Below are positions 1 through 64,000 of a stretch of 64,000 bases of DNA, piece by piece; position 1 is the stretch's first letter; each line of letters starts with the position of its first letter. The translations under genes and the position numbers were made by a program. This stretch comes from Ferrovibrio sp. (GTDB lineage: Bacteria; Pseudomonadota; Alphaproteobacteria; Ferrovibrionales; Ferrovibrionaceae). Under the pieces are notes generated by a model. The model was not told the DNA's origin. It saw nothing but the letters and a program-made list of their open reading frames with translations, and searched no databases. The DNA is taken from contig NZ_PEKV01000005.1 in NCBI RefSeq assembly GCF_002796975.1, positions 166,839-230,838 on the forward strand. The letters are read 5' to 3'.

Positions 1-871
1 GCAGCTTCTTGAACTCGTCGAAGTTCTCGTAGACCGCCTTCACGAGCTGGTAGACCGTCTCGCTGTCGACCTTGGACGAACTGACCAGGGTGGCCAGCAC
101 GCCGTAGGTCGGGGTCGCCTGCGGGTTGTTGTTGTACAGGCCGGCCGGGATCGACACCTTGGCGAAGTACGGATTCTCGGCGACCAGCTTATCGACGGCC
201 GGACCGGTCAGCGGGACCAGCTTGGCGCCGCAGGTGGTGGTCGGATCCTGGATGTTGGCCGAGGGGTGGCCGACGCCGTAGAAGAAGCCGTCGATCTTGT
301 TGTCGCACAGCGCCGGGCCGTGTTCGTCGGCCTTCAGCTCAGAAGCGAGCGCGAAGTCGCTGAGCTTCCAGCCCATCGTGTTCAGCAGCTGTTCCATCGA
401 GGCGCGGGTGCCCGAACCCGGATTGCCGACGTTGAAGCGCTTGCCCTTGAAGTCTTCGAACTTCGTGACGTTGGCTTCCTTGCGGGCCAGCACGGTGAAC
501 GGCTCCGGATGGATCGAGAAGACCGAGCGCAGTTCCTTGAACTCGCCGGCATCCTTGAACGGGCCGACGCCCTTGTAGGCCTGGTAATGCACGTCCGACT
601 GGGCGGCGCCGAAGTCGAGCTCGCCGGCCTTGATCGTGTTGATGTTATAGGCCGAGCCACCGGTCGATTCGACCGAGCAGCGGATGCCATGGGTCTTGCG
701 GTCCTTGTTCAGCAGGCGGCAGATCGCGCCGCCGGCTGCGTAATACACGCCGGTCACGCCGCCGGTGCCGATGGTGACGAACTTCTGCTGCGCCATGCTG
801 GCGCCGGGCAGGGCAGCCAGGATGGCCGCGCCGAAAGCACCGATGGCGAGGTGCTTGGTTCCAAACAGCAT
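1..871 (-). CDS. TAXI family TRAP transporter solute-binding protein (C-terminus cut by window edge)
   Basis: Read directly from the minus strand; the ORF track omits it because its stop lies beyond base 1. About 290 residues are visible. The start ATG is preceded by a good GGAGGAG ribosome site. The N-terminus is a Sec signal peptide (hydrophobic stretch ending ASMAQQ), followed by [25 protein letters not shown], the TAXI-family hallmark just after the signal. Later segments ([40 protein letters not shown]) also fit TAXI proteins. These periplasmic proteins deliver a ligand, often glutamate-like or another carboxylate, to a fused DctQM permease, which would be expected beyond the left edge. 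The true substrate cannot be read from sequence. A LysR gene lies upstream on the same strand. Confidence 0.9.
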
Positions 872-1170
872 GATTACTTCTCCTCCGTGAATGGCCGCCG
901 CCGTGATTGGCCAGGCCAGGCGTTACTGCAGTTGCCGTCCACAGATCATGGCGATCCGGGGCGGCGGTATCGGGACAGACAAGGATCCGGGCCGGCTGTC
1001 TCCGGATCGGTGTCCGAAGCGCCTTCGCCTGCCATGCCGGTGCCGCCCCCCGATGCGGCTTCCGGCCAGTTCCTTAGCCCTGTGATAGCTGAACCGCACG
1101 GCTTTTCTGCCATGCGTATCGGTGCCATGTCCATAACCTGATGGTATGGGGACAATTTAGGCCCGTTCCG
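872..1170 (-). promoter_or_regulatory. Intergenic region upstream of the TAXI gene with a candidate LysR-type palindrome
   Basis: This 299-bp gap between the LysR stop and the TAXI start holds no convincing gene; the track ORFs here are low-quality overlaps. CCATAACCTGATGGTATGG at 1131-1149 is a near-perfect inverted repeat with the T-N11-A core expected of LysR-type sites (ATA-N9-TAT). It lies about 260 bp before the TAXI start, far for an activator site unless the mRNA leader is long. Assignment to the neighbouring LysR protein is inference. Confidence 0.35.
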
Positions 1171-2094
1171 TCAAGCCCGATAGGCCTTTTCGGTCGGGCC
1201 GAGCACGCCGGAGATGGTTTTCTCGGTCAGCGCCAGCATAGCGCTGAATTTCCGCGCCAAAACCGACGCGGGCTGGTGTTTTGCCCGCAGGGTATGCACG
1301 GAAAAATCGATCCGCGGCGACAGCGGGCGGGCTACCACCAGGTCGGGGTTATGCGAAGCGGCAGTATACTGATCCACGATCGCCACGCCGGCACCGCGCG
1401 ACACCAGCGCGAGCGCGATCTGGTTGGTCTTGACCTCGACGATGGGCTGCAGGTCAACGCCGGACAGTTTCACTGCCGCACTGAAGGCCGCGCCGAGCGG
1501 ATCGTCGCTGCGCAGGCCGATGAAGGGATGCTTGCGGAACCAGTCCAGCTTCACGGCAGCCGTCAGCTGGTTCTCGATCGATTTGGGGAAAATGCCATAG
1601 AACTGCGCCGGCGCCAGCGTCTGGATGTCCAGGCCGGGATGGCCCTGAATATCGAAGCCGACACCGAGATCGACTTCGTGGTTCAGCACCACGCGGACCA
1701 GATCGGCATATTGCCGGCTTTCGACCTCGAAGCTGACATCGGCATGCTTCTGGCGGAAACGCGTGATCGCCAGCGGAATCAGGTCGACGCAGAGCGCGGG
1801 TGCGGCGGCGATGCGCAGGTGGCCGCTGGTGGCGGCGCCCAGGTTGCGCGACAGTTTGCGCAGGTTGTCCAGGCCGCTGATGATGCGCTCGCTCTCGGCA
1901 TGCAGCACCTGGCCCTCGCGGGTCGGCAGCAGGCGGCCGCGCACGCGGTCAAACAGCTTGTAGCCCAACTGGTCTTCGGCACGCAGCAGCAGACGCGTCG
2001 CCGCCGGCTGCGAGATATTCAGCAGTTTCGCCGCGGCCGTGATCGTGCCGGTCAGCATGATGGCGTGGAAGACTTCGAGATGGCGCAGTTGCAT
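1171..2094 (-). CDS. LysR family transcriptional regulator
   Basis: 307 residues from the chosen start MQLRHLEVFHAIM; the longer 393-residue track ORF has an N-terminal extension of non-family sequence running under the divergent gene, so I trimmed it. Residues 1-60 form the winged helix-turn-helix (MLTGTITAAAKLLNISQPAATRLLLRAEDQLGYKLFDR), and the rest is the periplasmic-binding-like effector domain. Divergent from a DadA-like oxidoreductase with 154 bp between the starts, the usual LysR arrangement, so that gene is the first candidate target; the TAXI transporter gene downstream on the same strand is the second. Effector unknown. Confidence 0.9.
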   Translation of the reverse strand: MQLRHLEVFHAIMLTGTITAAAKLLNISQPAATRLLLRAEDQLGYKLFDRVRGRLLPTREGQVLHAESERIISGLDNLRKLSRNLGAATSGHLRIAAAPALCVDLIPLAITRFRQKHADVSFEVESRQYADLVRVVLNHEVDLGVGFDIQGHPGLDIQTLAPAQFYGIFPKSIENQLTAAVKLDWFRKHPFIGLRSDDPLGAAFSAAVKLSGVDLQPIVEVKTNQIALALVSRGAGVAIVDQYTAASHNPDLVVARPLSPRIDFSVHTLRAKHQPASVLARKFSAMLALTEKTISGVLGPTEKAYRA

Positions 2095-2133
2095 GGCTGG
2101 TCCGGCCGGAAAGGCGACTTGGGCTAGACATGG

Positions 2134-2150
2134 CATAACGCAATGTAATG
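2134..2150. promoter_or_regulatory. Candidate LysR-type site in the divergent lysR / oxidoreductase promoter region
   Basis: CATAACGCAATGTAATG is an imperfect dyad (CAT.AC / GT.ATG) 40 bp before the LysR start and about 100 bp before the oxidoreductase start. It resembles the better palindrome CCATAACCTGATGGTATGG at 1131-1149. The match is weak and only suggestive of a shared regulator. Confidence 0.25.
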
Positions 2151-2248
2151 GGCAACGGCCGGATCGGCAGTGGCGGCGCGGATCGTGGCCACCTAGCTTC
2201 AGGCGACCGTTGCGAGGCACTCTGCCGCGCGACGCCATGGAGTATCGC

Positions 2249-3508
2249 ATGAAGATCGTGGTGATCGGTTCCGGCGTGGTGGGCATGACAACGGCCTGGC
2301 GGCTCGCGCGCGACGGCCACAGCGTCACCATCGTTGACCGCGCGTCCACCACGGCGCAGGGCGCCAGCCATGCTAACGGCGCGCAGTTGAGCTATTCCTA
2401 TGTCGCGCCGCTGGCCAGTCCCGGCGTCTGGTTCGACCTGCCGAAATACCTGTTCGGGCGCAATACGCCGATGCGTTTCCGTCCTACCTTCGATCTGTTC
2501 CAGTATCGCTGGCTGCTGAAATTCATGGCGGCCTGCACGCGCGAGCAGGCCTTTGCCACCACTGACCGGCTGCTGCGGCTGGCCTATCTGAGCCGCGATG
2601 TGCTGCATGGCGCCGAGGATATCCGTGGGCTGGAATTCGCCTGGAGCAGGGCGGGCAAGCTCGTGGTGCAGGGCAGCGCTGCCGGCCTCGACGGCGCGCG
2701 GGCGCAGGTGGAGTACCAGAGCCAGCGCGGCAGCGTGCAGCAGGTGCTGAATCGCGACGCCTGCCTCAAGCTTGAGCCGGCGCTGAAAGGCATCGCGCAT
2801 CGCATCGTCGGCGGTGTCTATACGCCTGACGAGGAAGCCGCCGATCCCTACCGGCTGTGCCAGGGTATCGAAGGCCTGCTGTCGGGCGACAACAGCGGCG
2901 TGACATTCGTCTATGGCGCCAAGGTGCGCCGTCTGCTGCGCAGCGGCCGGCGCCTGCTCGGCGTGGAAACCGCCAGCGGCGATGTGCTGGAGGCCGATGT
3001 CTATGTGCTGGCGGCTGGCGTGGCCAGCCGGCGTCTGGGCCTCACCGCCGGCCTCGACCTGCCGATCTATCCGATCAAGGGCTACAGCCTGTCATTGCCG
3101 ATCGCCAACGACGATGCCGCGCCGCGCGTCTCGATCACCGACACCGACTACAAGGTGGTCTATGCACGACTGGGCGAAAAACTGCGCGTCGCCGGTATGG
3201 CCGATATCGTCGGCAATGACGACAGTATCGATCCGCGCCGTCTCGGTCAGCTGGTCTGGCAGGCGCGCGAGACTTTCCCGCAGGCCACCACCTGGCAACA
3301 GATGGAACCCTGGACCGGACTGCGGCCTGCCACGCCGAAGGGCCTGCCGATCCTCAATGCCAGCGGGATCGACAATCTGCTGCTTAATGTGGGCCATGGC
3401 GCACTCGGCTTCACGCTGGCCTTTGGGTCGGCCGAAGTGATCGCCGCAGCGCTTGCCGGCCGGACTTCGCCGGTGCCGGAGCAGGATTTCGCGCTGGCGG
3501 CGGCTTAA
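2249..3508 (+). CDS. FAD-dependent D-amino acid dehydrogenase-like oxidoreductase
   Basis: 419 residues from MKIVVIGSGVVG; an in-frame ATG four codons earlier (MEYR) is possible. The N-terminal GSGVVGMTTAWRLARDGHSVTIVDR is the dinucleotide-binding Rossmann motif (GxGxxG, then acidic D) of the DAO/DadA superfamily, and the C-terminal WTGLRPATPKGLPILN and NVGHGALGFTLAFGSA are the conserved FAD-contacting segments of DadA-type enzymes. Length matches DadA (about 415-435). DadA enzymes deaminate D-amino acids to 2-oxoacids and pass electrons to the respiratory chain. Family assignment is firm, substrate is not: related glycine/sarcosine oxidases share these motifs. Divergent from the LysR gene, and followed by a palindromic repeat element. 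Confidence 0.85.
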   Translation: MKIVVIGSGVVGMTTAWRLARDGHSVTIVDRASTTAQGASHANGAQLSYSYVAPLASPGVWFDLPKYLFGRNTPMRFRPTFDLFQYRWLLKFMAACTREQAFATTDRLLRLAYLSRDVLHGAEDIRGLEFAWSRAGKLVVQGSAAGLDGARAQVEYQSQRGSVQQVLNRDACLKLEPALKGIAHRIVGGVYTPDEEAADPYRLCQGIEGLLSGDNSGVTFVYGAKVRRLLRSGRRLLGVETASGDVLEADVYVLAAGVASRRLGLTAGLDLPIYPIKGYSLSLPIANDDAAPRVSITDTDYKVVYARLGEKLRVAGMADIVGNDDSIDPRRLGQLVWQARETFPQATTWQQMEPWTGLRPATPKGLPILNASGIDNLLLNVGHGALGFTLAFGSAEVIAAALAGRTSPVPEQDFALAAA

Positions 3509-3510
3509 CA

Positions 3511-3580
3511 TCGTCGTTCCCGCGAAAGCGGGAACCCAGACATCGGACCGACTGGGTCCCCGCTTTCGCGGGGACGACGA
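3511..3580. repeat. Dispersed intergenic palindrome, type A copy 1
   Basis: TCGTCGTTCCCGCGAAAGCGGGAACCCAG is followed, after a short spacer, by its imperfect inverse CTGGGTCCCCGCTTTCGCGGGGACGACGA. Each half also contains its own small palindrome (CCCGCGAAAGCGGG). It fills the space between two convergent genes, so in RNA it could fold as a bidirectional terminator. A second copy lies at 36272-36342. Confidence 0.85.
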
Positions 3581-3589
3581 AAAGAGCGG

Positions 3590-4423
3590 TTACCTCAAAC
3601 CTTCCAGATACGCCCGCGCCGTCTTCACATCGGCGATGCTGCGGCCCATCACGCCGGCGGCCTGCACGGTCTGGCGGATCAGCGCGGCATTGTCCGGCGC
3701 CGTGCTGCCGTCGCTGAGCAGCGTGTTGTTCTCGAAGCCGAGACGGGCATGGCCGTTCAGGCCCAGTGCGGTCAGCGCGCAGGCCGATTCCTTCGGGCCG
3801 AAGGCGCAGACGGCGAAATCGCCATCCGTATTGCTCCAGTCGTGCAGGAAGGGCAGCAGGTCGACCGGCTCGGACTTCTGCCCGGCCGTGTAGCGGCCCA
3901 GCACGAACAGCACGAAATGCCTGTCGCCCGGGATGATGCCGCGCGCCTTCAACTCGTGGAAACGCTGAACGTCCTCGGCGGCATAGAGAATGTACTGCAT
4001 CATCACGCCGGCCTTGTAGAGTTCGGTCAGGAAGGCGCCGCCGTCCTTTTCCGCGGCCTCATCGGGCAGGATTTCACGCACGGCAAGGCTGCAGGCTTCC
4101 GGCATCAGGGCGCGCATCGCCGCCATCTGCTGGTGACGGTCGTAGATGCCGGCGGCCTCTGACGTCGCCTGGATGATGAGGTCGCTGCCCGCCTCGCGCC
4201 GCACCGCCTTGATCGCCTCGCGATAGAGCCCGGCATCCAGCGAATGTCTCCCGCTGCCGGGTTCGCGCACATGCAGGTGGATCATGGCAGCGCCGGCGTC
4301 GCGGCATTGTGCGGCGCAAATGCCAAGTTCATCGGCGCTGAGCGGCACCGCCGGGTGGTCAGGCTTCAGCTTGCGGGCGCCGTTGGGGGCGACGGCGATG
4401 ACGGCAGGATGCAGGGTGCTCAT
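3590..4423 (-). CDS. BKACE family (DUF849) beta-keto acid cleavage enzyme
   Basis: 277 residues, starting MSTLHPAVIAVAPNGARKL. The track ORF extends upstream into the aminotransferase; the ATG chosen here overlaps the aminotransferase stop by one base (TGATG), a typical translational coupling. AAMIHLHVREPGSGRHSLDAGLYREAI carries the HxH zinc-binding motif of the family, and RLGFENNTLLSDG near the C-terminus matches the conserved RVG(L/F)EDN segment. BKACE enzymes condense a beta-keto acid with acetyl-CoA to yield acetoacetate and a CoA ester; 3-keto-5-aminohexanoate cleavage (Kce, lysine fermentation) is the founding case, but substrates vary widely. With the upstream aminotransferase it suggests an amino acid degradation step. 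Slightly short for the family (usually 270-310). Confidence 0.85.
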   Translation of the reverse strand: MSTLHPAVIAVAPNGARKLKPDHPAVPLSADELGICAAQCRDAGAAMIHLHVREPGSGRHSLDAGLYREAIKAVRREAGSDLIIQATSEAAGIYDRHQQMAAMRALMPEACSLAVREILPDEAAEKDGGAFLTELYKAGVMMQYILYAAEDVQRFHELKARGIIPGDRHFVLFVLGRYTAGQKSEPVDLLPFLHDWSNTDGDFAVCAFGPKESACALTALGLNGHARLGFENNTLLSDGSTAPDNAALIRQTVQAAGVMGRSIADVKTARAYLEGLR

Positions 4424-5757
4424 CAGGCGACGCTCTTCAGCGCGGTGTCGACAGCATCGCCGAGTGTCTCGACGATCAGGTTGATGTCGTCTTTGGTGCA
4501 GATGAAGGGCGGCGCCAGCAGCACATGGTCGCCATGCTTGCCGTCGATGGTGCCGCCCATCGGATAGCACATCAGGCCAAGGTTCATCGCTTCCTGCTTG
4601 ATGCGGGCATTCAGCTTCTTGGCCGGGTCGAAGGTCGCCTTGCTGGCGCGGTCCTGCACCAGTTCGATGGCCTGGAACAGGCCGCGACCGCGGATGTCAC
4701 CGACATGGCGGTGATTGCCGAAGCGGTCCTGGAGGCGGTCCATCAGGTGCACGCCCATCGCCTGCACATTCTCCAGCAGATGATCGCGCTTGATCACCTG
4801 CTGCACGGCAAGGGCGGCGGCGCAGGCCATGGGATGGCCGAGATAGGTATGGCCATGCTGGAAGAAGCCGGTGCCGTTCCTGAAGGAATCGAAAATATGC
4901 TGGCCGAGCAGGATCGCGCCGATCGGCTGGTAGCCGCCACCGAGGCCCTTGGCGATGGTCATGATGTCGGGCGAGATGCCTTCCTGCTCGACGGCATGCA
5001 GCGTGCCGGTGCGGCCCATGCCGCACATCACTTCGTCCAGGATCAGCAGCACGCCGTATTTATCGCAGATTTCGCGGATGCGCTTGAAATAGCCCGGCGC
5101 GGCGGTCACCGCGCCCAGGGTGGCGCCCACCACCGGTTCGGCGAGGAAGGCGATCACGCTGTCCTTGCCGAGTTCGAGGATTTTGGCTTCCAGCTCGTCG
5201 GCGGTGCGTTTGCCATAGGCTTCCGGCGTCTCGTCGGGCTGGCGGTCACGATATTCGAAACAGGGCGCGATGTGATGCGCCTCGATCAGCATCGGTGCGA
5301 ACTGCTGGCGGCGCCATGCATTGCCACCCACTGACAGCGCGCCGACCGTGTTGCCGTGATAGCTCTGACGACGGGCGATGAAATGCTTGCGCTGCGGCTC
5401 GCCGCGCTCGACGTGATACTGCCGCGCCATCTTCAGCGCGGCCTCGATGGCCTCCGATCCGCCCGACACGTAATAGACATGGCTAATGCCTTTGGGTGCA
5501 TGGGCGATCAGTTCATCGGCGAGACGTTCTGCCGGCTCGGTGGTGAAGAAGCTGGTATGGGCGAAGGCCAGCTTGTCGGCCTGCTCATGCATGGCGCGGG
5601 TGACGTCGGGATGGCCGTGGCCGAGACAGCTCACCGCAGCGCCGCCCGAGGCATCGATATACTGCTTGCCGTTGGCATCGATGATGCGGATGCCTTCGCC
5701 GCCGACGGCGACCGGATAGGCATGATTGATACTGCGATGCAGGATGCGGCTTGTCAT
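4423..5757 (-). CDS. Class III PLP-dependent aminotransferase
   Basis: 444 residues. SGGSEA at 98-103 (cofactor phosphate), LILDEVMCGMGRTG around 238-251 (Asp contacting the pyridine nitrogen) and IAKGLGGGYQPIG around 268-280, with K270 as the Schiff-base lysine, are the complete class III signature. Such enzymes transfer omega- or alpha-amino groups to pyruvate or 2-oxoglutarate; the closest-looking group is the aspartate aminotransferase family usually named beta-alanine--pyruvate or omega-transaminase, but the substrate cannot be fixed. It overlaps the RpiR gene upstream by four bases (ATGA) and the BKACE gene downstream by one base, so the three form one tight operon. Confidence 0.92.
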   Translation of the reverse strand: MTSRILHRSINHAYPVAVGGEGIRIIDANGKQYIDASGGAAVSCLGHGHPDVTRAMHEQADKLAFAHTSFFTTEPAERLADELIAHAPKGISHVYYVSGGSEAIEAALKMARQYHVERGEPQRKHFIARRQSYHGNTVGALSVGGNAWRRQQFAPMLIEAHHIAPCFEYRDRQPDETPEAYGKRTADELEAKILELGKDSVIAFLAEPVVGATLGAVTAAPGYFKRIREICDKYGVLLILDEVMCGMGRTGTLHAVEQEGISPDIMTIAKGLGGGYQPIGAILLGQHIFDSFRNGTGFFQHGHTYLGHPMACAAALAVQQVIKRDHLLENVQAMGVHLMDRLQDRFGNHRHVGDIRGRGLFQAIELVQDRASKATFDPAKKLNARIKQEAMNLGLMCYPMGGTIDGKHGDHVLLAPPFICTKDDINLIVETLGDAVDTALKSVA

Positions 5758-6674
5758 GACTTGGGCTTTCTGCGCTGGGGGCGGCGGGACCAGTAGGTGG
5801 AAAAGGCATCGAGCTGGTGCTCGGCATTGCGGATGGCGTTGAGCGCCTGCTCGCCGCTGCGCGCCGCGATCAGCGCGATCAGCGTCTCGGCAGCGGCAAA
5901 GGCCGGCGTGATGGCATGGAAGAAGGATGGCGTGTCGGTCGGCACCAGGATGCTGGCCTGCGCCAGCGCTGCCACCGGCGACACGCGGCTGTCGGTGATC
6001 GCCACGACAGCCATGCCGAGCCTGGCTGCGTAAGCGGCGCGCTCGACCGCAGCAGTGGTGTAGGGCTCGACGCTGATCACCACCAGCACGTCGCCCGTGC
6101 CGGCATGGCGCAGCGCGTCGAAACCGGTATCACCGGCACCGTCCAGCAGCACACCGTTATCGCGAAACAGGCCATGCACATATTGCGCATGGAAAGCCAC
6201 GGCATGGCAGGAGCGTAAGCCCAGGAAATACACCTTGCGGGCTTTTTCGATCAGTGTGGCGGCGGCGATCAGCTCAGCCGTACCCGCCTCGTCATGACTG
6301 CCGGCGATATGGTCGGCCATGGCCCAGCCGATCTGCGCCGCTAGCGCACCGTCGCTGCTCTGCGCTTTCTGCCGCTGCAACTGGCCGGCGCGGTGGCTGA
6401 ATTCCGCGGTATGGCTCGGCCGGCGCAACGCCGTGGCCTGCAGGTCGCGGAAAGACGCGTAATCGGCAAAGCCCAGCTGGCGCGCCAGGCGCGTCATGGT
6501 CACCGGCGGGACGCCGGCACGGCGCGCCTGTTCGCGCATCGACAGCAGGGCGACATCATCCGGGTGATCCAGCACAAAGCGGGCCGCGGCCTGCAACTGC
6601 GGCGGCAGGCTGGGAAAAGCCTGGGCGATGCGGTCGCTGAGCGAGGGGTCGGCGGCGGAGGTCAGGTCCGGCAT
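5754..6674 (-). CDS. MurR/RpiR family transcriptional regulator
   Basis: 306 residues. Residues 15-85 form the RpiR-type helix-turn-helix (FVLDHPDDVALLSMREQARRAGVPPVTMTRLARQLGFADYASFR), and residues about 130-265 form a SIS domain (ARKVYFLGLRSCHAVAFHAQYVH ... DVLVVISVEPYTTAAVERAAYAARLG). SIS domains bind phosphosugars in classical members, though several family members control amino acid catabolism. First gene of the operon with the aminotransferase and BKACE genes, so autoregulation of that operon is the simplest inference. The palindrome ATTCTATAGAAT lies about 40 bp upstream. Confidence 0.92.
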   Translation of the reverse strand: MPDLTSAADPSLSDRIAQAFPSLPPQLQAAARFVLDHPDDVALLSMREQARRAGVPPVTMTRLARQLGFADYASFRDLQATALRRPSHTAEFSHRAGQLQRQKAQSSDGALAAQIGWAMADHIAGSHDEAGTAELIAAATLIEKARKVYFLGLRSCHAVAFHAQYVHGLFRDNGVLLDGAGDTGFDALRHAGTGDVLVVISVEPYTTAAVERAAYAARLGMAVVAITDSRVSPVAALAQASILVPTDTPSFFHAITPAFAAAETLIALIAARSGEQALNAIRNAEHQLDAFSTYWSRRPQRRKPKS

Positions 6675-6715
6675 GGCGCAATTGAACCGCAGGGCAGGAG
6701 CGTTTGCAACAATTG

Positions 6716-6727
6716 ATTCTATAGAAT
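6716..6727. promoter_or_regulatory. AT-rich perfect palindrome upstream of the RpiR gene
   Basis: ATTCTATAGAAT is a perfect 12-bp palindrome in an AT-rich island (TTGATTCTATAGAATTTTATTATGATA) that stands out from the GC-rich surroundings. It lies 42 bp before the RpiR start on one side and about 115 bp before the LysR start on the other. The adjoining AATTTTATT resembles the A/T-rich cores described for RpiR-type operators. Probable operator and promoter of the RpiR operon. Confidence 0.4.
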
Positions 6728-6796
6728 TTTATTATGATACGAATGTTTCATGACGGAGAAGCGCTCCAGCCTTGCCCGGGACCTTGCCCTGGGCCG

Positions 6797-6811
6797 ATAA
6801 GAACGGCTTAT
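6797..6811. promoter_or_regulatory. LysR-type operator, copy 1 (upstream of the lysR gene itself)
   Basis: ATAAGAACGGCTTAT is an inverted repeat ATAAG-N5-CTTAT with the T-N11-A core of LysR sites, 31 bp before the ATG of the LysR gene. The same arms recur at 7780-7794 in front of the DUF1445-TRAP-pxp operon, including the flanking CGATAAGAA and CTTATAG bases. Presumed autoregulatory site. Confidence 0.7.
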
Positions 6812-6842
6812 AGTGCGACGGCTAAATCAGGGGCGTCCGGTC

Positions 6843-7754
6843 ATGGCCGATCTGCGCAATCTCGAAACCTTCGTCTGGGTCGCCCATCTTGGCGGCTTCC
6901 GCGCCGCTGCCGACAAACTGAACACCACGCAGCCCGCCGTGTCGCAGCGCATCGCACAACTCGAATCCGAACTTGGTGTGAAACTCTTCGACCGCGAACC
7001 GCGCGGCATCGCACTCACCTCGAAAGGCAACGAGCTACTGCCTTATGCCGAACGCATGCTGCAGCTTCACGCCGACCTGCTGCATGCAGCGCGCGAGAAG
7101 AAGGCGATGCGCGGCATCGTGCGACTCGGCGTCGCCGAAACCATCGTGCATACCTGGCTGTCGAAACTGATCGAGCGCATGCACACGGTCTATCCGGCGC
7201 TGACGCTGGAGATCGAGGTCGATGTCTCGCCGCTGTTGCGCGAACGCCTGCTGGCGCATCAGCTGGATATCGCTTTCGTGCTGGGGCCGATCAGCGAACC
7301 GCGCATGAAAAACGTGGCTTTGTCGAGCTATCCGTTGGCCTGGGTGGCGAGTCCGTCACTCGATCTCGGTGCCGAGCCGGTGCCGCTATCGACACTTGCC
7401 CGCTGGCCGATCATTACCTATCCGCGCAACACCCGACCTTACATTGCGATCCGCGAGATGATGACGCGACACGACATGCCGGCTTTGCGTATGTATGGCA
7501 ATGCGTCGCTCTCCACCATCGTGCGCATGACCTTGGACGGTATTGGCATCTCGGCGATTCCGCCGCTGATCATCCGGCGAGAACTGACAGAAAAACGTCT
7601 GCGCGTGGTGAAGGCGGAACAGAATCTGCCCGATCTGAATTTCCATGCCTGCTATCCAGTCAAACCCGACAGCTATCTGGCCGAGGCAGTCACCGAGATC
7701 GCGCGCGAGATGGCGCAGACAGAAATGAAGCGGCGCGAAAAGAGGCAGAAATAG
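6843..7754 (+). CDS. LysR family transcriptional regulator of the 5-oxoprolinase/TRAP operon
   Basis: 303 residues from MADLRNLETFVWVAHLGGF. The track ORF starts 30 bases earlier at a GTG that would overlap the operator, so the ATG is preferred. Residues 1-65 are the helix-turn-helix (FRAAADKLNTTQPAVSQRIAQLESELGVKLFDR), residues 90-295 the effector domain, and the basic C-terminal tail is KRREKRQK. The gene is co-directional with the operon starting at 7870; matching palindromes before itself and before that operon make it the likely operon activator, with 5-oxoproline or a related ligand as a plausible but unproven effector. Confidence 0.9.
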   Translation: MADLRNLETFVWVAHLGGFRAAADKLNTTQPAVSQRIAQLESELGVKLFDREPRGIALTSKGNELLPYAERMLQLHADLLHAAREKKAMRGIVRLGVAETIVHTWLSKLIERMHTVYPALTLEIEVDVSPLLRERLLAHQLDIAFVLGPISEPRMKNVALSSYPLAWVASPSLDLGAEPVPLSTLARWPIITYPRNTRPYIAIREMMTRHDMPALRMYGNASLSTIVRMTLDGIGISAIPPLIIRRELTEKRLRVVKAEQNLPDLNFHACYPVKPDSYLAEAVTEIAREMAQTEMKRREKRQK

Positions 7755-7779
7755 CTCTGGGGCATCTGCTTCCTGACCG

Positions 7780-7794
7780 ATAAGAAATTCTTAT
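7780..7794. promoter_or_regulatory. LysR-type operator, copy 2 (upstream of the DUF1445-TRAP-pxp operon)
   Basis: ATAAGAAATTCTTAT is a perfect 15-bp palindrome with T-N11-A core, 75 bp before the DUF1445 start, a normal distance for a LysR activator site. It shares ATAAGAA...CTTAT and the preceding CCGATAAGAA with the site at 6797-6811. Confidence 0.7.
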
Positions 7795-7869
7795 AGGCTT
7801 CCATCGGAACTCGCGATTGGACAGTCAACCTTCCCTCATGATGCGATAGGCGCAGAGTGGAGGAGCGGA

Positions 7870-8673
7870 ATGAACGCAGTTGCGTCAGGTAAGATTTATG
7901 CCAGTGGCCGCGAGGCCCGGCTGGCCATTCGCCGCGGCGAACACCGTGGCCAGACCGCCGGCATCGCCCCGGGTTTCGTGCAGGGCAACCTCGCCATCCT
8001 GCCCAAGGCGCTGGCCGACGATTTCTTCCGCTTCTGCCAGTTCAATCCGAAACCCTGCCCGCTGATCGGCGCATCCGAACCCGGCGATCCGCGCATCCCG
8101 GCGCTGGCCGAGGATCTCGATATCCGCACGGATCTGCCGCTCTATCGCGTCTGGCGCGACGGCAAGCTGGTTGAGGAAGTGCCCGACCTGAAGGCCGTCT
8201 GGCGCGACGACCTCGTCGCCTTCCTGATCGGCTGCTCGTTCTCGTTTGAAGAAGCGCTGGTCGAGGATGGTATCGACCTGCGCCATATCAGCTGCGGCAC
8301 CAATGTGCCGATGTATCGCACCAATATCGACACCGTGCCGGCCGGGCCGTTCCGCGGCCCGCTGGTGGTGTCGATGCGTCCGCTCAAGCCCGCCGATGCG
8401 ATCCGCGCCGTGCAGATCACCTCGCGCTTCCCCGCCGTGCATGGCGCGCCGGTGCATCTCGGCAAGCCCGAACTGCTCGGCATCAAGGATCTCGCGACGC
8501 CCGACTATGGCGATCCGGTCGAAGTGAAGGCTGACGAACTGCCGGTCTTCTGGGCCTGCGGCGTCACGCCCCAGTCGGTGATCGCCACTGTGAAGCCGGA
8601 GTTCTGCATCACCCATGCGCCGGGGCACATGCTGGTGACCGACCTGAAGAACAGTCGCCTGGCGATTCTGTAA
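7870..8673 (+). CDS. DUF1445 (D-glutamate cyclase-like / putative hydro-lyase) family protein
   Basis: 267 residues, full length for the family. Conserved blocks: [15 protein letters not shown] near residue 32, [13 protein letters not shown] near 55, [13 protein letters not shown] near 118, [11 protein letters not shown] near 142 and [11 protein letters not shown] near 225. The family was named putative hydro-lyase and is also placed in the D-glutamate cyclase family because the mitochondrial enzyme DGLUCY, which makes 5-oxo-D-proline from D-glutamate, contains this domain together with a second one. The bacterial single-domain reaction is not established. GGAGGAGCGG is its ribosome site. First gene of an operon with a TRAP transporter and 5-oxoprolinase, which fits a role in feeding or draining 5-oxoproline. 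Confidence 0.85.
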
Positions 8674-8701
8674 TTTCGCAATCACAACCGGAGGGGAAGA
8701 T

Positions 8702-9760
8702 ATGACATCAATGATCAAGACGCTCGCATTCGCGGGTGCCGTGGCGATGGGGCTGAGCGGTGCGGCTCTGGCCCAGGACCTGCCGAAGACGCCGCTGAAA
8801 GTGGTCGGCGCCTGGGGCAACCTGACCCAGTATAAGGAATACGAGCAGCCGTTCTGGACCAAGGAAATCACCCAGAAGTCCAAGGGCGCCATCACCGCCG
8901 AAATCACCCCGTTCAATGAAATGGGCCTGAAGGGCGCGGAAATCTTCCGCCTGATGCGCCTCGGCGTGATCGATTTCGGTTCCACCGTGCTGGGCTATGT
9001 CGCCGCCGATGATGCGCGCAACGAAGCCGTCGATCTCGCCGGCCTGTCGCCGGATGTCGAAACCGCGCGCAAGGTGTCGGATGCCTACAAGCCGGTCTAT
9101 GACAAGTTCTACCGCGAGCGTTTCGGCGTGCAGGTACTCGGCATCTGGCCGTATTCCGCGCAGGTGCTGTTCTGCAACGGTGAGATCAAGGGCCTGGCCG
9201 ACCTGAAGGGCAAGAAGGTGCGCACCGGCAACCGCACGCTGGCGGAATTCGTCGAGGCCTTCGGCGGCACCGGCGTGACACTGGCCTTCAACGAAGTGGT
9301 GCCGGCACTGCAGAACAAGGTGGTCGACTGCGCCATCACCGGCACGCTGTCGGGCAATTCGGCCAAATGGTACGAAGTGGCGACGCATATCTATGCCCTG
9401 CCGCTGGGCTGGAGCCACGTCATGCACGGCGTCAATGTGAAGACCTGGGACCGACTTGACCCGAAGGTGAAGAGCTTCCTGCAGACCGAGATCAAGGGCC
9501 TGGAAGACCGCATCTGGAAGGCTGCTGCCGAGGAAACCCAGCAGGGTTACGACTGCAACGCCGGCAAGGACAGCTGCAAGCTCGGCACCAAGGCCAAGAT
9601 GACCGTCGTGCCGGTCACCGAGGCCGACAAGGCCCTGCTGAAGAAGGCGATGGCAGAGACCGTCGTGCCGAAATGGGCGGCGCGCTGCTCGGGCGATTGC
9701 GTTCCGGCCTGGAACGACAGTATCGGCAAGATCGTCGGCATCACCGCCAAGGCGAAGTAA
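8702..9760 (+). CDS. TRAP transporter solute-binding protein, DctP family
   Basis: 352 residues. A Sec signal peptide ends at AALAQ (about residue 25). The mature part has the DctP fold landmarks: FNEMGLKGAEIFRLMRLGVIDFGS (residues about 72-95), LADLKGKKVRTGNRTLAEFVEAFGGTGVTLAFNEVVPALQNKVVDCAITG (about 160-215) with the conserved Arg of the KVRTGN segment that binds the ligand carboxylate, then WSHVMHGVNVKTWDRLDPKVKSFL. Cys residues near the C-terminus (YDCNAGKDSCK, ARCSGDCVP) may form disulfides. Operon position between DUF1445 and 5-oxoprolinase suggests a 5-oxoproline or acidic amino-acid-like ligand (inference). Confidence 0.93.
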   Translation: MTSMIKTLAFAGAVAMGLSGAALAQDLPKTPLKVVGAWGNLTQYKEYEQPFWTKEITQKSKGAITAEITPFNEMGLKGAEIFRLMRLGVIDFGSTVLGYVAADDARNEAVDLAGLSPDVETARKVSDAYKPVYDKFYRERFGVQVLGIWPYSAQVLFCNGEIKGLADLKGKKVRTGNRTLAEFVEAFGGTGVTLAFNEVVPALQNKVVDCAITGTLSGNSAKWYEVATHIYALPLGWSHVMHGVNVKTWDRLDPKVKSFLQTEIKGLEDRIWKAAAEETQQGYDCNAGKDSCKLGTKAKMTVVPVTEADKALLKKAMAETVVPKWAARCSGDCVPAWNDSIGKIVGITAKAK

Positions 9761-9776
9761 GCTCGGTGTAACGGAC

Positions 9777-9798
9777 GGGGCCGCCCTGGCGCGGCCCC
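9777..9798 (+). terminator. Hairpin between dctP and dctQ-like genes
   Basis: GGGGCCGC-CCTGGC-GCGGCCCC is a perfect 8-bp GC stem followed by GCCTGCTTTT. It lies 16 bases after the DctP-like stop and 30 before the next start. Because the downstream genes clearly belong to the same operon it is more likely a partial terminator or 3-prime stabiliser of the binding-protein mRNA than a full stop. Confidence 0.65.
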
Positions 9799-9828
9799 GC
9801 CTGCTTTTGACTGAATCCGGGGGACATT

Positions 9829-10446
9829 ATGACCGCGCTGCTCGATCGCTGGCTCGGCTTTGCCGACCGCATTTCCCACTACGCCATCTGGGCCGGCGGC
9901 ACTCTGGTTCTCGCCTCCGCCATTCTGGTGTCCGTCGACGTTCTGCTGCGCAAGCTGCTCCTGGTGTCGCTGGGCGGCGCCGACGAGCTTTCGGGCTATG
10001 CCTTCGCCATCGGCACCACCTGGGCGCTGGCCTTCACCCTGCTGCGCCGCGCCAATGTGCGCGTGGACGCGCTGTATATCCATCTGCCGCAGATTCTCTG
10101 CGCCATCCTCGACATTCTTGCTCTGATCGCCTTTGGCGGCTTCCTCGCGCTGCTGACCTGGCAGGCCTGGGCTGTGCTCGATACTTCGCTGGCCTTCCAG
10201 GCCCGTGCCACCACGCCGCTGGCGACACCACTGTGGATGCCGCAGTCGCTCTGGCTGATCGGACTGGTCTTCTTCCTTTTCACCATTCTGCCGCTGCTGC
10301 TGCGCAGCCTGTTCGCGCTGCTGGGCGGCGATCTCGCCAAGGTGCGCAGCCTCGCCGGTGCACGCACCATTGAGGAAGACGCCGCCGACGAAGCCGCCCA
10401 CACTGCCAACATAAAATTGGCCGCCACTCTCAAGCCGCAGGACTGA
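9829..10446 (+). CDS. TRAP transporter small permease subunit, DctQ family
   Basis: 205 residues, with four hydrophobic segments (roughly 20-40, 55-75, 90-115, 140-165), the pattern of the DctQ subunit. AILVSVDVLLRKLLLVSLGGADELSGYAFAIGTTWALAFTLLRRANVRVD contains the typical R-K and E-L/G motifs of this subunit. It partners the large permease, whose gene starts four bases after its stop. The C-terminal 40 residues are an acidic/basic cytoplasmic tail. Confidence 0.9.
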   Translation: MTALLDRWLGFADRISHYAIWAGGTLVLASAILVSVDVLLRKLLLVSLGGADELSGYAFAIGTTWALAFTLLRRANVRVDALYIHLPQILCAILDILALIAFGGFLALLTWQAWAVLDTSLAFQARATTPLATPLWMPQSLWLIGLVFFLFTILPLLLRSLFALLGGDLAKVRSLAGARTIEEDAADEAAHTANIKLAATLKPQD

Positions 10447-10450
10447 ACCG

Positions 10451-11734
10451 ATGCTTGGCACAACGCTCGTTCTCCTGCTCGCCCTGCTGGCTGCCGCCCT
10501 GCCGGTGGCCGGTGCGCTCGGCACGCTCGGCCTGCTGCTCGACAAAATCTATTCGAAGATGCCGCTCAGCCTGGCACTGGGCGAGGTCGCCTGGTCGTCA
10601 TCGAAAGACTTTCTGCTGGTCTCGATCCCGATGTTCATCCTGCTCGGCGAGGTCCTGCTGCGCGCCGGTGTCGCCGAGCGTATGTATGCCGCCATGGTGA
10701 AATGGCTGGCCTGGATTCCCGGCGGCCTGATGCATTCCAACATCGGCGCCTGTGCCATCTTTGCCGCCACCTCGGGTTCGTCGGTCGCCACCGCCGCCAC
10801 GGTCGGCACCGTGGCTTTGCCGCTGGTCAAGAAGCACGGTTATAACGAACGCCTGTTCCTCGGCACCCTGGCGGCCGGTGGCACGCTCGGTATTCTCATT
10901 CCGCCGTCGATCAACATGATCATCTATGCGGTACTGACCGACACCTCGATCCCGAAGCTGTATCTCGCCGGTATCATTCCCGGCCTCGGCCTGGCGGTTC
11001 TCTTCATGGCGCTGGTCGCCGTCTGCTGCGTGGTGAAGCCGGCTTGGGGCGGCAGCACGCAGAGTTACAGCTGGAGCGAACGCCTCGCCAGCCTGGTCGA
11101 CCTGCTGCCGCCGCTTGGCATCTTCCTCGTCGTGGTCGGCTCGATCTATGCCGGCCTGGCGACGCCGACCGAAGCCGCTTCGCTCGGCGTGGTGGCAGCA
11201 CTCGGGCTGGCGGCCTTCTATCGGCGGCTGTCGATTGCCATGCTGAAAGAGGTGATGGAAAACACCATGCGCACCACGGCCATGGTGATGATGATCATCG
11301 TCGCGGCCTATTTCCTCAATTTCGTCATCTCGGCCATCGGCCTGACCACGATGCTGACCGATTTCATCGCCGGTCTCGGCCTGTCGAAATTCGAGATGCT
11401 GATCGCGCTGGTGATCTTCTACCTGATCCTCGGCTGCTTCATGGAAACATTGTCGATGATGATCACCACGATTCCCATCGTAGCGCCGGTGATGTTCGGG
11501 CTCGGCTTCGATCCGATCTGGTTCGGCATCATCATCATCATCCTGATCGAGATGGCGCTGATCACGCCGCCGGTCGGCCTCAACCTCTTCGTCGTGCAGT
11601 CGCTGCGCACCCATGGCACGCTGAACGACGTGATCGCCGGCTCGGTGCCCTTCGTCGGCATCATGGTGCTGCTGATCCTGCTCCTCACGATCTTCCCGGG
11701 GCTTGCGCTCTGGCTGCCGACTGCTTTTGGTTAG
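10451..11734 (+). CDS. TRAP transporter large permease subunit, DctM family
   Basis: 427 residues, about 12 hydrophobic segments, normal size for DctM. Family landmarks: DFLLVSIPMFILLGEVLLRAGVAERMYAAM, the GSSVATAATVGTVALPLVKKHGYNERLFLGTLAAGGTLGILIPPSINMIIYAVLTDTSIPKLYLAGIIPGL signature and EMALITPPVGLNLFVVQS near the C-terminus. The transporter uses the sodium gradient to import the ligand handed over by the DctP-type protein encoded two genes upstream. Ten bases separate its stop from the DUF2848 start. Confidence 0.95.
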   Translation: MLGTTLVLLLALLAAALPVAGALGTLGLLLDKIYSKMPLSLALGEVAWSSSKDFLLVSIPMFILLGEVLLRAGVAERMYAAMVKWLAWIPGGLMHSNIGACAIFAATSGSSVATAATVGTVALPLVKKHGYNERLFLGTLAAGGTLGILIPPSINMIIYAVLTDTSIPKLYLAGIIPGLGLAVLFMALVAVCCVVKPAWGGSTQSYSWSERLASLVDLLPPLGIFLVVVGSIYAGLATPTEAASLGVVAALGLAAFYRRLSIAMLKEVMENTMRTTAMVMMIIVAAYFLNFVISAIGLTTMLTDFIAGLGLSKFEMLIALVIFYLILGCFMETLSMMITTIPIVAPVMFGLGFDPIWFGIIIIILIEMALITPPVGLNLFVVQSLRTHGTLNDVIAGSVPFVGIMVLLILLLTIFPGLALWLPTAFG

Positions 11735-11744
11735 GATTCCGAAC

Positions 11745-12425
11745 ATGCTGACTTTCGACCGCCTCTGGCAGGACAAGCGCGACCGCGTCGCCGTGCAGAT
11801 CGACACTTTGATCGTGGCCGGTTGGGCCGGCCGTGACGCGCATGCCATCGAACACCATATCGAAGAACTCGCCGCGATCGGCGTGCCGCGGCCGAGCAGC
11901 GTGCCGCTGTTCTATCGCATCGGCACCGGCCAGCTGAGCCAGACCACGCATCTGCAGGTGCTCGGCCCGGATACCTCGGGTGAGGTCGAGCCGGTGGTGC
12001 TGTCGCTGGCTGACGGCCTCTGGGTCGCAGTCGGTTCGGATCACACCGACCGCAAGGCTGAATCAGCCGGTGTCGCGCTCTCCAAGCAGCTCTGCTCGAA
12101 AGTGGTCGGCACCGGGCTCTGGCGCTACGAGGAAGTGGCCCCGCACTGGGACAGTCTGATCCTGCGCGCCTGGGCGACCATCGATGGCCAGCGCACCCTG
12201 TATCAGGAAGGCGCGGTCTCCGGCCTGCGCAGTCCGGCCGACCTGATGCAGCGCTACAGCAACGCCGCCACGCTCCCTCCGGGCAGCCTGATGTTCGGCG
12301 GCACCATCGGCGCCATCGGCGGCATCCGCCCGGGCACGCGGTTCGAGATGGAACTGGAAGACCCGGTGCTGCAGCGCAAGCTCAACCACGCCTACGATAT
12401 CGAGGCGCTTCCTGTTGTAGCCTGA
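11745..12425 (+). CDS. DUF2848 family protein
   Basis: 226 residues from MLTFDRLWQDKRDRVAVQID; the track ORF begins 14 codons earlier inside the DctM gene and is less likely. Features match DUF2848: LIVAGWAGRDAHAIEHHIEELAAIGVPRPSSVPLFYRI, VGSDHTDRKAESAGVALSKQLCSKVVG (a conserved polar block that could bind metal) and PGSLMFGGTIGAIGGIRPGTRFEMELEDPV, which recalls the C-terminal part of fumarylacetoacetate hydrolase-type proteins. No reaction is established that I know of. It lies between the TRAP permease and the 5-oxoprolinase genes and so probably acts on the imported compound or a derivative. Confidence 0.8.
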   Translation: MLTFDRLWQDKRDRVAVQIDTLIVAGWAGRDAHAIEHHIEELAAIGVPRPSSVPLFYRIGTGQLSQTTHLQVLGPDTSGEVEPVVLSLADGLWVAVGSDHTDRKAESAGVALSKQLCSKVVGTGLWRYEEVAPHWDSLILRAWATIDGQRTLYQEGAVSGLRSPADLMQRYSNAATLPPGSLMFGGTIGAIGGIRPGTRFEMELEDPVLQRKLNHAYDIEALPVVA

Positions 12426-12449
12426 GCAGGCCCGCTCTATGACTCCGGT

Positions 12450-13178
12450 ATGAGCGCCTATCCCCAGATCCGGTCCTTCGGCGATACCGGCTTCAGTGTC
12501 GAATTCGGCGAGGGCATCGACCGTGGCATCAATGCCATGGTGATGGCGCTGCATGCCGCACTGACCGACACGCGTCCGGCTGGTCTGGTGGAAACCATCC
12601 CGTCTTTCCGCGCCCTGCTGGTGCAATACGATCCGCTCGCCACCAGCCGCGCCGATCTCGAAAGCCATGTGCGCGGGTTGCTCGACGGGCTGAAGCCGCA
12701 GCAGCACGCCGGTCGGCTCTGGCGTTTGCCGGTCTGCTATGCCGAGGAGTTTGCGCCCGATCTGGCCGAGGTCGCCGAACGCTGCAAGGTCACGCCGCAG
12801 AAGGTGATCGAGATTCATACCGGCGGACGTTATTTCGTCTACATGCTCGGCTTCATGCCGGGCCTCGCCTATATGGGCGGGCTCGATGCCGTGCTGCATC
12901 TGCCGCGCCGGTCCTCGCCGCGCACCAAGGTTCCCCAAGGCTCGGTCGCCATCGCCGAATCGATGACGACAATCTACCCCTGGGAAAGCCCGGGCGGCTG
13001 GCATCTGCTGGGCCGCACGCCGCTCAAACTGTTCGATGCCGCGCGCGAAGAACCGATCCTGCTCGGCGCCGGCGATGAAGTGACTTATGTCGCGGTCTCT
13101 GCAGATGATTATGCCGCGATGCTGCACCAGGTTGAGGATGGCTCGTTCGACTATGCTGCGCTCAGGGTGAAAGCATGA
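12450..13178 (+). CDS. pxpB: 5-oxoprolinase subunit PxpB
   Basis: 242 residues, KipI/allophanate hydrolase subunit 1 family. Conserved GGRYFVYMLGFMPGLAYMGGLD (about 125-148), SSPRTKVPQGSVAIAESMTTIYPWESPGGWHLLGRTP (about 153-190) and the C-terminal GDEVTYVAVSADDY segment. PxpABC hydrolyses the lactam 5-oxo-L-proline to L-glutamate at the expense of ATP; B and C form the ATP-dependent activation part. Stop and the pxpC start overlap by four bases (ATGA). Older databases name it allophanate hydrolase or KipI, but the presence of all three pxp genes side by side supports oxoprolinase. Confidence 0.93.
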   Translation: MSAYPQIRSFGDTGFSVEFGEGIDRGINAMVMALHAALTDTRPAGLVETIPSFRALLVQYDPLATSRADLESHVRGLLDGLKPQQHAGRLWRLPVCYAEEFAPDLAEVAERCKVTPQKVIEIHTGGRYFVYMLGFMPGLAYMGGLDAVLHLPRRSSPRTKVPQGSVAIAESMTTIYPWESPGGWHLLGRTPLKLFDAAREEPILLGAGDEVTYVAVSADDYAAMLHQVEDGSFDYAALRVKA

Positions 13179-14224
13179 GCGCCCGCTTCCTCGATGTCGT
13201 CGCGCCCGGGCTGATGACCTCGGTGCAGGATCTCGGCCGGCTCGGTGCGCAGGCGCTCGGCATGCCGGTGGCCGGCGCTACCGATGCGATTGCGCTGCGG
13301 CTCGCCAACGCGGTGGTCGGCAATCCGGAAAATACCGGCGCGCTGGAAATCGGCTATCTCGGGCCGACGCTGGTGGCGGCTGCTGACGGCGTGCGCGTCG
13401 TGCTTGGCGGCAAGGCGAAACTCACCCTGCAGCCCGCCGATGGCAGCGAGGCGCGACCCGCAAAACCCTGGCGTTCGCTGCTGCTGAAACGCGGCGATAA
13501 ACTCACCATCGGTGCGGTGGACGAGGGCGGTGTCGCCTATCTGGCGGTCGCCGGCGGGTTTGCGATTCCCGCCTTCATGAGCAGCCTGTCGACCTATATG
13601 CGCTCCGGGCTGGGCGGCTTCGAGGGTCGCGCGCTGAAAGCCGGCGACAGTCTGCCGCTCAATACGATTGCCGCCGAAGGCGACGAACGCGAACTCGCCG
13701 ATGAGATTGACTATGGCTCCGGTCCGATCCGCGTGGTGCTCGGCCCGCAGGAAGACCGCTTCACGCAAAAGGGCATCGAGACCTTCCTGTCGGCCACCTA
13801 CAGCATCACCAAGGAAGCCGACCGCATGGGCATCCGGCTCGAAGGCGAGACGGTGGAACACACGCGCGGCGCCGATATTGCCTCCGAAGGCGTCGTCACC
13901 GGATCGATCCAGGTGCCGGGCAACGGCAAGCCGATCATCCTGATGGCGGATCGCCAGACCACCGGCGGCTATACCAAGATCGCCACGGTGATTTCCGCCG
14001 ATCTCGCCCGCGTTGGCCGCATGAAGCCCGGCGATACGCTCAGCTTCACGGCTGTCGAGGTCGCCGCCGCCGAAGCCGCGCGCCGCGAACAGGAAAAGAT
14101 GGTACGCCGCCTGATCGAGGGCATCCGCACGGCACCGCCCGATGTCACTCTCGACCTGAACGCGCTATATACGCAGAATCTGATCAGCGGCGCAGTCGAT
14201 GCCCCCAGCGGGCACTGGCGCTAG
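13175..14224 (+). CDS. pxpC: 5-oxoprolinase subunit PxpC
   Basis: 349 residues, KipA/allophanate hydrolase subunit 2 (biotin-dependent carboxyltransferase-like) family. N-terminal VVAPGLMTSVQDLGRLGAQALGMPVAGATDAIALRLANAVVGNPENTGALEIGYLGPTL is the family signature; YLAVAGGFAIPAFMSSLSTYMRSGLGGFEGRALKAGDSLPL and VTGSIQVPGNGKPIILMADRQTTGGYTKIATVISADLARVGRMKPGD are further diagnostic blocks. Works with PxpB and PxpA in ATP-dependent opening of 5-oxoproline. Translationally coupled to pxpB and 12 bases ahead of pxpA. Confidence 0.93.
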   Translation: MSARFLDVVAPGLMTSVQDLGRLGAQALGMPVAGATDAIALRLANAVVGNPENTGALEIGYLGPTLVAAADGVRVVLGGKAKLTLQPADGSEARPAKPWRSLLLKRGDKLTIGAVDEGGVAYLAVAGGFAIPAFMSSLSTYMRSGLGGFEGRALKAGDSLPLNTIAAEGDERELADEIDYGSGPIRVVLGPQEDRFTQKGIETFLSATYSITKEADRMGIRLEGETVEHTRGADIASEGVVTGSIQVPGNGKPIILMADRQTTGGYTKIATVISADLARVGRMKPGDTLSFTAVEVAAAEAARREQEKMVRRLIEGIRTAPPDVTLDLNALYTQNLISGAVDAPSGHWR

Positions 14225-14236
14225 GGAGACTGTCTC

Positions 14237-15010
14237 ATGACGACGAAGACTAACCTGAACAGCGATCTCGGCGAAAGCTACGGTGCCTGGACCATGGGCG
14301 ACGATGCGGCGATGCTCGGCGTCGTCGGCACCGCCAATGTCGCCTGCGGCTTCCATGCCGGTGACTGGAGCGTGATGCAGGCCACCGTGGCGGAGGCCGT
14401 GAAGAATGGCGTGTCGATCGGCGCGCATCCCTCCTATCCCGATCTGCAGGGTTTCGGCCGCCGGCCGATGACCATGAGCAACAGGGAAGTCGAAGCGCTG
14501 ATGGCCTACCAGATCGGCGCGCTGATGGGCGTGGCGGCGACGAAGGGCGGCAAGGTCACGCATGTGAAGCCGCATGGCGCCATCAACAACAAGGCTGCCA
14601 CCGACATGGATCTCGCCATGGCGCTGGCGCGTGGCATCGCCGGCGTGTCGAAAGACCTGATCTTCCTGGCGCCGGCCGGCTCGGCCATGGTGACGGCGGC
14701 CGCCAAGGCCAACCTGCCGGTGGCGCAGGAAGTCTTTGCCGACCGCAATTACGATGACGATGGCAACCTGGTGCCGCGCGGCCAGCCGCATGCCATGGTG
14801 CATGACAATGACGAGGCACTGAAGAATGTGCTGCGCATGGTGCAGGAACGCGCCATCGTCTCGGTCACCGGCAAGCGCATCCCCTGCAATGTCGATTCGA
14901 TCTGCGTGCATGGCGACAGCGCCGGCGCGGTCTCCATGGCGCGCCACATCCGTACCGGGCTGGAGCAGGCCGGCGTGAAACTGGTCACGCTGCCGGAGAT
15001 GCTGGAGTAA
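14237..15010 (+). CDS. pxpA: 5-oxoprolinase subunit PxpA
   Basis: 257 residues, LamB/YcsF family, full length. Signature LNSDLGESYGAWTMGDDAAMLGVVGTANVACGFHAGD at the N-terminus, IGAHPSYPDLQGFGRRPM, VTHVKPHGAINNKAATD, EVFADRNYDDDGNLVPRGQPHAMVHD and VDSICVHGDSAGAVSMARHIR; the His and Asp residues of these blocks line the active site of this TIM-barrel-like protein. PxpA carries the lactam-hydrolysing step with PxpBC. Last gene of the operon; a leading GGGAGA ribosome site is present. Cytoplasmic; product L-glutamate enters central nitrogen metabolism. Confidence 0.95.
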   Translation: MTTKTNLNSDLGESYGAWTMGDDAAMLGVVGTANVACGFHAGDWSVMQATVAEAVKNGVSIGAHPSYPDLQGFGRRPMTMSNREVEALMAYQIGALMGVAATKGGKVTHVKPHGAINNKAATDMDLAMALARGIAGVSKDLIFLAPAGSAMVTAAAKANLPVAQEVFADRNYDDDGNLVPRGQPHAMVHDNDEALKNVLRMVQERAIVSVTGKRIPCNVDSICVHGDSAGAVSMARHIRTGLEQAGVKLVTLPEMLE

Positions 15011-15105
15011 TCTGCACCAGGATATTTGTATTTTCATAAATCCGTTGACTGAGTGAGTGACCTGGCTTAACCCTCGACGGTGATTTCGGTTTCGGGGGAA
15101 TACCA

Positions 15106-16728
15106 GTGATAAGCCGCAGCAGCAGTCGTTCCGCCACTATTCTCGCGTTGGTAGTTGGTTGTGCGGTCACTACGTCTGCTGTCGCGCAGAGCGCCGCCGA
15201 GCCCAAATGGGGCCCTCATATCGATCTTGAGGCCAAGCCGGGCACGAAACGCTCGCTGAGCGAAGCCGATCTGTTCATTCCCGTCGCGCAGTCCGCCGAC
15301 ACCCTGTTGTTCGCCAATCTGCGCCTGCGCATGGACGATAACGACAGCAACGAGGGCAATTACGGCCTTGGTGTCCGCCACATGCTGGAGAGCGGCTGGA
15401 ATCTGGGCGCCTACGGTTATTTCGATCGGCGCCGCACCGAATACGACAACCACTTCAACCAGGTGACCCTCGGTGTCGAAGCGCTGTCGCAGGACTGGGA
15501 TCTGCGCGCCAACTATTACGCGCCGGTCGGGCGGCGCAGCCACAATATTGACAGCCTGAACACCGCCGAAGTCTCCGGCACCACGGTGATCTTCCGCGGC
15601 GGCGAGGAACGCAGCATGGGCGGTTTCGATGCGGAGGTCGGCCGGCGCGTGCCGCTGTTCGACGCATCTGCCGACCGGCAGTTCCGCATCTTTGGCGGCG
15701 CCTACCATTTCAGCGAAAGCGGTGTGGAGGATATCAGCGGCCCGCGCGCCCGTGCCGAACTCACCTTCGACAGCGTGCCGTATCTGTGGGAAGGCTCGCG
15801 CTTCAGCATCGGTGCCGAATGGCAGCATGACGATCCGCGCGGCAGCCAGGGCTTCCTCACCGCCCGCCTGCGCATACCTTTTCAGGTATACGGACGCCCT
15901 GCCTCCACGTTGACGCCGATGGAACGCCGCATGGCCGATCCCGTCGTGCGCGATATCGACGTGGTCAGCCAGGCCGGCCAGTTCAGCGCGCCGGAGACGG
16001 CGACTCAGCTGGCGAATGGCTCGACCTTCACCGTACTGAACAGCGCGACCACGGCGGGTGACGATCTCGATGATGTCGTCACGGCGGCCGGCAATAATTC
16101 GACGGTCATTCTGGCCGGTGCCTTCCAGACGACGGGTCTCAATGCAGTCAGCCTGGCCTTCAACCAGACCCTGACCGGATTCGCCACGGTGCGCAGTGCC
16201 TCTGGTCGTACGGCTGTCGTGAATACCGGCGCGTCGATCAATGGCACCAATATGACCACCACGACCGTACAACTCAATGCTGGTGGCCGGCTGGAAGGCG
16301 TGACGGTGACGGGTGCCTACAGCGGCGGCGCCGCTGGCCGCGTGGTGCAGGTGGCAGACGGCTCCACCGGCGTGCATATCGAGAATAGCATCATCACCGG
16401 AACGCAGAGCGGCGCGGCCGTGGGCAACGTCGTGACCATCGGTCAGAACACCTCGGTTACTCTGCGCAACAACACCATCACGGCGAGCGGCAGCGGCACT
16501 GCCACCACCATGACGGCGCTGTTTGCCAGCAGTTCAAACACGACGCTGACCTTTACCGGCAACACGATCAGTGCGACCGGCGGCACTACGAACAACATTG
16601 TCAATTTCGGTGCCGGCGTCACCACCATCACCGGCGACTCGACCGGCAATATCCGTGGCAGTGGCAACTGTGTCGGTACGCCGGCCAGCGGCAGCATCGG
16701 CTTCACCAACGGCACGACCTGCCCGTAA
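15106..16728 (+). CDS. Inverse-autotransporter-like outer-membrane protein with repetitive passenger
   Basis: 540 residues from a GTG start with GGGGGAA seven bases upstream. A signal peptide (to AVAQS, about residue 29) is followed by some 240 residues of alternating aromatic/polar strands (ADTLLFANLRLRMDD, EGNYGLGVRHMLESGWNLGAYGYFDRRRTEYDNHFNQVTLGVEALSQDWDLRANYYAPVG, FRIFGGAYHF, SRFSIGAEWQHDDPRGSQGFLTARLRIPF) that match the inverse autotransporter beta-barrel of the intimin/invasin type. After a linker, residues about 310-520 are Thr/Asn/Gly-rich with right-handed beta-helix-like turns (GVHIENSIITGTQSG, VTLRNNTITASGSG, LTFTGNTISATGG). The only mature cysteines lie in the last 20 residues (GNCVG...TTCP) and could form a disulfide. 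Barrel first, passenger last is the inverse order. Exported surface role inferred; ligand unknown. Confidence 0.75.
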   Translation: MISRSSSRSATILALVVGCAVTTSAVAQSAAEPKWGPHIDLEAKPGTKRSLSEADLFIPVAQSADTLLFANLRLRMDDNDSNEGNYGLGVRHMLESGWNLGAYGYFDRRRTEYDNHFNQVTLGVEALSQDWDLRANYYAPVGRRSHNIDSLNTAEVSGTTVIFRGGEERSMGGFDAEVGRRVPLFDASADRQFRIFGGAYHFSESGVEDISGPRARAELTFDSVPYLWEGSRFSIGAEWQHDDPRGSQGFLTARLRIPFQVYGRPASTLTPMERRMADPVVRDIDVVSQAGQFSAPETATQLANGSTFTVLNSATTAGDDLDDVVTAAGNNSTVILAGAFQTTGLNAVSLAFNQTLTGFATVRSASGRTAVVNTGASINGTNMTTTTVQLNAGGRLEGVTVTGAYSGGAAGRVVQVADGSTGVHIENSIITGTQSGAAVGNVVTIGQNTSVTLRNNTITASGSGTATTMTALFASSSNTTLTFTGNTISATGGTTNNIVNFGAGVTTITGDSTGNIRGSGNCVGTPASGSIGFTNGTTCP

Positions 16729-16800
16729 CGCCGGGCACGGCTCCGGCTTGACGGCTCCCCCCGTTGCCCGGCAAGACTGGGCGACGGGGAGAGTGTCAGT

Positions 16801-17451
16801 ATGACCAAGTCGAAATCCGCCAAGCCCACACAGAAAAAAAGCCGTCAGCCGGATGTAACGCGGCGCAACATTCTCGATGCGGCGCTTTATGAATTCGCCG
16901 CCAAGGGTCTGGCCGGCGCGCGGGTCGACGAGATCGCCGCGCGTTCGGGCTCCAACAAGCGCATGATCTACGAGTATTTCGGCAACAAGGAGGGCCTCTG
17001 GCTCACCGTGCTGGAAAACGCGTATACGCGGATGCGCGAGGAGGAACATGCCATCGACGTGGCGCGCATGAAGCCGGAAGACGGCATGCGCTACCTGATG
17101 GAGTTCAATTTCAAATTCTGTTCGCGCAATCCCGAATTCATCGCGCTGCTGAATGCCGAGAACCTGCACAAGGCCAGCTATCTGAAGGATTCCAAAAAGA
17201 TCCGCGAGCTCTACACGCCGCTGCTGGTGGTGATTACCGATCTGCTGCAGCGCGGCCAGAAAGACGGCGTGTTCCGCAAAGGGGTCGATCCGGTCGAGCT
17301 TTACACCACGATTGCAGCGCTGGGTTTCTTTTACTTTTCCAACATCCATACGCTGTCGACCATTTTCGGCCGCAACCTGCTGTCGCCGAAACAGCAGAAA
17401 ACCCGCCTCGACCATTCCATGGAAGTGGTGCTGGGCTACCTGCGGCCTTGA
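16801..17451 (+). CDS. TetR/AcrR family transcriptional regulator
   Basis: 216 residues. A Lys-rich N-terminal tail (MTKSKSAKPTQKKSRQP) precedes the TetR helix-turn-helix (RRNILDAALYEFAAKGLAGARVDEIAARSGSNKRMIYEYFGNKEGLW, residues about 21-67). The C-terminal all-helical domain (FNFKFCSRNPEFIALLNAEN ... FFYFSNIHTLSTIFGRNL) is the type common in regulators of carboxylate or sugar-acid degradation. A hairpin (CCGTTGCCC...GGGCGACGG, 16761-16787) abuts its ribosome site. The same 16-bp dyad upstream of the TctC gene and of the catabolic operon at 20.8 kb makes it the probable repressor of both. Confidence 0.93.
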   Translation: MTKSKSAKPTQKKSRQPDVTRRNILDAALYEFAAKGLAGARVDEIAARSGSNKRMIYEYFGNKEGLWLTVLENAYTRMREEEHAIDVARMKPEDGMRYLMEFNFKFCSRNPEFIALLNAENLHKASYLKDSKKIRELYTPLLVVITDLLQRGQKDGVFRKGVDPVELYTTIAALGFFYFSNIHTLSTIFGRNLLSPKQQKTRLDHSMEVVLGYLRP

Positions 17452-17481
17452 GGCGACCGGGCAGCGGCCCGGCCGAATTTC

Positions 17482-17497
17482 GTAACTGACCGGTTAC
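17482..17497. promoter_or_regulatory. Probable TetR operator, copy 1 (upstream of the TctC gene)
   Basis: GTAACTGACCGGTTAC is an inverted repeat (GTAAC-N6-GTTAC) 84 bp before the TctC start, seven bases upstream of a consensus -35 hexamer TTGACA at 17505-17510; a good -10 is not obvious. It is 14/16 identical to the site at 20794-20809. It lies just after the TetR gene. Confidence 0.7.
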
Positions 17498-17580
17498 TTC
17501 CCCGTTGACAAGCCCGCCCGGCATCGGAAATGCTGGCTGGATAACAAGGATCGTCACGATCCATAACGGAGGAGACCGCC

Positions 17581-18600
17581 ATGCAAGGCAAGCTTGCTAT
17601 TCGTATCGCTGTGGCCGCTTTCGCGGTCGGTACCCTGGGCCTCGTCGCCCAGCCGGCCGACGCGCAGACCTGGAAGCCGACCAAGCCGATCACCGTAATC
17701 GTGCCCTGGGCCGCCGGCGGCTCCACCGATCAGGTGATCCGTGTCACCGCCGCCGAGCTCGAAAAGGCGCTCAACCAGAAGGTCGTTGTCGTCAACCAGC
17801 CGGGCGGCTCGGGCTCGATCGGCACCAAGAGCGTGCTGGAAGGCAACAAGGACGGCTACACCTGGGCTTCGGGCGCCGCGAAGGATATCGGTTCCTATGC
17901 CGTGTCTGGTCTGCTCGACACCCAGGCGAAGGACTGGGATTTCTACCTGACTGTCGCGAATCAGGCGGTGATCAGCGTCAATCCGAACACGCCCTACAAG
18001 AGCGTTGCCGATCTGCTGGCGGCGATGAAGGCCAAGCCGGGCCACGTGTCGTTCGCCACGGCCGGCGTGAATTCATCGGGCCATTACGGTTCGGAGGCGC
18101 TGTCGCGCGCGGCGGGCGCCACCTACAAGCACGTGTCCTATGACGGCGGCAATCCGGCAGTGATTGCTACGGTTTCGGGCGAAACCGAAGTGACCAGCCA
18201 GCTGGGCGTCGAGCAGATCGAGATGATCCGCGGCAAACGCCTGCGTCCGCTGGCCGTGCTGGCCGACAAGCCGCTGGTGGTTGACGGCGTTGCGCCGATC
18301 GAGCCGATCACCAAGACGCTGCCGAAATTCCGCACCGAGGCCAACTATTTCGGCATCTTCGTGCCCAAGGGTGTGCCGGCGGAGGTGACCGCCACGCTGA
18401 ACAAGATCTGGGCGGAGAAGATTTCCAAGTCGGAAGCGCTGAAGAAATATGCCTCCGACAAGGGCGCGATCTTCGATCCGCAGTATGGCGAAGCCGCCAA
18501 GAAGGCCTCTTTCCCGGCCATCCAGGGCGCTGCCTGGATCCTGCAGGAAGGCGGCAAGGCCAAGGTCAATCCGGAAACGCTCGGCATCCCGAAGCCGTAA
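17581..18600 (+). CDS. Tripartite tricarboxylate transporter substrate-binding protein (TctC/Bug family)
   Basis: 339 residues with a signal peptide ending near ADAQT (about residue 30). TWKPTKPITVIVPWAAGGSTDQVIRVTAAELEKALNQKVVVVNQPGGSGSIGTKSVLEGNKDGYTW is the Bug-family N-terminal signature, with the PWAAGGSTD loop that contacts a ligand carboxylate; ADLLAAMKAKPGHVSFATAGVNSSGHYGSEALSRAAGATYKHVSYDGGNPAV is the second conserved block. It delivers a carboxylate-bearing ligand in the periplasm to the TctAB permease encoded next. GGAGGAG ribosome site seven bases before ATG. The ligand is unknown; the linked catabolic genes suggest a sugar acid or cyclic polyol derivative (inference). Confidence 0.95.
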   Translation: MQGKLAIRIAVAAFAVGTLGLVAQPADAQTWKPTKPITVIVPWAAGGSTDQVIRVTAAELEKALNQKVVVVNQPGGSGSIGTKSVLEGNKDGYTWASGAAKDIGSYAVSGLLDTQAKDWDFYLTVANQAVISVNPNTPYKSVADLLAAMKAKPGHVSFATAGVNSSGHYGSEALSRAAGATYKHVSYDGGNPAVIATVSGETEVTSQLGVEQIEMIRGKRLRPLAVLADKPLVVDGVAPIEPITKTLPKFRTEANYFGIFVPKGVPAEVTATLNKIWAEKISKSEALKKYASDKGAIFDPQYGEAAKKASFPAIQGAAWILQEGGKAKVNPETLGIPKP

Positions 18601-18616
18601 GCCGGAGTTAACAGGA

Positions 18617-18649
18617 CGGCCGCCTGGCTTGATACAAGCCGGGCGGCCG
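18617..18649 (+). terminator. Strong hairpin between the TctC and TctB genes
   Basis: CGGCCGCC-T-GGCTT-GATAC-AAGCC-G-GGCGGCCG forms a 13-bp stem with one internal mismatch, followed by ATTTGCTTTT. It starts 17 bases after the TctC stop and the next gene starts 22 bases later, so it is intercistronic and probably gives partial termination or protects the upstream message. Confidence 0.75.
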
Positions 18650-18670
18650 ATTTGCTTTTCAGGAGTCGTG

Positions 18671-19210
18671 ATGATGGACCAGACCCCAGCCCAGCCTGCC
18701 ACCGCCGAAGAAGCCACGGTTTCGCCGCGCGCCGATTTCTGGTCTGCCTGGGTCTGGATCGCGCTGGGCCTCGCGATTCTCGTCATCAGCCTGAAGATGG
18801 ATCGCCTCGAACGTTTCCAGGCCAGCATCTACACGGCGCCGGGCCTGGTACCGGGCCTGCTCGGCATTGCCATCGCCTTCATGGGCGCGATCCTGATGTT
18901 TCGCGCGGTGCGCGGCGGTGCGCTGCAGACGCGGCCGCCCCGCCGCCTCGTGCTACGCGACCACTGGCGCCTGATTTTCAGCCTCGGCCTGTCGCTGGTC
19001 TATGCACTGGTCATCGTTGCCAGCGCGCTGCCGTTCTGGCTGGTCACGGCAGTCTATATCGCCACTTTCGTCATCGTTTTCCAGTATGCCGAGCGCCGCG
19101 CCGCCGGACAGGTGCCGCGCGGCATCGCGATTGCTGTCGTGCATGGCCTGCTGGCCGGCTGGGCAATCCAGTATATCTTTGAAGAACTCTTCCTCGTTCG
19201 TCTGCCGTAA
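18671..19210 (+). CDS. Tripartite tricarboxylate transporter TctB family small permease
   Basis: 179 residues starting MMDQTPAQPATAEEA; the track ORF begins inside the TctC gene and was trimmed to the ATG that follows AGGAG by five bases. Four hydrophobic stretches (AWVWIALGLAILVISL, PGLLGIAIAFMGAILMF, LIFSLGLSLVYALVIVASALPFWLVTAVYIATFVIVF, GIAIAVVHGLLAGWAIQYIF) match the TctB layout. Partner of TctA in a sodium- or proton-driven importer. Eighteen bases separate it from the TctA gene. Confidence 0.88.
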   Translation: MMDQTPAQPATAEEATVSPRADFWSAWVWIALGLAILVISLKMDRLERFQASIYTAPGLVPGLLGIAIAFMGAILMFRAVRGGALQTRPPRRLVLRDHWRLIFSLGLSLVYALVIVASALPFWLVTAVYIATFVIVFQYAERRAAGQVPRGIAIAVVHGLLAGWAIQYIFEELFLVRLP

Positions 19211-19228
19211 GTAAGAAGGCGCGCATCC

Positions 19229-20749
19229 ATGTTTGACGGCCTGCTCGGTTTTGCCCATTCGATCTGGAGCTTCTCCAGCCCGGAAACCATTTTCTATGCG
19301 CTGGTTGCCTCGCTGGTCGGCCTGATCATCGGTGCGCTGCCGGGCCTCACCGCCACCATGGGTGTGGCACTGATGACGACGCTGACGCTGAAGCTGCCGT
19401 CCGACCAGGCGCTGCTGATCCTGATCTGCACTTACGTCGGCGCCATCTACGGCGGCAGCCGCAGCGCCATCCTGCTCAATATTCCAGGTACGCCGGCTTC
19501 AGCTGCCTCCTGCCTCGACGGACATGCGCTGGCCAAGCAGGGTCTCGCCGGCCGTGCCATGGGCATTGCCACTTCGGGCTCGATCCTCGGCACCTGGATC
19601 GGCATGTTCTTCCTGGCGCTGTTCACGCCGATCCTGGGCGAAATGGCGCTGAAATTCGGCGCCTATGAATTCTTCTGGCTTGCCGTCTTCGGTGTGGTGA
19701 TCTCGGGCAACCTCACCGGCACCGATCCGCTGAAAGGCTGGATCGCCGGTTTCATCGGGCTGTTCATCGCCGCCATCGGTCAGGAGGGCATGTATGCCTA
19801 CGACCGCTTCACCTTCGGCGTGCACGACCTGTCGGGCGGCATCGCGCTGATCCCGGCGCTGGTCGGCGTCTTCGGCTTTGCCGAGGTGCTGAACGTGATG
19901 AAGGACAAGCCGCAGAAATTCATCATCAACACCTACGACACCGTGATCCCCAAGATTGCGGACGTGCTGCAATACTGGCGCACGGTTATTCGTTCCGGCC
20001 TGATCGGCACCTTCATCGGCATCGTGCCGGGCGTGGGCGAGGATGTCGCGGCCTGGAGTTCCTATGCTGCTGCGCGCCGCGCCAGCAAGGAAAAGGAGAA
20101 GTTCGGTAAGGGTTCGGTCGAAGGCCTGATGGCTGCCGAAACCGGCGACAATGCCTGCGTGCCGGGTGCGGTGATCCCCGTGCTGACCCTGGCAGTACCC
20201 GGTTCCGCTCCGGCGGCCGTGCTGCTGGCCGCCATGCTGATCCATGGCGTGCGTCCCGGGCCGCTGATCATGGTGGAGAGTCCCTCTTTCGTTTACGACG
20301 TCGTGGCGATGATGTTCTTCGCTTCCATCGGCATCCTGATCTATGGCCTGACGCTGACCAGGCTGCTGGTCAAGATCCTGCTGGTGCCGCGCGCGCTGGT
20401 CATGCCGGTGATCTTCGTGCTCTGCTCCGTCGGCTCCTACGCCATTGCCTCGCGACCCTTCGACATCCTGGTCATGCTGGTCTTCGGCATCATCGGCCTG
20501 GCGATGCGCGGCCTGAACTATCCGATGGCGCCGCTGGTGCTCGGCATCGTGCTGGGCGACCTGCTCGACAAGAGCCTGCGCCGTGGCCTGAGCCTGTCCG
20601 ATGGCGATCTCACGCCGTTCTTCGGACGTCCGATCGCCTTCGTCATCTTCCTGCTGGTGCTGTTCACCGTCCTGATGAATGTGCCGTTCGCCCGGCGCGT
20701 CATGGGACAGGGCACGGCGCTGCTGCTGCGCCCGTTCCGGCGCGCCTGA
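19229..20749 (+). CDS. Tripartite tricarboxylate transporter TctA family large permease
   Basis: 506 residues, standard size, about 12 transmembrane segments. Signature GLIIGALPGLTATMGVALMTTLTLKLPSDQALLILICTYVGAIYGGSRSAILLNIPGTPASAASCLDGHALAKQGLAGRAMG at residues about 32-112 and the repeated-half motif IGTFIGIVPGVGEDVAAWSSYAAARRASKEKEKFGKGSVEGLMAAETGDNACVPGAVIPVLTLAVPGSAPAAVLLAAMLIHGVRPGP near 260-350. Forms the translocation channel with TctB and receives substrate from TctC. Confidence 0.95.
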   Translation: MFDGLLGFAHSIWSFSSPETIFYALVASLVGLIIGALPGLTATMGVALMTTLTLKLPSDQALLILICTYVGAIYGGSRSAILLNIPGTPASAASCLDGHALAKQGLAGRAMGIATSGSILGTWIGMFFLALFTPILGEMALKFGAYEFFWLAVFGVVISGNLTGTDPLKGWIAGFIGLFIAAIGQEGMYAYDRFTFGVHDLSGGIALIPALVGVFGFAEVLNVMKDKPQKFIINTYDTVIPKIADVLQYWRTVIRSGLIGTFIGIVPGVGEDVAAWSSYAAARRASKEKEKFGKGSVEGLMAAETGDNACVPGAVIPVLTLAVPGSAPAAVLLAAMLIHGVRPGPLIMVESPSFVYDVVAMMFFASIGILIYGLTLTRLLVKILLVPRALVMPVIFVLCSVGSYAIASRPFDILVMLVFGIIGLAMRGLNYPMAPLVLGIVLGDLLDKSLRRGLSLSDGDLTPFFGRPIAFVIFLLVLFTVLMNVPFARRVMGQGTALLLRPFRRA

Positions 20750-20764
20750 CCCACGAGAGCGGAA

Positions 20765-20809
20765 TTGACGATACCCGCCTTTCCACGCTATAAGTAACTG
20801 ACTAGTTAC
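20765..20809 (+). promoter_or_regulatory. Promoter with overlapping TetR operator, copy 2, for the catabolic operon
   Basis: A -35 hexamer TTGACG (20765-20770), an 18-bp spacer and a -10 TATAAG (20789-20794) read as a sigma-70-type promoter. The dyad GTAACTGACTAGTTAC (20794-20809) begins at the last base of the -10 box, so a bound repressor would block initiation. The dyad differs at two positions from the copy at 17482-17497. Start of the first gene is 18 bp further on. Confidence 0.7.
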
Positions 20810-20827
20810 TTTACGGACTAGCTGACG

Positions 20828-21655
20828 ATGCGCATCTCGCTCTGCAATGAAGTTCTCAGCCCCCTGCCGTTTGCCGCGCAATGCGCGCTGGCGGCGGAAC
20901 TGGGCTATGACGGGCTGGAGATCGCGCCCTTCACGCTAAGCGACGATCCGCTGTCGCTGACCGCAGCCGAGCGCAAGGTGATCCGCCGCGCGGTGGAAGA
21001 GGCCGGGCTCGCCGTCACCGGCCTGCACTGGTTGCTGGTCACGCCCAAGGGGCTGTCCATCACCGAGACCGATCCGGCGGTGCGCCGTCGCACCCGCGAG
21101 ATGATGCAGGGCCTGTGCGATCTCTGCGCCGATCTGGGCGGTGCCTATCTGGTGCATGGCTCGCCCGCGCAGCGCCAGCTGCCCGACCGCGACATCCATG
21201 CCGCCAAGGGCTATGCGCTCGAAGCTTTCCGCTATGCCGCCCGCGCCGCCGAGAAGGCCGGCGTGATCTACTGCGTCGAGCCGCTGTCGCGCCGCGAGAC
21301 CAACTTCATCAACACGGTGGCCGAGGCGATCGGCGTGGTGGAAGGCATCGGCAGCAACAGCTTCCGCACCATGATCGACTGCAGCGCCGCCGGCCTGGCG
21401 GAAGAGCAAAGCGTAGCTGAACTGATCTCGCAATGGCTGCCCAGCGGTCTGATCGCGCATGTGCAGGTCAACGACCCGAACCGCAAGGGCCCCGGCCAGG
21501 GTGAGATGGATTTCGTGCCGATCATCGCCGCGTTGAGGCAGCATGGCTATGGCGGCGATCTCGGCGTCGAGCCCTTCGTCTACGAACCCGATGGCCCCGG
21601 CGTCGCCGCGCATTCGATCCGATACTTGCGCAATCTGCTGGGAGCGGCGGCATGA
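20828..21655 (+). CDS. Sugar phosphate isomerase/epimerase family protein (xylose isomerase-like TIM barrel)
   Basis: 275 residues. MRISLCNEVLSPLPFAAQCALAAELGYDGLEIAPFTLS is the typical first strand and helix of the AP-endonuclease-2/xylose-isomerase-like superfamily; AYLVHGSPAQRQLP, VIYCVEPLSRRETNFINTVAEAIGVVEGIG (metal-ligand Glu in VEPL), MIDCSAAGLAEEQ, IAHVQVNDPNRKGPGQGEMDFVPIIAAL and LGVEPFVYEPDG (second Glu) follow the known order of metal ligands. Members interconvert or dehydrate sugars, sugar acids and inosose-type cyclitols. First gene of the five-gene operon; its stop overlaps the next start by four bases. Confidence 0.85.
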   Translation: MRISLCNEVLSPLPFAAQCALAAELGYDGLEIAPFTLSDDPLSLTAAERKVIRRAVEEAGLAVTGLHWLLVTPKGLSITETDPAVRRRTREMMQGLCDLCADLGGAYLVHGSPAQRQLPDRDIHAAKGYALEAFRYAARAAEKAGVIYCVEPLSRRETNFINTVAEAIGVVEGIGSNSFRTMIDCSAAGLAEEQSVAELISQWLPSGLIAHVQVNDPNRKGPGQGEMDFVPIIAALRQHGYGGDLGVEPFVYEPDGPGVAAHSIRYLRNLLGAAA

Positions 21656-23079
21656 AGGCCGAAGCGCCCGCCTTTGCCATCGGCGATATCCAGCTGTTTG
21701 AACGGCCGGTCACGCTGCGGCTGCCCTTCCGCTTCGGCGTGGTGACGCTCACCCATGCGCCGCAGGCCTATGCGCGCCTGCGTATCACGCTACCCGATGG
21801 CCGCAGCGCCTGGGGTTCGGCGGCCGAACTGATGGCGCCGAAATGGTTCGACAAGAATCCCGCACTCTCCAATGAGCAGAATTTCGATCAATTGCGTCGC
21901 AGCCTGCTCAATGCCGTGAATGCTTACGCCGCCGATTCCACGCCGCGCACCGCTTTCGGCCATTCCGCCGCCCATCATGCCACCCTGGTGCAGCAGGGCG
22001 CGGGCGAGGGACTGAATGCGCTGGTGGTCTCCTATGGCGCGGCGCTGCTGGATCGCGCCGTGATCGACGCGCTCTGTCGCTTACGTGGTGTGCCCTTCGT
22101 GGCCTTGCTGGGCAAAAACCAGTTCGGTATCGAAGCTGCGACGCTCACGCCGGATCTTGCCGGTTTCGATCTCGACAACTGGCTCGGCGGGCTGAAAGCC
22201 GGGCGTTCTATTGCCGCGCGGCATACCGTCGGCCTGATCGATCCGCTGCGTGAAAGCGATGTCGCTGCACCGCGACTGAACGACGGCCTGCCGGAAAGCC
22301 TGGAGGGCGCGGTGGCGCAATACGGCCATCGCTGGTTCAAGCTCAAGGTCGGCGGCAATGTCGAAAACGATCTGGCGCGCCTGCAGGGGATTGCAGCTGT
22401 ACTCGATCAGTCGAGCGAGCCCTATCGCGCCAGCCTGGATGGCAACGAGCAGTATGACGATGTCAACGGCATCGCCGCGCTCTGGGCGGCGATGAAGGAC
22501 GACCGCGCACTGCGCCGGCTGATCTCCTCGATCATTTACATCGAGCAGCCGATCAAGCGTGCTGCCGCATTGGCCCAGCCGGTGGAGAAACTCTCGGCCG
22601 AGATTCCATTGATCGTCGACGAATCGGATGCCGATTACGACGTCTTCCCCAAGGCGCGCGAGTTGGGTTATCGCGGCATCTCGTCGAAAACCTGCAAGGG
22701 CGTCTATCGCGCCATCCTTAATGCGGCGCGGTGTTCGCATTGGGGTAACGGTTACTTTGTGACCGGCGAGGATCTGACCTGCCAGGCCGGTCTTGCCGTG
22801 CAGCAGGATCTCGCCCTGGTGGCGGCCCTGGGTCTCGGCGATGTCGAGCGTAACGGCCATCATTACGTCGATGGCTTCGGCACGGCACCGCAGGCGGAGC
22901 AGGACGCATTCCTTGCCGCCCATCCAGACCTCTATCACCGCGATGTAAAGAGCGGCCGCGTGCGACTCAATATCCGCAGCGGCAATCTCGACCTGCGCAG
23001 CATCATGGACGCCACGGCCTTCGGGTCTGGGGCCGAACCAGATTGGGGCAATCTTGCCCCCCTGACTTTGAATTCTTGA
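21652..23079 (+). CDS. Enolase-superfamily (mandelate racemase/muconate lactonizing enzyme-like) protein
   Basis: 475 residues, longer than the usual 370-400. Recognisable barrel motifs: HRWFKLKVGG with KxK at 230-232 (second strand base), SLDGNEQYDD with D263 and E266, IYIEQP with E298, LIVDESDADYD with D323/E324 as metal ligands, and GISSKTCKG with K346 as opposite-face base. The order K-x-K, D, E, D/E, K matches the MLE-like subgroup. Roughly 60 extra residues (AYAADSTPRTAFGHSAAHHATLVQQGAGEGLNAL) sit between the capping domain and the barrel. Likely a dehydratase, racemase or cycloisomerase acting on an acid sugar; substrate not identifiable. Seventeen bases before the oxidoreductase gene. 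Confidence 0.75.
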   Translation: MKAEAPAFAIGDIQLFERPVTLRLPFRFGVVTLTHAPQAYARLRITLPDGRSAWGSAAELMAPKWFDKNPALSNEQNFDQLRRSLLNAVNAYAADSTPRTAFGHSAAHHATLVQQGAGEGLNALVVSYGAALLDRAVIDALCRLRGVPFVALLGKNQFGIEAATLTPDLAGFDLDNWLGGLKAGRSIAARHTVGLIDPLRESDVAAPRLNDGLPESLEGAVAQYGHRWFKLKVGGNVENDLARLQGIAAVLDQSSEPYRASLDGNEQYDDVNGIAALWAAMKDDRALRRLISSIIYIEQPIKRAAALAQPVEKLSAEIPLIVDESDADYDVFPKARELGYRGISSKTCKGVYRAILNAARCSHWGNGYFVTGEDLTCQAGLAVQQDLALVAALGLGDVERNGHHYVDGFGTAPQAEQDAFLAAHPDLYHRDVKSGRVRLNIRSGNLDLRSIMDATAFGSGAEPDWGNLAPLTLNS

Positions 23080-23095
23080 ATAAGGACAGAACAGA

Positions 23096-24250
23096 ATGAG
23101 CAAGGATATCCGTCTCGGCATCATCATGAACGGCGTCACCGGACGCATGGGCATGAACCAGCATCTGATCCGTTCGATCTGCGCGATCCGCAAGGATGGC
23201 GGCGTGGTGCTGAAGAACGGCCGCCGGGTGATGCCAGATCCGATCCTGGTCGGCCGCAACCTCGACAAGGTGGCGCGTCTGGCCAAGGCGCACGGCATCG
23301 AACGCTATACCGACGATCTAGATGCGGCGCTGAAGAACAAGGACGACACGCTGTTCTTCGATGCCGCCACCACCCAGGCGCGCGCCGGCCTGCTGAAAAA
23401 GGCGATGGCTGCCGGCAAGGACATCTACTGCGAGAAGCCGACTGCCGAGAAGCTCTCGGTCGCGCTCGACCTGGTGAAGGCCGCCAAGAAGTACAAGGTC
23501 AAGCATGGCGTGGTGCAGGATAAGCTGTTCCTGCCCGGCCTGCAGAAGATCAAGATGCTGATCGACAGCGGCTTCTTCGGCGAAATCCTCTCGGTGCGTG
23601 GCGAGTTCGGCTACTGGGTTTTCGAGGGCGACTGGCAGCAGGCGCAGCGTCCCAGCTGGAACTACCGCTACAAGGACGGCGGCGGCATCATCCTCGACAT
23701 GCTGTGCCATTGGCGCTACGTGCTCGACAACCTGTTCGGCGAAGTCGAGAGCGTGTCCTGCCTCGGCGCGACGCATATCAAGAAACGCTGGGACGAGAAC
23801 GGCAAGCCGTACAAGGCCGATGCCGATGACGCGGCCTACGCCACCTTCCAACTCAAGAGCGGCGTGATCGCGCAGATCAACTCCTCCTGGGTCACGCGCG
23901 TGCGCCGCGACGATCTCGTCACCTTCCATGTCGACGGCACGCTGGGTTCGGCGGTCGCCGGCCTGACCAGCTGCCGCACCCAGGCCCGCGTCAACACGCC
24001 GAAGCCGGTGTGGAACCCCGATGTGCCGCAGACCATCGACTTCTTCGACACCTGGCAGGAAGTCCCCGACAACCAGGTCTACATGAATGGTTTCCGCGCC
24101 CAGTGGGAAATGTATATCCGCCATCTGGTCGACAACGAGCCGTTCAAGTGGACGCTGCTCGAAGGCGCCAAGGGCGTGCAGCTCGCCGAAGCTGGCCTGA
24201 AGAGCTGGAAGGAACGCCGCTGGATCGACCTGCCGGAATTGAAGGCGTAA
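23096..24250 (+). CDS. Gfo/Idh/MocA family NAD(P)-dependent oxidoreductase
   Basis: 384 residues. N-terminal nucleotide-binding fold (LGIIMNGVTGRMGMNQHLIRSI; the usual GxGxxG is replaced by NGVTGRMG) and the family-defining CEKPTAEKL at 112-120, in which K114 is the conserved catalytic Lys. The C-terminal alpha/beta domain includes GGGIILDMLCHWRYVLDNLFGEVESV with the conserved D-x-x-x-H pattern. These enzymes oxidise hydroxyl groups of sugars, inositols or sugar acids. Ribosome site AAGGACAGAAC; five bases separate it from the DUF993 gene. Confidence 0.92.
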   Translation: MSKDIRLGIIMNGVTGRMGMNQHLIRSICAIRKDGGVVLKNGRRVMPDPILVGRNLDKVARLAKAHGIERYTDDLDAALKNKDDTLFFDAATTQARAGLLKKAMAAGKDIYCEKPTAEKLSVALDLVKAAKKYKVKHGVVQDKLFLPGLQKIKMLIDSGFFGEILSVRGEFGYWVFEGDWQQAQRPSWNYRYKDGGGIILDMLCHWRYVLDNLFGEVESVSCLGATHIKKRWDENGKPYKADADDAAYATFQLKSGVIAQINSSWVTRVRRDDLVTFHVDGTLGSAVAGLTSCRTQARVNTPKPVWNPDVPQTIDFFDTWQEVPDNQVYMNGFRAQWEMYIRHLVDNEPFKWTLLEGAKGVQLAEAGLKSWKERRWIDLPELKA

Positions 24251-24254
24251 CCAC

Positions 24255-25418
24255 ATGACGACGCTCAACCTGCCTGCCGGCGCCGGCAAGCTGGCGCCCT
24301 ATACGCTGAAACAGCCCAAGGCGTTTCCTGCGGCCAAGCCGCCGTTCAGCCGCGTCGCTTATGCGGCGGCGCATGTGGTGGCGGATACGCTGGCCGATCA
24401 CGATCCCTGGCTGACCCCTGCCATCGACTGGGATCGCACGATTGCGTTTAGGAAACATCTCTGGTCGCTCGGCTTCGGCGTGGCGGAAGCCATGGATACC
24501 GCGCAGCGCGGCATGGGCCTCGACTGGAAGGATGCGCTGGAACTGGTGCGTCGCTCGCTCGATGCGGCGAAGGACGTGCCGGGCGCCACGGTGGCGTCGG
24601 GTGCCGGCACCGATCATCTGGCGCCGGGGCCGGATGTCACCATCGACAAGGTGATCGCGGCCTATGAGGAACAGTGCGGCGCCATCGAGAAGCTCGGTGG
24701 CCGCATCATCCTGATGGCGAGCCGCGCGCTCACCGCCGCGGCCAAATCGCCGGACGATTACGCGAAGGTCTACAACCGTATCCTCAGTCAGGTGAAGCAG
24801 CCGGTGATCCTGCACTGGCTCGGCGAGATGTTCGATCCGGCACTCACCGGCTACTGGGGCAATGGCGACCATCTCAAGGCGATGGACACCTGCCTCGATG
24901 TGATCAGGGCCAATGCGGCCAAGGTCGACGGCATCAAGATTTCCTTGCTGGACAAGGACAAGGAAATTCTCATGCGCCGCAAGTTGCCGAAAGGTGTGCG
25001 CATGTATACCGGCGACGACTTCAACTATGCCGAACTGATCGCTGGCGATTCCGAAGGCTATTCCGACGCGCTGCTCGGCATTTTCGATGCCATCGCGCCG
25101 GCGGCTTCGGCGGCGCTCGGCGCGCTGACGCGCGGCGACGAGAAGACCTTCCACGACCTGCTCGCGCCGACCGTGCCGCTGTCGCGCCATATCTTCAAGA
25201 CACCGACGCGCTTCTACAAGACTGGCGTGGTCTTCATGGCCTATCTCAATGGCCATCAGGATCACTTCGTCATGGTCGGCGGCCAGCAGAGCACGCGTTC
25301 GGCCCAGCATCTGGCCGAACTGTTCCGTCTGGCCGATGCGGCCGGGTTGCTCAGCGATCCGGATCGCGCCGCCAGCCGCATGAAGGCGGTGCTGGCGACG
25401 CACGGGATTGCCGCATGA
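24255..25418 (+). CDS. DUF993 family, dihydrodipicolinate synthase/aldolase-like protein
   Basis: 387 residues. The protein has the layout of DUF993: VAYAAAHVVADTLADHDPWLTPAIDWDRTIAFRKHLWSLGFGVAEAMDTAQRGMGLDWKDALELVRRSL at the N-terminus, VASGAGTDHL, LGGRIILMASRALTAAAKSPDDYAKVYNRILSQVKQPVILHWLGEMFDPALTGYWG and VDGIKISLLDKDKEI, in which the Lys of GIKISL corresponds to the Schiff-base Lys position of the DapA/NAL aldolase barrel. Expected to cleave a keto-sugar acid or related intermediate by a retro-aldol reaction; not assayed to my knowledge. Overlaps the last operon gene by four bases. Confidence 0.8.
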   Translation: MTTLNLPAGAGKLAPYTLKQPKAFPAAKPPFSRVAYAAAHVVADTLADHDPWLTPAIDWDRTIAFRKHLWSLGFGVAEAMDTAQRGMGLDWKDALELVRRSLDAAKDVPGATVASGAGTDHLAPGPDVTIDKVIAAYEEQCGAIEKLGGRIILMASRALTAAAKSPDDYAKVYNRILSQVKQPVILHWLGEMFDPALTGYWGNGDHLKAMDTCLDVIRANAAKVDGIKISLLDKDKEILMRRKLPKGVRMYTGDDFNYAELIAGDSEGYSDALLGIFDAIAPAASAALGALTRGDEKTFHDLLAPTVPLSRHIFKTPTRFYKTGVVFMAYLNGHQDHFVMVGGQQSTRSAQHLAELFRLADAAGLLSDPDRAASRMKAVLATHGIAA

Positions 25419-26257
25419 GCCAGCGTAAACCCGGCCCGCTCTCGCTCAACACCGCCACGGTGAGGGAGCAATGGTCGCTGCAGCAGTGTATCGAGGGTTG
25501 CGCACGCCACGGCATCACCGGCATCTCGCCCTGGCGCGACAAGCTGGCGGACTACACCACGGCCAAGGCCGCGAAGCATATCCGCAAGGTTGGCCTCACC
25601 GTGACCGGACTCTGCCGCGGCGGCATGTTCCCGGCTGCCGATGCTGCCGGGCGTCAGGCGGCGATCGAGGACAACAAGCGCGCGATTGATGACGCGGCCG
25701 CGTTGAATGCCCAGTGCCTGGTGCTGGTGGTGGGTGGCATGCCGGCCGGGTCTCGCGACCTCGCGGGGGCCAGACAGCAGGTGCAGGACGGCATCGCCGC
25801 CGTGCTGGAACATGCGCGCGCTGCCAATGTGCCGCTCGCCATAGAGCCGTTGCATCCGATGTATGCGGCCGACCGTGCCTGCGTGAACACCGTGGCGCAG
25901 GCGCTCGATATCTGCGATGCACTCGGTTCCGGCGCGAACGACCGCCACCTCGGTGTCGCCGTCGATGTCTATCATGTCTGGTGGGACCCGACTCTTGCGG
26001 CGCAGATCCAGCGCGCCAGCAAGCGCGTGCTGGCTTTCCACGTTTGCGACTGGCTGGTGCCGACCACTGACCTGCTGCTGGATCGCGGCATGATGGGCGA
26101 TGGCGTGATCGACATTCCGGCGATTCGCGCCATGGTCGAAGGCGTCGGTTATGACGGCTTCTGCGAGGTCGAGATCATGTCGACCAACAACTGGTGGAAG
26201 AAGGATGCCGATGCGGTGTTGAAGACCTGCATCGAGCGGCATGCCACTGTCATATAG
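25415..26257 (+). CDS. Second sugar phosphate isomerase/epimerase family protein
   Basis: 280 residues from MSQRKPGPLSLNTATVREQWSLQQCIEGCARHGITGISPW. The track ORF extends 247 codons upstream through the DUF993 gene in another frame and was trimmed. The TIM-barrel landmarks are LVLVVGGMPAGSRDL, VPLAIEPLHPMYAADRACVNTVAQALDICDALG (Glu ligand in IEPLHP), GVAVDVYHVWWDP (Asp/His), VLAFHVCDWLVPTTDLLLDRGMMGDGVIDIPAIRAMVEGVGYDGFCEVEIMS (His, Glu). Same superfamily as the first gene of the operon but clearly diverged, so two separate steps are likely. Its stop codon lies inside a dispersed palindrome. Confidence 0.87.
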   Translation: MSQRKPGPLSLNTATVREQWSLQQCIEGCARHGITGISPWRDKLADYTTAKAAKHIRKVGLTVTGLCRGGMFPAADAAGRQAAIEDNKRAIDDAAALNAQCLVLVVGGMPAGSRDLAGARQQVQDGIAAVLEHARAANVPLAIEPLHPMYAADRACVNTVAQALDICDALGSGANDRHLGVAVDVYHVWWDPTLAAQIQRASKRVLAFHVCDWLVPTTDLLLDRGMMGDGVIDIPAIRAMVEGVGYDGFCEVEIMSTNNWWKKDADAVLKTCIERHATVI

Positions 26258-26400
26258 TGCAGCGTCACCCCGGGCTTGACCCGGGGGCCCATTTTTACCT
26301 GCACTATAAAAAAGGAAATGGGATACCAGCACGTCGCGCTTTGCGCGACAGTATATGTAAGGCGGCAAAGCCGCCGGGCGCGGGTATGACGGAAGTGAGG
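26254..26400. repeat. Composite dispersed repeat after the catabolic operon
   Basis: ATAGTGCAG (26254-26262) and CTGCACTAT (26299-26307) are perfect inverted repeats enclosing the smaller palindrome CCCCGGGCTTGACCCGGGGG. Two further hairpins follow: GTCGCGCTTTGCGCGAC and GGCGGCAAAGCCGCC. The whole block looks like a mobile intergenic element rather than coding sequence. It overlaps the stop codon of the preceding gene and could act as terminator before ureD. Confidence 0.7.
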
Positions 26401-26469
26401 TCTGGTTCCTTGCTTTACCTGCGGGGCTCCATCCATGATGGGGCCCCGTTTCGTTTGGAGGGTGGAGAG

Positions 26470-27333
26470 ATGACGGCGGCGCCGGTTCAGCGCCTGCAGC
26501 GCGCGAACGGCGCGCTCACCCTGCGTTTTGCCGCAGAGGACGGCGGTGGCGTCACGCGTCTGGCCGATCTCTACCAGTCCGATCCCTGCCGCGCTTTGCT
26601 GCCGTCGCCCGATCCGGGCGAGCCGATCACCGCCGTGCTGATCACCACCGCCGGCGGCCTCACCGGTGGCGACCGGCTGAAGCTGTCGGTCGCGGTGGAG
26701 CAGGGCGCCACGGCACTCTGCACGCCGCAGGCCGCCGAGAAGATCTACCGTTCGCCCGACGACAGTGCCGCCGCGCTCGATCTCACGCTCGATGTTGCGG
26801 CCGATGCCGCGCTGGAATGGCTGCCGCAGGAAATGATCCTGTTCGACGGTGCCCGGCTGGAGCGCCGCATTTCGGTCTCCCTGAAAGCCGACAGCCGCCT
26901 GCTGGCTGGCGACATCACGGTGTTTGGGCGTATCGCGCGCGGCGAACGCTTCGCCTCCGGCGGCTTGTTCGACCGCTGGCAGGTCCGGCGCGACGGTCGC
27001 CTGCTCTGGACCGATGCCACGCGTCTGGACGGCGACACGCTCGCCACGCTGGACCATCCCGCCGGCTTTGCCGGTGCGACGGCGCAGGCCGTGATCCTCT
27101 ATCAGGGACCGGACGCCGCCGGTGCGCGCGACCGGCTACGAGCGCTGGAAGATCACGACGCGGGCTGCGCCGAGAACTCTACCTGGGGCGCCACGGTGAT
27201 CGACGGCCTGCTGCTGGTACGCCTGCTGGATGCCGATGCCGCGCGGCTGCGCCGGCAGTTCGCGCGCCTGTGGTCGGCATTGCGGCCCGGCCTTGGTCTG
27301 CGGCCGATGATGCCGCGGCTCTGGAGGTTCTGA
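26470..27333 (+). CDS. ureD: Urease accessory protein UreD
   Basis: 287 residues from MTAAPVQRLQRANGALTL, preceded by GGAGGGTGGAGAG; the longer track ORF runs back through the repeat and was trimmed. Family blocks: DPCRALLPSPDPGEPITAVLITTAGGLTGGDRLKLSVAVEQGATALCTPQAAEKIYRS and ALEWLPQEMILFDGARLERRISVSLKADSRLLAGDITVFGRIARGERF, then WRF at the C-terminus. UreD is the scaffold that joins UreF and UreG on the urease apoprotein and channels nickel to the active site. It stands apart from the other accessory genes, upstream of the urea transporter and of the sigma-54 promoter, 305 bp from urtA. Confidence 0.95.
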   Translation: MTAAPVQRLQRANGALTLRFAAEDGGGVTRLADLYQSDPCRALLPSPDPGEPITAVLITTAGGLTGGDRLKLSVAVEQGATALCTPQAAEKIYRSPDDSAAALDLTLDVAADAALEWLPQEMILFDGARLERRISVSLKADSRLLAGDITVFGRIARGERFASGGLFDRWQVRRDGRLLWTDATRLDGDTLATLDHPAGFAGATAQAVILYQGPDAAGARDRLRALEDHDAGCAENSTWGATVIDGLLLVRLLDADAARLRRQFARLWSALRPGLGLRPMMPRLWRF

Positions 27334-27638
27334 CTCAATTTGAGTCATCTGGCCTTTGTATGGGCGTAAACCTCTGCCCATATTTTATGCGCTGCCGTTT
27401 TTTTAAGAGGTAGATGCCCAAATAAAGCGCAGCGGCCCGCCACGATTGTGTCTCGGCTCAAGTTTGAATTGTCCCGGTGGATAACCGCGGGGGTTGCCTT
27501 ATTGCAGCGCGGAATCAGTGAATTACCTGCGCATAAGGGGCTTGTCGTGACGCCATGGTCCGCTTGGCACGCTCCTTGCCATTCCTTTCCTGTCAGGCCG
27601 GCCTGGGGGGCTCGGCCCAAGCAGGAGAGGAAGTCTCA
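27334..27638 (+). promoter_or_regulatory. ureD-urtA intergenic region: leader and promoter of the urea operon
   Basis: This 305-bp gap has no supportable gene. It holds a sigma-54 promoter (27565-27580) listed separately, an AT-richer stretch just after ureD, and a strong GCAGGAGAGG ribosome site for urtA. Dyads such as TGCGCA occur but I could not identify a convincing pair of NtrC enhancer sites by eye. Confidence 0.6.
27565..27580 (+). promoter_or_regulatory. Sigma-54 (RpoN) promoter for urtA
   Basis: TGGCACG-CTCC-TTGCC matches the -24/-12 consensus TGGCACG-N4-TTGCW, with the invariant GG (27566-27567) and GC (27578-27579) separated by ten bases. The predicted start is near 27591, leaving a leader of about 48 bases before the urtA ATG. 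Nitrogen-limited, NtrC-activated expression is what such a promoter implies for a urea transporter. Confidence 0.85.
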
Positions 27639-28931
27639 ATGACCAAGTTTATGCGGACGATGGCCGCGGCAGGCGCCATGCTGGGCGCAGTCGCCGTCGG
27701 CAGTGCGCCGGCCCTGGCGCAGGACACGATCAAGGTCGGCGTTCTGCACTCCCTGTCGGGCACCATGGCGATTTCGGAGACCACCCTGAAGGACACCGTC
27801 CTGATGATGGTGGACGATGTGAACAAGAAGGGCGGCCTGCTCGGCAAGAAGCTTGAGGCGGTCGTGGTCGATCCGGCCTCCAACTGGCCGCTGTTCGCCG
27901 AAAAGGCGCGCGAGCTGATCTCGAAGGAAAAAGTCGCGGTCGTGTTCGGCTGCTGGACCTCGGTGAGCCGCAAGTCGGTGCTGCCGGTCTTCGAAGAACT
28001 CAACAGCATGCTGTTCTACCCCGTCCAGTATGAGGGCGAGGAAAGCTCGAAGAACGTGTTCTACACCGGCGCCGCGCCGAACCAACAGGCCATTCCCGCC
28101 GTCGAATACCTGATGAGCAAGGAAGGCGGCGAAGTGAAGCGCTGGGTGCTGGCTGGCACCGATTACGTCTATCCGCGCACCACCAACAAGATTCTGGAAG
28201 CCTTCCTGAAGTCCAAGGGCGTCAAGCAGGAAGACATCATGATCAGCTACACGCCGTTCGGTCATTCCGACTGGCAGACCATCGTGGCCGACATCAAGAA
28301 GTTCGGCTCGGCGGGCAAGAAGACCGCCGTGGTCTCGACCATCAACGGCGACGCCAATGTGCCGTTCTACAAGGAACTGGCGAATGCCGGCATCAAGGCC
28401 TCCGACATCCCGGTGGTCGCCTTCTCGGTCGGCGAAGAAGAACTCGCCGGCATCGACACCAAGAATCTGGTCGGCCATCTGGCCGCCTGGAACTACTTCC
28501 AGTCGGTGAAGAACCCCACCAACGATGCCTTCATCAAGCAGTGGAAGACCTTCATCAAGAACGACAAGCGCGTCACCAACGATCCGATGGAAGCCACCTA
28601 TATCGGCTTCAAGATGTGGGCCCAGGCTGTCGCGCAGGCCGGCAGCACCAACGTGGATGCCGTGCGTCAGGCGATGTATGGCCAGAAGGTGAAGGCTCCC
28701 TCGGGCTTCACCGCCGTGATGAACACCAACCATCACCTGTCCAAGCCGGTGCTGATCGGCGAGATCCGTCCGGACGGCCAGTTCAACACCGTGTGGCAGA
28801 CCAAGGGTCCGGTGAAGGCCGACGCCTGGTCGAAGTTCATCCCGGAAAGCGCCAAGCTGACGGCCGACTGGACCTTCCCCTGGGTCTGCGGCAACTGCGA
28901 GATGCCGAAATACGCGGCTCTCACCAACTAA
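27639..28931 (+). CDS. urtA: Urea ABC transporter substrate-binding protein UrtA
   Basis: 430 residues from MTKFMRTMAAAGAMLGAVAVGSAPALAQ (signal peptide), trimmed from the longer track ORF to the ATG behind GGAGAGG. DTIKVGVLHSLSGTMAISETTLKDTVLMMVDDVNKKGGLLGKKLEAVVVDPASNWPLFAEKARELI is nearly invariant in UrtA; FGCWTSVSRKSVLPVFEELNSMLFYPVQYEGEESSKNVFYTGAAPNQQAIPAVEYL and TDYVYPRTTNKILEAFLKSKG are further UrtA-specific blocks distinguishing it from branched-chain amino acid binders. The C-terminal TFPWVCGNCEMPKYAAL is typical. Periplasmic urea capture, first gene of urtABCDE. Confidence 0.97.
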   Translation: MTKFMRTMAAAGAMLGAVAVGSAPALAQDTIKVGVLHSLSGTMAISETTLKDTVLMMVDDVNKKGGLLGKKLEAVVVDPASNWPLFAEKARELISKEKVAVVFGCWTSVSRKSVLPVFEELNSMLFYPVQYEGEESSKNVFYTGAAPNQQAIPAVEYLMSKEGGEVKRWVLAGTDYVYPRTTNKILEAFLKSKGVKQEDIMISYTPFGHSDWQTIVADIKKFGSAGKKTAVVSTINGDANVPFYKELANAGIKASDIPVVAFSVGEEELAGIDTKNLVGHLAAWNYFQSVKNPTNDAFIKQWKTFIKNDKRVTNDPMEATYIGFKMWAQAVAQAGSTNVDAVRQAMYGQKVKAPSGFTAVMNTNHHLSKPVLIGEIRPDGQFNTVWQTKGPVKADAWSKFIPESAKLTADWTFPWVCGNCEMPKYAALTN

Positions 28932-28956
28932 AAGCGTAAGCGTAAATGGCATCCGA

Positions 28957-28991
28957 CCCCTTCCTGCGCGGCGCAGCTGCACGGGAAGGGG
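28957..28991 (+). terminator. Hairpin between urtA and urtB
   Basis: CCCCTTCC (28957-28964) and GGAAGGGG (28984-28991) form a perfect 8-bp stem around a GC-rich loop that can itself pair (TGCGCGGCGCA). An A-rich stretch follows. It lies 25 bases after the urtA stop and about 65 before the urtB start chosen here; its position argues against the longer urtB ORF start at 28946. Likely raises urtA mRNA level relative to the permease genes. Confidence 0.65.
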
Positions 28992-29056
28992 ATTGGAGCG
29001 CCCAACAAAAAATCCGTTCCGTCCTTGTCATAAAAATCGCAGCGGTCATCGAACCC

Positions 29057-30988
29057 ATGCAACGCTTTCTGCCCATTCTGCTGGTCGTCCTGATGCTGGC
29101 ACTGGTTGCCTTCGTGCGCCCGTCTGCCGCGCAGGATCTGGCCGCCACGCTGTCCGGCCTCACCGACAGCGACCCCAAACCCGCCATCGCGGCGCTGACG
29201 CAAAGCGGCGATGACAAGGCGAAAGCCGCGCTCGCAGCACTCGCCGCCGGCAATCTCTACACACGCCTGTCTGACGGTGCCGTGGTAATCGGCGAGACGG
29301 ATGGCGCGCTGATCGTCGTCACCAATGCCGCCACCGGCGAGATCGAGGACATGGCCAAGCCGGAAGAGCTGCAGGTCATTGCCGTCTCCGACGATGTCAA
29401 AAGCCTGCTGGCCGGTGCGGTGCCTGCCGCCAGCAGCGGTCCGGTCGATTTCACCACCGCGCTGAACGGCCTGAAAAGCGACAGCTTTGCCGACAAGGGC
29501 AAGGCCATCGAGGCGCTGACCGATCTGGGCGATGTGCGTGCCATTGCGGTCTTTCGCGCGCTGGCCGATGGCCGGCTGTTCCTGCGCAAGTCCGACGGGT
29601 TGATGGTGATCGGCGCGCCGAGCGGTAATGATCTGGCGCTGACCTCGCCGCTGGATGGCCGCGCGCTCGGGGCAGTATCGCCCGGCACGCTGGACCCGCT
29701 GTTCGTCAACAACAACCTGCGCAACGTGCTGCGCGAGGCCGTCGGTCGGCTGGGCTTAAGCAGTGCCGATCCGGCTGCGCGACAGATCGCCGCCAATGCG
29801 CTGCTCGACAATGCCACGCCGGAGGCCGTTGCCCTGCTGCGTGACGCCTATGGCCGCGAAACAGTGGACGGCGTGAAGCGCATCATGGCGCTCAGCCTGG
29901 CGGCCGCTGAGATCGCGCATCCCGACAAGGTCAAGCGGCTCGATGCCATCGCCGTGCTGGGCGCGGCCTCCGATCTGCGCGTGCGGGCGCTGCTGCAGGC
30001 GCGTCTCAACCAGGAACCGGATGCCGATGTGAAGGCCGCGCTGGTCAAGGCTTTCGACCGGATGCAGACCAAGATCACGCTGTATTCCTATGTCGAGAAC
30101 TTCGTGCAGGGCATTTCGCTCGGCTCGGTGCTGCTGCTCGCCGCCGTCGGTCTCGCCATCACGTTTGGCGTGATGGGCGTGATCAACATGGCGCATGGCG
30201 AGATGATCATGCTCGGCGCCTATTCGGCCTATGTCACGCAGGAGCTGTTTCGCGCCCTGCTGCCACCCGGCTGGATCGGCGCCTACCTGATCGTGGCGCT
30301 CCCCGTGGCCTTCCTGATCGCGGCTGCCGTCGGTGTCGTGATCGAACGCGGCGTGATCCGCTTCCTCTATGGCCGGCCGCTGGAAACCATGCTGGCAACC
30401 TGGGGCGTCAGCCTCTGCCTGCAGCAGGCGGTGCGCAGCATCTTCGGCGCCACCAACAAGGAAGTCGCCAATCCATCCTGGATGACCGGTGCCATCGACG
30501 TGGCGGGCGGTTTATCTGTGACATGGAATCGGGTTTACATCATCATCTTCTGTTTCCTGGTGCTGGGCCTGATCGCGCTGATCCTCAAGCGCACCGCCTT
30601 TGGCCTGCACATGCGTGCCGTGACGCAGAACCGCCAGATGGCCGCCGTGATGGGGATTCCCACCGCGCGCATCGATGCCATGACCTTTGCGCTCGGCTCT
30701 GGCATTGCCGGCATGGCCGGCGTGGCGCTCAGCCAGATCGGCAATGTTTCGCCCAATCTCGGCACCCTCTACATCGTCGACAGCTTCCTTGTGGTCGTTT
30801 TCGGCGGCGTCGGCAGCCTGATGGGGACTCTCGTGGGCGCGCTCACGCTCGGCGTCGTCAACAAGATCCTCGAACCGGTGGCCGGCGCGGTACTGGGCAA
30901 GGTGGTGGTGCTGGTCTGCATCATCCTGTTCATCCAGAAACGCCCGCGCGGGCTGTTCGCGGCCAAGGGGAGGTCTGCGGATGCGTGA
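29057..30988 (+). CDS. urtB: Urea ABC transporter permease UrtB
   Basis: 643 residues from MQRFLPILLVVLMLALVAFVRPSAAQ, a signal-peptide-like start; the track ORF adds 37 codons across the upstream hairpin. Residues about 30-345 form the UrtB-specific extracytoplasmic extension with HEAT-like repeats (ALTDLGDVRAIAVFRALADGRLFLRKSDGLMVIG, ANALLDNATPEAVALLRDAYGRETVDGVKRIMALSLAAAEI). The C-terminal 290 residues are the LivH-type permease (LAITFGVMGVINMAHGEMIMLGAYSAYV, FGLHMRAVTQNRQMAAVMGIPTARIDAMTFALGSGIAGMAGVALSQIGNVSPNLG). Its stop overlaps the urtC start by eight bases. Inner membrane. Confidence 0.95.
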   Translation: MQRFLPILLVVLMLALVAFVRPSAAQDLAATLSGLTDSDPKPAIAALTQSGDDKAKAALAALAAGNLYTRLSDGAVVIGETDGALIVVTNAATGEIEDMAKPEELQVIAVSDDVKSLLAGAVPAASSGPVDFTTALNGLKSDSFADKGKAIEALTDLGDVRAIAVFRALADGRLFLRKSDGLMVIGAPSGNDLALTSPLDGRALGAVSPGTLDPLFVNNNLRNVLREAVGRLGLSSADPAARQIAANALLDNATPEAVALLRDAYGRETVDGVKRIMALSLAAAEIAHPDKVKRLDAIAVLGAASDLRVRALLQARLNQEPDADVKAALVKAFDRMQTKITLYSYVENFVQGISLGSVLLLAAVGLAITFGVMGVINMAHGEMIMLGAYSAYVTQELFRALLPPGWIGAYLIVALPVAFLIAAAVGVVIERGVIRFLYGRPLETMLATWGVSLCLQQAVRSIFGATNKEVANPSWMTGAIDVAGGLSVTWNRVYIIIFCFLVLGLIALILKRTAFGLHMRAVTQNRQMAAVMGIPTARIDAMTFALGSGIAGMAGVALSQIGNVSPNLGTLYIVDSFLVVVFGGVGSLMGTLVGALTLGVVNKILEPVAGAVLGKVVVLVCIILFIQKRPRGLFAAKGRSADA

Positions 30989-32147
30989 GAAACTGGAGAC
31001 TCTCGCCAAACCCCGCCCGCTGCTGGATCGCAAAGGCTGGGCCGCATTCCTCGCCATCGGCTTCGTGCTGATCGTGCTGGTGCCGCTGCTCAATATGCTG
31101 CCGGCGCGCGGCAGCCTGCTGCATCTGTCGGACTACCTGATTCCGCTGCTCGGCAAATATGCCTGCTACGCCATCCTGGCGCTCAGCCTCGATCTGGTCT
31201 GGGGCTATGCCGGCATCCTCAGTCTCGGCCATGGCGCCTTCTTCGCGCTCGGCGGCTATGCCATGGGCATGTATCTGATGCGCCAGATCGGCACGCGCGG
31301 CGTCTATGGTCATCCCGAGCTGCCCGATTTCATGGTCTTCCTGAACTGGAAGGAACTGCCCTGGTACTGGGCGGGCTTCGACAGTTTCCCCTTTGCCATG
31401 CTGATGGTGCTGCTGGCGCCGGGGATTCTGGCACTGGTGCTGGGCTGGTTCGCTTTCCGCAGCCGTGTCACCGGCGTCTATATCTCCATCGTCACCCAGG
31501 CGATGACCTTCGCCCTGCTGCTCGCGTTTTTCCGCAACGATATGGGCTTCGGCGGCAATAACGGCCTGACCGATTTCAAGGACATCCTCGGCTTCCCGAT
31601 CCAGTCGCAGGATACGCGCCTCGGCCTGTATGTCGCTTCGGTGATCGCGCTTGGGCTGTGCTTCCTGCTCTGCCGCTTTGTGACGCAGTCGAAACTCGGC
31701 CGCGTGCTGCTGGCGGTGCGCGACGCCGAAAGCCGCGTGCGCTTCCTCGGGTATTCGCCGACTTCGGCCAAGCTGTTCGCCTTCGTGCTGTCGGCCCTGC
31801 TCGCCGGTGTCGCCGGGGCGCTCTATGTGCCGCAGGTCGGCATCATCAACCCCGGCGAATTCTCGCCGGCCAATTCCATTGAGGTCGCGATCTGGGTCGC
31901 GGTCGGCGGCCGCGGCACGCTCTATGGCGCCATCCTCGGTGGCGTGGCGATCAACCTGGTGAAAACCTGGCTCACCGGTGCCGCACCCGAACTCTGGCTG
32001 TTTGTGCTGGGCGGCCTGTTCATTGCCTCCACCCTGCTGTTCCCGAAAGGCATCGTCGGCCTCGTCGGGCAATTCCGGGCCTGGCGCGACGAGAAAAAGG
32101 CCTTTGCGCTGAGCGACAAAGCCGCAGCCGAAAAGGGAGCCGAGTGA
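30981..32147 (+). CDS. urtC: Urea ABC transporter permease UrtC
   Basis: 388 residues, LivM-type permease with about nine hydrophobic segments. The core YACYAILALSLDLVWGYAGILSLGHGAFFALGGYAMGMYLMRQIG is the family signature, followed by SRVTGVYISIVTQAMTFALLLAFFRNDMGFGGNNGLTDFKDILG, typical of UrtC, and the EAA-like loop QSKLGRVLLAVRDAESRVRFLGYSPTSAKLFAFVLSALLAGVAGALYVPQVGIINPGEFSPANSIE. Translation is coupled to urtB on one side and urtD on the other. Forms the channel with UrtB. Confidence 0.96.
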   Translation: MREKLETLAKPRPLLDRKGWAAFLAIGFVLIVLVPLLNMLPARGSLLHLSDYLIPLLGKYACYAILALSLDLVWGYAGILSLGHGAFFALGGYAMGMYLMRQIGTRGVYGHPELPDFMVFLNWKELPWYWAGFDSFPFAMLMVLLAPGILALVLGWFAFRSRVTGVYISIVTQAMTFALLLAFFRNDMGFGGNNGLTDFKDILGFPIQSQDTRLGLYVASVIALGLCFLLCRFVTQSKLGRVLLAVRDAESRVRFLGYSPTSAKLFAFVLSALLAGVAGALYVPQVGIINPGEFSPANSIEVAIWVAVGGRGTLYGAILGGVAINLVKTWLTGAAPELWLFVLGGLFIASTLLFPKGIVGLVGQFRAWRDEKKAFALSDKAAAEKGAE

Positions 32148-32971
32148 TGCGCCCCGCCATGCCCGCGCCCTCGCCGCTGCTGCAGCCTGCCACCGCCGGC
32201 CTCGCGCCCGACGTGATCGACAAGGTGCGTGTCTCGGATACCCAGCTGTATCTGGACGGCGTCAGTGTGTCCTTTGACGGCTTCAGGGCGATCAACAATC
32301 TCGCGCTGATGGTGGCGCCCGGAGAACTTCGTACCATCATCGGACCCAATGGCGCCGGCAAGACCACGATGATGGATATCATCACCGGCAAGACCAAGCC
32401 CGATTCCGGTGAAGTTCTGTTCGCCGGCCGTATCGATCTGACCAAACTGGATGAAGTGGCGATTGCCAATCTCGGCATCGGCCGCAAATTCCAGAAGCCC
32501 ACCGTGTTCGAGAATCTCACGGTCTTCGAGAATTTCGAACTGGCGCTGAAATCGGCGCGCGGCGCCTGGAAGACGCTGGCCGGCCGACTCAATTCCGAAG
32601 CGCTGGATCGCATTGTCTGGGCGCTGGATACCGTCGGCCTGGAAACCAGGGTGGAAGACATCGCCGGCTCGCTCAGCCATGGCCAGAAGCAGTGGCTCGA
32701 AATCGGCATGCTGCTGGTGCAGGACACACAACTCATTCTGCTGGATGAACCGGTCGCCGGCATGACCGATGCGGAGACCAAACAGACCGCCGAACTGATC
32801 CTGACGCTGAAGGGCGAGCGCACCCTGGTGGTCGTCGAACACGACATGGAATTCGTGCGCGATCTTGGCGCGCGCGTTACCGTGCTGCATGAAGGCAGCG
32901 TGCTGTCGGAAGGCACGGTGGATCACGTGCAGAACGATCCCCGTGTCATCGAAGTCTATCTGGGGCGCTGA
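32147..32971 (+). CDS. urtD: Urea ABC transporter ATP-binding protein UrtD
   Basis: 274 residues from the ATG that shares one base with the urtC stop; the track start is the GTG just before, and the ATG has better spacing from AAGGGAG. Walker A GPNGAGKTTMMD (about residue 65), the UrtD-type LGIGRKFQKPTVFENLTVFENFELALK, ABC signature LSHGQKQWLEIGMLLVQDTQLILLDEPVAGMTDAE (LSHGQ instead of LSGGQ is normal in UrtD) and H-loop VVVEHDMEFV. Drives urea import together with UrtE. Confidence 0.96.
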   Translation: MRPAMPAPSPLLQPATAGLAPDVIDKVRVSDTQLYLDGVSVSFDGFRAINNLALMVAPGELRTIIGPNGAGKTTMMDIITGKTKPDSGEVLFAGRIDLTKLDEVAIANLGIGRKFQKPTVFENLTVFENFELALKSARGAWKTLAGRLNSEALDRIVWALDTVGLETRVEDIAGSLSHGQKQWLEIGMLLVQDTQLILLDEPVAGMTDAETKQTAELILTLKGERTLVVVEHDMEFVRDLGARVTVLHEGSVLSEGTVDHVQNDPRVIEVYLGR

Positions 32972-32974
32972 ACA

Positions 32975-33670
32975 ATGTTAGCTGCGCAGAATCTCAATCT
33001 TTACTACGGCGCCAGCCATGCCTTGCGCGATGTTGGGGTCAACGCTGAAATCGGCAAGATCACCTGCATTCTGGGTCGCAACGGCGTGGGCAAGACCTCG
33101 CTGATGCGTGCACTGGTCGGCCTGCAGACGGTGCGCTCAGGAAGCATCATGTGGGAAGGCCAGGACATCACTGCGCTGAAGCCGCATGAGCGGGCGAAAC
33201 GCGGCATTGCCATGGTGCCGCAGGGCCGCGAGATTTTCCCGCGCCTGACGGTTTACGAGAACCTCGAAACCGGTCTGGCGCCGCTCCCCAGAGGCGAGCG
33301 CAAGATCGAGGACGATATCTATGCCCTGTTTCCGGTGCTGCACGAAATGCGCAACCGGCGCGGCGGCGATCTCTCGGGCGGTCAGCAGCAGCAGCTGGCG
33401 ATTGCGCGGGCCCTGGTCACGCGACCCCGGCTGCTGCTGCTGGACGAGCCGACCGAGGGCATCCAGCCCTCCATCATCAAGGATATCGGGCGGGTGATCC
33501 GGGATCTGGCCAACCGCGGCACCATGGCCATCGTGCTGGTCGAGCAGTATTTCGACTTCGCCCGGGCGCTCGCCGACCAGTTCATCCTGCTGCAGCGCGG
33601 TGAGGTGGTGGTCGAAGGCGATGCCTCCCGGCTGGATGCCGACGACGTCCGCCGCTATCTTACCGTCTGA
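32975..33670 (+). CDS. urtE: Urea ABC transporter ATP-binding protein UrtE
   Basis: 231 residues, LivF-type ATPase. Walker A GRNGVGKTSLMRALVG near residue 35, Q-loop VPQGREIFPRLTVYENLETGL, signature DLSGGQQQQLAIARALVTRPRLLLLDEPTEGIQPSII with Walker B, and switch His replaced by Gln in VLVEQYFDFA, as is usual for this subfamily. Three bases after urtD. It completes the five-gene urea importer and precedes ureA by 33 bases, so transporter and urease form one transcription unit. Confidence 0.97.
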   Translation: MLAAQNLNLYYGASHALRDVGVNAEIGKITCILGRNGVGKTSLMRALVGLQTVRSGSIMWEGQDITALKPHERAKRGIAMVPQGREIFPRLTVYENLETGLAPLPRGERKIEDDIYALFPVLHEMRNRRGGDLSGGQQQQLAIARALVTRPRLLLLDEPTEGIQPSIIKDIGRVIRDLANRGTMAIVLVEQYFDFARALADQFILLQRGEVVVEGDASRLDADDVRRYLTV

Positions 33671-33703
33671 CATCGCCGTTTTAGCTGGGGGAGGGGAGCG
33701 GTC

Positions 33704-34006
33704 ATGAATCTGACGCCCCGGGAAAAAGACAAGCTGCTGGTCGCCATGGCGGCCGTCGTCGCGCGTCGGCGGCTGGAACGCGGCGTGAAGCTCAATCACC
33801 CGGAAGCCATCGCGCTGATCACCGACTTTGTCGTGGAAGGCGCGCGCGACGGCCGCTCGGTCGCCGACCTGATGCAGGCCGGCGCCAGTGTGATCAGCCG
33901 GGCGCAGGTGATGGACGGGATTCCTGAAATGATCCACGAGATCCAGGTCGAGGCCACCTTCCCGGACGGCACCAAGCTGGTGACCGTGCACAATCCGATC
34001 CGGTGA
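33704..34006 (+). CDS. ureA: Urease subunit gamma UreA
   Basis: 100 residues, exact family length. [99 protein letters not shown] follows the gamma-subunit consensus throughout. A strong GGGGGAGGGGAG ribosome site precedes it. Small structural subunit of the (alpha-beta-gamma)3 urease. A 175-bp palindrome-bearing gap separates it from ureB. Confidence 0.98.
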
Positions 34007-34049
34007 TGGGAATGATGGTGTCGTCACATTCTCTCTCTGTCTCTTTCTG

Positions 34050-34159
34050 TGTCATGGCCGGGCTTGACCCGGCCATCCACGCCTTACTGTCTGTCCCGGA
34101 CTGGAACCGTTCCGCAGAACCCTCGCACGTGGATGGCCGGGTCGAGCCCGGCCATGACA
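34050..34159. repeat. Dispersed palindrome, type B, double copy between ureA and ureB
   Basis: TGTCATGGCCGGGCTTGACCCGGCCATCCACG (34050-34081) is matched by its inverse CGTGGATGGCCGGGTCGAGCCCGGCCATGACA (34128-34159). Each arm is itself palindromic (GGCCGGGCTTGACCCGGCC), so the RNA could form either two small hairpins or one 32-bp stem. It is inserted within the urease operon, preceded by a CT-rich tract (TCTCTCTCTGTCTCTTTCTG). A single-palindrome relative lies at 43608-43636. Confidence 0.85.
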
Positions 34160-34181
34160 GTAAGGGTGGAAGAGGTGCGCA

Positions 34182-34487
34182 ATGATCCCCGGTGAAATCA
34201 TCACCCCCGACGGCGAGATCGAACTGAATGCCGGCCGGCCGACCGTGACGCTGGAAATCGCCAATACCGGCGACCGGCCGATCCAGGTCGGCAGCCACTA
34301 TCATTTCTTCGAGACCAATCCGGCGCTGCGTTTCGACCGCGACAAGGCCCGCGGCATGCGGCTGGATATTCCGGCCGGCACGGCGGTGCGTTTCGAGCCG
34401 GGCCAGACCCGCAGCGTCAATCTGGTGTCGTTCGCCGGCAAGCGCGAAGTCTACGGCTTCCGTGCCGATGTGATGGGCAAGCTGTAA
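34182..34487 (+). CDS. ureB: Urease subunit beta UreB
   Basis: 101 residues, normal length. [101 protein letters not shown] is the beta-subunit consensus, including the [10 protein letters not shown] block at the trimer interface. GTGGAAGAGG ribosome site upstream lies just after the type B repeat. Fourteen bases separate it from ureC. Confidence 0.98.
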
Positions 34488-34501
34488 GAGGGACTGTAGA
34501 G

Positions 34502-36265
<1,764 letters not shown>

Positions 36266-36271
36266 CAGGTA

Positions 36272-36342
36272 TCGTCGTTCCCGCGTAAGCGGGAACCCAG
36301 TCATGCCGTTGTTCTGGGTCCCCGCTTTCGCGGGGACGACGA
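36272..36342. repeat. Dispersed intergenic palindrome, type A copy 2, between ureC and ureE
   Basis: TCGTCGTTCCCGCGTAAGCGGGAACCCAG followed by TCATGCCGTTGTT and CTGGGTCCCCGCTTTCGCGGGGACGACGA; nearly identical to the element at 3511-3580 apart from the spacer. Begins six bases after the ureC stop and ends 15 bases before the ureE start, so it lies within the operon. Confidence 0.85.
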
Positions 36343-36357
36343 GAGGAGTAAGTGGGA

Positions 36358-36933
36358 ATGCTGAAAGCAACCTCAGTCGTATCGTCCGGCCGCTGGCCTG
36401 CGCCTGAGCGCAAGGCCGTCGTCACCCTGGCGCATCATGACCGGCATCGCCGCCGCATCCGGCTCATCGCCGACGACGGTACCAGCTTCCTGCTCGACCT
36501 GACCGAAGCCACCGTGCTGCGGCATGGCGACGGGCTGAAGCTGGAGAGCGGCGGTTATATCGAGGTGCGGGCTGCCATCGAACCATTGGTGGAAGTGCGC
36601 GCCGCCTCGCCGCAGCTATTGGCGCGGCTCGCCTGGCATCTCGGCAACCGGCATCTTCCGGCTGCCATTCACGCAGATCGCATCCTGATCGGCGACGACC
36701 ATGTGATTGTCGACATGTTGAAGGGCCTGGGTGCGCAGGTGCAGGCGGTGAACGCACCCTTCGATCCCGAGGGCGGCGCCTACGGCCAGCACAATCACGA
36801 TCCCTCGCACCCTTACGGCCTTGGCTCGCGTTACGGCAAAGGCGGCGAGCAGAAGGGTGGCCACAGCCACAGTCATGATCACGGACACTCGCACGATCAT
36901 GACCACGATCATCACCATGACCACGACCACTAA
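36358..36933 (+). CDS. ureE: Urease accessory protein UreE, nickel metallochaperone
   Basis: 191 residues from ATG nine bases after GAGAGGAG; the track uses a GTG two codons earlier. The N-terminal domain (VTLAHHDRHRRRIRLIADDGTSFLLDLTEATVLRHGDGLKLESGGYIEVRAA) and the metal-binding domain (LARLAWHLGNRHLPAAIHADRILIGDDHVIVDMLKGLGAQVQAVNAPFDPEGGAYG) are both complete. The C-terminus is a histidine/aspartate tail ([25 protein letters not shown]) with 13 His in its last 23 residues, a nickel store as in Klebsiella UreE. Its last codons overlap the ureF start by 17 bases. Delivers Ni to UreG. Confidence 0.95.
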   Translation: MLKATSVVSSGRWPAPERKAVVTLAHHDRHRRRIRLIADDGTSFLLDLTEATVLRHGDGLKLESGGYIEVRAAIEPLVEVRAASPQLLARLAWHLGNRHLPAAIHADRILIGDDHVIVDMLKGLGAQVQAVNAPFDPEGGAYGQHNHDPSHPYGLGSRYGKGGEQKGGHSHSHDHGHSHDHDHDHHHDHDH

Positions 36934-37615
36934 GATCGGGACCACTGATCTCTACCGCCTGCTGGCCTGGTTCTCGCCGAGCTATCCGATCGGCGCGTTT
37001 TCCTACAGCCATGGCGTCGAATACGCGGTCGAAACCGGCCGAGTGAAGAATGCCGCCACGCTTGGCGACTGGATCGGCCATATCCTGCGCCATGGCGCCG
37101 GCTGGGTCGATGCCGTGCTGCTGAAAGAGGCGCATGCCGCCTGCGACGATCTGACGAAACTGGATGAACTGGCCGATCTCGCCGCCGCCTGGCGCGGCAC
37201 TGCCGAGATGGCGCTGGAAAGCACGCAGCAGGGCGGTTCGTATCTCTCCGTCACCCGTGCCGCCTGGGGCCAGTCGTCCGCACTCGATGCCTTCGCCGCC
37301 CTGCGTGCCGACAAACCGGTGCCGCTCTGCATCGCCGTCGGCGTCGCCGCCGGCGCACACACTCTCGCAGTGGAAACCGTGCTGGCCGCCTATCTGCATG
37401 CCTTTGCCGCCAATCTGGTCTCGGCCGCAGTGCGCCTGATCCCGCTGGGCCAGACCGACGGGCAACGCACGCTCAGCAGTCTGATGCCGGTGGTCGACAG
37501 TATTGTGCCCTGTGCGCTGGGCTGTTCCGTGGAAGACTGCGGCACGGCCTCGCCGATGGTCGATCTCACCTCTATGATGCACGAAACCCAGTATACGAGG
37601 CTGTTCCGCTCATGA
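36917..37615 (+). CDS. ureF: Urease accessory protein UreF
   Basis: 232 residues if it starts at [41 protein letters not shown]; the track ORF runs further back through the ureE histidine tail and encodes low-complexity sequence there, so the exact start is uncertain (an ATG at 36899 is also possible). The core [23 protein letters not shown] and the C-terminal [42 protein letters not shown] are UreF hallmarks. UreF acts with UreD and UreG as the GTPase-regulating part of the urease activation complex. Overlaps ureG by four bases. Confidence 0.93.
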
Positions 37616-38226
37616 GTTCCTCCAATCCGCTCCGCGTCGGCATCGGCGGGCCCGTTGGCTCCGGCAAGACCGCGCTGGTCGAACGGCTCTGCCGTTTCTT
37701 ACGCGATGACTGGAACATCGCCGTCGTCACCAACGACATCTACACCAAGGAAGATGCCGAATTCCTCACCCGCGCCAATGCGCTGTCGCCGGACCGCATC
37801 GCCGGCGTCGAGACCGGTGGTTGCCCGCATACGGCCATTCGCGAAGACGCCTCGATCAACCTCGCCGCCGTCGCCGACATGCAGAAGAAATTCCCCGGCC
37901 TCGACGTGATCTTCGTCGAATCCGGTGGCGACAATCTGGCTGCAACGTTTTCGCCCGAACTGGCCGACATCACCATCTATGTGATCGACGTCTCGGCCGG
38001 CGATAAGATTCCGCGCAAGGGCGGGCCGGGCATCACGCGCTCGGACCTGCTGGTGATCAACAAGATCGACCTGGCGCCTCTCGTGGGCGCTTCGCTTGAA
38101 GTCATGGACCGCGACTCGAAAAAGATGCGCGGCGCACGGCCCTTTATCTTCGCCAACCTGAAAGCGGAAAAAGGCGTCGCCGAGATCGCCGACTTCATCC
38201 TGAAAAGCGGCGGGCTGAAGGAATAG
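37612..38226 (+). CDS. ureG: Urease accessory GTPase UreG
   Basis: 204 residues, standard length. P-loop [19 protein letters not shown] at residue about 10, the metal-binding CPH in [75 protein letters not shown] with the NKID guanine motif. UreG hydrolyses GTP to insert nickel and CO2 into urease with UreD and UreF. Last gene of the urea operon; only three bases precede the DUF805 gene, which may be read through. Confidence 0.98.
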
Positions 38227-38229
38227 CGG

Positions 38230-38673
38230 ATGTCGAAACCGGTTTTCTCCGATCTTTTCCGACTTTCCGGGCGGAGGAACCGCAAGTCGTATTCGCTGCT
38301 TTTACTCTTTTGCCTTGTAGGCTGGGCAGTTGCTCTGATGGGGCTGCTGAATATCGCGACTACGACATGGGGGGTTGTCATAGGCGCTGGGACCGGACTG
38401 CTTGTATATGCTTTTGGCAATGCAGTTATTTGGATTGCAGGGGCGCAGCGTTGTCGTGATATGGGTTGGCCGGGGTGGCTCATGCTTGTTGTTGCGGCGC
38501 TCTGCATCGTCTTTCAGCCACTGATTTTCTTAGAGAACCTGAGCGTGGCAATGACAACAGTTGTTGTTGCGGTTACTGCGGCTGTTTGGCTGTTCCTGCT
38601 CTGGCTGTGCATTGTCCTCGGCACCCCTGGGCCTAACAAGTATGGCCCCGACCCACTGGAGCCGCTGCCTTAA
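38230..38673 (+). CDS. DUF805 family membrane protein
   Basis: 147 residues with four hydrophobic segments. FSDLFRLSGRRNRKSYSLLLLFCLVGW is the DUF805 start (aromatic-x-GRxxRxxY/F/W), and GTPGPNKYGPDPL is the typical C-terminal tail (GxxGxNKYGPDP). Function unknown. Codon use is less GC-biased than its neighbours (many TTT, CTT, GTT and TTG codons), a possible sign of later acquisition. Starts three bases after ureG but has no evident link with urease. Confidence 0.85.
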   Translation: MSKPVFSDLFRLSGRRNRKSYSLLLLFCLVGWAVALMGLLNIATTTWGVVIGAGTGLLVYAFGNAVIWIAGAQRCRDMGWPGWLMLVVAALCIVFQPLIFLENLSVAMTTVVVAVTAAVWLFLLWLCIVLGTPGPNKYGPDPLEPLP

Positions 38674-38731
38674 AGCAGGATTGACCTCAAAGGTAATTGT
38701 CGGCTTTACCCGCCGGGTCTAGGCTGCCGGC

Positions 38732-39580
38732 ATGAACGACATGCTGGTTTCCGCGCCGGCCGCGCGGACCGCGCGCGCCGCCTTTCCCGACCTGCTGCGG
38801 CAGTGGCGCAACGAACGCCGCATGAGCCAGCTCGGCCTCGCCACCGAGGCCGGCATTTCCACGCGGCATCTCTGCTTTCTGGAAAAAGGCCGTTCGCAGC
38901 CGAGCCGCGAGATGGTGGTGCTGCTGGCGAGCGTGCTGGATATTCCGCTGGCGGCGCAGAATGCCCTGCTGATCGCCGCCGGTTTCGCGCCGGTGTTCAG
39001 CGAGGCACCGCTCGATGCGCCGCAGCTCGGCCATGTGCAGCAGGCGCTGGAGTTCATGCTGGCGCAGCAGGAGCCGTTCCCGGCGCTGGTGGTGGATGAG
39101 GCCTGGAACCTGCGCCATCGCAACCATGCCGCCACCCGCATCCTCGGTGCGCTGCGGCCGTTCTATAATGTGCCGGCCGAACTGTCGCAGAATGTGATGC
39201 ATGTGATGTGTCATCCCGGCGGCATGCGGCGCTTCATGCCGAACTGGCATGATTTCACCGCCGCCTATCTGCAGGTGCTGCATCGCGAGGCGACGCAGGG
39301 GCTCAGTCATGCCGCCGCAAGACTGCGCGAAGACCTGCTGCGCTACCCCGACATGCCAGCGGCCTTCGCCAGCCCGCATATGGATCATCCCGTCGTGCCG
39401 ATGCAGCTGCGCATCGGCAAGCACGCGCTCAGCTTCTTCGTCACGCTGACGACCTTTGCCATGCCGCGCGACATCACCCTGCAGCAGATCAAGCTCGAAG
39501 GCTTTTTCCCGGCCGACGAGATCACCGCGCAGCTGGCGCGCAAGCTGACGGCCGAACCGGCGTTTACCCTGCTGGATTGA
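38732..39580 (+). CDS. XRE family regulator with MmyB-like ligand-binding domain
   Basis: 282 residues. Helix-turn-helix of the Cro/C1 type at about residues 20-75 (LLRQWRNERRMSQLGLATEAGISTRHLCFLEKGRSQPSREMVVLLASVLDIPLAAQNALLIAAGFAP), then the MmyB-like PAS-related domain (HVQQALEFMLAQQEPFPALVVDEAWNLRHRNHAATRIL ... MRRFMPNWHDFTAAYLQVLHREA). In this family the second domain is thought to bind a fatty-acid-like or other hydrophobic ligand. A SnoaL-like gene follows 74 bases later on the same strand. Preceded by a 58-bp gap. Confidence 0.9.
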   Translation: MNDMLVSAPAARTARAAFPDLLRQWRNERRMSQLGLATEAGISTRHLCFLEKGRSQPSREMVVLLASVLDIPLAAQNALLIAAGFAPVFSEAPLDAPQLGHVQQALEFMLAQQEPFPALVVDEAWNLRHRNHAATRILGALRPFYNVPAELSQNVMHVMCHPGGMRRFMPNWHDFTAAYLQVLHREATQGLSHAAARLREDLLRYPDMPAAFASPHMDHPVVPMQLRIGKHALSFFVTLTTFAMPRDITLQQIKLEGFFPADEITAQLARKLTAEPAFTLLD

Positions 39581-39654
39581 CCTCCCGCGTAATTGCCGGA
39601 TTGACCCGCGATGTCCGATACAGGCAGCCAGGCAATGCAAGAATGGGGAAAGTC

Positions 39655-40101
39655 ATGCTGCAGGATACCGCACTCGTCACGTTGCGCCGGCTCAATGCGC
39701 AGTTCATCCATAACTTCGTCACCTGCGATGTGGCGTCGCAGGCCTCGATCATCCATCCGCGCTTCACCTGCATCATGCCGACCGGCCAGCGGCTGGAACG
39801 CGACGCCTATCTGACCTACTGGGCCACCGGCTTCGATCCTGACGTGATCACCTACTGGGATTATCGCGACGAGCGGATCGAGATTTTCGGCGACGTGGCG
39901 CTGGTCTGCGCCAGCAACGGCTACACCCGCCGCCGCGACGGCGTCGCCACCTCGGGCATGAGCATCTACACGGATACGTATTTGCGCGAGGACGGCCGCT
40001 GGTCCTGCATCCAGGCGATGATCACCGGCATGCAGCCCGATTTCTTCCCGGCCGACGATACCGTGGTGCGCCGCTACCATCGCGGCCGGCTGCAGGAGTG
40101 A
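39655..40101 (+). CDS. SnoaL/DUF4440-like NTF2-fold protein
   Basis: 148 residues starting MLQDTALVTLRRLNAQFIHNFVTCDVASQASIIHPRF, chosen because GGGGAA lies five bases upstream; ATGs or GTGs further back would lengthen it with non-family residues. The alternation of helix and strands (LERDAYLTYWATGFDPDVITYWDYRDERIEIFGDVALVCASNGYTRRRDG ... SIYTDTYLREDGRWSCIQAMITG) fits the NTF2-like cone fold of SnoaL and DUF4440 proteins. These range from small-molecule isomerases to binding proteins, so no reaction is assigned. May be controlled by the XRE regulator upstream. Confidence 0.75.
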   Translation: MLQDTALVTLRRLNAQFIHNFVTCDVASQASIIHPRFTCIMPTGQRLERDAYLTYWATGFDPDVITYWDYRDERIEIFGDVALVCASNGYTRRRDGVATSGMSIYTDTYLREDGRWSCIQAMITGMQPDFFPADDTVVRRYHRGRLQE

Positions 40102-40175
40102 CCACCACGGCCGCGCGGATGGCTTGAAGCAGGCCGTGTCCCGCGCGTATCCTTCCCTTAAATCAGGGAGGACAC

Positions 40176-40844
40176 ATGCCGGACAAGGCCACCGACAAGC
40201 TGACCGGGCGTACTGCCACGCTGGACGCCATCCTGACCCGCAGCCCGGTGATCCCGGTGCTGGTGGTGGAAGATGCCGCCACGGCGGTACCGCTGGCAAA
40301 AGCTCTGGTGGCCGGCGGCATTCCGGTGCTGGAAATCACCTTGCGCTCGGCAGCCGCACTGGATGCCATCCGGCGGATCGCCGCCGAAGTACCCGAGGCC
40401 GTGGTTGGCGCCGGTACAGTACTGAATCCGGCGCAGTTCGCCGCCGCACAGCTTGCGGGGGCGAAATTCGTCATTTCGCCCGGCGCCACCGAGGCGCTGT
40501 ATTACTGCGCCAAGGATACCGGCCTGCCCTATCTGCCGGCGGTGGCGACGGCGTCCGAGGTGATGCGCGCCATGGAGCAGGGTTTCCTGCGCGCCAAATT
40601 CTTCCCAGCTGAATCTTCCGGCGGCGTCGCCGCGCTGAAAGGCTTCGGCGGACCTTTCCCCGAGATGAAATTCTGCCCGACCGGCGGCGTCACCGAAGCC
40701 AACCTGCGCAGCTATACGTCGTTGCCCAATGTCTTCGCCGCCGGCGGCTCCTGGCTGGCGCCGAAGGAGATGGTGCAGAAGAATGACTGGGCCGGCATCA
40801 CCGCCATCGCCAAAAAGGCCGTCTCCATCGCGAAAGGACAATAA
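40176..40844 (+). CDS. eda: 2-dehydro-3-deoxy-phosphogluconate (KDPG/KHG) aldolase
   Basis: 222 residues. [63 protein letters not shown] contains the catalytic Glu (LEITLR), and [36 protein letters not shown] contains the Schiff-base Lys (RAKFFPAE). Class I aldolase of the Entner-Doudoroff pathway yielding pyruvate and glyceraldehyde 3-phosphate. GGGAGGA ribosome site. It stands without edd or zwf here and is followed four bases later by the DUF1272 gene. Confidence 0.95.
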
Positions 40845-40847
40845 GTC

Positions 40848-41093
40848 ATGCTCGAACTGCGTCCCAACTGCGAATGCTGCAACCGCGACCTGCCGCCCGA
40901 GTCAGAGCTGGCGCGCATCTGCACCTTTGAATGCACCTTCTGCGCCGACTGTGCCGACAACACCCTGAAAGGCCGTTGCCCGAACTGTACCGGCAATCTG
41001 GTGGTCCGCCCGATCCGTCCGGCGTCCAAGCTGGTGAAATTCCCGGCCAGCACCAAACGCGTGTTCAAGGCCGAAGGCTGCGCCGCGGAATAA
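40848..41093 (+). CDS. DUF1272 domain-containing small zinc-ribbon-like protein
   Basis: 81 residues. [58 protein letters not shown] has ten cysteines in paired CxxC-type knuckles (CECC, CTFCADC, CPNC), as in DUF1272. Metal binding is likely; the role is unknown. Tucked between eda and glpK with gaps of four and seven bases, so probably cotranscribed. Confidence 0.9.
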
Positions 41094-41100
41094 TCAGACC

Positions 41101-42581
<1,481 letters not shown>

Positions 42582-42585
<4 letters not shown>

Positions 42586-43583
42586 AACTGCTGCTGACGC
42601 TTGGGCTGTCGCTGCTGCTGACAGCCTGCGTCACGCCGACCGGCAATCGCGCTGCGCCGACGAATGGCGAGAAGGTGACCTGGCAGAGCGTTGCCTGCAC
42701 CGGGGCGCCGGTGATCTGCAACCGCATGGACGCCACCGGCTATTTCTTCGCGCAACCCAACGCCACGGCTGCCGTGATGATCACGCATGGGTCTCAGGGG
42801 CTGGATTCGCGCCTGTTCGAATATGCCGATGCGGCACGCGCCGCCGGTTTCGCCGCGCTGGTGATCGACCACTGGTCACCTCGCGGTATTGGCGTGACGC
42901 ACAACGACTATGTCGCCGCAGCACAGAAGGGCGGCAACGAATTCAACATGGCCTTCGACAGCCTGACCGCAGTTGCCTGGCTGCGTCAGCGCGGCTTCGC
43001 GAAAGTCGGCAGCATCGGGGAGTCGCAGGGCGGCGGCGCGGCGATCGCGCTGGTGCAGAGATGGATCCATGAGACCGTCAACCGCAACGTGACGCGTCTG
43101 TACGGCAAGCCGTTCACGGCGCAGCCGCCCGATGCCGTGGTCGGCCTGTATGGCTATTGCGGTCTGCGCCATGCGCCGCGCGATGCCTATCTGCCCACGC
43201 CCTTCCTGTTCATCACCGGCGCCGAGGACGATGAAACGCCGAGCCGCTATTGCGAACAATATGTGCCCTGGATGAACGGGCGCGGCGGTGCGGCAAAGAT
43301 TATCGTGCTGCCCGGCGTGGGCCACAGTTTCGATGCGCCCTACCGCCGCCAGCGCAACAGCAGCGGTCCGCATTACGCCAACTGCAATCTGCTGGTCGAG
43401 GCTGGCCCGGATGGCAGGGGCAAAGTGACCGAACTGAATTCGGGCACGGTGACCGCCGGGCAGGATACCTGGGGCGCCTTCTCGAAATGCGTCCGCTATG
43501 GCGGCTACCACAGCGGCTATACCGGCGACCGGTTCGTGGCCGTGCCGCACTGGACCGGCTTTTTCCGCGAGCATCTGCGCTGA
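42582..43583 (+). CDS. Lipoprotein with dienelactone-hydrolase-like alpha/beta-hydrolase fold
   Basis: 333 residues from [21 protein letters not shown], a clear lipoprotein signal with lipobox LTAC; the track ORF begins upstream inside glp[44 protein letters not shown] and [18 protein letters not shown] (nucleophile elbow GxSxG written GESQG, so the usual Ser/Cys is shifted or altered) resemble dienelactone hydrolases, with [19 protein letters not shown] (Asp) and [11 protein letters not shown] (His) completing the triad. The nucleophile position deserves checking: the Ser is in GESQGG (G-E-S-Q-G), which is a valid G-x-S-x-G. Anchored envelope hydrolase of unknown substrate. Confidence 0.8.
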
Positions 43584-43607
43584 GCGTTGGTGCTGTACCT
43601 TCTCCCC

Positions 43608-43636
43608 GTCATGGCCGGGTCAAGCCCGGCCATGAC
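43608..43636. repeat. Dispersed palindrome, type B, single copy
   Basis: GTCATGGCCGGGTCAAGCCCGGCCATGAC is a near-perfect palindrome flanked by CCC and the inverse GGG (CCCCGTCATGG...AATAACGGGTGG). It is the same unit that occurs doubled at 34050-34159. Lies 25 bases after the hydrolase stop and may act as its terminator. Confidence 0.85.
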
Positions 43637-43736
43637 AATAACGGGTGGAGTGAGGCTTATAATCATATTGTACTTTAAATGTTCTTATGTTTCTGCTAGG
43701 CTGGCCGGCAAACTTCCCCCGGCAGGAGCGCAGATC

Positions 43737-44219
43737 ATGACGAACCAGACCAAGCCATTGATTGGCCTGAACAATCCAGATGCCATCACGCCGGAAAAGG
43801 CCGCGAAGTCCGGCTCGCGCCAACACTGGAAGAAAGTCGACTGGGGCAAGGCCGCCGAGCTGATCGCCCAGGGCGGCACTGTCGAAGCCGTGGCGGCAGT
43901 GCTGGGATGCGAACCGGACCGCATTCTGCGTAACCTGCGCCGCTCGGCCAGATTCCGGCACCGGATCGACTGCGCCGCCGACCGCCTGCTGTTGTCGGCC
44001 CGGCTGCGCTTCGCGGCGCTGGGCGATGCTGCGACCCGCGAGATGCGCCGCCGCACCGTGCAGGAACAGGATCCCCGCCTGCTGCAGTGGCTGGGCGAAA
44101 AAATCAATCAAAACCAGGAGCAGGCCACGCCGGGTGAGCAGTTGGCCCAGGCTGCGCGCTCCGCGCCGCGCCGCAAACCGGCGCAAATGTTGGCCGAAAC
44201 GGGCTCTAACGGGACGTAA
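43737..44219 (+). CDS. Unrecognised small basic protein with possible helix-turn-helix
   Basis: 160 residues from MTNQTKPLIGLNNPDAITPEKAAKSGSRQHW, preceded by GGCAGGAGCG. The track ORF start at 43587 runs through a repeat and was trimmed. Residues about 34-66 (WGKAAELIAQGGTVEAVAAVLGCEPDRILRNLRRSARF) could form a helix-turn-helix of the kind found in small terminase-like or homeodomain-like proteins; the rest is Arg-rich helical. I do not recognise a family. An AT-rich stretch upstream (ATCATATTGTACTTTAAATGTTCTTATG) may be its promoter. The final codons fall inside a set of 10-bp DNA repeats. Confidence 0.6.
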   Translation: MTNQTKPLIGLNNPDAITPEKAAKSGSRQHWKKVDWGKAAELIAQGGTVEAVAAVLGCEPDRILRNLRRSARFRHRIDCAADRLLLSARLRFAALGDAATREMRRRTVQEQDPRLLQWLGEKINQNQEQATPGEQLAQAARSAPRRKPAQMLAETGSNGT

Positions 44220-44311
44220 CGGGCTGGATTGGGATGAAACGGGCTGTCACAGGCCTCGAACGGGACGGAACTGGCCGTCGAACAGGCCGAAACGGGACGA
44301 AACAGGCGTCT
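44199..44311. repeat. Degenerate tandem decamer repeats, AACGGGNNGN
   Basis: About eleven units recur at close to 10-bp spacing: AACGGGCTCT, AACGGGACGT, AACGGGCTGG, ATTGGGATGA, AACGGGCTGT, ACAGGCCTCG, AACGGGACGG, AACTGGCCGT, AACAGGCCGA, AACGGGACGA, AACAGGCGTC. They start within the last codons of the small protein gene and continue beyond its stop. Not dispersed elsewhere in the window. No coding frame through them is convincing. Confidence 0.7.
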
Positions 44312-44556
44312 GTCGGGCCCTGAATGCAGTGCGACAAAAGGCTTCTTCCGCCCATGACGCCTCACCGTTGCGCCGCTAATACCCGTATGCTAACTAAACG
44401 CGGCTTTCGCGCCGGGGGGGCCGTAAAATATCTATAGTCTCCCCGAAAATTCCTTAAGTCTGTCAACGTCTTAAGAGGAGCGCCGGAGGGCTGGCCGTAA
44501 GTGCATGCGGCGAGTCCCGTTCCGACGCTCCGGTCCATGAAGAAGAAGGGGCTTTC
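44312..44556 (+). promoter_or_regulatory. Leader and presumed promoter region of the atp operon
   Basis: The rest of the 337-bp gene-free stretch. TATAGT at 44433-44438 within TAAAATATCTATAG is the best -10 candidate, though no good -35 precedes it. Two CTTAAG hexamers (44453-44458 and 44470-44475) form a dyad TTAAG-N11-CTTAA. GGAGCG...CGCTCC (44477-44531) could close a leader stem before the GAAGAAGGGG ribosome site of atpH. Individual assignments are weak. Confidence 0.4.
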
Positions 44557-45116
44557 GTGGCTCAGGAAACCTCGCTTGTTACCGGCATTGCCGGCCGCTA
44601 TGCGACCGCGCTGTTCGATCTGGCGCGCGATGCCGGCCAGCTCGATGCCGTCGCCAAGGATCTCGACCAGCTGTCGGCCATGCTGGCCGGTTCGGCCGAT
44701 CTCGTCCGCCTGGTCCGCTCGCCGGTGTTCAGCCGCGACGAACAGGCCAGGGCCATCGCCGCCGTCGCCGAAAAGGCCGGATTCAGCGATCTGGTTCGCC
44801 GCTTCCTCGGCGTCGCCGCCGCCAACCGCCGCCTCTTCGTGCTGGCCGATGTGATCGCCGGTTTCAAGACGCTGCTCAGCCATCATCGCGGCGAGACTGT
44901 CGCAGACGTCGTTTCGGCCGTGGCGCTGAACGACGCGCAGCTCGCCCAGATCAAGTCTTCGTTGTCGTCGGGTGCCGCCGGCAATGTCGTGATCAACGCC
45001 AAGGTCGATCCCTCGCTGATCGGCGGCCTGATCGTCAAATTCGGATCGCGCATGATCGATGCGTCGGTCCTCACCAAGCTCAATAATCTGAAGACCGCCA
45101 TGAAAGGTGTTGCGTG

Positions 45117-45117
<1 letters not shown>
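44557..45117 (+). CDS. atpH: ATP synthase F1 subunit delta
   Basis: 186 residues, GTG start behind [44 protein letters not shown] at the N-terminus and the C-terminal [36 protein letters not shown] are delta/OSCP hallmarks. It links the F1 head to the peripheral stalk. First gene of atpHAGDC, the alphaproteobacterial arrangement in which F0 genes are encoded elsewhere. Stop shares its last base with the atpA ATG. Confidence 0.96.
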
Positions 45118-46643
<1,526 letters not shown>

Positions 46644-46670
46644 ACCGCTTGAACCAAAGGGTAGAGCTTC

Positions 46671-47558
46671 ATGCCTAGCCTCAAGTCACTGCGCGTTCGG
46701 ATCAACTCGGTCAAGTCGACCCAGAAGATCACGAAGGCGATGAAGATGGTGGCAGCCAGCAAGCTGCGCCGCGCCCAGGAGGCCGCCGAAGCGGCGCGTC
46801 CTTATGCTGAGCGTATGGCCAGCATCATGGCTTCGCTGTCGGCTGCCCAGACGGGTTCCGACACCGCGCCCCGGCTGATGATCGGCACCGGTAAGGATCA
46901 GGTTCATCTCCTGATCGTCGCCACCGCCGAACGCGGCCTGTGCGGTGCGTTCAACTCGTCGATCGTCAAGCTGGCACGCCGCAAGATCGAAGAACTGACC
47001 GCTGCCGGCAAGACGGTGAAAATCCTCTGCGTCGGCAAGAAGGGTCGCGACCAGCTGCGTCGCGACCATGCGTCGAAGATCGCCGACACCGTCGATCTGT
47101 CGAAGGTCAAGAAGGTGGGCTTTGCCGAGGCTCAGGAAATCGCCGACCGCGTGCTGGCGATGTTCGAGGCCGGCGAATTCGACGTCGCCCATGTCTTCTA
47201 CAACAACTTCAAGTCGGTGATCAGCCAGATCCCGACCGTGCAGCAGCTCATCCCGGCCATGGTTGCCGGCGATGCGGTCAATGCCGGTCCGGACCTGAAG
47301 GGTGCGATCTACGAATTCGAGCCCGACGAGGAAACCATTCTCGATCAGCTGCTGCCGCGGAACCTGTCGATGCAGGTCTATCGCGCGCTGCTGGAGAATG
47401 CGGCCTCCGAACAGGGCGCCCGCATGTCCGCGATGGACAACGCGACGCGCAATGCCGGCGAGATGATCAAGAAACTCACGACCGTCTACAACCGGTCGCG
47501 TCAGGCCCAGATCACCAAAGAACTTATCGAAATCATCTCCGGCGCCGAGGCGGTCTAA
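46671..47558 (+). CDS. atpG: ATP synthase F1 subunit gamma
   Basis: 295 residues. N-terminal [49 protein letters not shown] and C-terminal [51 protein letters not shown] form the antiparallel coiled coil of the rotor shaft; [20 protein letters not shown] begins the central domain. Twenty-seven bases after atpA and 45 before atpD. Confidence 0.98.
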
Positions 47559-49028
<1,470 letters not shown>

Positions 49029-49052
49029 GCCCTTCGCGCAAAGGAGTAGACC

Positions 49053-49457
49053 ATGGCCGCGGAAAGCGTCAGGTTCGAACTGGTATCGCCCGAGAAGCTG
49101 CTTCTCGCGGTCGATGCCGAAATGGTGGTGGTGCCCGGTGAGGCCGGCGACTTCGGCGTGCTGCCGGGTCATAGCCCGCTGATCTCGACCATCCGCAACG
49201 GCGTGATCGAAGTGACCGTCAACGGCGCCGTCACCGAGCGCATCTTTGTCGCCGGCGGTTTCGCCGAAGTGGCGAACGACAAGCTGACCGTGCTGGCCGA
49301 GGAGGCCACCCCGGTGTCGAAGCTGGATCGTGCGAAGGTCGAGCAGGCCTTGAAGGATGCCCGCGAAGACTTCGACGACGCCAAAGACGACCATGCCAAG
49401 GCCCGCGCCAACGCGCAGGTCGAAAAGTACACCGCCATGCTCGAGGCGGCGGCGTAA
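49053..49457 (+). CDS. atpC: ATP synthase F1 subunit epsilon
   Basis: 134 residues. VRFELVSPEKLLLAVDAEMVVVPGEAGDFGVLPGHSPLISTIRNGVIEVTVNGAVTERIFVAGGFAEVANDKLTVLAEEA is the beta-sandwich domain with the GDFGVLPGHSP signature; the C-terminal helical hairpin is acidic/alanine-rich (AKVEQALKDAREDFDDAKDDHAKARANAQVEKYTAMLEAAA). Central-stalk subunit, last of the operon. AAAGGAG ribosome site. Confidence 0.97.
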   Translation: MAAESVRFELVSPEKLLLAVDAEMVVVPGEAGDFGVLPGHSPLISTIRNGVIEVTVNGAVTERIFVAGGFAEVANDKLTVLAEEATPVSKLDRAKVEQALKDAREDFDDAKDDHAKARANAQVEKYTAMLEAAA

Positions 49458-49505
49458 GGGCGCGCAGGCGGGCCTGCGGCAGCACCTCGTCCGCAAGGCC
49501 CGAAT

Positions 49506-50861
49506 ATGCCATTCAACTCTCTCGCCTTTCTCGCGCTCCTGCTGGCAAGCTGGTGCGCGGTTCAGGCCTTCCGGCGACCGGCCTATGTCCTGATTACGGC
49601 CAGTCTGGTCTTCTATGCCGTCGCCGGGCCGTTCGACACCATCGTCTTTCTCGTCACGGTCTCGCTCAACTGGCTGATCCAGTTGAGCGGCCTGCGGGCC
49701 CGCTGGAAGATCACGCTGGCGGTGCTGCTGAATATCGGCCTGATCGTCGGCTTCAAATACAAGAGCCTGCTGCTTGGCGCCGCCGGCGCCACCGGCAGCT
49801 ATACCGATACCGGCCTGCCGCTCGGCATCTCCTTCTACTGCTTCCAAGCGCTCGCCTATCACATCGACGTGGCGCGCCGGCAGACCGCGCCGGCCTCTTC
49901 ATTCGCCTCCTTCTTCCTGTTCAAGAGTTTCTTCCCGCAGCTGGTGGCCGGCCCGATCGTCAGGGCGCATCAGTTCCTGCCGCAGATAGAGCGGCTGTTC
50001 ACGGGCAGCCGGCGCCGGCCGCGCCTGATCGCTTTCGGCTTGGCCCTGTGTGCGCTCGGCCTGGTCAAGAAGGTGGTGTTCGCCGACAGCCTTGCGCCGC
50101 TGGTTGATGAGATTTTTATGGCCCCTCCGGAATCGGCCTATCTGGCCTGGCTCGGCGCTGCGCTCTTCACCTTCCAGATCTATTTCGACTTCTCCGGCTA
50201 TTCGGATATCGCCATCGGTGCGGCCTATCTTCTCGGCCTGCGGCTGCCGGTGAATTTCCTCACGCCGTATATCAGCCTCGGACCGCGCGAATTCTGGCAG
50301 CGATGGCATATCAGCCTGTCCACCTGGATCCGCGACTACCTCTACATTCCGCTCGGCGGCCGCCACGGCACTTGGATCCGCTCGGCGATTGTGCTGGTGG
50401 CGAGCATGGCGCTGGCGGGCCTGTGGCACGGCGCCAATATCACTTTCATCATCTGGGGCACGGCCTGGGGCATTTATATTCTGCTCGGCCGCCTGTGGCC
50501 GTGTCGGCTTGAGGTCTTCGCACCGCTGCGCTGGCTGGTGCATATGCTGATCGTTGTCGCGCTCTGGGTGCTATTCCGCTCGCCCAGCTTCGACTTCGCG
50601 ATGGACTACTTCCGCGCCATGCTGTCGGTCTCGAACTGGAGTATTCCCGAACATGGCGCGCCGGCCGGCTACGTATGCACCGGGATCGCTGGGCTGTTCG
50701 TGCTGCACTGGCTCGAAGCGCGCGCCGCCGGCCGTCCGGCCGTACTGATATTGCGGCGTTACGATGGTCCGCTACTGTGGGGCTGCCTGATCTCGATTTC
50801 GCTGATCTTGGTCCTGATTCCGACAGCGGCAGTCAATCCCTTCATCTATTTCCGGTTCTGA
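49506..50861 (+). CDS. MBOAT family membrane O-acyltransferase (AlgI-like)
   Basis: 451 residues with about ten transmembrane segments. LGISFYCFQALAYHIDVARRQTAPASSFASFFLFKSFFPQLVAGPIVRAHQFLPQ, YFDFSGYSDIAIGAAYLLGLRLPVNFLTPYISLGPREFWQRWHISLSTWIRDYLYIPLGG and the catalytic-His motif MALAGLWHGANITFIIWG are complete MBOAT motifs of the AlgI/PatA group. It transfers an acyl, usually acetyl, group across the membrane to a periplasmic acceptor. The next gene, one base after its stop, encodes a SGNH-like partner. Target polymer not indicated; no alginate or capsule genes lie here. Confidence 0.92.
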   Translation: MPFNSLAFLALLLASWCAVQAFRRPAYVLITASLVFYAVAGPFDTIVFLVTVSLNWLIQLSGLRARWKITLAVLLNIGLIVGFKYKSLLLGAAGATGSYTDTGLPLGISFYCFQALAYHIDVARRQTAPASSFASFFLFKSFFPQLVAGPIVRAHQFLPQIERLFTGSRRRPRLIAFGLALCALGLVKKVVFADSLAPLVDEIFMAPPESAYLAWLGAALFTFQIYFDFSGYSDIAIGAAYLLGLRLPVNFLTPYISLGPREFWQRWHISLSTWIRDYLYIPLGGRHGTWIRSAIVLVASMALAGLWHGANITFIIWGTAWGIYILLGRLWPCRLEVFAPLRWLVHMLIVVALWVLFRSPSFDFAMDYFRAMLSVSNWSIPEHGAPAGYVCTGIAGLFVLHWLEARAAGRPAVLILRRYDGPLLWGCLISISLILVLIPTAAVNPFIYFRF

Positions 50862-50862
50862 C

Positions 50863-52095
50863 ATGGCCAGGCGATACAGTCTGCGGAACCGGCTTCTCAT
50901 GCTCGCCCTCGGCGGCATTGCCGGCCTGGCCGCCGTCGAAGCTGGCCTGAAGGTCATCGCGGCGACGCCGCTCTGGCGGGTACTGCCGGTGATCGAGCCG
51001 ATCCTCGGTGCGCCAGACTACAACATTGGCTACGGCTTTACCCCGCATGTGTCTGGCATCTGGGTACGGGAGAACCGCGCGCCACTGACGATTACCGATC
51101 TTGGCCTGCGCGGTCCGGCCGGGATCGAGGTGGCGAAGCGCCCCGGCGAAATACGCGTCGCCATAACCGGCGATTCCCATGTCGAAGGTCTGCAGGTCGA
51201 ATACCAGTACACCTTCACCGCGTTGACACAGGCCATGCTCAACCGCGCTGCACGCCTGCCGGAGTCCGTCAGGCAGGTGCAGGTGCTGAACCTCGCGATG
51301 TCGGGGATTGGCCCGCTGCGACAACTGGTGCGACTGGAGCATTTCGGCTATTCGCTGCAGCCCGATGTCGTCATGCTCATCTCGGACGCCTCGGACTTCC
51401 TGACCAGCGAGATGACCGATGACAGGCTCAATCCGGGTTATGTGCCGGACGCGTCCGGCAAGCTCGTGCGCGGATATGCATACCGAAACCGCCTGTCGAT
51501 GCGGTATGCCGACACCATTCCGGGACGAGCGTTTCTTGGGCTTCTGCGCCACTCGGAGGTTGCACGGCTGCTGTATCTGCGCAGCAAGAATTCCATGCTC
51601 CATATTCTGGGTCTGGCTCCCGCGGCCCGGCCGACGCCGAAAAGCGCGGCTCACGATGGCTGTCATCAGGATGTTCTGGCGTCGTTGCACCGGCTGTGGG
51701 TGGGCCATGCCCCCGAGCGACATTGGCAGGCCGCCACTGTCCTTCTCGATGAATATTCCGCAGGTGCACGGGAGCATCGGGTCGCTGCATTTTATGCGAT
51801 GCGAAATCTGCCGGTGCCGAAAACGGCGTGCGCGGAGCAGCAGGCCATGCGCGCAGCCACCGTCGCCGTCATCACGGCTGAACTGGCGCGCCGCGGCATA
51901 AACTTCATCGATATCGACCGCGCGCTTGCCGATCGTCTGCGGGCGGAGTCCAGCGATGATCTCAGTCACTTGTATGGCTTTGGCCGGCAGCTGGGCGGCG
52001 GGCATCTGAATTACGAAGGGCATCAGGCCTATGCGACGGTCCTGAGCGAGGTCGTCGCGAGAAGCCTCCGTGAACGCCCTCAATCGCCCAATTAG
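50863..52095 (+). CDS. SGNH-hydrolase-like membrane-anchored protein, partner of the MBOAT acyltransferase
   Basis: 410 residues. A single N-terminal anchor (RLLMLALGGIAGLAAVEAGLKVI) is followed by a periplasmic domain. IRVAITGDSHVEGLQVE is block I with the catalytic Ser (GDS), VQVLNLAMSGIGPLRQLVRLEHFG supplies the Gly block, and YGFGRQLGGGHLNYEGHQAYATVL supplies the catalytic His in GGGHLN, analogous to DxxHLN in other members. Like AlgJ/AlgX or PatB, it would transfer the acetyl group delivered by the MBOAT protein to a sugar polymer. Substrate unknown. Its end converges with bluB 16 bases away. Confidence 0.8.
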   Translation: MARRYSLRNRLLMLALGGIAGLAAVEAGLKVIAATPLWRVLPVIEPILGAPDYNIGYGFTPHVSGIWVRENRAPLTITDLGLRGPAGIEVAKRPGEIRVAITGDSHVEGLQVEYQYTFTALTQAMLNRAARLPESVRQVQVLNLAMSGIGPLRQLVRLEHFGYSLQPDVVMLISDASDFLTSEMTDDRLNPGYVPDASGKLVRGYAYRNRLSMRYADTIPGRAFLGLLRHSEVARLLYLRSKNSMLHILGLAPAARPTPKSAAHDGCHQDVLASLHRLWVGHAPERHWQAATVLLDEYSAGAREHRVAAFYAMRNLPVPKTACAEQQAMRAATVAVITAELARRGINFIDIDRALADRLRAESSDDLSHLYGFGRQLGGGHLNYEGHQAYATVLSEVVARSLRERPQSPN

Positions 52096-52111
52096 GGCTC
52101 GGCAATATAGA

Positions 52112-52756
52112 CTACCGCTTGGTAATGAAGTCCTCTGGATGCCGCCGATGTTCCCATCCGGCGCGCTCCAGTTCCGGCGTCGCCTGTTCCTCCTCGGGCC
52201 AGCCGACGCAGAGATAGGCCACCAGCTTCCAGTCCACCGGCACGTCGAGATCGCGGGTGAGCGCGTCCGGCTCGAAGATCGAGACCCAGCCGGCGCCCAG
52301 GCCCACGGCGCGCGCCGCCAGCCAGAAGCCGTAGACCGCCATGACAGCCGAGTAATCCAGCATCTCGGGCATGGTACGGCGGCCCAGCCCATGGCCCTGG
52401 CCGGTGCCTTCATCGGCGAAGACGGCGAGATGCACCGGCGCCTCTTTCAGGCCGGCGAGTTTCAGCCCGGCATAGAGTTTTGCTTTTTCGCCGCTGTAGT
52501 CGCCGAGCGCCTCCTTGTTGGCGCGTTCGAAATTCGCGACCACCTTGGCGCGGCGCGCCGTGTCTTCCACCAGCACGAAACGCCAGGGCTGACTGTTGCC
52601 CACGGAAGGCGCCAGGGCTGCGGTTTCCAGCAGCCCGGCGACCAGTTCCGGCGATACAGGTTTATGAGGGATGAAGCGGCGCACGTCGCGCCGCCACACC
52701 ATCAGCTCGGTCAGTCTGGCCCGGAAGGCCGCATCGAAAACCGGCGGCGGCGTCAC
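52112..52756 (-). CDS. bluB: 5,6-dimethylbenzimidazole synthase BluB
   Basis: 214 residues. LTELMVWRRDVRRFIPHKPVSPELVAGLLETAALAPSVGNSQPWRFVLVED, YAGLKLAGLKEAPVHLAVFADEGTGQGHGLGRRTMPEMLDYSAVMAVYGFWLAARAVGLGAGWVSIFEPDAL and WKLVAYLCVGWPEEEQATPELERAGWEHR are the BluB consensus, distinct from ordinary nitroreductases. BluB fragments reduced FMN with oxygen to give the lower ligand of vitamin B12. No other cobalamin genes are adjacent. Its start overlaps the Tim44-domain gene end by no bases; both on the minus strand. Confidence 0.92.
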   Translation of the reverse strand: MTPPPVFDAAFRARLTELMVWRRDVRRFIPHKPVSPELVAGLLETAALAPSVGNSQPWRFVLVEDTARRAKVVANFERANKEALGDYSGEKAKLYAGLKLAGLKEAPVHLAVFADEGTGQGHGLGRRTMPEMLDYSAVMAVYGFWLAARAVGLGAGWVSIFEPDALTRDLDVPVDWKLVAYLCVGWPEEEQATPELERAGWEHRRHPEDFITKR

Positions 52757-53749
52757 TTAATCGATTTGCTGGATCGCGCTGAGGATCCAGCGACCAGTGC
52801 CGCCAGCACGCAGGAAGGTCCAGGTCTCGACGCTCTCACTGCGCTCGGTCCTGCTGCCCTCGACCACTGCGCCGCTGGCATCGGTGGTGTAGTCCAGCGC
52901 GCTCCAGCGCATCGCCACCGTCGCATAATCGATCCCGTCCTCGGACCAGGACTCGGCAAGGTCACCCTGTTCGAGATTGACGTCAGTGACGCGGTTGGTC
53001 AGGCCCTGGCTGGCGAGTGCGGAGAGTTCGCGGCCGAAATAGCCCAGCATCTCGGGCGTGACATGGCTGCGCAACGCTTCGAGATCGCCGTTCGACCAGG
53101 CGGTCTGGATCTCGCCCAGCGACTGCTGGAAAGCCTCGAAATCGGCGTCGCCGATCTGCGGTGCTGTGCCGCCACCGAGCATGGCGCCGGTGCGAGCCTG
53201 GGGCTGCGACGCCGGAATGTCGCTGATCGGCGTGCGGGCATACTGCTGGGGGCCACCCGCCATGGCGGGACGCTGCTGGCGGTTGCGGAAGAAGTTCATC
53301 GCCAGGCGGACAATGAAGAAGACCAGCGCCAGCTGCAGCAGCAGACCGACGATGCCGCCGAAGCCCATGGCACCGAGGCCGCCTTCGCCGAACAGGCCGC
53401 CGCCGAACAGCAGCCCGCCGATGCCCATGCCGATCAGGCCGCCCATCAGGGCCGGCATGAAGGGACGGTTGAAGAAGCCGGCAGGCTGCGCGGCGGCGGG
53501 TGCGCCAGCGGCGGTGCCCGGACGCGCGGCAGTGGTGGGCGCGGGCTGGGTGGTGGCGGGCGGCGTCACGCTGCGCTGGACCGGGGCGGCCGAAGGCGCG
53601 GTCTGGGTCGGCGGCGCCGCCTGGTAGGTGCGGGTGCCGCGGCTGCCCATGCTGCCGCCGCGACCGGCCCTGGCCTCGACCAGTGCCGGCAGCAGGACAA
53701 GGCCCACGGCCAGAATGGCGACGAGAATGGCGGTCGGTTTGCGGTTCAT
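52757..53749 (-). CDS. Tim44-like domain membrane protein
   Basis: 330 residues. Signal/anchor (TAILVAILAVGLVLLPALVEA), then a Pro/Thr/Ala-rich linker (residues about 40-95), then Gly-rich hydrophobic segments (FMPALMGGLIGMGIGGLLFGGGLFGEGGLGAMGFGGIVGLLLQLALVFFIVRLAMNFF), and a C-terminal Tim44/NTF2-like domain (DADFEAFQQSLGEIQTAWSNGDLEALRSHVTPEMLGYFGRELSALASQG ... DYATVAMRWSALDYTTD ... VETWTFLRAGGTGRWILSAIQQID). Related bacterial proteins occur throughout Alphaproteobacteria as relatives of mitochondrial Tim44; their role in the envelope is not settled. Confidence 0.9.
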   Translation of the reverse strand: MNRKPTAILVAILAVGLVLLPALVEARAGRGGSMGSRGTRTYQAAPPTQTAPSAAPVQRSVTPPATTQPAPTTAARPGTAAGAPAAAQPAGFFNRPFMPALMGGLIGMGIGGLLFGGGLFGEGGLGAMGFGGIVGLLLQLALVFFIVRLAMNFFRNRQQRPAMAGGPQQYARTPISDIPASQPQARTGAMLGGGTAPQIGDADFEAFQQSLGEIQTAWSNGDLEALRSHVTPEMLGYFGRELSALASQGLTNRVTDVNLEQGDLAESWSEDGIDYATVAMRWSALDYTTDASGAVVEGSRTERSESVETWTFLRAGGTGRWILSAIQQID

Positions 53750-53842
53750 GATGGCCTGCCCTGAAGTTTATGAGAAGTTTATATGATGTAAGCAGCGGCA
53801 GCCGGAGTCGCAAGCCCCGGCCGCCGCTTTCGCACTGCGATA

Positions 53843-55636
<1,794 letters not shown>

Positions 55637-55719
55637 TCAGGCGACAGGAAATCCGGGATGTGGTGGATGTTCGCGGAATACAGGCGCGGCGAGTCATAAG
55701 ACTCTGGGCGACTGAACGA

Positions 55720-55826
55720 CCGTTCCCTCCGCCGGCATGACCCGGATCAGGTTCTTAGGGTCACGGCGTTGCAAACGATCGAGTCTGCCGGCCGAATCTC
55801 AGCGCCCTAGCGGCGCCCCCCTCGGT
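55720..55826 (-). promoter_or_regulatory. TPP riboswitch (THI element) in the thiC leader
   Basis: On the minus strand the RNA reads GGGGGGCGCC...GCGCTGAGATTCGGCCGG, then GACCCTAAGAACCTGATCCGGGTCATGCCGGCGGAGGGAAC. The CUGAGA and GAACCUGAUC...GGGUCAUGCCGGCG.AGGGA segments are the conserved THI-box cores that bind thiamine pyrophosphate. Located 99 bases before the thiC ATG, so TPP would lower thiC expression, probably by sequestering the start region or by termination. Boundaries are by eye. Confidence 0.93.
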
Positions 55827-55867
55827 AACGGCGATGGTGGCGCAGGCTGCAATGATGGTCAACCGCT

Positions 55868-56218
55868 TTACGGAATGAAGGCGTAGGGCAGGGCGATGCC
55901 CAGCAGCGCCGGCGGCAGTGGCAGCAGCGCGAAGGCGAGGCTGAACCGCTTGTCCGGCCAGGCGAGCGCCTGGTGTCTGTAAGCCCGCAGCAGCCATGCC
56001 CCGACGAGCAGCATCAGCAGCCCGCCGCCGGTCATGCTGATGCCGGAGACCTGGTTCATCAGCAGCCATTGCTGCTCGGAGACATAAGCCGCCGATACGC
56101 GCAGGCCGTAATGGCGGTTCAGCGGCACCAGACGCAGCGCCATCGGCAGGCTGGCCAGTATCAGCAGCAGCGTCACGCCGAAGCCGATCCAGACCGATAT
56201 CTTCAGGTCGTGACTCAT
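55868..56218 (-). CDS. SdpI-like small membrane protein
   Basis: 116 residues with three hydrophobic segments (VWIGFGVTLLLILASLPMAL, GGGLLMLLVGAWLL, FALLPLPPALLGIALPYAF). LRLVPLNRHYGLRVSAAYVSEQQWLLMNQVSGISMTGGGLLM resembles the SdpI-family segment iPpNxxYGfRt...W...N. SdpI protects Bacillus from the SdpC toxin, but most family members have no known role. Overlaps the radC start by four bases, so likely the downstream partner in a short transcript. Confidence 0.55.
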   Translation of the reverse strand: MSHDLKISVWIGFGVTLLLILASLPMALRLVPLNRHYGLRVSAAYVSEQQWLLMNQVSGISMTGGGLLMLLVGAWLLRAYRHQALAWPDKRFSLAFALLPLPPALLGIALPYAFIP

Positions 56219-56913
56219 CCGATCAGCCCCTTCTCGCGGAAGCTGGTATGGCCCTTGCGGCCGATGATCAGATGGTCATGCACGGCAATACCCATCGTCG
56301 CGGCGGCCGATGCCACCTGCCGCGTCATCTCGATATCGGCGCGGCTCGGTGTCGGATCGCCGCTTGGGTGGTTGTGCACCAGGATCAGCGCGGCGGCATT
56401 CAGTTCCAGCGCGCGTTTCACCACCTCGCGCGGATAGACCGGCGTATGGTCCACCGTGCCGCGCTGCTGCTGCTCATCGGCGATCACCTGGTTCTTGCGG
56501 TCGAGAAACAGGATGCGGAACTGCTCGACCTGTTCGTGCTGCAGCACGGCGCGGCAGTAATCCAGCAGGGCTTGCCAGTTCGACAAGGCGGGCCGCGCTT
56601 TGACCTCGGCCTGCAGCATGCGCAGGCCGGCTTCGCGCGTCACCTTCAGCGCGGCGATCACCGCCTCGCCGCAGCCCGGCACTTTCGACAGCCGTTCGGA
56701 CGGCGCCGCCAGCACGGCGGCCAGCGAGCCGAACTCCGCCACCAGCGCCTTGGCCAGCGGTTTGGTGTCGCCGTTGCGGAACACGCCGAACAGAATCAGT
56801 TCGAGGATTTCATAATCCGGTATGCCGGCCCCGGCGCTATCGAGGAAGCGGGCCCGCAATCTTGCGCGATGGCCGTGGTAGTGGGGTTTTTCGGTGTCGA
56901 CCGCTTCTGCCAA
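56215..56913 (-). CDS. radC: RadC family JAB-domain protein
   Basis: 232 residues. Two helix-hairpin-helix-like segments at the N-terminus (LVAEFGSLAAVLAAPSERLSKVPGCGEAVIAALKVTREAGLR) precede the JAB/MPN domain: EQFRILFLDRKNQVIADEQQQRGTVDHTPVYPREVVKRALELNAAALILVHNHPSGDPTPSRADIEMTRQVASAAATMGIAVHDHLIIG contains the zinc motif HxHx7SxxD (HNHPSGDPTPSRAD). Role in DNA repair is traditional but poorly supported; the domain is a metalloprotease/nuclease-like fold. Starts ten bases after the map stop. Confidence 0.95.
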   Translation of the reverse strand: MAEAVDTEKPHYHGHRARLRARFLDSAGAGIPDYEILELILFGVFRNGDTKPLAKALVAEFGSLAAVLAAPSERLSKVPGCGEAVIAALKVTREAGLRMLQAEVKARPALSNWQALLDYCRAVLQHEQVEQFRILFLDRKNQVIADEQQQRGTVDHTPVYPREVVKRALELNAAALILVHNHPSGDPTPSRADIEMTRQVASAAATMGIAVHDHLIIGRKGHTSFREKGLIG

Positions 56914-56923
56914 TCAGCCTGTC

Positions 56924-57760
56924 TTACGCGTAGGGCGGCTTGTGCCAGCCTTTGGGCGAGAGCGTGAAGATCTCGTAGCCGGTCTCGGTGACGCCGATCG
57001 AATGTTCGAACTGCGCCGAGAGCGAACGGTCTTTCGTCACCGCGGTCCAGCCGTCCGACAGCAGTTTCACCTGCCATTTGCCGGCATTCACCATCGGCTC
57101 GATGGTGAAGAACATGCCGGTCTGCAGCGGCACGCCGGTGCCCGGTTCGCCGTAATGCAGGATGTTCGGCGGCTCGTGGAAAATCCGGCCCAGGCCGTGG
57201 CCGCAGAAATCGCGCACCACCGAGAAGCGCTCCTTCTCGACGAAGCTCTGGATCGCATGGCCGATATCGCCGGTGGTCGCGCCGGGTTTCACCACCTCGA
57301 TGCCACGCATCATGGCTTCATAGGTGATGTCGCTGAGCCGGCGGGCTTTCACGCCAACATCGCCGACATAGAACATCCGGCTGGTATCGCCGTGCCAGCC
57401 ATCCAGGATCACGGTGACGTCGATGTTGAGGGCGTCGCCGTCTTCCAGAACCTTGTCGCCCGGGATGCCGTGGCAGACCACATGATTCACCGACGTGCAG
57501 ATCGACTTAGGGAAGCCGCGATAACCAAGCGGCGCGGGTACGGCGCTGCGCTCGACGATGTAGTTGTGGCACAGCTCGTCCAGCCTGCCGGTGGTGACGC
57601 CGGGCTCGACATAAGGCGTGATGAAATCCAGCGTCTCGGCGGCCAGTTTACCGGCCGCACGCATGCCGACGAAATCTTCCGGCCGGTGCAGGCGGACCGC
57701 ACCGGCGTGGATGTCATCGTCGTCGTCGGTTTCGAGAATGCGGGCCTGGTTCTGGGTCAC
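56924..57760 (-). CDS. map: Type I methionine aminopeptidase
   Basis: 278 residues. Metal ligands are in place: D in LNIDVTVILDGWHGD and its following D, H in CGHGLGRIFHEPP, E in FTIEPMV and E in FEHSIGV; CTSVNHVVCHGIPGDKVLEDGD carries the first active-site His. N-terminal extension of about 30 residues has an acidic run (ETDDDDDIHAG). Removes the initiator methionine from new proteins. Lies between sfsA and radC. Confidence 0.97.
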   Translation of the reverse strand: MTQNQARILETDDDDDIHAGAVRLHRPEDFVGMRAAGKLAAETLDFITPYVEPGVTTGRLDELCHNYIVERSAVPAPLGYRGFPKSICTSVNHVVCHGIPGDKVLEDGDALNIDVTVILDGWHGDTSRMFYVGDVGVKARRLSDITYEAMMRGIEVVKPGATTGDIGHAIQSFVEKERFSVVRDFCGHGLGRIFHEPPNILHYGEPGTGVPLQTGMFFTIEPMVNAGKWQVKLLSDGWTAVTKDRSLSAQFEHSIGVTETGYEIFTLSPKGWHKPPYA

Positions 57761-57787
57761 GTATATTTTGCCTTGTGTATCAGGGCG

Positions 57788-58483
57788 TTACGGGTCTATT
57801 GGGAGCCGGCGGGCAATCGCGATGCCGGCCTCCGTCACGCTGCAGGCGTAACATAGCGCCTCGACCCCGGCATTCCTAGCCTCGATGAAGGCCGCGGCGT
57901 AGCCCGGATCGCAGTCGGCGGCAATGCGGAAATGGCTGCAATCGTCGCGCTGCACGACGAACAGCATCACGGCCCGGTGACCGGCTGCCACCATCGCCGA
58001 CAATTCGCGCAGATGCCTGGCGCCGCGCTCGGTGACGCAGTCGGGAAATTCCGCCAGCGGCGGCTGGCGGCTCAGATGCACGTTCTTGATTTCGAGATAG
58101 CAGGGCGAGCGGTCGCTTGCCGTGAGCAGAAAATCGACGCGGCTGTTGGCGCCGTATTTCACCTCCGGGCGATGCAGGTTGTAGCCGGTGAGTTCCGGAA
58201 TCACGTCATGGACCAGCGCCTCGGCAGCCAGCTTGTTCGCCAGCCCGGTATCGACGCCGACCATGCTGCCATTGTCGGCCTGCGCAATCACCCAGCCCCA
58301 GTTCAGCTTCCCCTTGCCCGGCTTGAGCCAGGTCCGGCTGCCCGGTTCGGTCAGGCCCAGCATCTGTCCCGGATTGGGGCAGTGCACGGTTTCCTCGCGG
58401 CCGTCGGCGAAGCGCATATCGGCCAGGAAGCGCTTGTAGCGGCGCAGCAGGATGGCCTGCGTCAGGGGCTGTGAAAACTGCAT
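57788..58483 (-). CDS. sfsA: SfsA family DNA/RNA nuclease (sugar fermentation stimulation protein)
   Basis: 231 residues. LLRRYKRFLADMRFADGREETVHCPNPGQMLGL at the N-terminus is the OB-fold part; VKYGANSRVDFLLTASDRSPCYLEIKNVHLSRQPPLAEFPDCVTERGARHLRELSAMVAAGHRAVMLFVVQRDD is the PD-(D/E)XK-like nuclease part, with D, E-I-K as catalytic residues. Twenty-seven bases before map. Name is historical; biological role not settled. Confidence 0.95.
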   Translation of the reverse strand: MQFSQPLTQAILLRRYKRFLADMRFADGREETVHCPNPGQMLGLTEPGSRTWLKPGKGKLNWGWVIAQADNGSMVGVDTGLANKLAAEALVHDVIPELTGYNLHRPEVKYGANSRVDFLLTASDRSPCYLEIKNVHLSRQPPLAEFPDCVTERGARHLRELSAMVAAGHRAVMLFVVQRDDCSHFRIAADCDPGYAAAFIEARNAGVEALCYACSVTEAGIAIARRLPIDP

Positions 58484-58539
58484 AACCCGCCTATAGCGGC
58501 GACTGGCCTACACGTCCAGCGCGTGCTATTTCCTGTCGT

Positions 58540-59301
58540 ATGACGGACGCGCCTAAAATCGTGACGGCTGCCATGCTGGTGATCGGCAACGAGATTCTCT
58601 CGGGCCGCACCCGCGATGCCAACATGTATTTCCTGGCCGGCAAGCTGACCGAAATTGGCATCCGGTTGCGCGAGGCGCGCGTCGTACCCGATATCGAGGC
58701 GACCATTATCGCGGCCGTGAACGAGCTGCGCGCACGTTATGACTATGTCTTCACCTCGGGCGGCATCGGCCCGACGCATGACGACATCACCGCGGATTGC
58801 ATCGCCAAGGCGTTCGGTGTGAGCATCGATATCCAGGCCGAAGCGCGCCGCCGGCTGGAGGCGCATTACGAAGCCGGCATGCTGAATGCCGCGCGGCTGC
58901 GCATGGCGCGGATCCCCGATACCGCCACGCTGATCGACAACCCGGTATCGGCCGCGCCGGGTTTCCGCATCGGCAATGTCATGGTGATGGCCGGCGTGCC
59001 GATGATCTTCCAGGCCATGGTGGCCAGCGTGGCGCCGACGCTGATCGGCGGCGACAAGCTGCTGTCGCGCACCGTGCTGGCGCTGGTGCCCGAAGGTGCG
59101 GTGGCCGAGGATCTTGGCGCACTGCAGAAACAGTATCCCGATGTTGACATGGGGTCTTACCCGGCCTTCCGCAGCGGGCGCGCCTCCACGGCCATCGTGA
59201 TGCGCTCCACCGACCCCAGCATGCTGGATGCCGCAGCCGATGCGATGTATGCCATCTTCCGCCGCATGGGCGGCGAGCCTTTCGAGAACGAGATCGTCTG
59301 A
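58540..59301 (+). CDS. CinA-N-terminal/MoaB-like molybdopterin-binding domain protein
   Basis: 253 residues. KIVTAAMLVIGNEILSGRTRDANMYFLAGKLTEIGIRLREARVVPDIEATIIAAVNELRARYDYVFTSGGIGPTHDDITADCIAKAFGV is the MoaB/Mog fold of the competence/damage-inducible protein A family (TSGGIGPTHDD is its signature). Only the N-terminal part of full CinA is present; the deamidase C-terminal domain is absent, as is normal for many alphaproteobacterial copies. Precise reaction is uncertain. Stop shares a base with the next start. Confidence 0.9.
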   Translation: MTDAPKIVTAAMLVIGNEILSGRTRDANMYFLAGKLTEIGIRLREARVVPDIEATIIAAVNELRARYDYVFTSGGIGPTHDDITADCIAKAFGVSIDIQAEARRRLEAHYEAGMLNAARLRMARIPDTATLIDNPVSAAPGFRIGNVMVMAGVPMIFQAMVASVAPTLIGGDKLLSRTVLALVPEGAVAEDLGALQKQYPDVDMGSYPAFRSGRASTAIVMRSTDPSMLDAAADAMYAIFRRMGGEPFENEIV

Positions 59302-59690
59302 TGCGCCTGTTCGTCCTGGCCGGCCTGCTCGCCGGTTCACTGGTCTCCGTTGCTGCTGCACAGCAGAATCCCGCCATGAATCCGGGCGGCAGTCTGGCGC
59401 CGCCACCGAAATTCCTCGGCCGCGACCTGCAGGCGCTCTGCGACAGTGCCGAAGGCAGCGCCCGCCTTACCGGCTGCCTGCGCTACCTGCAGGCCTCGGT
59501 GGCGATGTATGAACTGATCGTCGCCGATGGCAAGGAGATCACCTGGTTCTGCACGCCGCGCGAGGCGCCGGCCGCTCTGTTGCGCCAGCAATTCGTCGAA
59601 TGGGCGAAAGAAAATGGCGATCAACTGGGGCTGGACGCGATCCAGACCGTGCGGCAGGCCATGACCGATGCCTTCCCCTGTCAGGAATAA
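59301..59690 (+). CDS. Rap1a/Tai-like secreted immunity-fold protein
   Basis: 129 residues with a signal peptide (MRLFVLAGLLAGSLVSVAAAQQ). LQALCDSAEGSARLTGCLRYLQASVAMYELIVADGKEITWFCTPREAPAALLRQQFVEWAKENGDQLGLDAIQTVRQAMTDAFPCQE has four cysteines spaced like the Rap1a/Tai fold (C...C...C...C), a family that includes type VI amidase-toxin immunity proteins but also many without toxins nearby. No effector gene is visible here. ATG shares one base with the preceding stop, so it is co-translated with the CinA-like gene. Confidence 0.7.
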   Translation: MRLFVLAGLLAGSLVSVAAAQQNPAMNPGGSLAPPPKFLGRDLQALCDSAEGSARLTGCLRYLQASVAMYELIVADGKEITWFCTPREAPAALLRQQFVEWAKENGDQLGLDAIQTVRQAMTDAFPCQE

Positions 59691-59775
59691 CGCAGGCGTT
59701 ACCGCCGGCCCCATTTCTGCCGTAAGCCCAGCCTAGTCTCAATCTGGTATAGTGCCTCCCGGAGGTCGGGCTGCC

Positions 59776-60129
59776 ATGGGCAGAAACACGCCATTTGCCA
59801 TTCCCGTGCTGACCGTCGCCGGTCTGCTGGCGGCCTGCGGGCCGCCGATGGCCTGGCAGAAGCCCGGCGTCACCCTGGCGGAAGCCCAGGTCGACAGCCG
59901 GGACTGCGCAAACCTGGCGCGCGACCAGGCCTTCCGCGAAAGCTTTTTCGACGGTCCGTTTTACCGCGGCTACTACGGTGCCTGGCCGTCCCGCTTCGGA
60001 CCTTATCCGAGCCCCTATGGCTATTACCGGCATGATGCCTTCATGTACCGGCAGCAGCGCGAAGGCGACCTGCAGAATTTCTGCCTGCGCGCGCGCGGCT
60101 ATCATCTCGCACCGGTGGTGGAACAATAG
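59776..60129 (+). CDS. Small lipoprotein, tandem paralogue 1
   Basis: 117 residues from MGRNTPFAIPVLTVAGLLAACGPP, with lipobox LAAC; a GTG eight codons earlier also exists. The mature part has a Tyr/Pro/Gly-rich middle (FYRGYYGAWPSRFGPYPSPYGYYRHDAF), the segment DSRDCANLARDQAF, and ends NFCLRARGYHLAPVVEQ. The Cys-x-Cys positions (DC..., FC.RARGYHL) and order match the next two genes. No known family by eye. CCCGGAGG precedes the start. Confidence 0.75.
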   Translation: MGRNTPFAIPVLTVAGLLAACGPPMAWQKPGVTLAEAQVDSRDCANLARDQAFRESFFDGPFYRGYYGAWPSRFGPYPSPYGYYRHDAFMYRQQREGDLQNFCLRARGYHLAPVVEQ

Positions 60130-60138
60130 GGGTTGGCG

Positions 60139-60468
60139 ATGCGACACGAGATTGCGCTTCTCTCATTGCTCATTCTGGCCTCCTGTGCGCCGACCACAGA
60201 ATGGGCGCGGACCGAGACATCGCTGGAGCAGCGCCAGAAAGACGAGAAGGAATGCCAGGACATCGCCAACTGGCAGGCGCTGGATGAAAGCGACAAGACG
60301 CGGCCGATCTATCCGCCGTTCCGCGACACCCAGTTCATCGTAGGCGGCGACGAGGATGGTGGCATCACCTCCTCCTATACCCGCCGCGGCCCGCGCATGT
60401 ATGAACTCGCGGAATACTGCATGCAGCAGCGTGGTTACCATCTGCAGCCCATCGCGAAAAAGTCATGA
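60139..60468 (+). CDS. Small lipoprotein, tandem paralogue 2
   Basis: 109 residues from MRHEIALLSLLILASCAP, lipobox LASC; the track ORF uses a TTG two codons earlier. KDEKECQDIANWQALDESDKTRPIYPPF and MYELAEYCMQQRGYHLQPI align with paralogue 3 (SDYKDCRNIAWKQALDESSSTRPLYPPW ... DYCMRERGYRLQVV). Two mature cysteines beyond the lipid-anchored one may pair. Overlaps the next start by four bases. Confidence 0.75.
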   Translation: MRHEIALLSLLILASCAPTTEWARTETSLEQRQKDEKECQDIANWQALDESDKTRPIYPPFRDTQFIVGGDEDGGITSSYTRRGPRMYELAEYCMQQRGYHLQPIAKKS

Positions 60469-60800
60469 TCCGCGTGGCCGCCATTTCGCTTTTTCTGCTG
60501 CTGGCGGCTTGCGCAACGACGCCGACCGAATGGGTGCGCAGCGATACCGGTGCCGTGCAGCGCGACAGCGACTACAAGGATTGCCGCAATATCGCCTGGA
60601 AGCAGGCGCTGGATGAAAGCTCGTCGACACGGCCGCTCTATCCGCCCTGGACCGGCACCGGTTTTAATACATGGGGTGCGCCCTGGCGCGAACCGCGCAC
60701 GCCATCTTACTTTGATCGCGGCCCGCGCGAGGCCGAATTCACCGATTACTGCATGCGCGAGCGCGGCTATCGCCTGCAGGTGGTCGGTTCAGCGCGCTAG
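60465..60800 (+). CDS. Small lipoprotein, tandem paralogue 3
   Basis: 111 residues from MIRVAAISLFLLLAACATTPTEW, lipobox LAAC. Closest to paralogue 2 (shared ALDESxxTRPxYPP, GPR...E...YCM.xRGYxL, TPTEW versus APTTEW). ATGA overlap with the preceding gene shows one transcript. Its 3-prime end overlaps the convergent ABC ATPase gene by 12 bases. Confidence 0.75.
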   Translation: MIRVAAISLFLLLAACATTPTEWVRSDTGAVQRDSDYKDCRNIAWKQALDESSSTRPLYPPWTGTGFNTWGAPWREPRTPSYFDRGPREAEFTDYCMRERGYRLQVVGSAR

Positions 60801-61790
60801 CGGTTCTTCCAGAACGCTGTCTGCCTTGTGGCAGGCCACTGCGCGGCCATCGGGCATTATCCTCAAGTCAGGTGCCGTGGTGTGGCAGCGATCCTTGGCA
60901 TAGGTGCAGCGATCGGCCAGCGCACAGCCGGGCGTCAGTGTCGTCTGGCTCGGCGGGTTGCCCTGCAGCAGGCTGCTGCGGCGCGCCTGACCGGGCGGCG
61001 GCGGTACCGGCTGCGGCAAGGCCGCGAGAAGTGCGCGCGTGTATGGATGCGCTGGCCTGGCGAAGATCGTCGCCGTGCTGCCCTGCTCGACGATGCGGCC
61101 GAGATACATCACAGCCACATGGCTGCACAGATGGTCGATCACCGCCAGGTTATGGCTGATGAACAGATAGGTGATGCCGTAACGCTGCTGCAGATCGGCC
61201 ATCAGGTTCAGCACCTGGGCCTGGACGGAGACATCGAGCGCCGAGACGGCTTCGTCGGCGACGATAAGCTTCGGCCGCGTGATCAGCGCACGGGCAATCG
61301 CGATACGCTGGCGCTGGCCGCCCGAAAATTCATGCGGATATTTTTCCATGTCGCCGGCGCGCAAGCCGACAGTGGCGAGCGTTTCGGCGACGCGATCGCG
61401 CTTTTCCGCGCGCGTCAGCTTCTCCAGCACATCGAGCGGCTCGGCGACGATGCGCTCCACCGTCAGGCGCGGATCGAGCGAGCCATAGGGATCCTGGAAC
61501 ACCATCTGGAAATCGCGCCGCGCCGCGCGCAGCTCTTCGACCGGCAGCGCATTCAGGTCGCGACCGGCAAAGCGCATGCGGCCCCGGCTCGGCCTTTCCA
61601 GCGCCATCACCAGCCGGGCCAAGGTCGACTTGCCGCAGCCGGATTCACCGACGATGCCGAGACTCTCGCCGGCCTGCACGGTCAGCGACACGCCATTGAC
61701 GGCAAAGACCTGTTGCGCCGGCGAAAACGGCGTCGCCCGTTTCAGCACATAGGTCTTGTGGATGTCGTCGAGCTCAACCAGCGCAGTCAT
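60789..61790 (-). CDS. Dipeptide/oligopeptide ABC transporter ATP-binding protein, DppF/OppF type
   Basis: 333 residues from [33 protein letters not shown]; the track ORF begins 11 codons earlier. Walker A GIVGESGCGKSTLARLVMALE, signature FSGGQRQRIAIARALITRPKLIVADEAVSALDVSVQAQVLNL with Walker B, and the C-terminal oligopeptide HPY region with Cys-rich GCALADRCTYAKDRCHTTAP. Overlaps the other ATPase gene by four bases. Heterodimerises with it to power import. Confidence 0.95.
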   Translation of the reverse strand: MTALVELDDIHKTYVLKRATPFSPAQQVFAVNGVSLTVQAGESLGIVGESGCGKSTLARLVMALERPSRGRMRFAGRDLNALPVEELRAARRDFQMVFQDPYGSLDPRLTVERIVAEPLDVLEKLTRAEKRDRVAETLATVGLRAGDMEKYPHEFSGGQRQRIAIARALITRPKLIVADEAVSALDVSVQAQVLNLMADLQQRYGITYLFISHNLAVIDHLCSHVAVMYLGRIVEQGSTATIFARPAHPYTRALLAALPQPVPPPPGQARRSSLLQGNPPSQTTLTPGCALADRCTYAKDRCHTTAPDLRIMPDGRAVACHKADSVLEEPLAR

Positions 61791-62797
61791 GGTGCGCCTA
61801 CTGTCATGTCGGTGCGCCAGCATTCGGCCTGATGCGCCGGGCCGACAGCCGCATTGGGCGGGAACTCGGTGCGGCAGCGCGGCTCGACCAGCTTGCAGCG
61901 GTCGGCAAAGGCGCAGGCAGCCGGCAGATCGTGCAGGTCGGGCACAATGCCGGGAATGGTCGGCAGTTGCGGCCGCGGATGCGAAAGCCCCGGTGCGATA
62001 CGCGGCATGGCGCTGAACAGTCCGCGCGCATAAGGATGCGCCATGCGGGCAAACACCTCGCGCACCGGGCCGGATTCCACCGCGCGGCCGGCATACATCA
62101 CCAGCACGCGGTCCACCGTTTCGGCGATCACGCCGAGATCGTGGCTGATCAGCACCAGGCCCATGCCGGTTTCATCCACCAGCCGCCGGATCAGGTCGAG
62201 TATCTGGCCCTGGATGGTGACGTCCAGGGCCGTTGTCGGCTCGTCGGCGATCAGGATGTCGGGGTCACAGGCCAGCGCCATGGCGATCATCACGCGCTGG
62301 CGCTGGCCGCCCGACAGCTGGTGCGGATAGGCGTCCAGACGACTGCGCGGATTGGGAATGCCGACGCGATCCAGCAACTCGACGGTACGTTCGCGCGCCT
62401 GCGGGCCGCGCAGGCCGAGATGCAGCCGCAGCGGTTCGGCGATCTGGTCGCCGATCCGGTGCAGCGGATTGAGCGAGGTCATCGGCTCCTGGAAGATCAT
62501 CGCCAGGCGGTTGCCGCGCAGGCGGCACAGTTCCTTTTCGCTGGCAGCGAGAAGATCGCGGCCGGCGTAATTCACCTGACCACCCGTGGTGGCGCCATCC
62601 GGCAGCAGGCCCATCAGTGCCAGCGCGGTCAGCGACTTGCCGCTGCCGGATTCACCGACGATGCCGAGCGTCTCACCCTTGCCCAGCTCGAAGCCGATAC
62701 CGCGCACGGCCTCGGCAGGGCCGCGTGCGGTCTGCAGTGCGACACGCAGATCTTTGACCGAGAGAAGCGCGGGCCCGCCTGTTGTCTTCTCTGGCAT
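61787..62797 (-). CDS. Dipeptide/oligopeptide ABC transporter ATP-binding protein, DppD/OppD type
   Basis: 336 residues. [58 protein letters not shown]-loop [24 protein letters not shown], signature [36 protein letters not shown] and C-terminal [16 protein letters not shown]. The DppD/OppD type is shown by the LMGLLP and MTSLNP segments. Stop and the next gene overlap; its start is in the last base of the permease gene stop. Cytoplasmic side of the importer. Confidence 0.95.
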
Positions 62798-63633
62798 CAG
62801 CGTTGCCTCGACAGGCGTGGATCGGTCAGATCGCGCAATCCGTCGCCCAGCAGGTTGAAGCCGAGGACGGCGATGGCGATGGCGAAGCCGGGGAAAACCG
62901 CGAGGAAGGGTGTGCGGAAGACCAGCGCCTGGGCTTCGTTCAGCATGCGGCCCCAGCTCGGCGTCGGCGGCTGGGTGCCCAGCCCGAGGTAGGACAATGC
63001 GGCTTCGGCCAGGATGGCGAGCGCGAACTGGATGGTGGCCTGCACGACGATGACCGCCAGGATATTGGGCAGCACGTGTTCGATGGTGATGCGGAAGCTG
63101 CCCTTGCCGGCGCTGCGGGCCGCCAGGATATAGTCGCGCGCCCAGATCGCATTGGCCGAGCCGCGCACCACGCGGGCGAAAACCGGGATGTTGAAGATCG
63201 CGATGGCGACAACCGAATTCATCGTGCTGGGGCCGAAGATGGCGGCCAGCATGATCGCTGACAGAATGGCGGGAAACGCGAAGGTGAAATCGGCAAAGCG
63301 CATCACCAGCTCTTCGATCCAGCCGCGTCTTGCCGCCGCCAGCAGGCCGAGCGCGCTGCCCAGCGCCAGCCCGCCGCCGACCGCCAGCAGCCCGACGGTG
63401 AGCGAGTTCTGCGCGCCGGCCAGGATCAGCGACAGCACGTCGCGGCCAAAGGAATCGGTACCGAGCCAGTAGTCGGCCGAGGGCATCGCCATGCGGTGGC
63501 GGATGTTGATGGCGGTCGGTGAATATGGCGTCCAGACCAGCGACAGCAAAGCCATGCCCAGCACAAAGCCGGTCAGGACCGCGCCGACCACGAAGCTGCG
63601 ATGTTTGAATGCGCGTTTGATGAAGCTAGACAT
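62797..63633 (-). CDS. ABC transporter permease, DppC/OppC type
   Basis: 278 residues with six transmembrane segments. The N-terminal helix and extracytoplasmic strand (LVWTPYSPTAINIRHRMAMPSADYWLGTDSFGRDVLSLILAGAQNSLTVGLLAV) and the EAA loop ARDYILAARSAGKGSFRITIEHVLPNILAVIVVQATIQFALAILAEAALSYLGLGTQPPTPSWGRMLNEAQ are diagnostic of DppC. Overlaps the DppB gene by eight bases and the DppD-type ATPase gene by one. Confidence 0.95.
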   Translation of the reverse strand: MSSFIKRAFKHRSFVVGAVLTGFVLGMALLSLVWTPYSPTAINIRHRMAMPSADYWLGTDSFGRDVLSLILAGAQNSLTVGLLAVGGGLALGSALGLLAAARRGWIEELVMRFADFTFAFPAILSAIMLAAIFGPSTMNSVVAIAIFNIPVFARVVRGSANAIWARDYILAARSAGKGSFRITIEHVLPNILAVIVVQATIQFALAILAEAALSYLGLGTQPPTPSWGRMLNEAQALVFRTPFLAVFPGFAIAIAVLGFNLLGDGLRDLTDPRLSRQR

Positions 63634-64000
63634 CCTGCGCCTTCAGTCGCGGATCGATCACCGCGTAAAGCACATCCACGATGAAATTCACGGCCACGAC
63701 CGTGAAGGCCAGCAGGATCACGGCGGCTTTCACCACTTCGATATCGCGGTTGCTGATCGCCTGGAAGATCAGACGACCCAATCCGGGTAGGGAAAATACC
63801 TGTTCAACAACAATGGTGCCGGTCAGCAGGTTGCCGAACTGCAGTCCGATCACGGTGATCACCGGGATCAGCGCGTTGCGCAGCACATGGCCCCACAATA
63901 CCGACTGGCGGCTCAGGCCTTTGGCGCGCGCGGTGCGCACGAAATCCTCGCGCAGCACTTCCAGCACCGAGGAGCGCGTGATCCGCGCGAGGATGGCGGC
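63626..64000 (-). CDS. ABC transporter permease, DppB/OppB type (N-terminus beyond window edge)
   Basis: The frame remains open to base 64000, so at least 124 residues are present and the N-terminal part is missing; the internal GTG used by the ORF track is only part of it. ILARITRSSVLEVLREDFVRTARAKGLSRQSVLWGHVLRNALIPVITVIGLQFGNLLTGTIVVEQVFSLPGLGRLIFQAISNRDIEVVKAAVILLAFTVVAVNFIVDVLYAVIDPRLK is the EAA-loop half of DppB. A peptide-binding protein gene is expected further right. Confidence 0.93.
   Translation of the reverse strand, partial: AAILARITRSSVLEVLREDFVRTARAKGLSRQSVLWGHVLRNALIPVITVIGLQFGNLLTGTIVVEQVFSLPGLGRLIFQAISNRDIEVVKAAVILLAFTVVAVNFIVDVLYAVIDPRLKAQDV

Follow-up and report, generated by a model that had tools for sequence, protein, structure and literature searches.

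A Ferrovibrio Operon with a DUF993 Protein and Its Probable Role in the Breakdown of a Sugar-Like Acid or Cyclitol

A 64,000-nucleotide stretch of DNA from Ferrovibrio sp. (the window) was analyzed and found to contain an operon that very probably encodes a real catabolic pathway, without an assignment so far, for a sugar-like acid or a cyclitol. The operon joins two modules, denoted here as A (GFO-DUF993-AP2) and B (TctCBA-AP1-ENO). The pathway is regarded as real, and not as a product of chance, because related gene sets recur together across many alphaproteobacteria. The conserved core consists of DUF993, AP2, and a dehydrogenase. Two further modules co-occur with this core: one includes the enolase-superfamily protein and the TTT transporter, and the other has a second aldolase. 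With slightly less than an even chance, A and B belong to a catabolic system of three modules, which acts on a polyhydroxylated carboxylate or a compound of cyclitol type by the steps proposed below.

An uptake and breakdown operon without a description had been suggested by a sequence-only reading of this DNA, and the curated models, solved relatives, and open-access papers found provide neither an assignment nor a name for the substrate or pathway. No function was found for the solved structures of DUF993, GFO, or AP2. In the three-module scheme the orphan structures (4dnh for DUF993; 3oqb for GFO; 3ju2 and 3qc0 for AP2) become steps of one testable pathway, which is tractable in Sinorhizobium meliloti.

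Organization of the Operon

All of the genes named in the earlier reading (a TTT transporter, two PF01261 barrels, ENO, GFO, and DUF993) are present and intact on the + strand between positions 17581 and 26257 of the window (Table 1). The intergenic gaps from TctC to AP2 are 73, 18, 78, -4, 16, 4, and -4 bp, in that order, and the genes are therefore assigned to one transcription unit. The TetR gene, overlooked in that reading, is part of the same unit; a homologue is present in 33 of the 47 DUF993 loci that have at least 9 kb on either side. A strong hairpin 3' of TctC and a terminator-like hairpin 3' of AP2 had also gone unmentioned. Both hairpins are consensus matches, and terminator-like sites number 11 against 6.2 expected.

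Table 1. Positions of the operon features within the window
Feature	Position	Strand	Basis or remark
TetR-family regulator	16801..17451	+	PF17938/PF00440; module regulator
TctC, periplasmic binding protein of the tripartite tricarboxylate transporter (TTT)	17581..18600	+	PF03401, 90 bits
15-bp hairpin with T-rich tail, attenuator-like, between TctC and TctB	18617..18649	+	consensus match
TctB, small membrane subunit	18674..19210	+	PF07331, 31 bits (cut-off 29.1)
TctA, large membrane subunit	19229..20749	+	PF01970, 456 bits
AP1, PF01261 barrel, D-psicose/tagatose 3-epimerase-like	20828..21655	+	PF01261
ENO, enolase-superfamily protein, 475 aa	21652..23079	+	PF13378
GFO, Gfo/Idh/MocA oxidoreductase	23096..24250	+	PF22725, PF02894, PF01408
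DUF993 protein, DapA-fold lyase-like	24255..25418	+	PF06187
AP2, second PF01261 barrel	25415..26257	+	PF01261
Terminator-like hairpin after AP2, end of unit	26268..26290	+	consensus match

The three TTT subunits TctA, TctB, and TctC occur together, each above the cut-off of its Pfam model. Among the solved relatives of TctC are a terephthalate-binding protein and Bug proteins. Since these relatives are either terephthalate binders or Bug-type proteins of a generic kind, naming of a substrate from TctC was dropped. The catalytic residues are kept in all five enzymes of the operon (AP1, ENO, GFO, DUF993, and AP2).

Oxidoreductase and PF01261 Barrels

GFO matches the N- and C-terminal domain models of the Gfo/Idh/MocA family (PF01408, PF02894, and PF22725). 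Its cofactor loop reads GIIMNGVTGRMG, which is GxxGxxG (G13-VT-G16-RM-G19) and not the canonical GxGxxG, as the earlier reading had noticed. The loop is kept family-wide, with T15 and R17 found in 98% or more of 121 sequences. E113-K114 (the EKP lysine) and the D201 and H205 of the D-x3-H motif are conserved in these 121 sequences. The solved orthologue 3oqb is matched at 615 bits. GFO was rejected as inositol 2-dehydrogenase IolG (73.1 bits against a TIGR04380 cut-off of 355) and as levoglucosan dehydrogenase LgdA (64.9 bits against an NF052479 cut-off of 650). Levoglucosan dehydrogenase nevertheless appears among the top NCBIfam leads for GFO.

Both barrels carry the E-D-H-E metal set. The residues are E151, D184, H211, and E248 in AP1, where they are invariant in 33 sequences, and E144, D184, H209, and E251/E253 in AP2, where E144, H147, D184, H209, and E253 are each found in at least 98% of 123 sequences. 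AP1 is closest to the psicose/tagatose epimerases, with a psicose epimerase match of 7.6e-17. Assignment of AP1 and AP2 as 5-keto-L-gluconate epimerase IolO was rejected (96.4 and 49.2 bits, respectively, against an NF041099 cut-off of 300). Solved orthologues of AP2 are 3ju2 (SMc04130), 3qc0, and 7vpf; no functional test was found for these three proteins. His147 of AP2 lies three residues past E144, and in the published AtOGE residues His134 lies two past His132. The barrels had been read solely as isomerases or epimerases. By analogy with the levoglucosan and O-glycoside operons, PF01261 barrels next to Gfo enzymes may also be β-eliminases or hydratases.

Enolase-Superfamily Protein

The predicted model of ENO has a pLDDT of 93.9, and the top 50 listed among its Foldseek matches are all enolase-superfamily folds. 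K230, K232, D263, D323, and K346 are invariant in 54 sequences and E298 is found in 98% of them. ENO follows the pattern of the MLE (Lys/Lys) subgroup, with KxK on strand 2, D263/E298/D323 as metal ligands, and K346 on strand 6 (strands taken from the model). The identity to the solved enolase-superfamily members listed is 12-18%, and the ENO family spans 459-493 residues against approximately 360-380 for the MLE subgroup, without a curated subfamily match. No curated function-level match was obtained in NCBIfam. The atypical insertion described earlier is real but is shared across the family, for which 54 homologues of 459-493 residues were found. The acid-base pair of ENO is MLE-type, unlike the MR-type pair usual in non-phosphorylative sugar-acid pathways.

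DUF993 Protein

The DUF993 protein matches PF06187 with 629.5 bits (gathering score 24) over profile positions 1-382 of 382. The solved relative 4dnh, a DUF993 structure deposited since 2012, is 72% identical. After 4dnh, the next Foldseek match is DHDPS (E 8e-12, TM 0.78 by target). K228 lies on strand 6 (224-230), is invariant in 142 sequences, and aligns with the GVK of the host's own DapA in a profile alignment that is weak (probability 11%, E 0.0027). The description of DUF993 as aldolase-like is thus supported by its DapA fold and Schiff-base lysine position. Like the DapA/NAL class I aldolase-dehydratase superfamily (PF00701), DUF993 has a TIM barrel, a strand-6 lysine, and GDD after strand 7. 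It differs from that superfamily in having its own Pfam family and approximately 90 additional residues. His187-Trp188 stands where DapA has the strand-5 Tyr, and DTAQRG (D81-T-A-Q-R85) replaces the GTTGE carboxylate loop with its Thr-Thr pair; both replacements are near-invariant in the family.

Because DUF993 does not have the Tyr and Thr-Thr pocket that binds 2-keto acids, retro-aldol cleavage of a dehydrated acid, as put forward in the sequence-only reading, fits the module C aldolase (described below) better. From its residues, DUF993 more likely catalyzes a different imine-based step. It is possible, though doubtful, that DUF993 represents a new class of imine-forming lyase, in which the DapA lysine is kept, the pocket is exchanged for His-Trp and Asp-Thr-Ala-Gln-Arg, and the substrate is a keto-sugar, keto-cyclitol, or 3-keto acid supplied by the adjacent dehydrogenase. 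If true, DUF993 would mark a widespread new catabolic route in alphaproteobacteria, rhizobial plasmids, Burkholderiales, and actinobacteria. No open-access paper was found that names the family or discusses its structure.

Distribution of the Modules

Module C consists of TetR, an NMT1-type ABC transporter, an epimerase-like protein, GNAT, and a second DapA-like aldolase that keeps the Thr loop, Tyr, and Lys. It adjoins module A in relatives and is found on another contig in this genome. Among 190 alphaproteobacteria, DUF993 is present in 17 genomes, ENO in 15, and both in 12 against 1.3 expected; the p value of 8e-13 ignores kinship, and the 12 genomes span 11 families. The value is 7e-12 when the Ferrovibrio genome is left out. 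In the same 190 genomes, the module C aldolase shares 12 genomes with DUF993 (p = 8e-13) and 10 with ENO (p = 6e-10), and a control sugar-acid-type paralogue has no clear link (p 0.06-1). Absence of co-occurrence had been set as one of two refuting results for the gene set, and a chance neighborhood was rejected on these tests together with the control gene.

DUF993 loci were counted by translated BLAST. Of 77 loci, 67 have GFO immediately 5' of DUF993 and 59 have AP2 within 6 kb. The modules are joined in Ferrovibrio and in two other genomes (G520 and G575), and are apart in three (G574, G452, and G004), where each has its own transporter. Unrelated genomes show the modules interleaved in several different orders; examples are pSymB of S. 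meliloti, the f8/g16 genomes with NMT1 transporters, and marine Rhodospirillaceae. The earlier picture of one fixed gene set does not hold, because modules A and B are separable and C is elsewhere in the genome. In one genome (G545), AP1-ENO-GFO-AP2 form a single run without DUF993, which is thus dispensable at times. The transporter type varies by lineage (TTT, NMT1-ABC, CUT1, and Rbs-type), so the modules may serve host-specific substrates. A second DUF993 lineage has CoA genes and dehydrogenases of the short-chain or GMC type as partners. In marine relatives, ENO and AP2 have a GarL/HpaI-like aldolase as a neighbor; the neighbors of DUF993 in other lineages include glycerate kinase and aldehyde dehydrogenases.

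In S. meliloti, SMc04130 (AP2), SMc04132 (DUF993), and SMc04133 (an annotated oxidoreductase) have near-consecutive locus numbers. Apart from an expression table and one regulatory network, literature searches with these locus tags turned up nothing, and joint searches for the whole gene set returned nothing relevant.

Comparison with Known Systems

The levoglucosan operon (lgdA-lgdB1-lgdB2-lgdC) and the O-glycoside eliminase operon of Agrobacterium contain, as here, a Gfo-type oxidoreductase and two PF01261 metal barrels (PMC7676230, PMC10628242), with probable chemistry beside a ketone as proposed here. As described, these operons have neither an enolase-superfamily protein nor DUF993. The myo-inositol pathway (IolG, IolE, and IolO) shares a Gfo dehydrogenase and PF01261 enzymes; the Ferrovibrio operon lacks IolB, IolC, and IolD, and none of its proteins matches IolE. 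Membership in the levoglucosan and inositol pathways was rejected, with scores far under the curated cut-offs. Shared with the non-phosphorylative sugar-acid pathways (dehydratase and KDG-type aldolase) are an acid transporter, a candidate acid dehydratase (ENO), a candidate aldolase, and, in some relatives of the operon, glycerate kinase. The operon adds dehydrogenase and epimerase steps to these.

Proposed Pathway and Alternatives

The analysis shows which genes are present, their folds and catalytic residues, the structure of the operon, and the co-occurrence of the modules; the individual steps of the three-module scheme are inferred. The substrate would be taken up by the TTT transporter of the operon and the NMT1-type ABC transporter of module C. 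GFO would oxidize a secondary hydroxyl to a ketone with NAD(P), and AP2 (AP1 on a second branch) would use a divalent metal to isomerize, epimerize, or β-eliminate beside this ketone. K228 of DUF993 would form an imine with the ketone of a substrate other than a plain 2-keto acid, and C-C or C-O cleavage by the enzyme would follow. ENO would remove the proton α to a carboxylate, so that a sugar acid is dehydrated and yields a 2-keto-3-deoxy acid. This product would be split by the module C aldolase, which is DapA-like, or, in marine relatives, by the GarL/HpaI-like aldolase. Cleavage to C3 fragments would fit, because the latter aldolase, glycerate kinase, and aldehyde dehydrogenases adjoin in relatives. 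Counting against the scheme, the sugar-acid steps leave the second DUF993 lineage unexplained; the lineage-specific transporters and the G545 run also count against it.

Deglycosylation of an acidic glycoside by oxidation, elimination, and hydration is considered unlikely. Here GFO would oxidize C3, one PF01261 barrel would β-eliminate the aglycone, the other would hydrate the keto-glycal, and ENO and DUF993 would process the released acid or sugar. The analogy is drawn from the levoglucosan, O-glycoside, and C-glycoside operons, which, like the present operon, combine two PF01261 proteins with an oxidoreductase of Gfo or other type (PMC7676230, PMC10066097, PMC10628242). E144, D184, H209, and E253 of AP2 parallel the Glu or His, Asp, His, and Glu of CGE/OGE, with the conserved His147 nearby; however, the E-D-H-E site is common to ordinary epimerases, and AP1 is nearest to such enzymes. 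Levoglucosan dehydrogenase is a lead for GFO, but at a score far from its cut-off. GMC oxidoreductases accompany the second DUF993 lineage, in favor of this reading. Against it, the operon in the window has no second reductase, and TTT uptake is suited to small acids.

The linear scheme of the sequence-only reading, in which an isomerase, GFO, and dehydration by ENO would be followed by DUF993 as a pyruvate-type retro-aldolase of the 2-keto-3-deoxy acid, is judged quite unlikely. The DapA fold, the strand-6 lysine, the co-occurrence with ENO, and neighboring glycerate kinase and aldehyde dehydrogenase genes that fit a split to pyruvate and an aldehyde argue for it. Against it stand the replaced Tyr and GTTGE positions, the co-occurrence of the better aldolase in module C, and the GFO-DUF993-AP2 arrangement without ENO inside 9 kb in 25 of 47 loci. 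Two independent pathways with different substrates, adjacent in Ferrovibrio by chance or through shared regulation, are very improbable. Such independence would agree with the genomes in which the modules are apart with their own transporters, and with the occurrence of DUF993 without ENO (5 of 17 genomes) and of ENO without DUF993 (3 of 15). Opposed to it are a co-occurrence far above chance over 11 families and the interleaving of the modules in several orders.

Operon Content and Layout

No characterized pathway with this gene set was found in curated families, solved structures, or open-access literature, in agreement with the sequence-only reading, whose author knew of none. All of the operon enzymes fall in known superfamilies. 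Every gene named in that reading is present and intact on the + strand. The Pfam matches are TctC, TctB, and TctA (TTT transporter), PF01261 twice (barrels AP1 and AP2), MR_MLE_C (the 475-residue enolase-superfamily protein, ENO), three Gfo/Idh/MocA domains (the oxidoreductase, GFO), and DUF993. The genes are tightly packed, with ATGA overlaps at AP1/ENO and DUF993/AP2 and remaining gaps of 4, 16, 18, 73, and 78 bp. A TetR gene is located 129 bp upstream. Two hairpins were identified by consensus match only: a 15-bp hairpin 3′ of TctC, which could hold the level of TctC above that of the downstream genes, and a terminator-like hairpin after AP2. The host is a Ferrovibrio-like alphaproteobacterium; the nearest DUF993 locus is 97% identical, and those of two Ferrovibrio MAGs are 88–89% identical.

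Locations of the operon and associated features
Feature	Location	Description
Operon	window 17581-26257	TctCBA, AP1, ENO, GFO, DUF993, AP2
5-Oxoprolinase-like genes	window 13175-15010	LamB/YcsF type, recognized by eye only; immediately upstream
540-residue protein	window 15106-16728	inverse-autotransporter (intimin/invasin-type) beta-domain; between the 5-oxoprolinase-like genes and the TetR gene
Module C of the window's genome	G000:C25:80001-100000 (L201), other contig	TetR, NMT1-type binding protein, permease, ATPase, epimerase-like protein, GNAT, second DapA-like aldolase (c7)
Module C epimerase-like protein	L079:1291-2334	YxxxC where short-chain-type epimerases have YxxxK

The 5-oxoprolinase-like genes are kept in some Ferrovibrio relatives and are not part of the operon unit. 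The 540-residue protein occupies the same gene position in some Ferrovibrio relatives; in others (L014, L015) it was looked for and not found.

Catalytic Residues and the DUF993 Fold

Residue conservation was assessed with 33 to 142 homologues per enzyme, drawn from the fetched loci. The conserved sets in these alignments are E151, D184, H211, and E248 for AP1; E144, D184, H209, and E251/E253 together with His147 for AP2; E113-K114, D201, and H205 for GFO; K230xK232, D263, E298, D323, and K346 for ENO; and K228 for DUF993. Judged by sequence, all five look like functional enzymes rather than decayed relatives. ENO contains the Lys/Lys pair of the MLE subgroup. Its extra length, previously described as an atypical insertion, is real and is a feature of the family rather than of this protein, since 459–493 residues are found throughout. 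The ENO model (pLDDT 93.9) has enolase-superfamily folds as its 50 best structural matches, at 12–18% identity.

The DUF993 model (pLDDT 92.1) matches 4dnh best (72% identity), followed by structures of DHDPS and sialic-acid lyase (E 8e-12 at best). Conserved residues are positioned at the barrel strand ends: D81-T82-A-Q84-R85 after strand 2, H187-W188 on strand 5, K228 on strand 6, and D254-D255 after strand 7. In an alignment with DapA from the same genome, K228 falls on the Schiff-base lysine, a weak sequence match that the fold supports. DUF993 lacks the residues with which DapA holds a 2-keto acid, namely the tyrosine on strand 5 and the Thr-Thr loop. Judged by sequence and model, their absence argues for imine chemistry on another kind of ketone, and this chemistry may be new.

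Modules across Genomes

Among the best 80 of 424 DUF993 loci, GFO is immediately upstream of DUF993 in 67 of the 77 with sufficient flank, and AP2 is within 6 kb in 59. Flanks of 9 kb or more on each side were available for 47 of these loci; ENO is nearby in 22 of them and AP1 in 17, each time with ENO present. Because this set is rich in Roseomonas, genome-level samples were also taken. Across 190 genomes of the class, DUF993 occurs in 17 and ENO in 15 (E < 1e-50), and both occur in 12. Module A (GFO-DUF993-AP2) and module B (TctCBA-AP1-ENO) adjoin in six genomes (G450, G558, G520, G575, G577, and G578). They are separate in G574, G452, and G004; in these three, module B comes with TTT genes of its own and an additional Gfo gene. 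Genome G545 (L170) carries AP1-ENO-GFO-AP2 in a single run, and DUF993 was found nowhere in it, a natural case in which the DUF993 step has been lost or replaced.

In many relatives, module A lies in one operon with TetR, an NMT1-type ABC transporter, an epimerase-like protein, a GNAT protein, and c7. With Tyr151, Lys179, and the Thr loop retained, c7 resembles an ordinary 2-keto-acid lyase. Orthologues of c7 (E < 1e-100) occur in 15 of the 190 genomes, together with DUF993 in 12 and with ENO in 10; the control, a DapA-family paralogue in the genome that contains the window, showed no clear association. Both residues of the YxxxC motif in the epimerase-like protein and its relatives are conserved in 30 sequences.

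Proposed Pathway

In the likeliest scheme, a hydroxyl would be oxidized, a metal-dependent isomerization or elimination would take place, and DUF993 would catalyze an imine-based cleavage. In an acid branch, ENO would dehydrate the substrate and either c7 or a GarL/HpaI-like aldolase would then cleave the product. A serious rival is a sequence of oxidation, elimination, and hydration, the chemistry demonstrated for levoglucosan and O-glycosides; the operons concerned have the same skeleton of Gfo and two PF01261 proteins.

DUF993 in Other Lineages

More distant DUF993 genes (about 50–60% identity) are found on rhizobial, Burkholderiales, and actinobacterial plasmids. Varying subsets of their neighbors encode a short-chain or Gfo dehydrogenase, AP2, glycerate kinase, aldehyde dehydrogenases, GMC oxidoreductases, CoA transferase, acyl-CoA dehydrogenase, and ETF, and the clusters are often downstream of Rbs- or CUT1-type sugar ABC transporters. 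Since neighbors and transporters differ between lineages, the dehydrogenase-DUF993-AP2 core is reused with varied feeders and drains, which suggests that its substrate is a common intermediate and not the imported compound. In a second DUF993 lineage (L102, L162, L164, and L165), the linked genes are those for CoA transferase, acyl-CoA dehydrogenase, ETF, and glycerate kinase, and the downstream route is apparently different.
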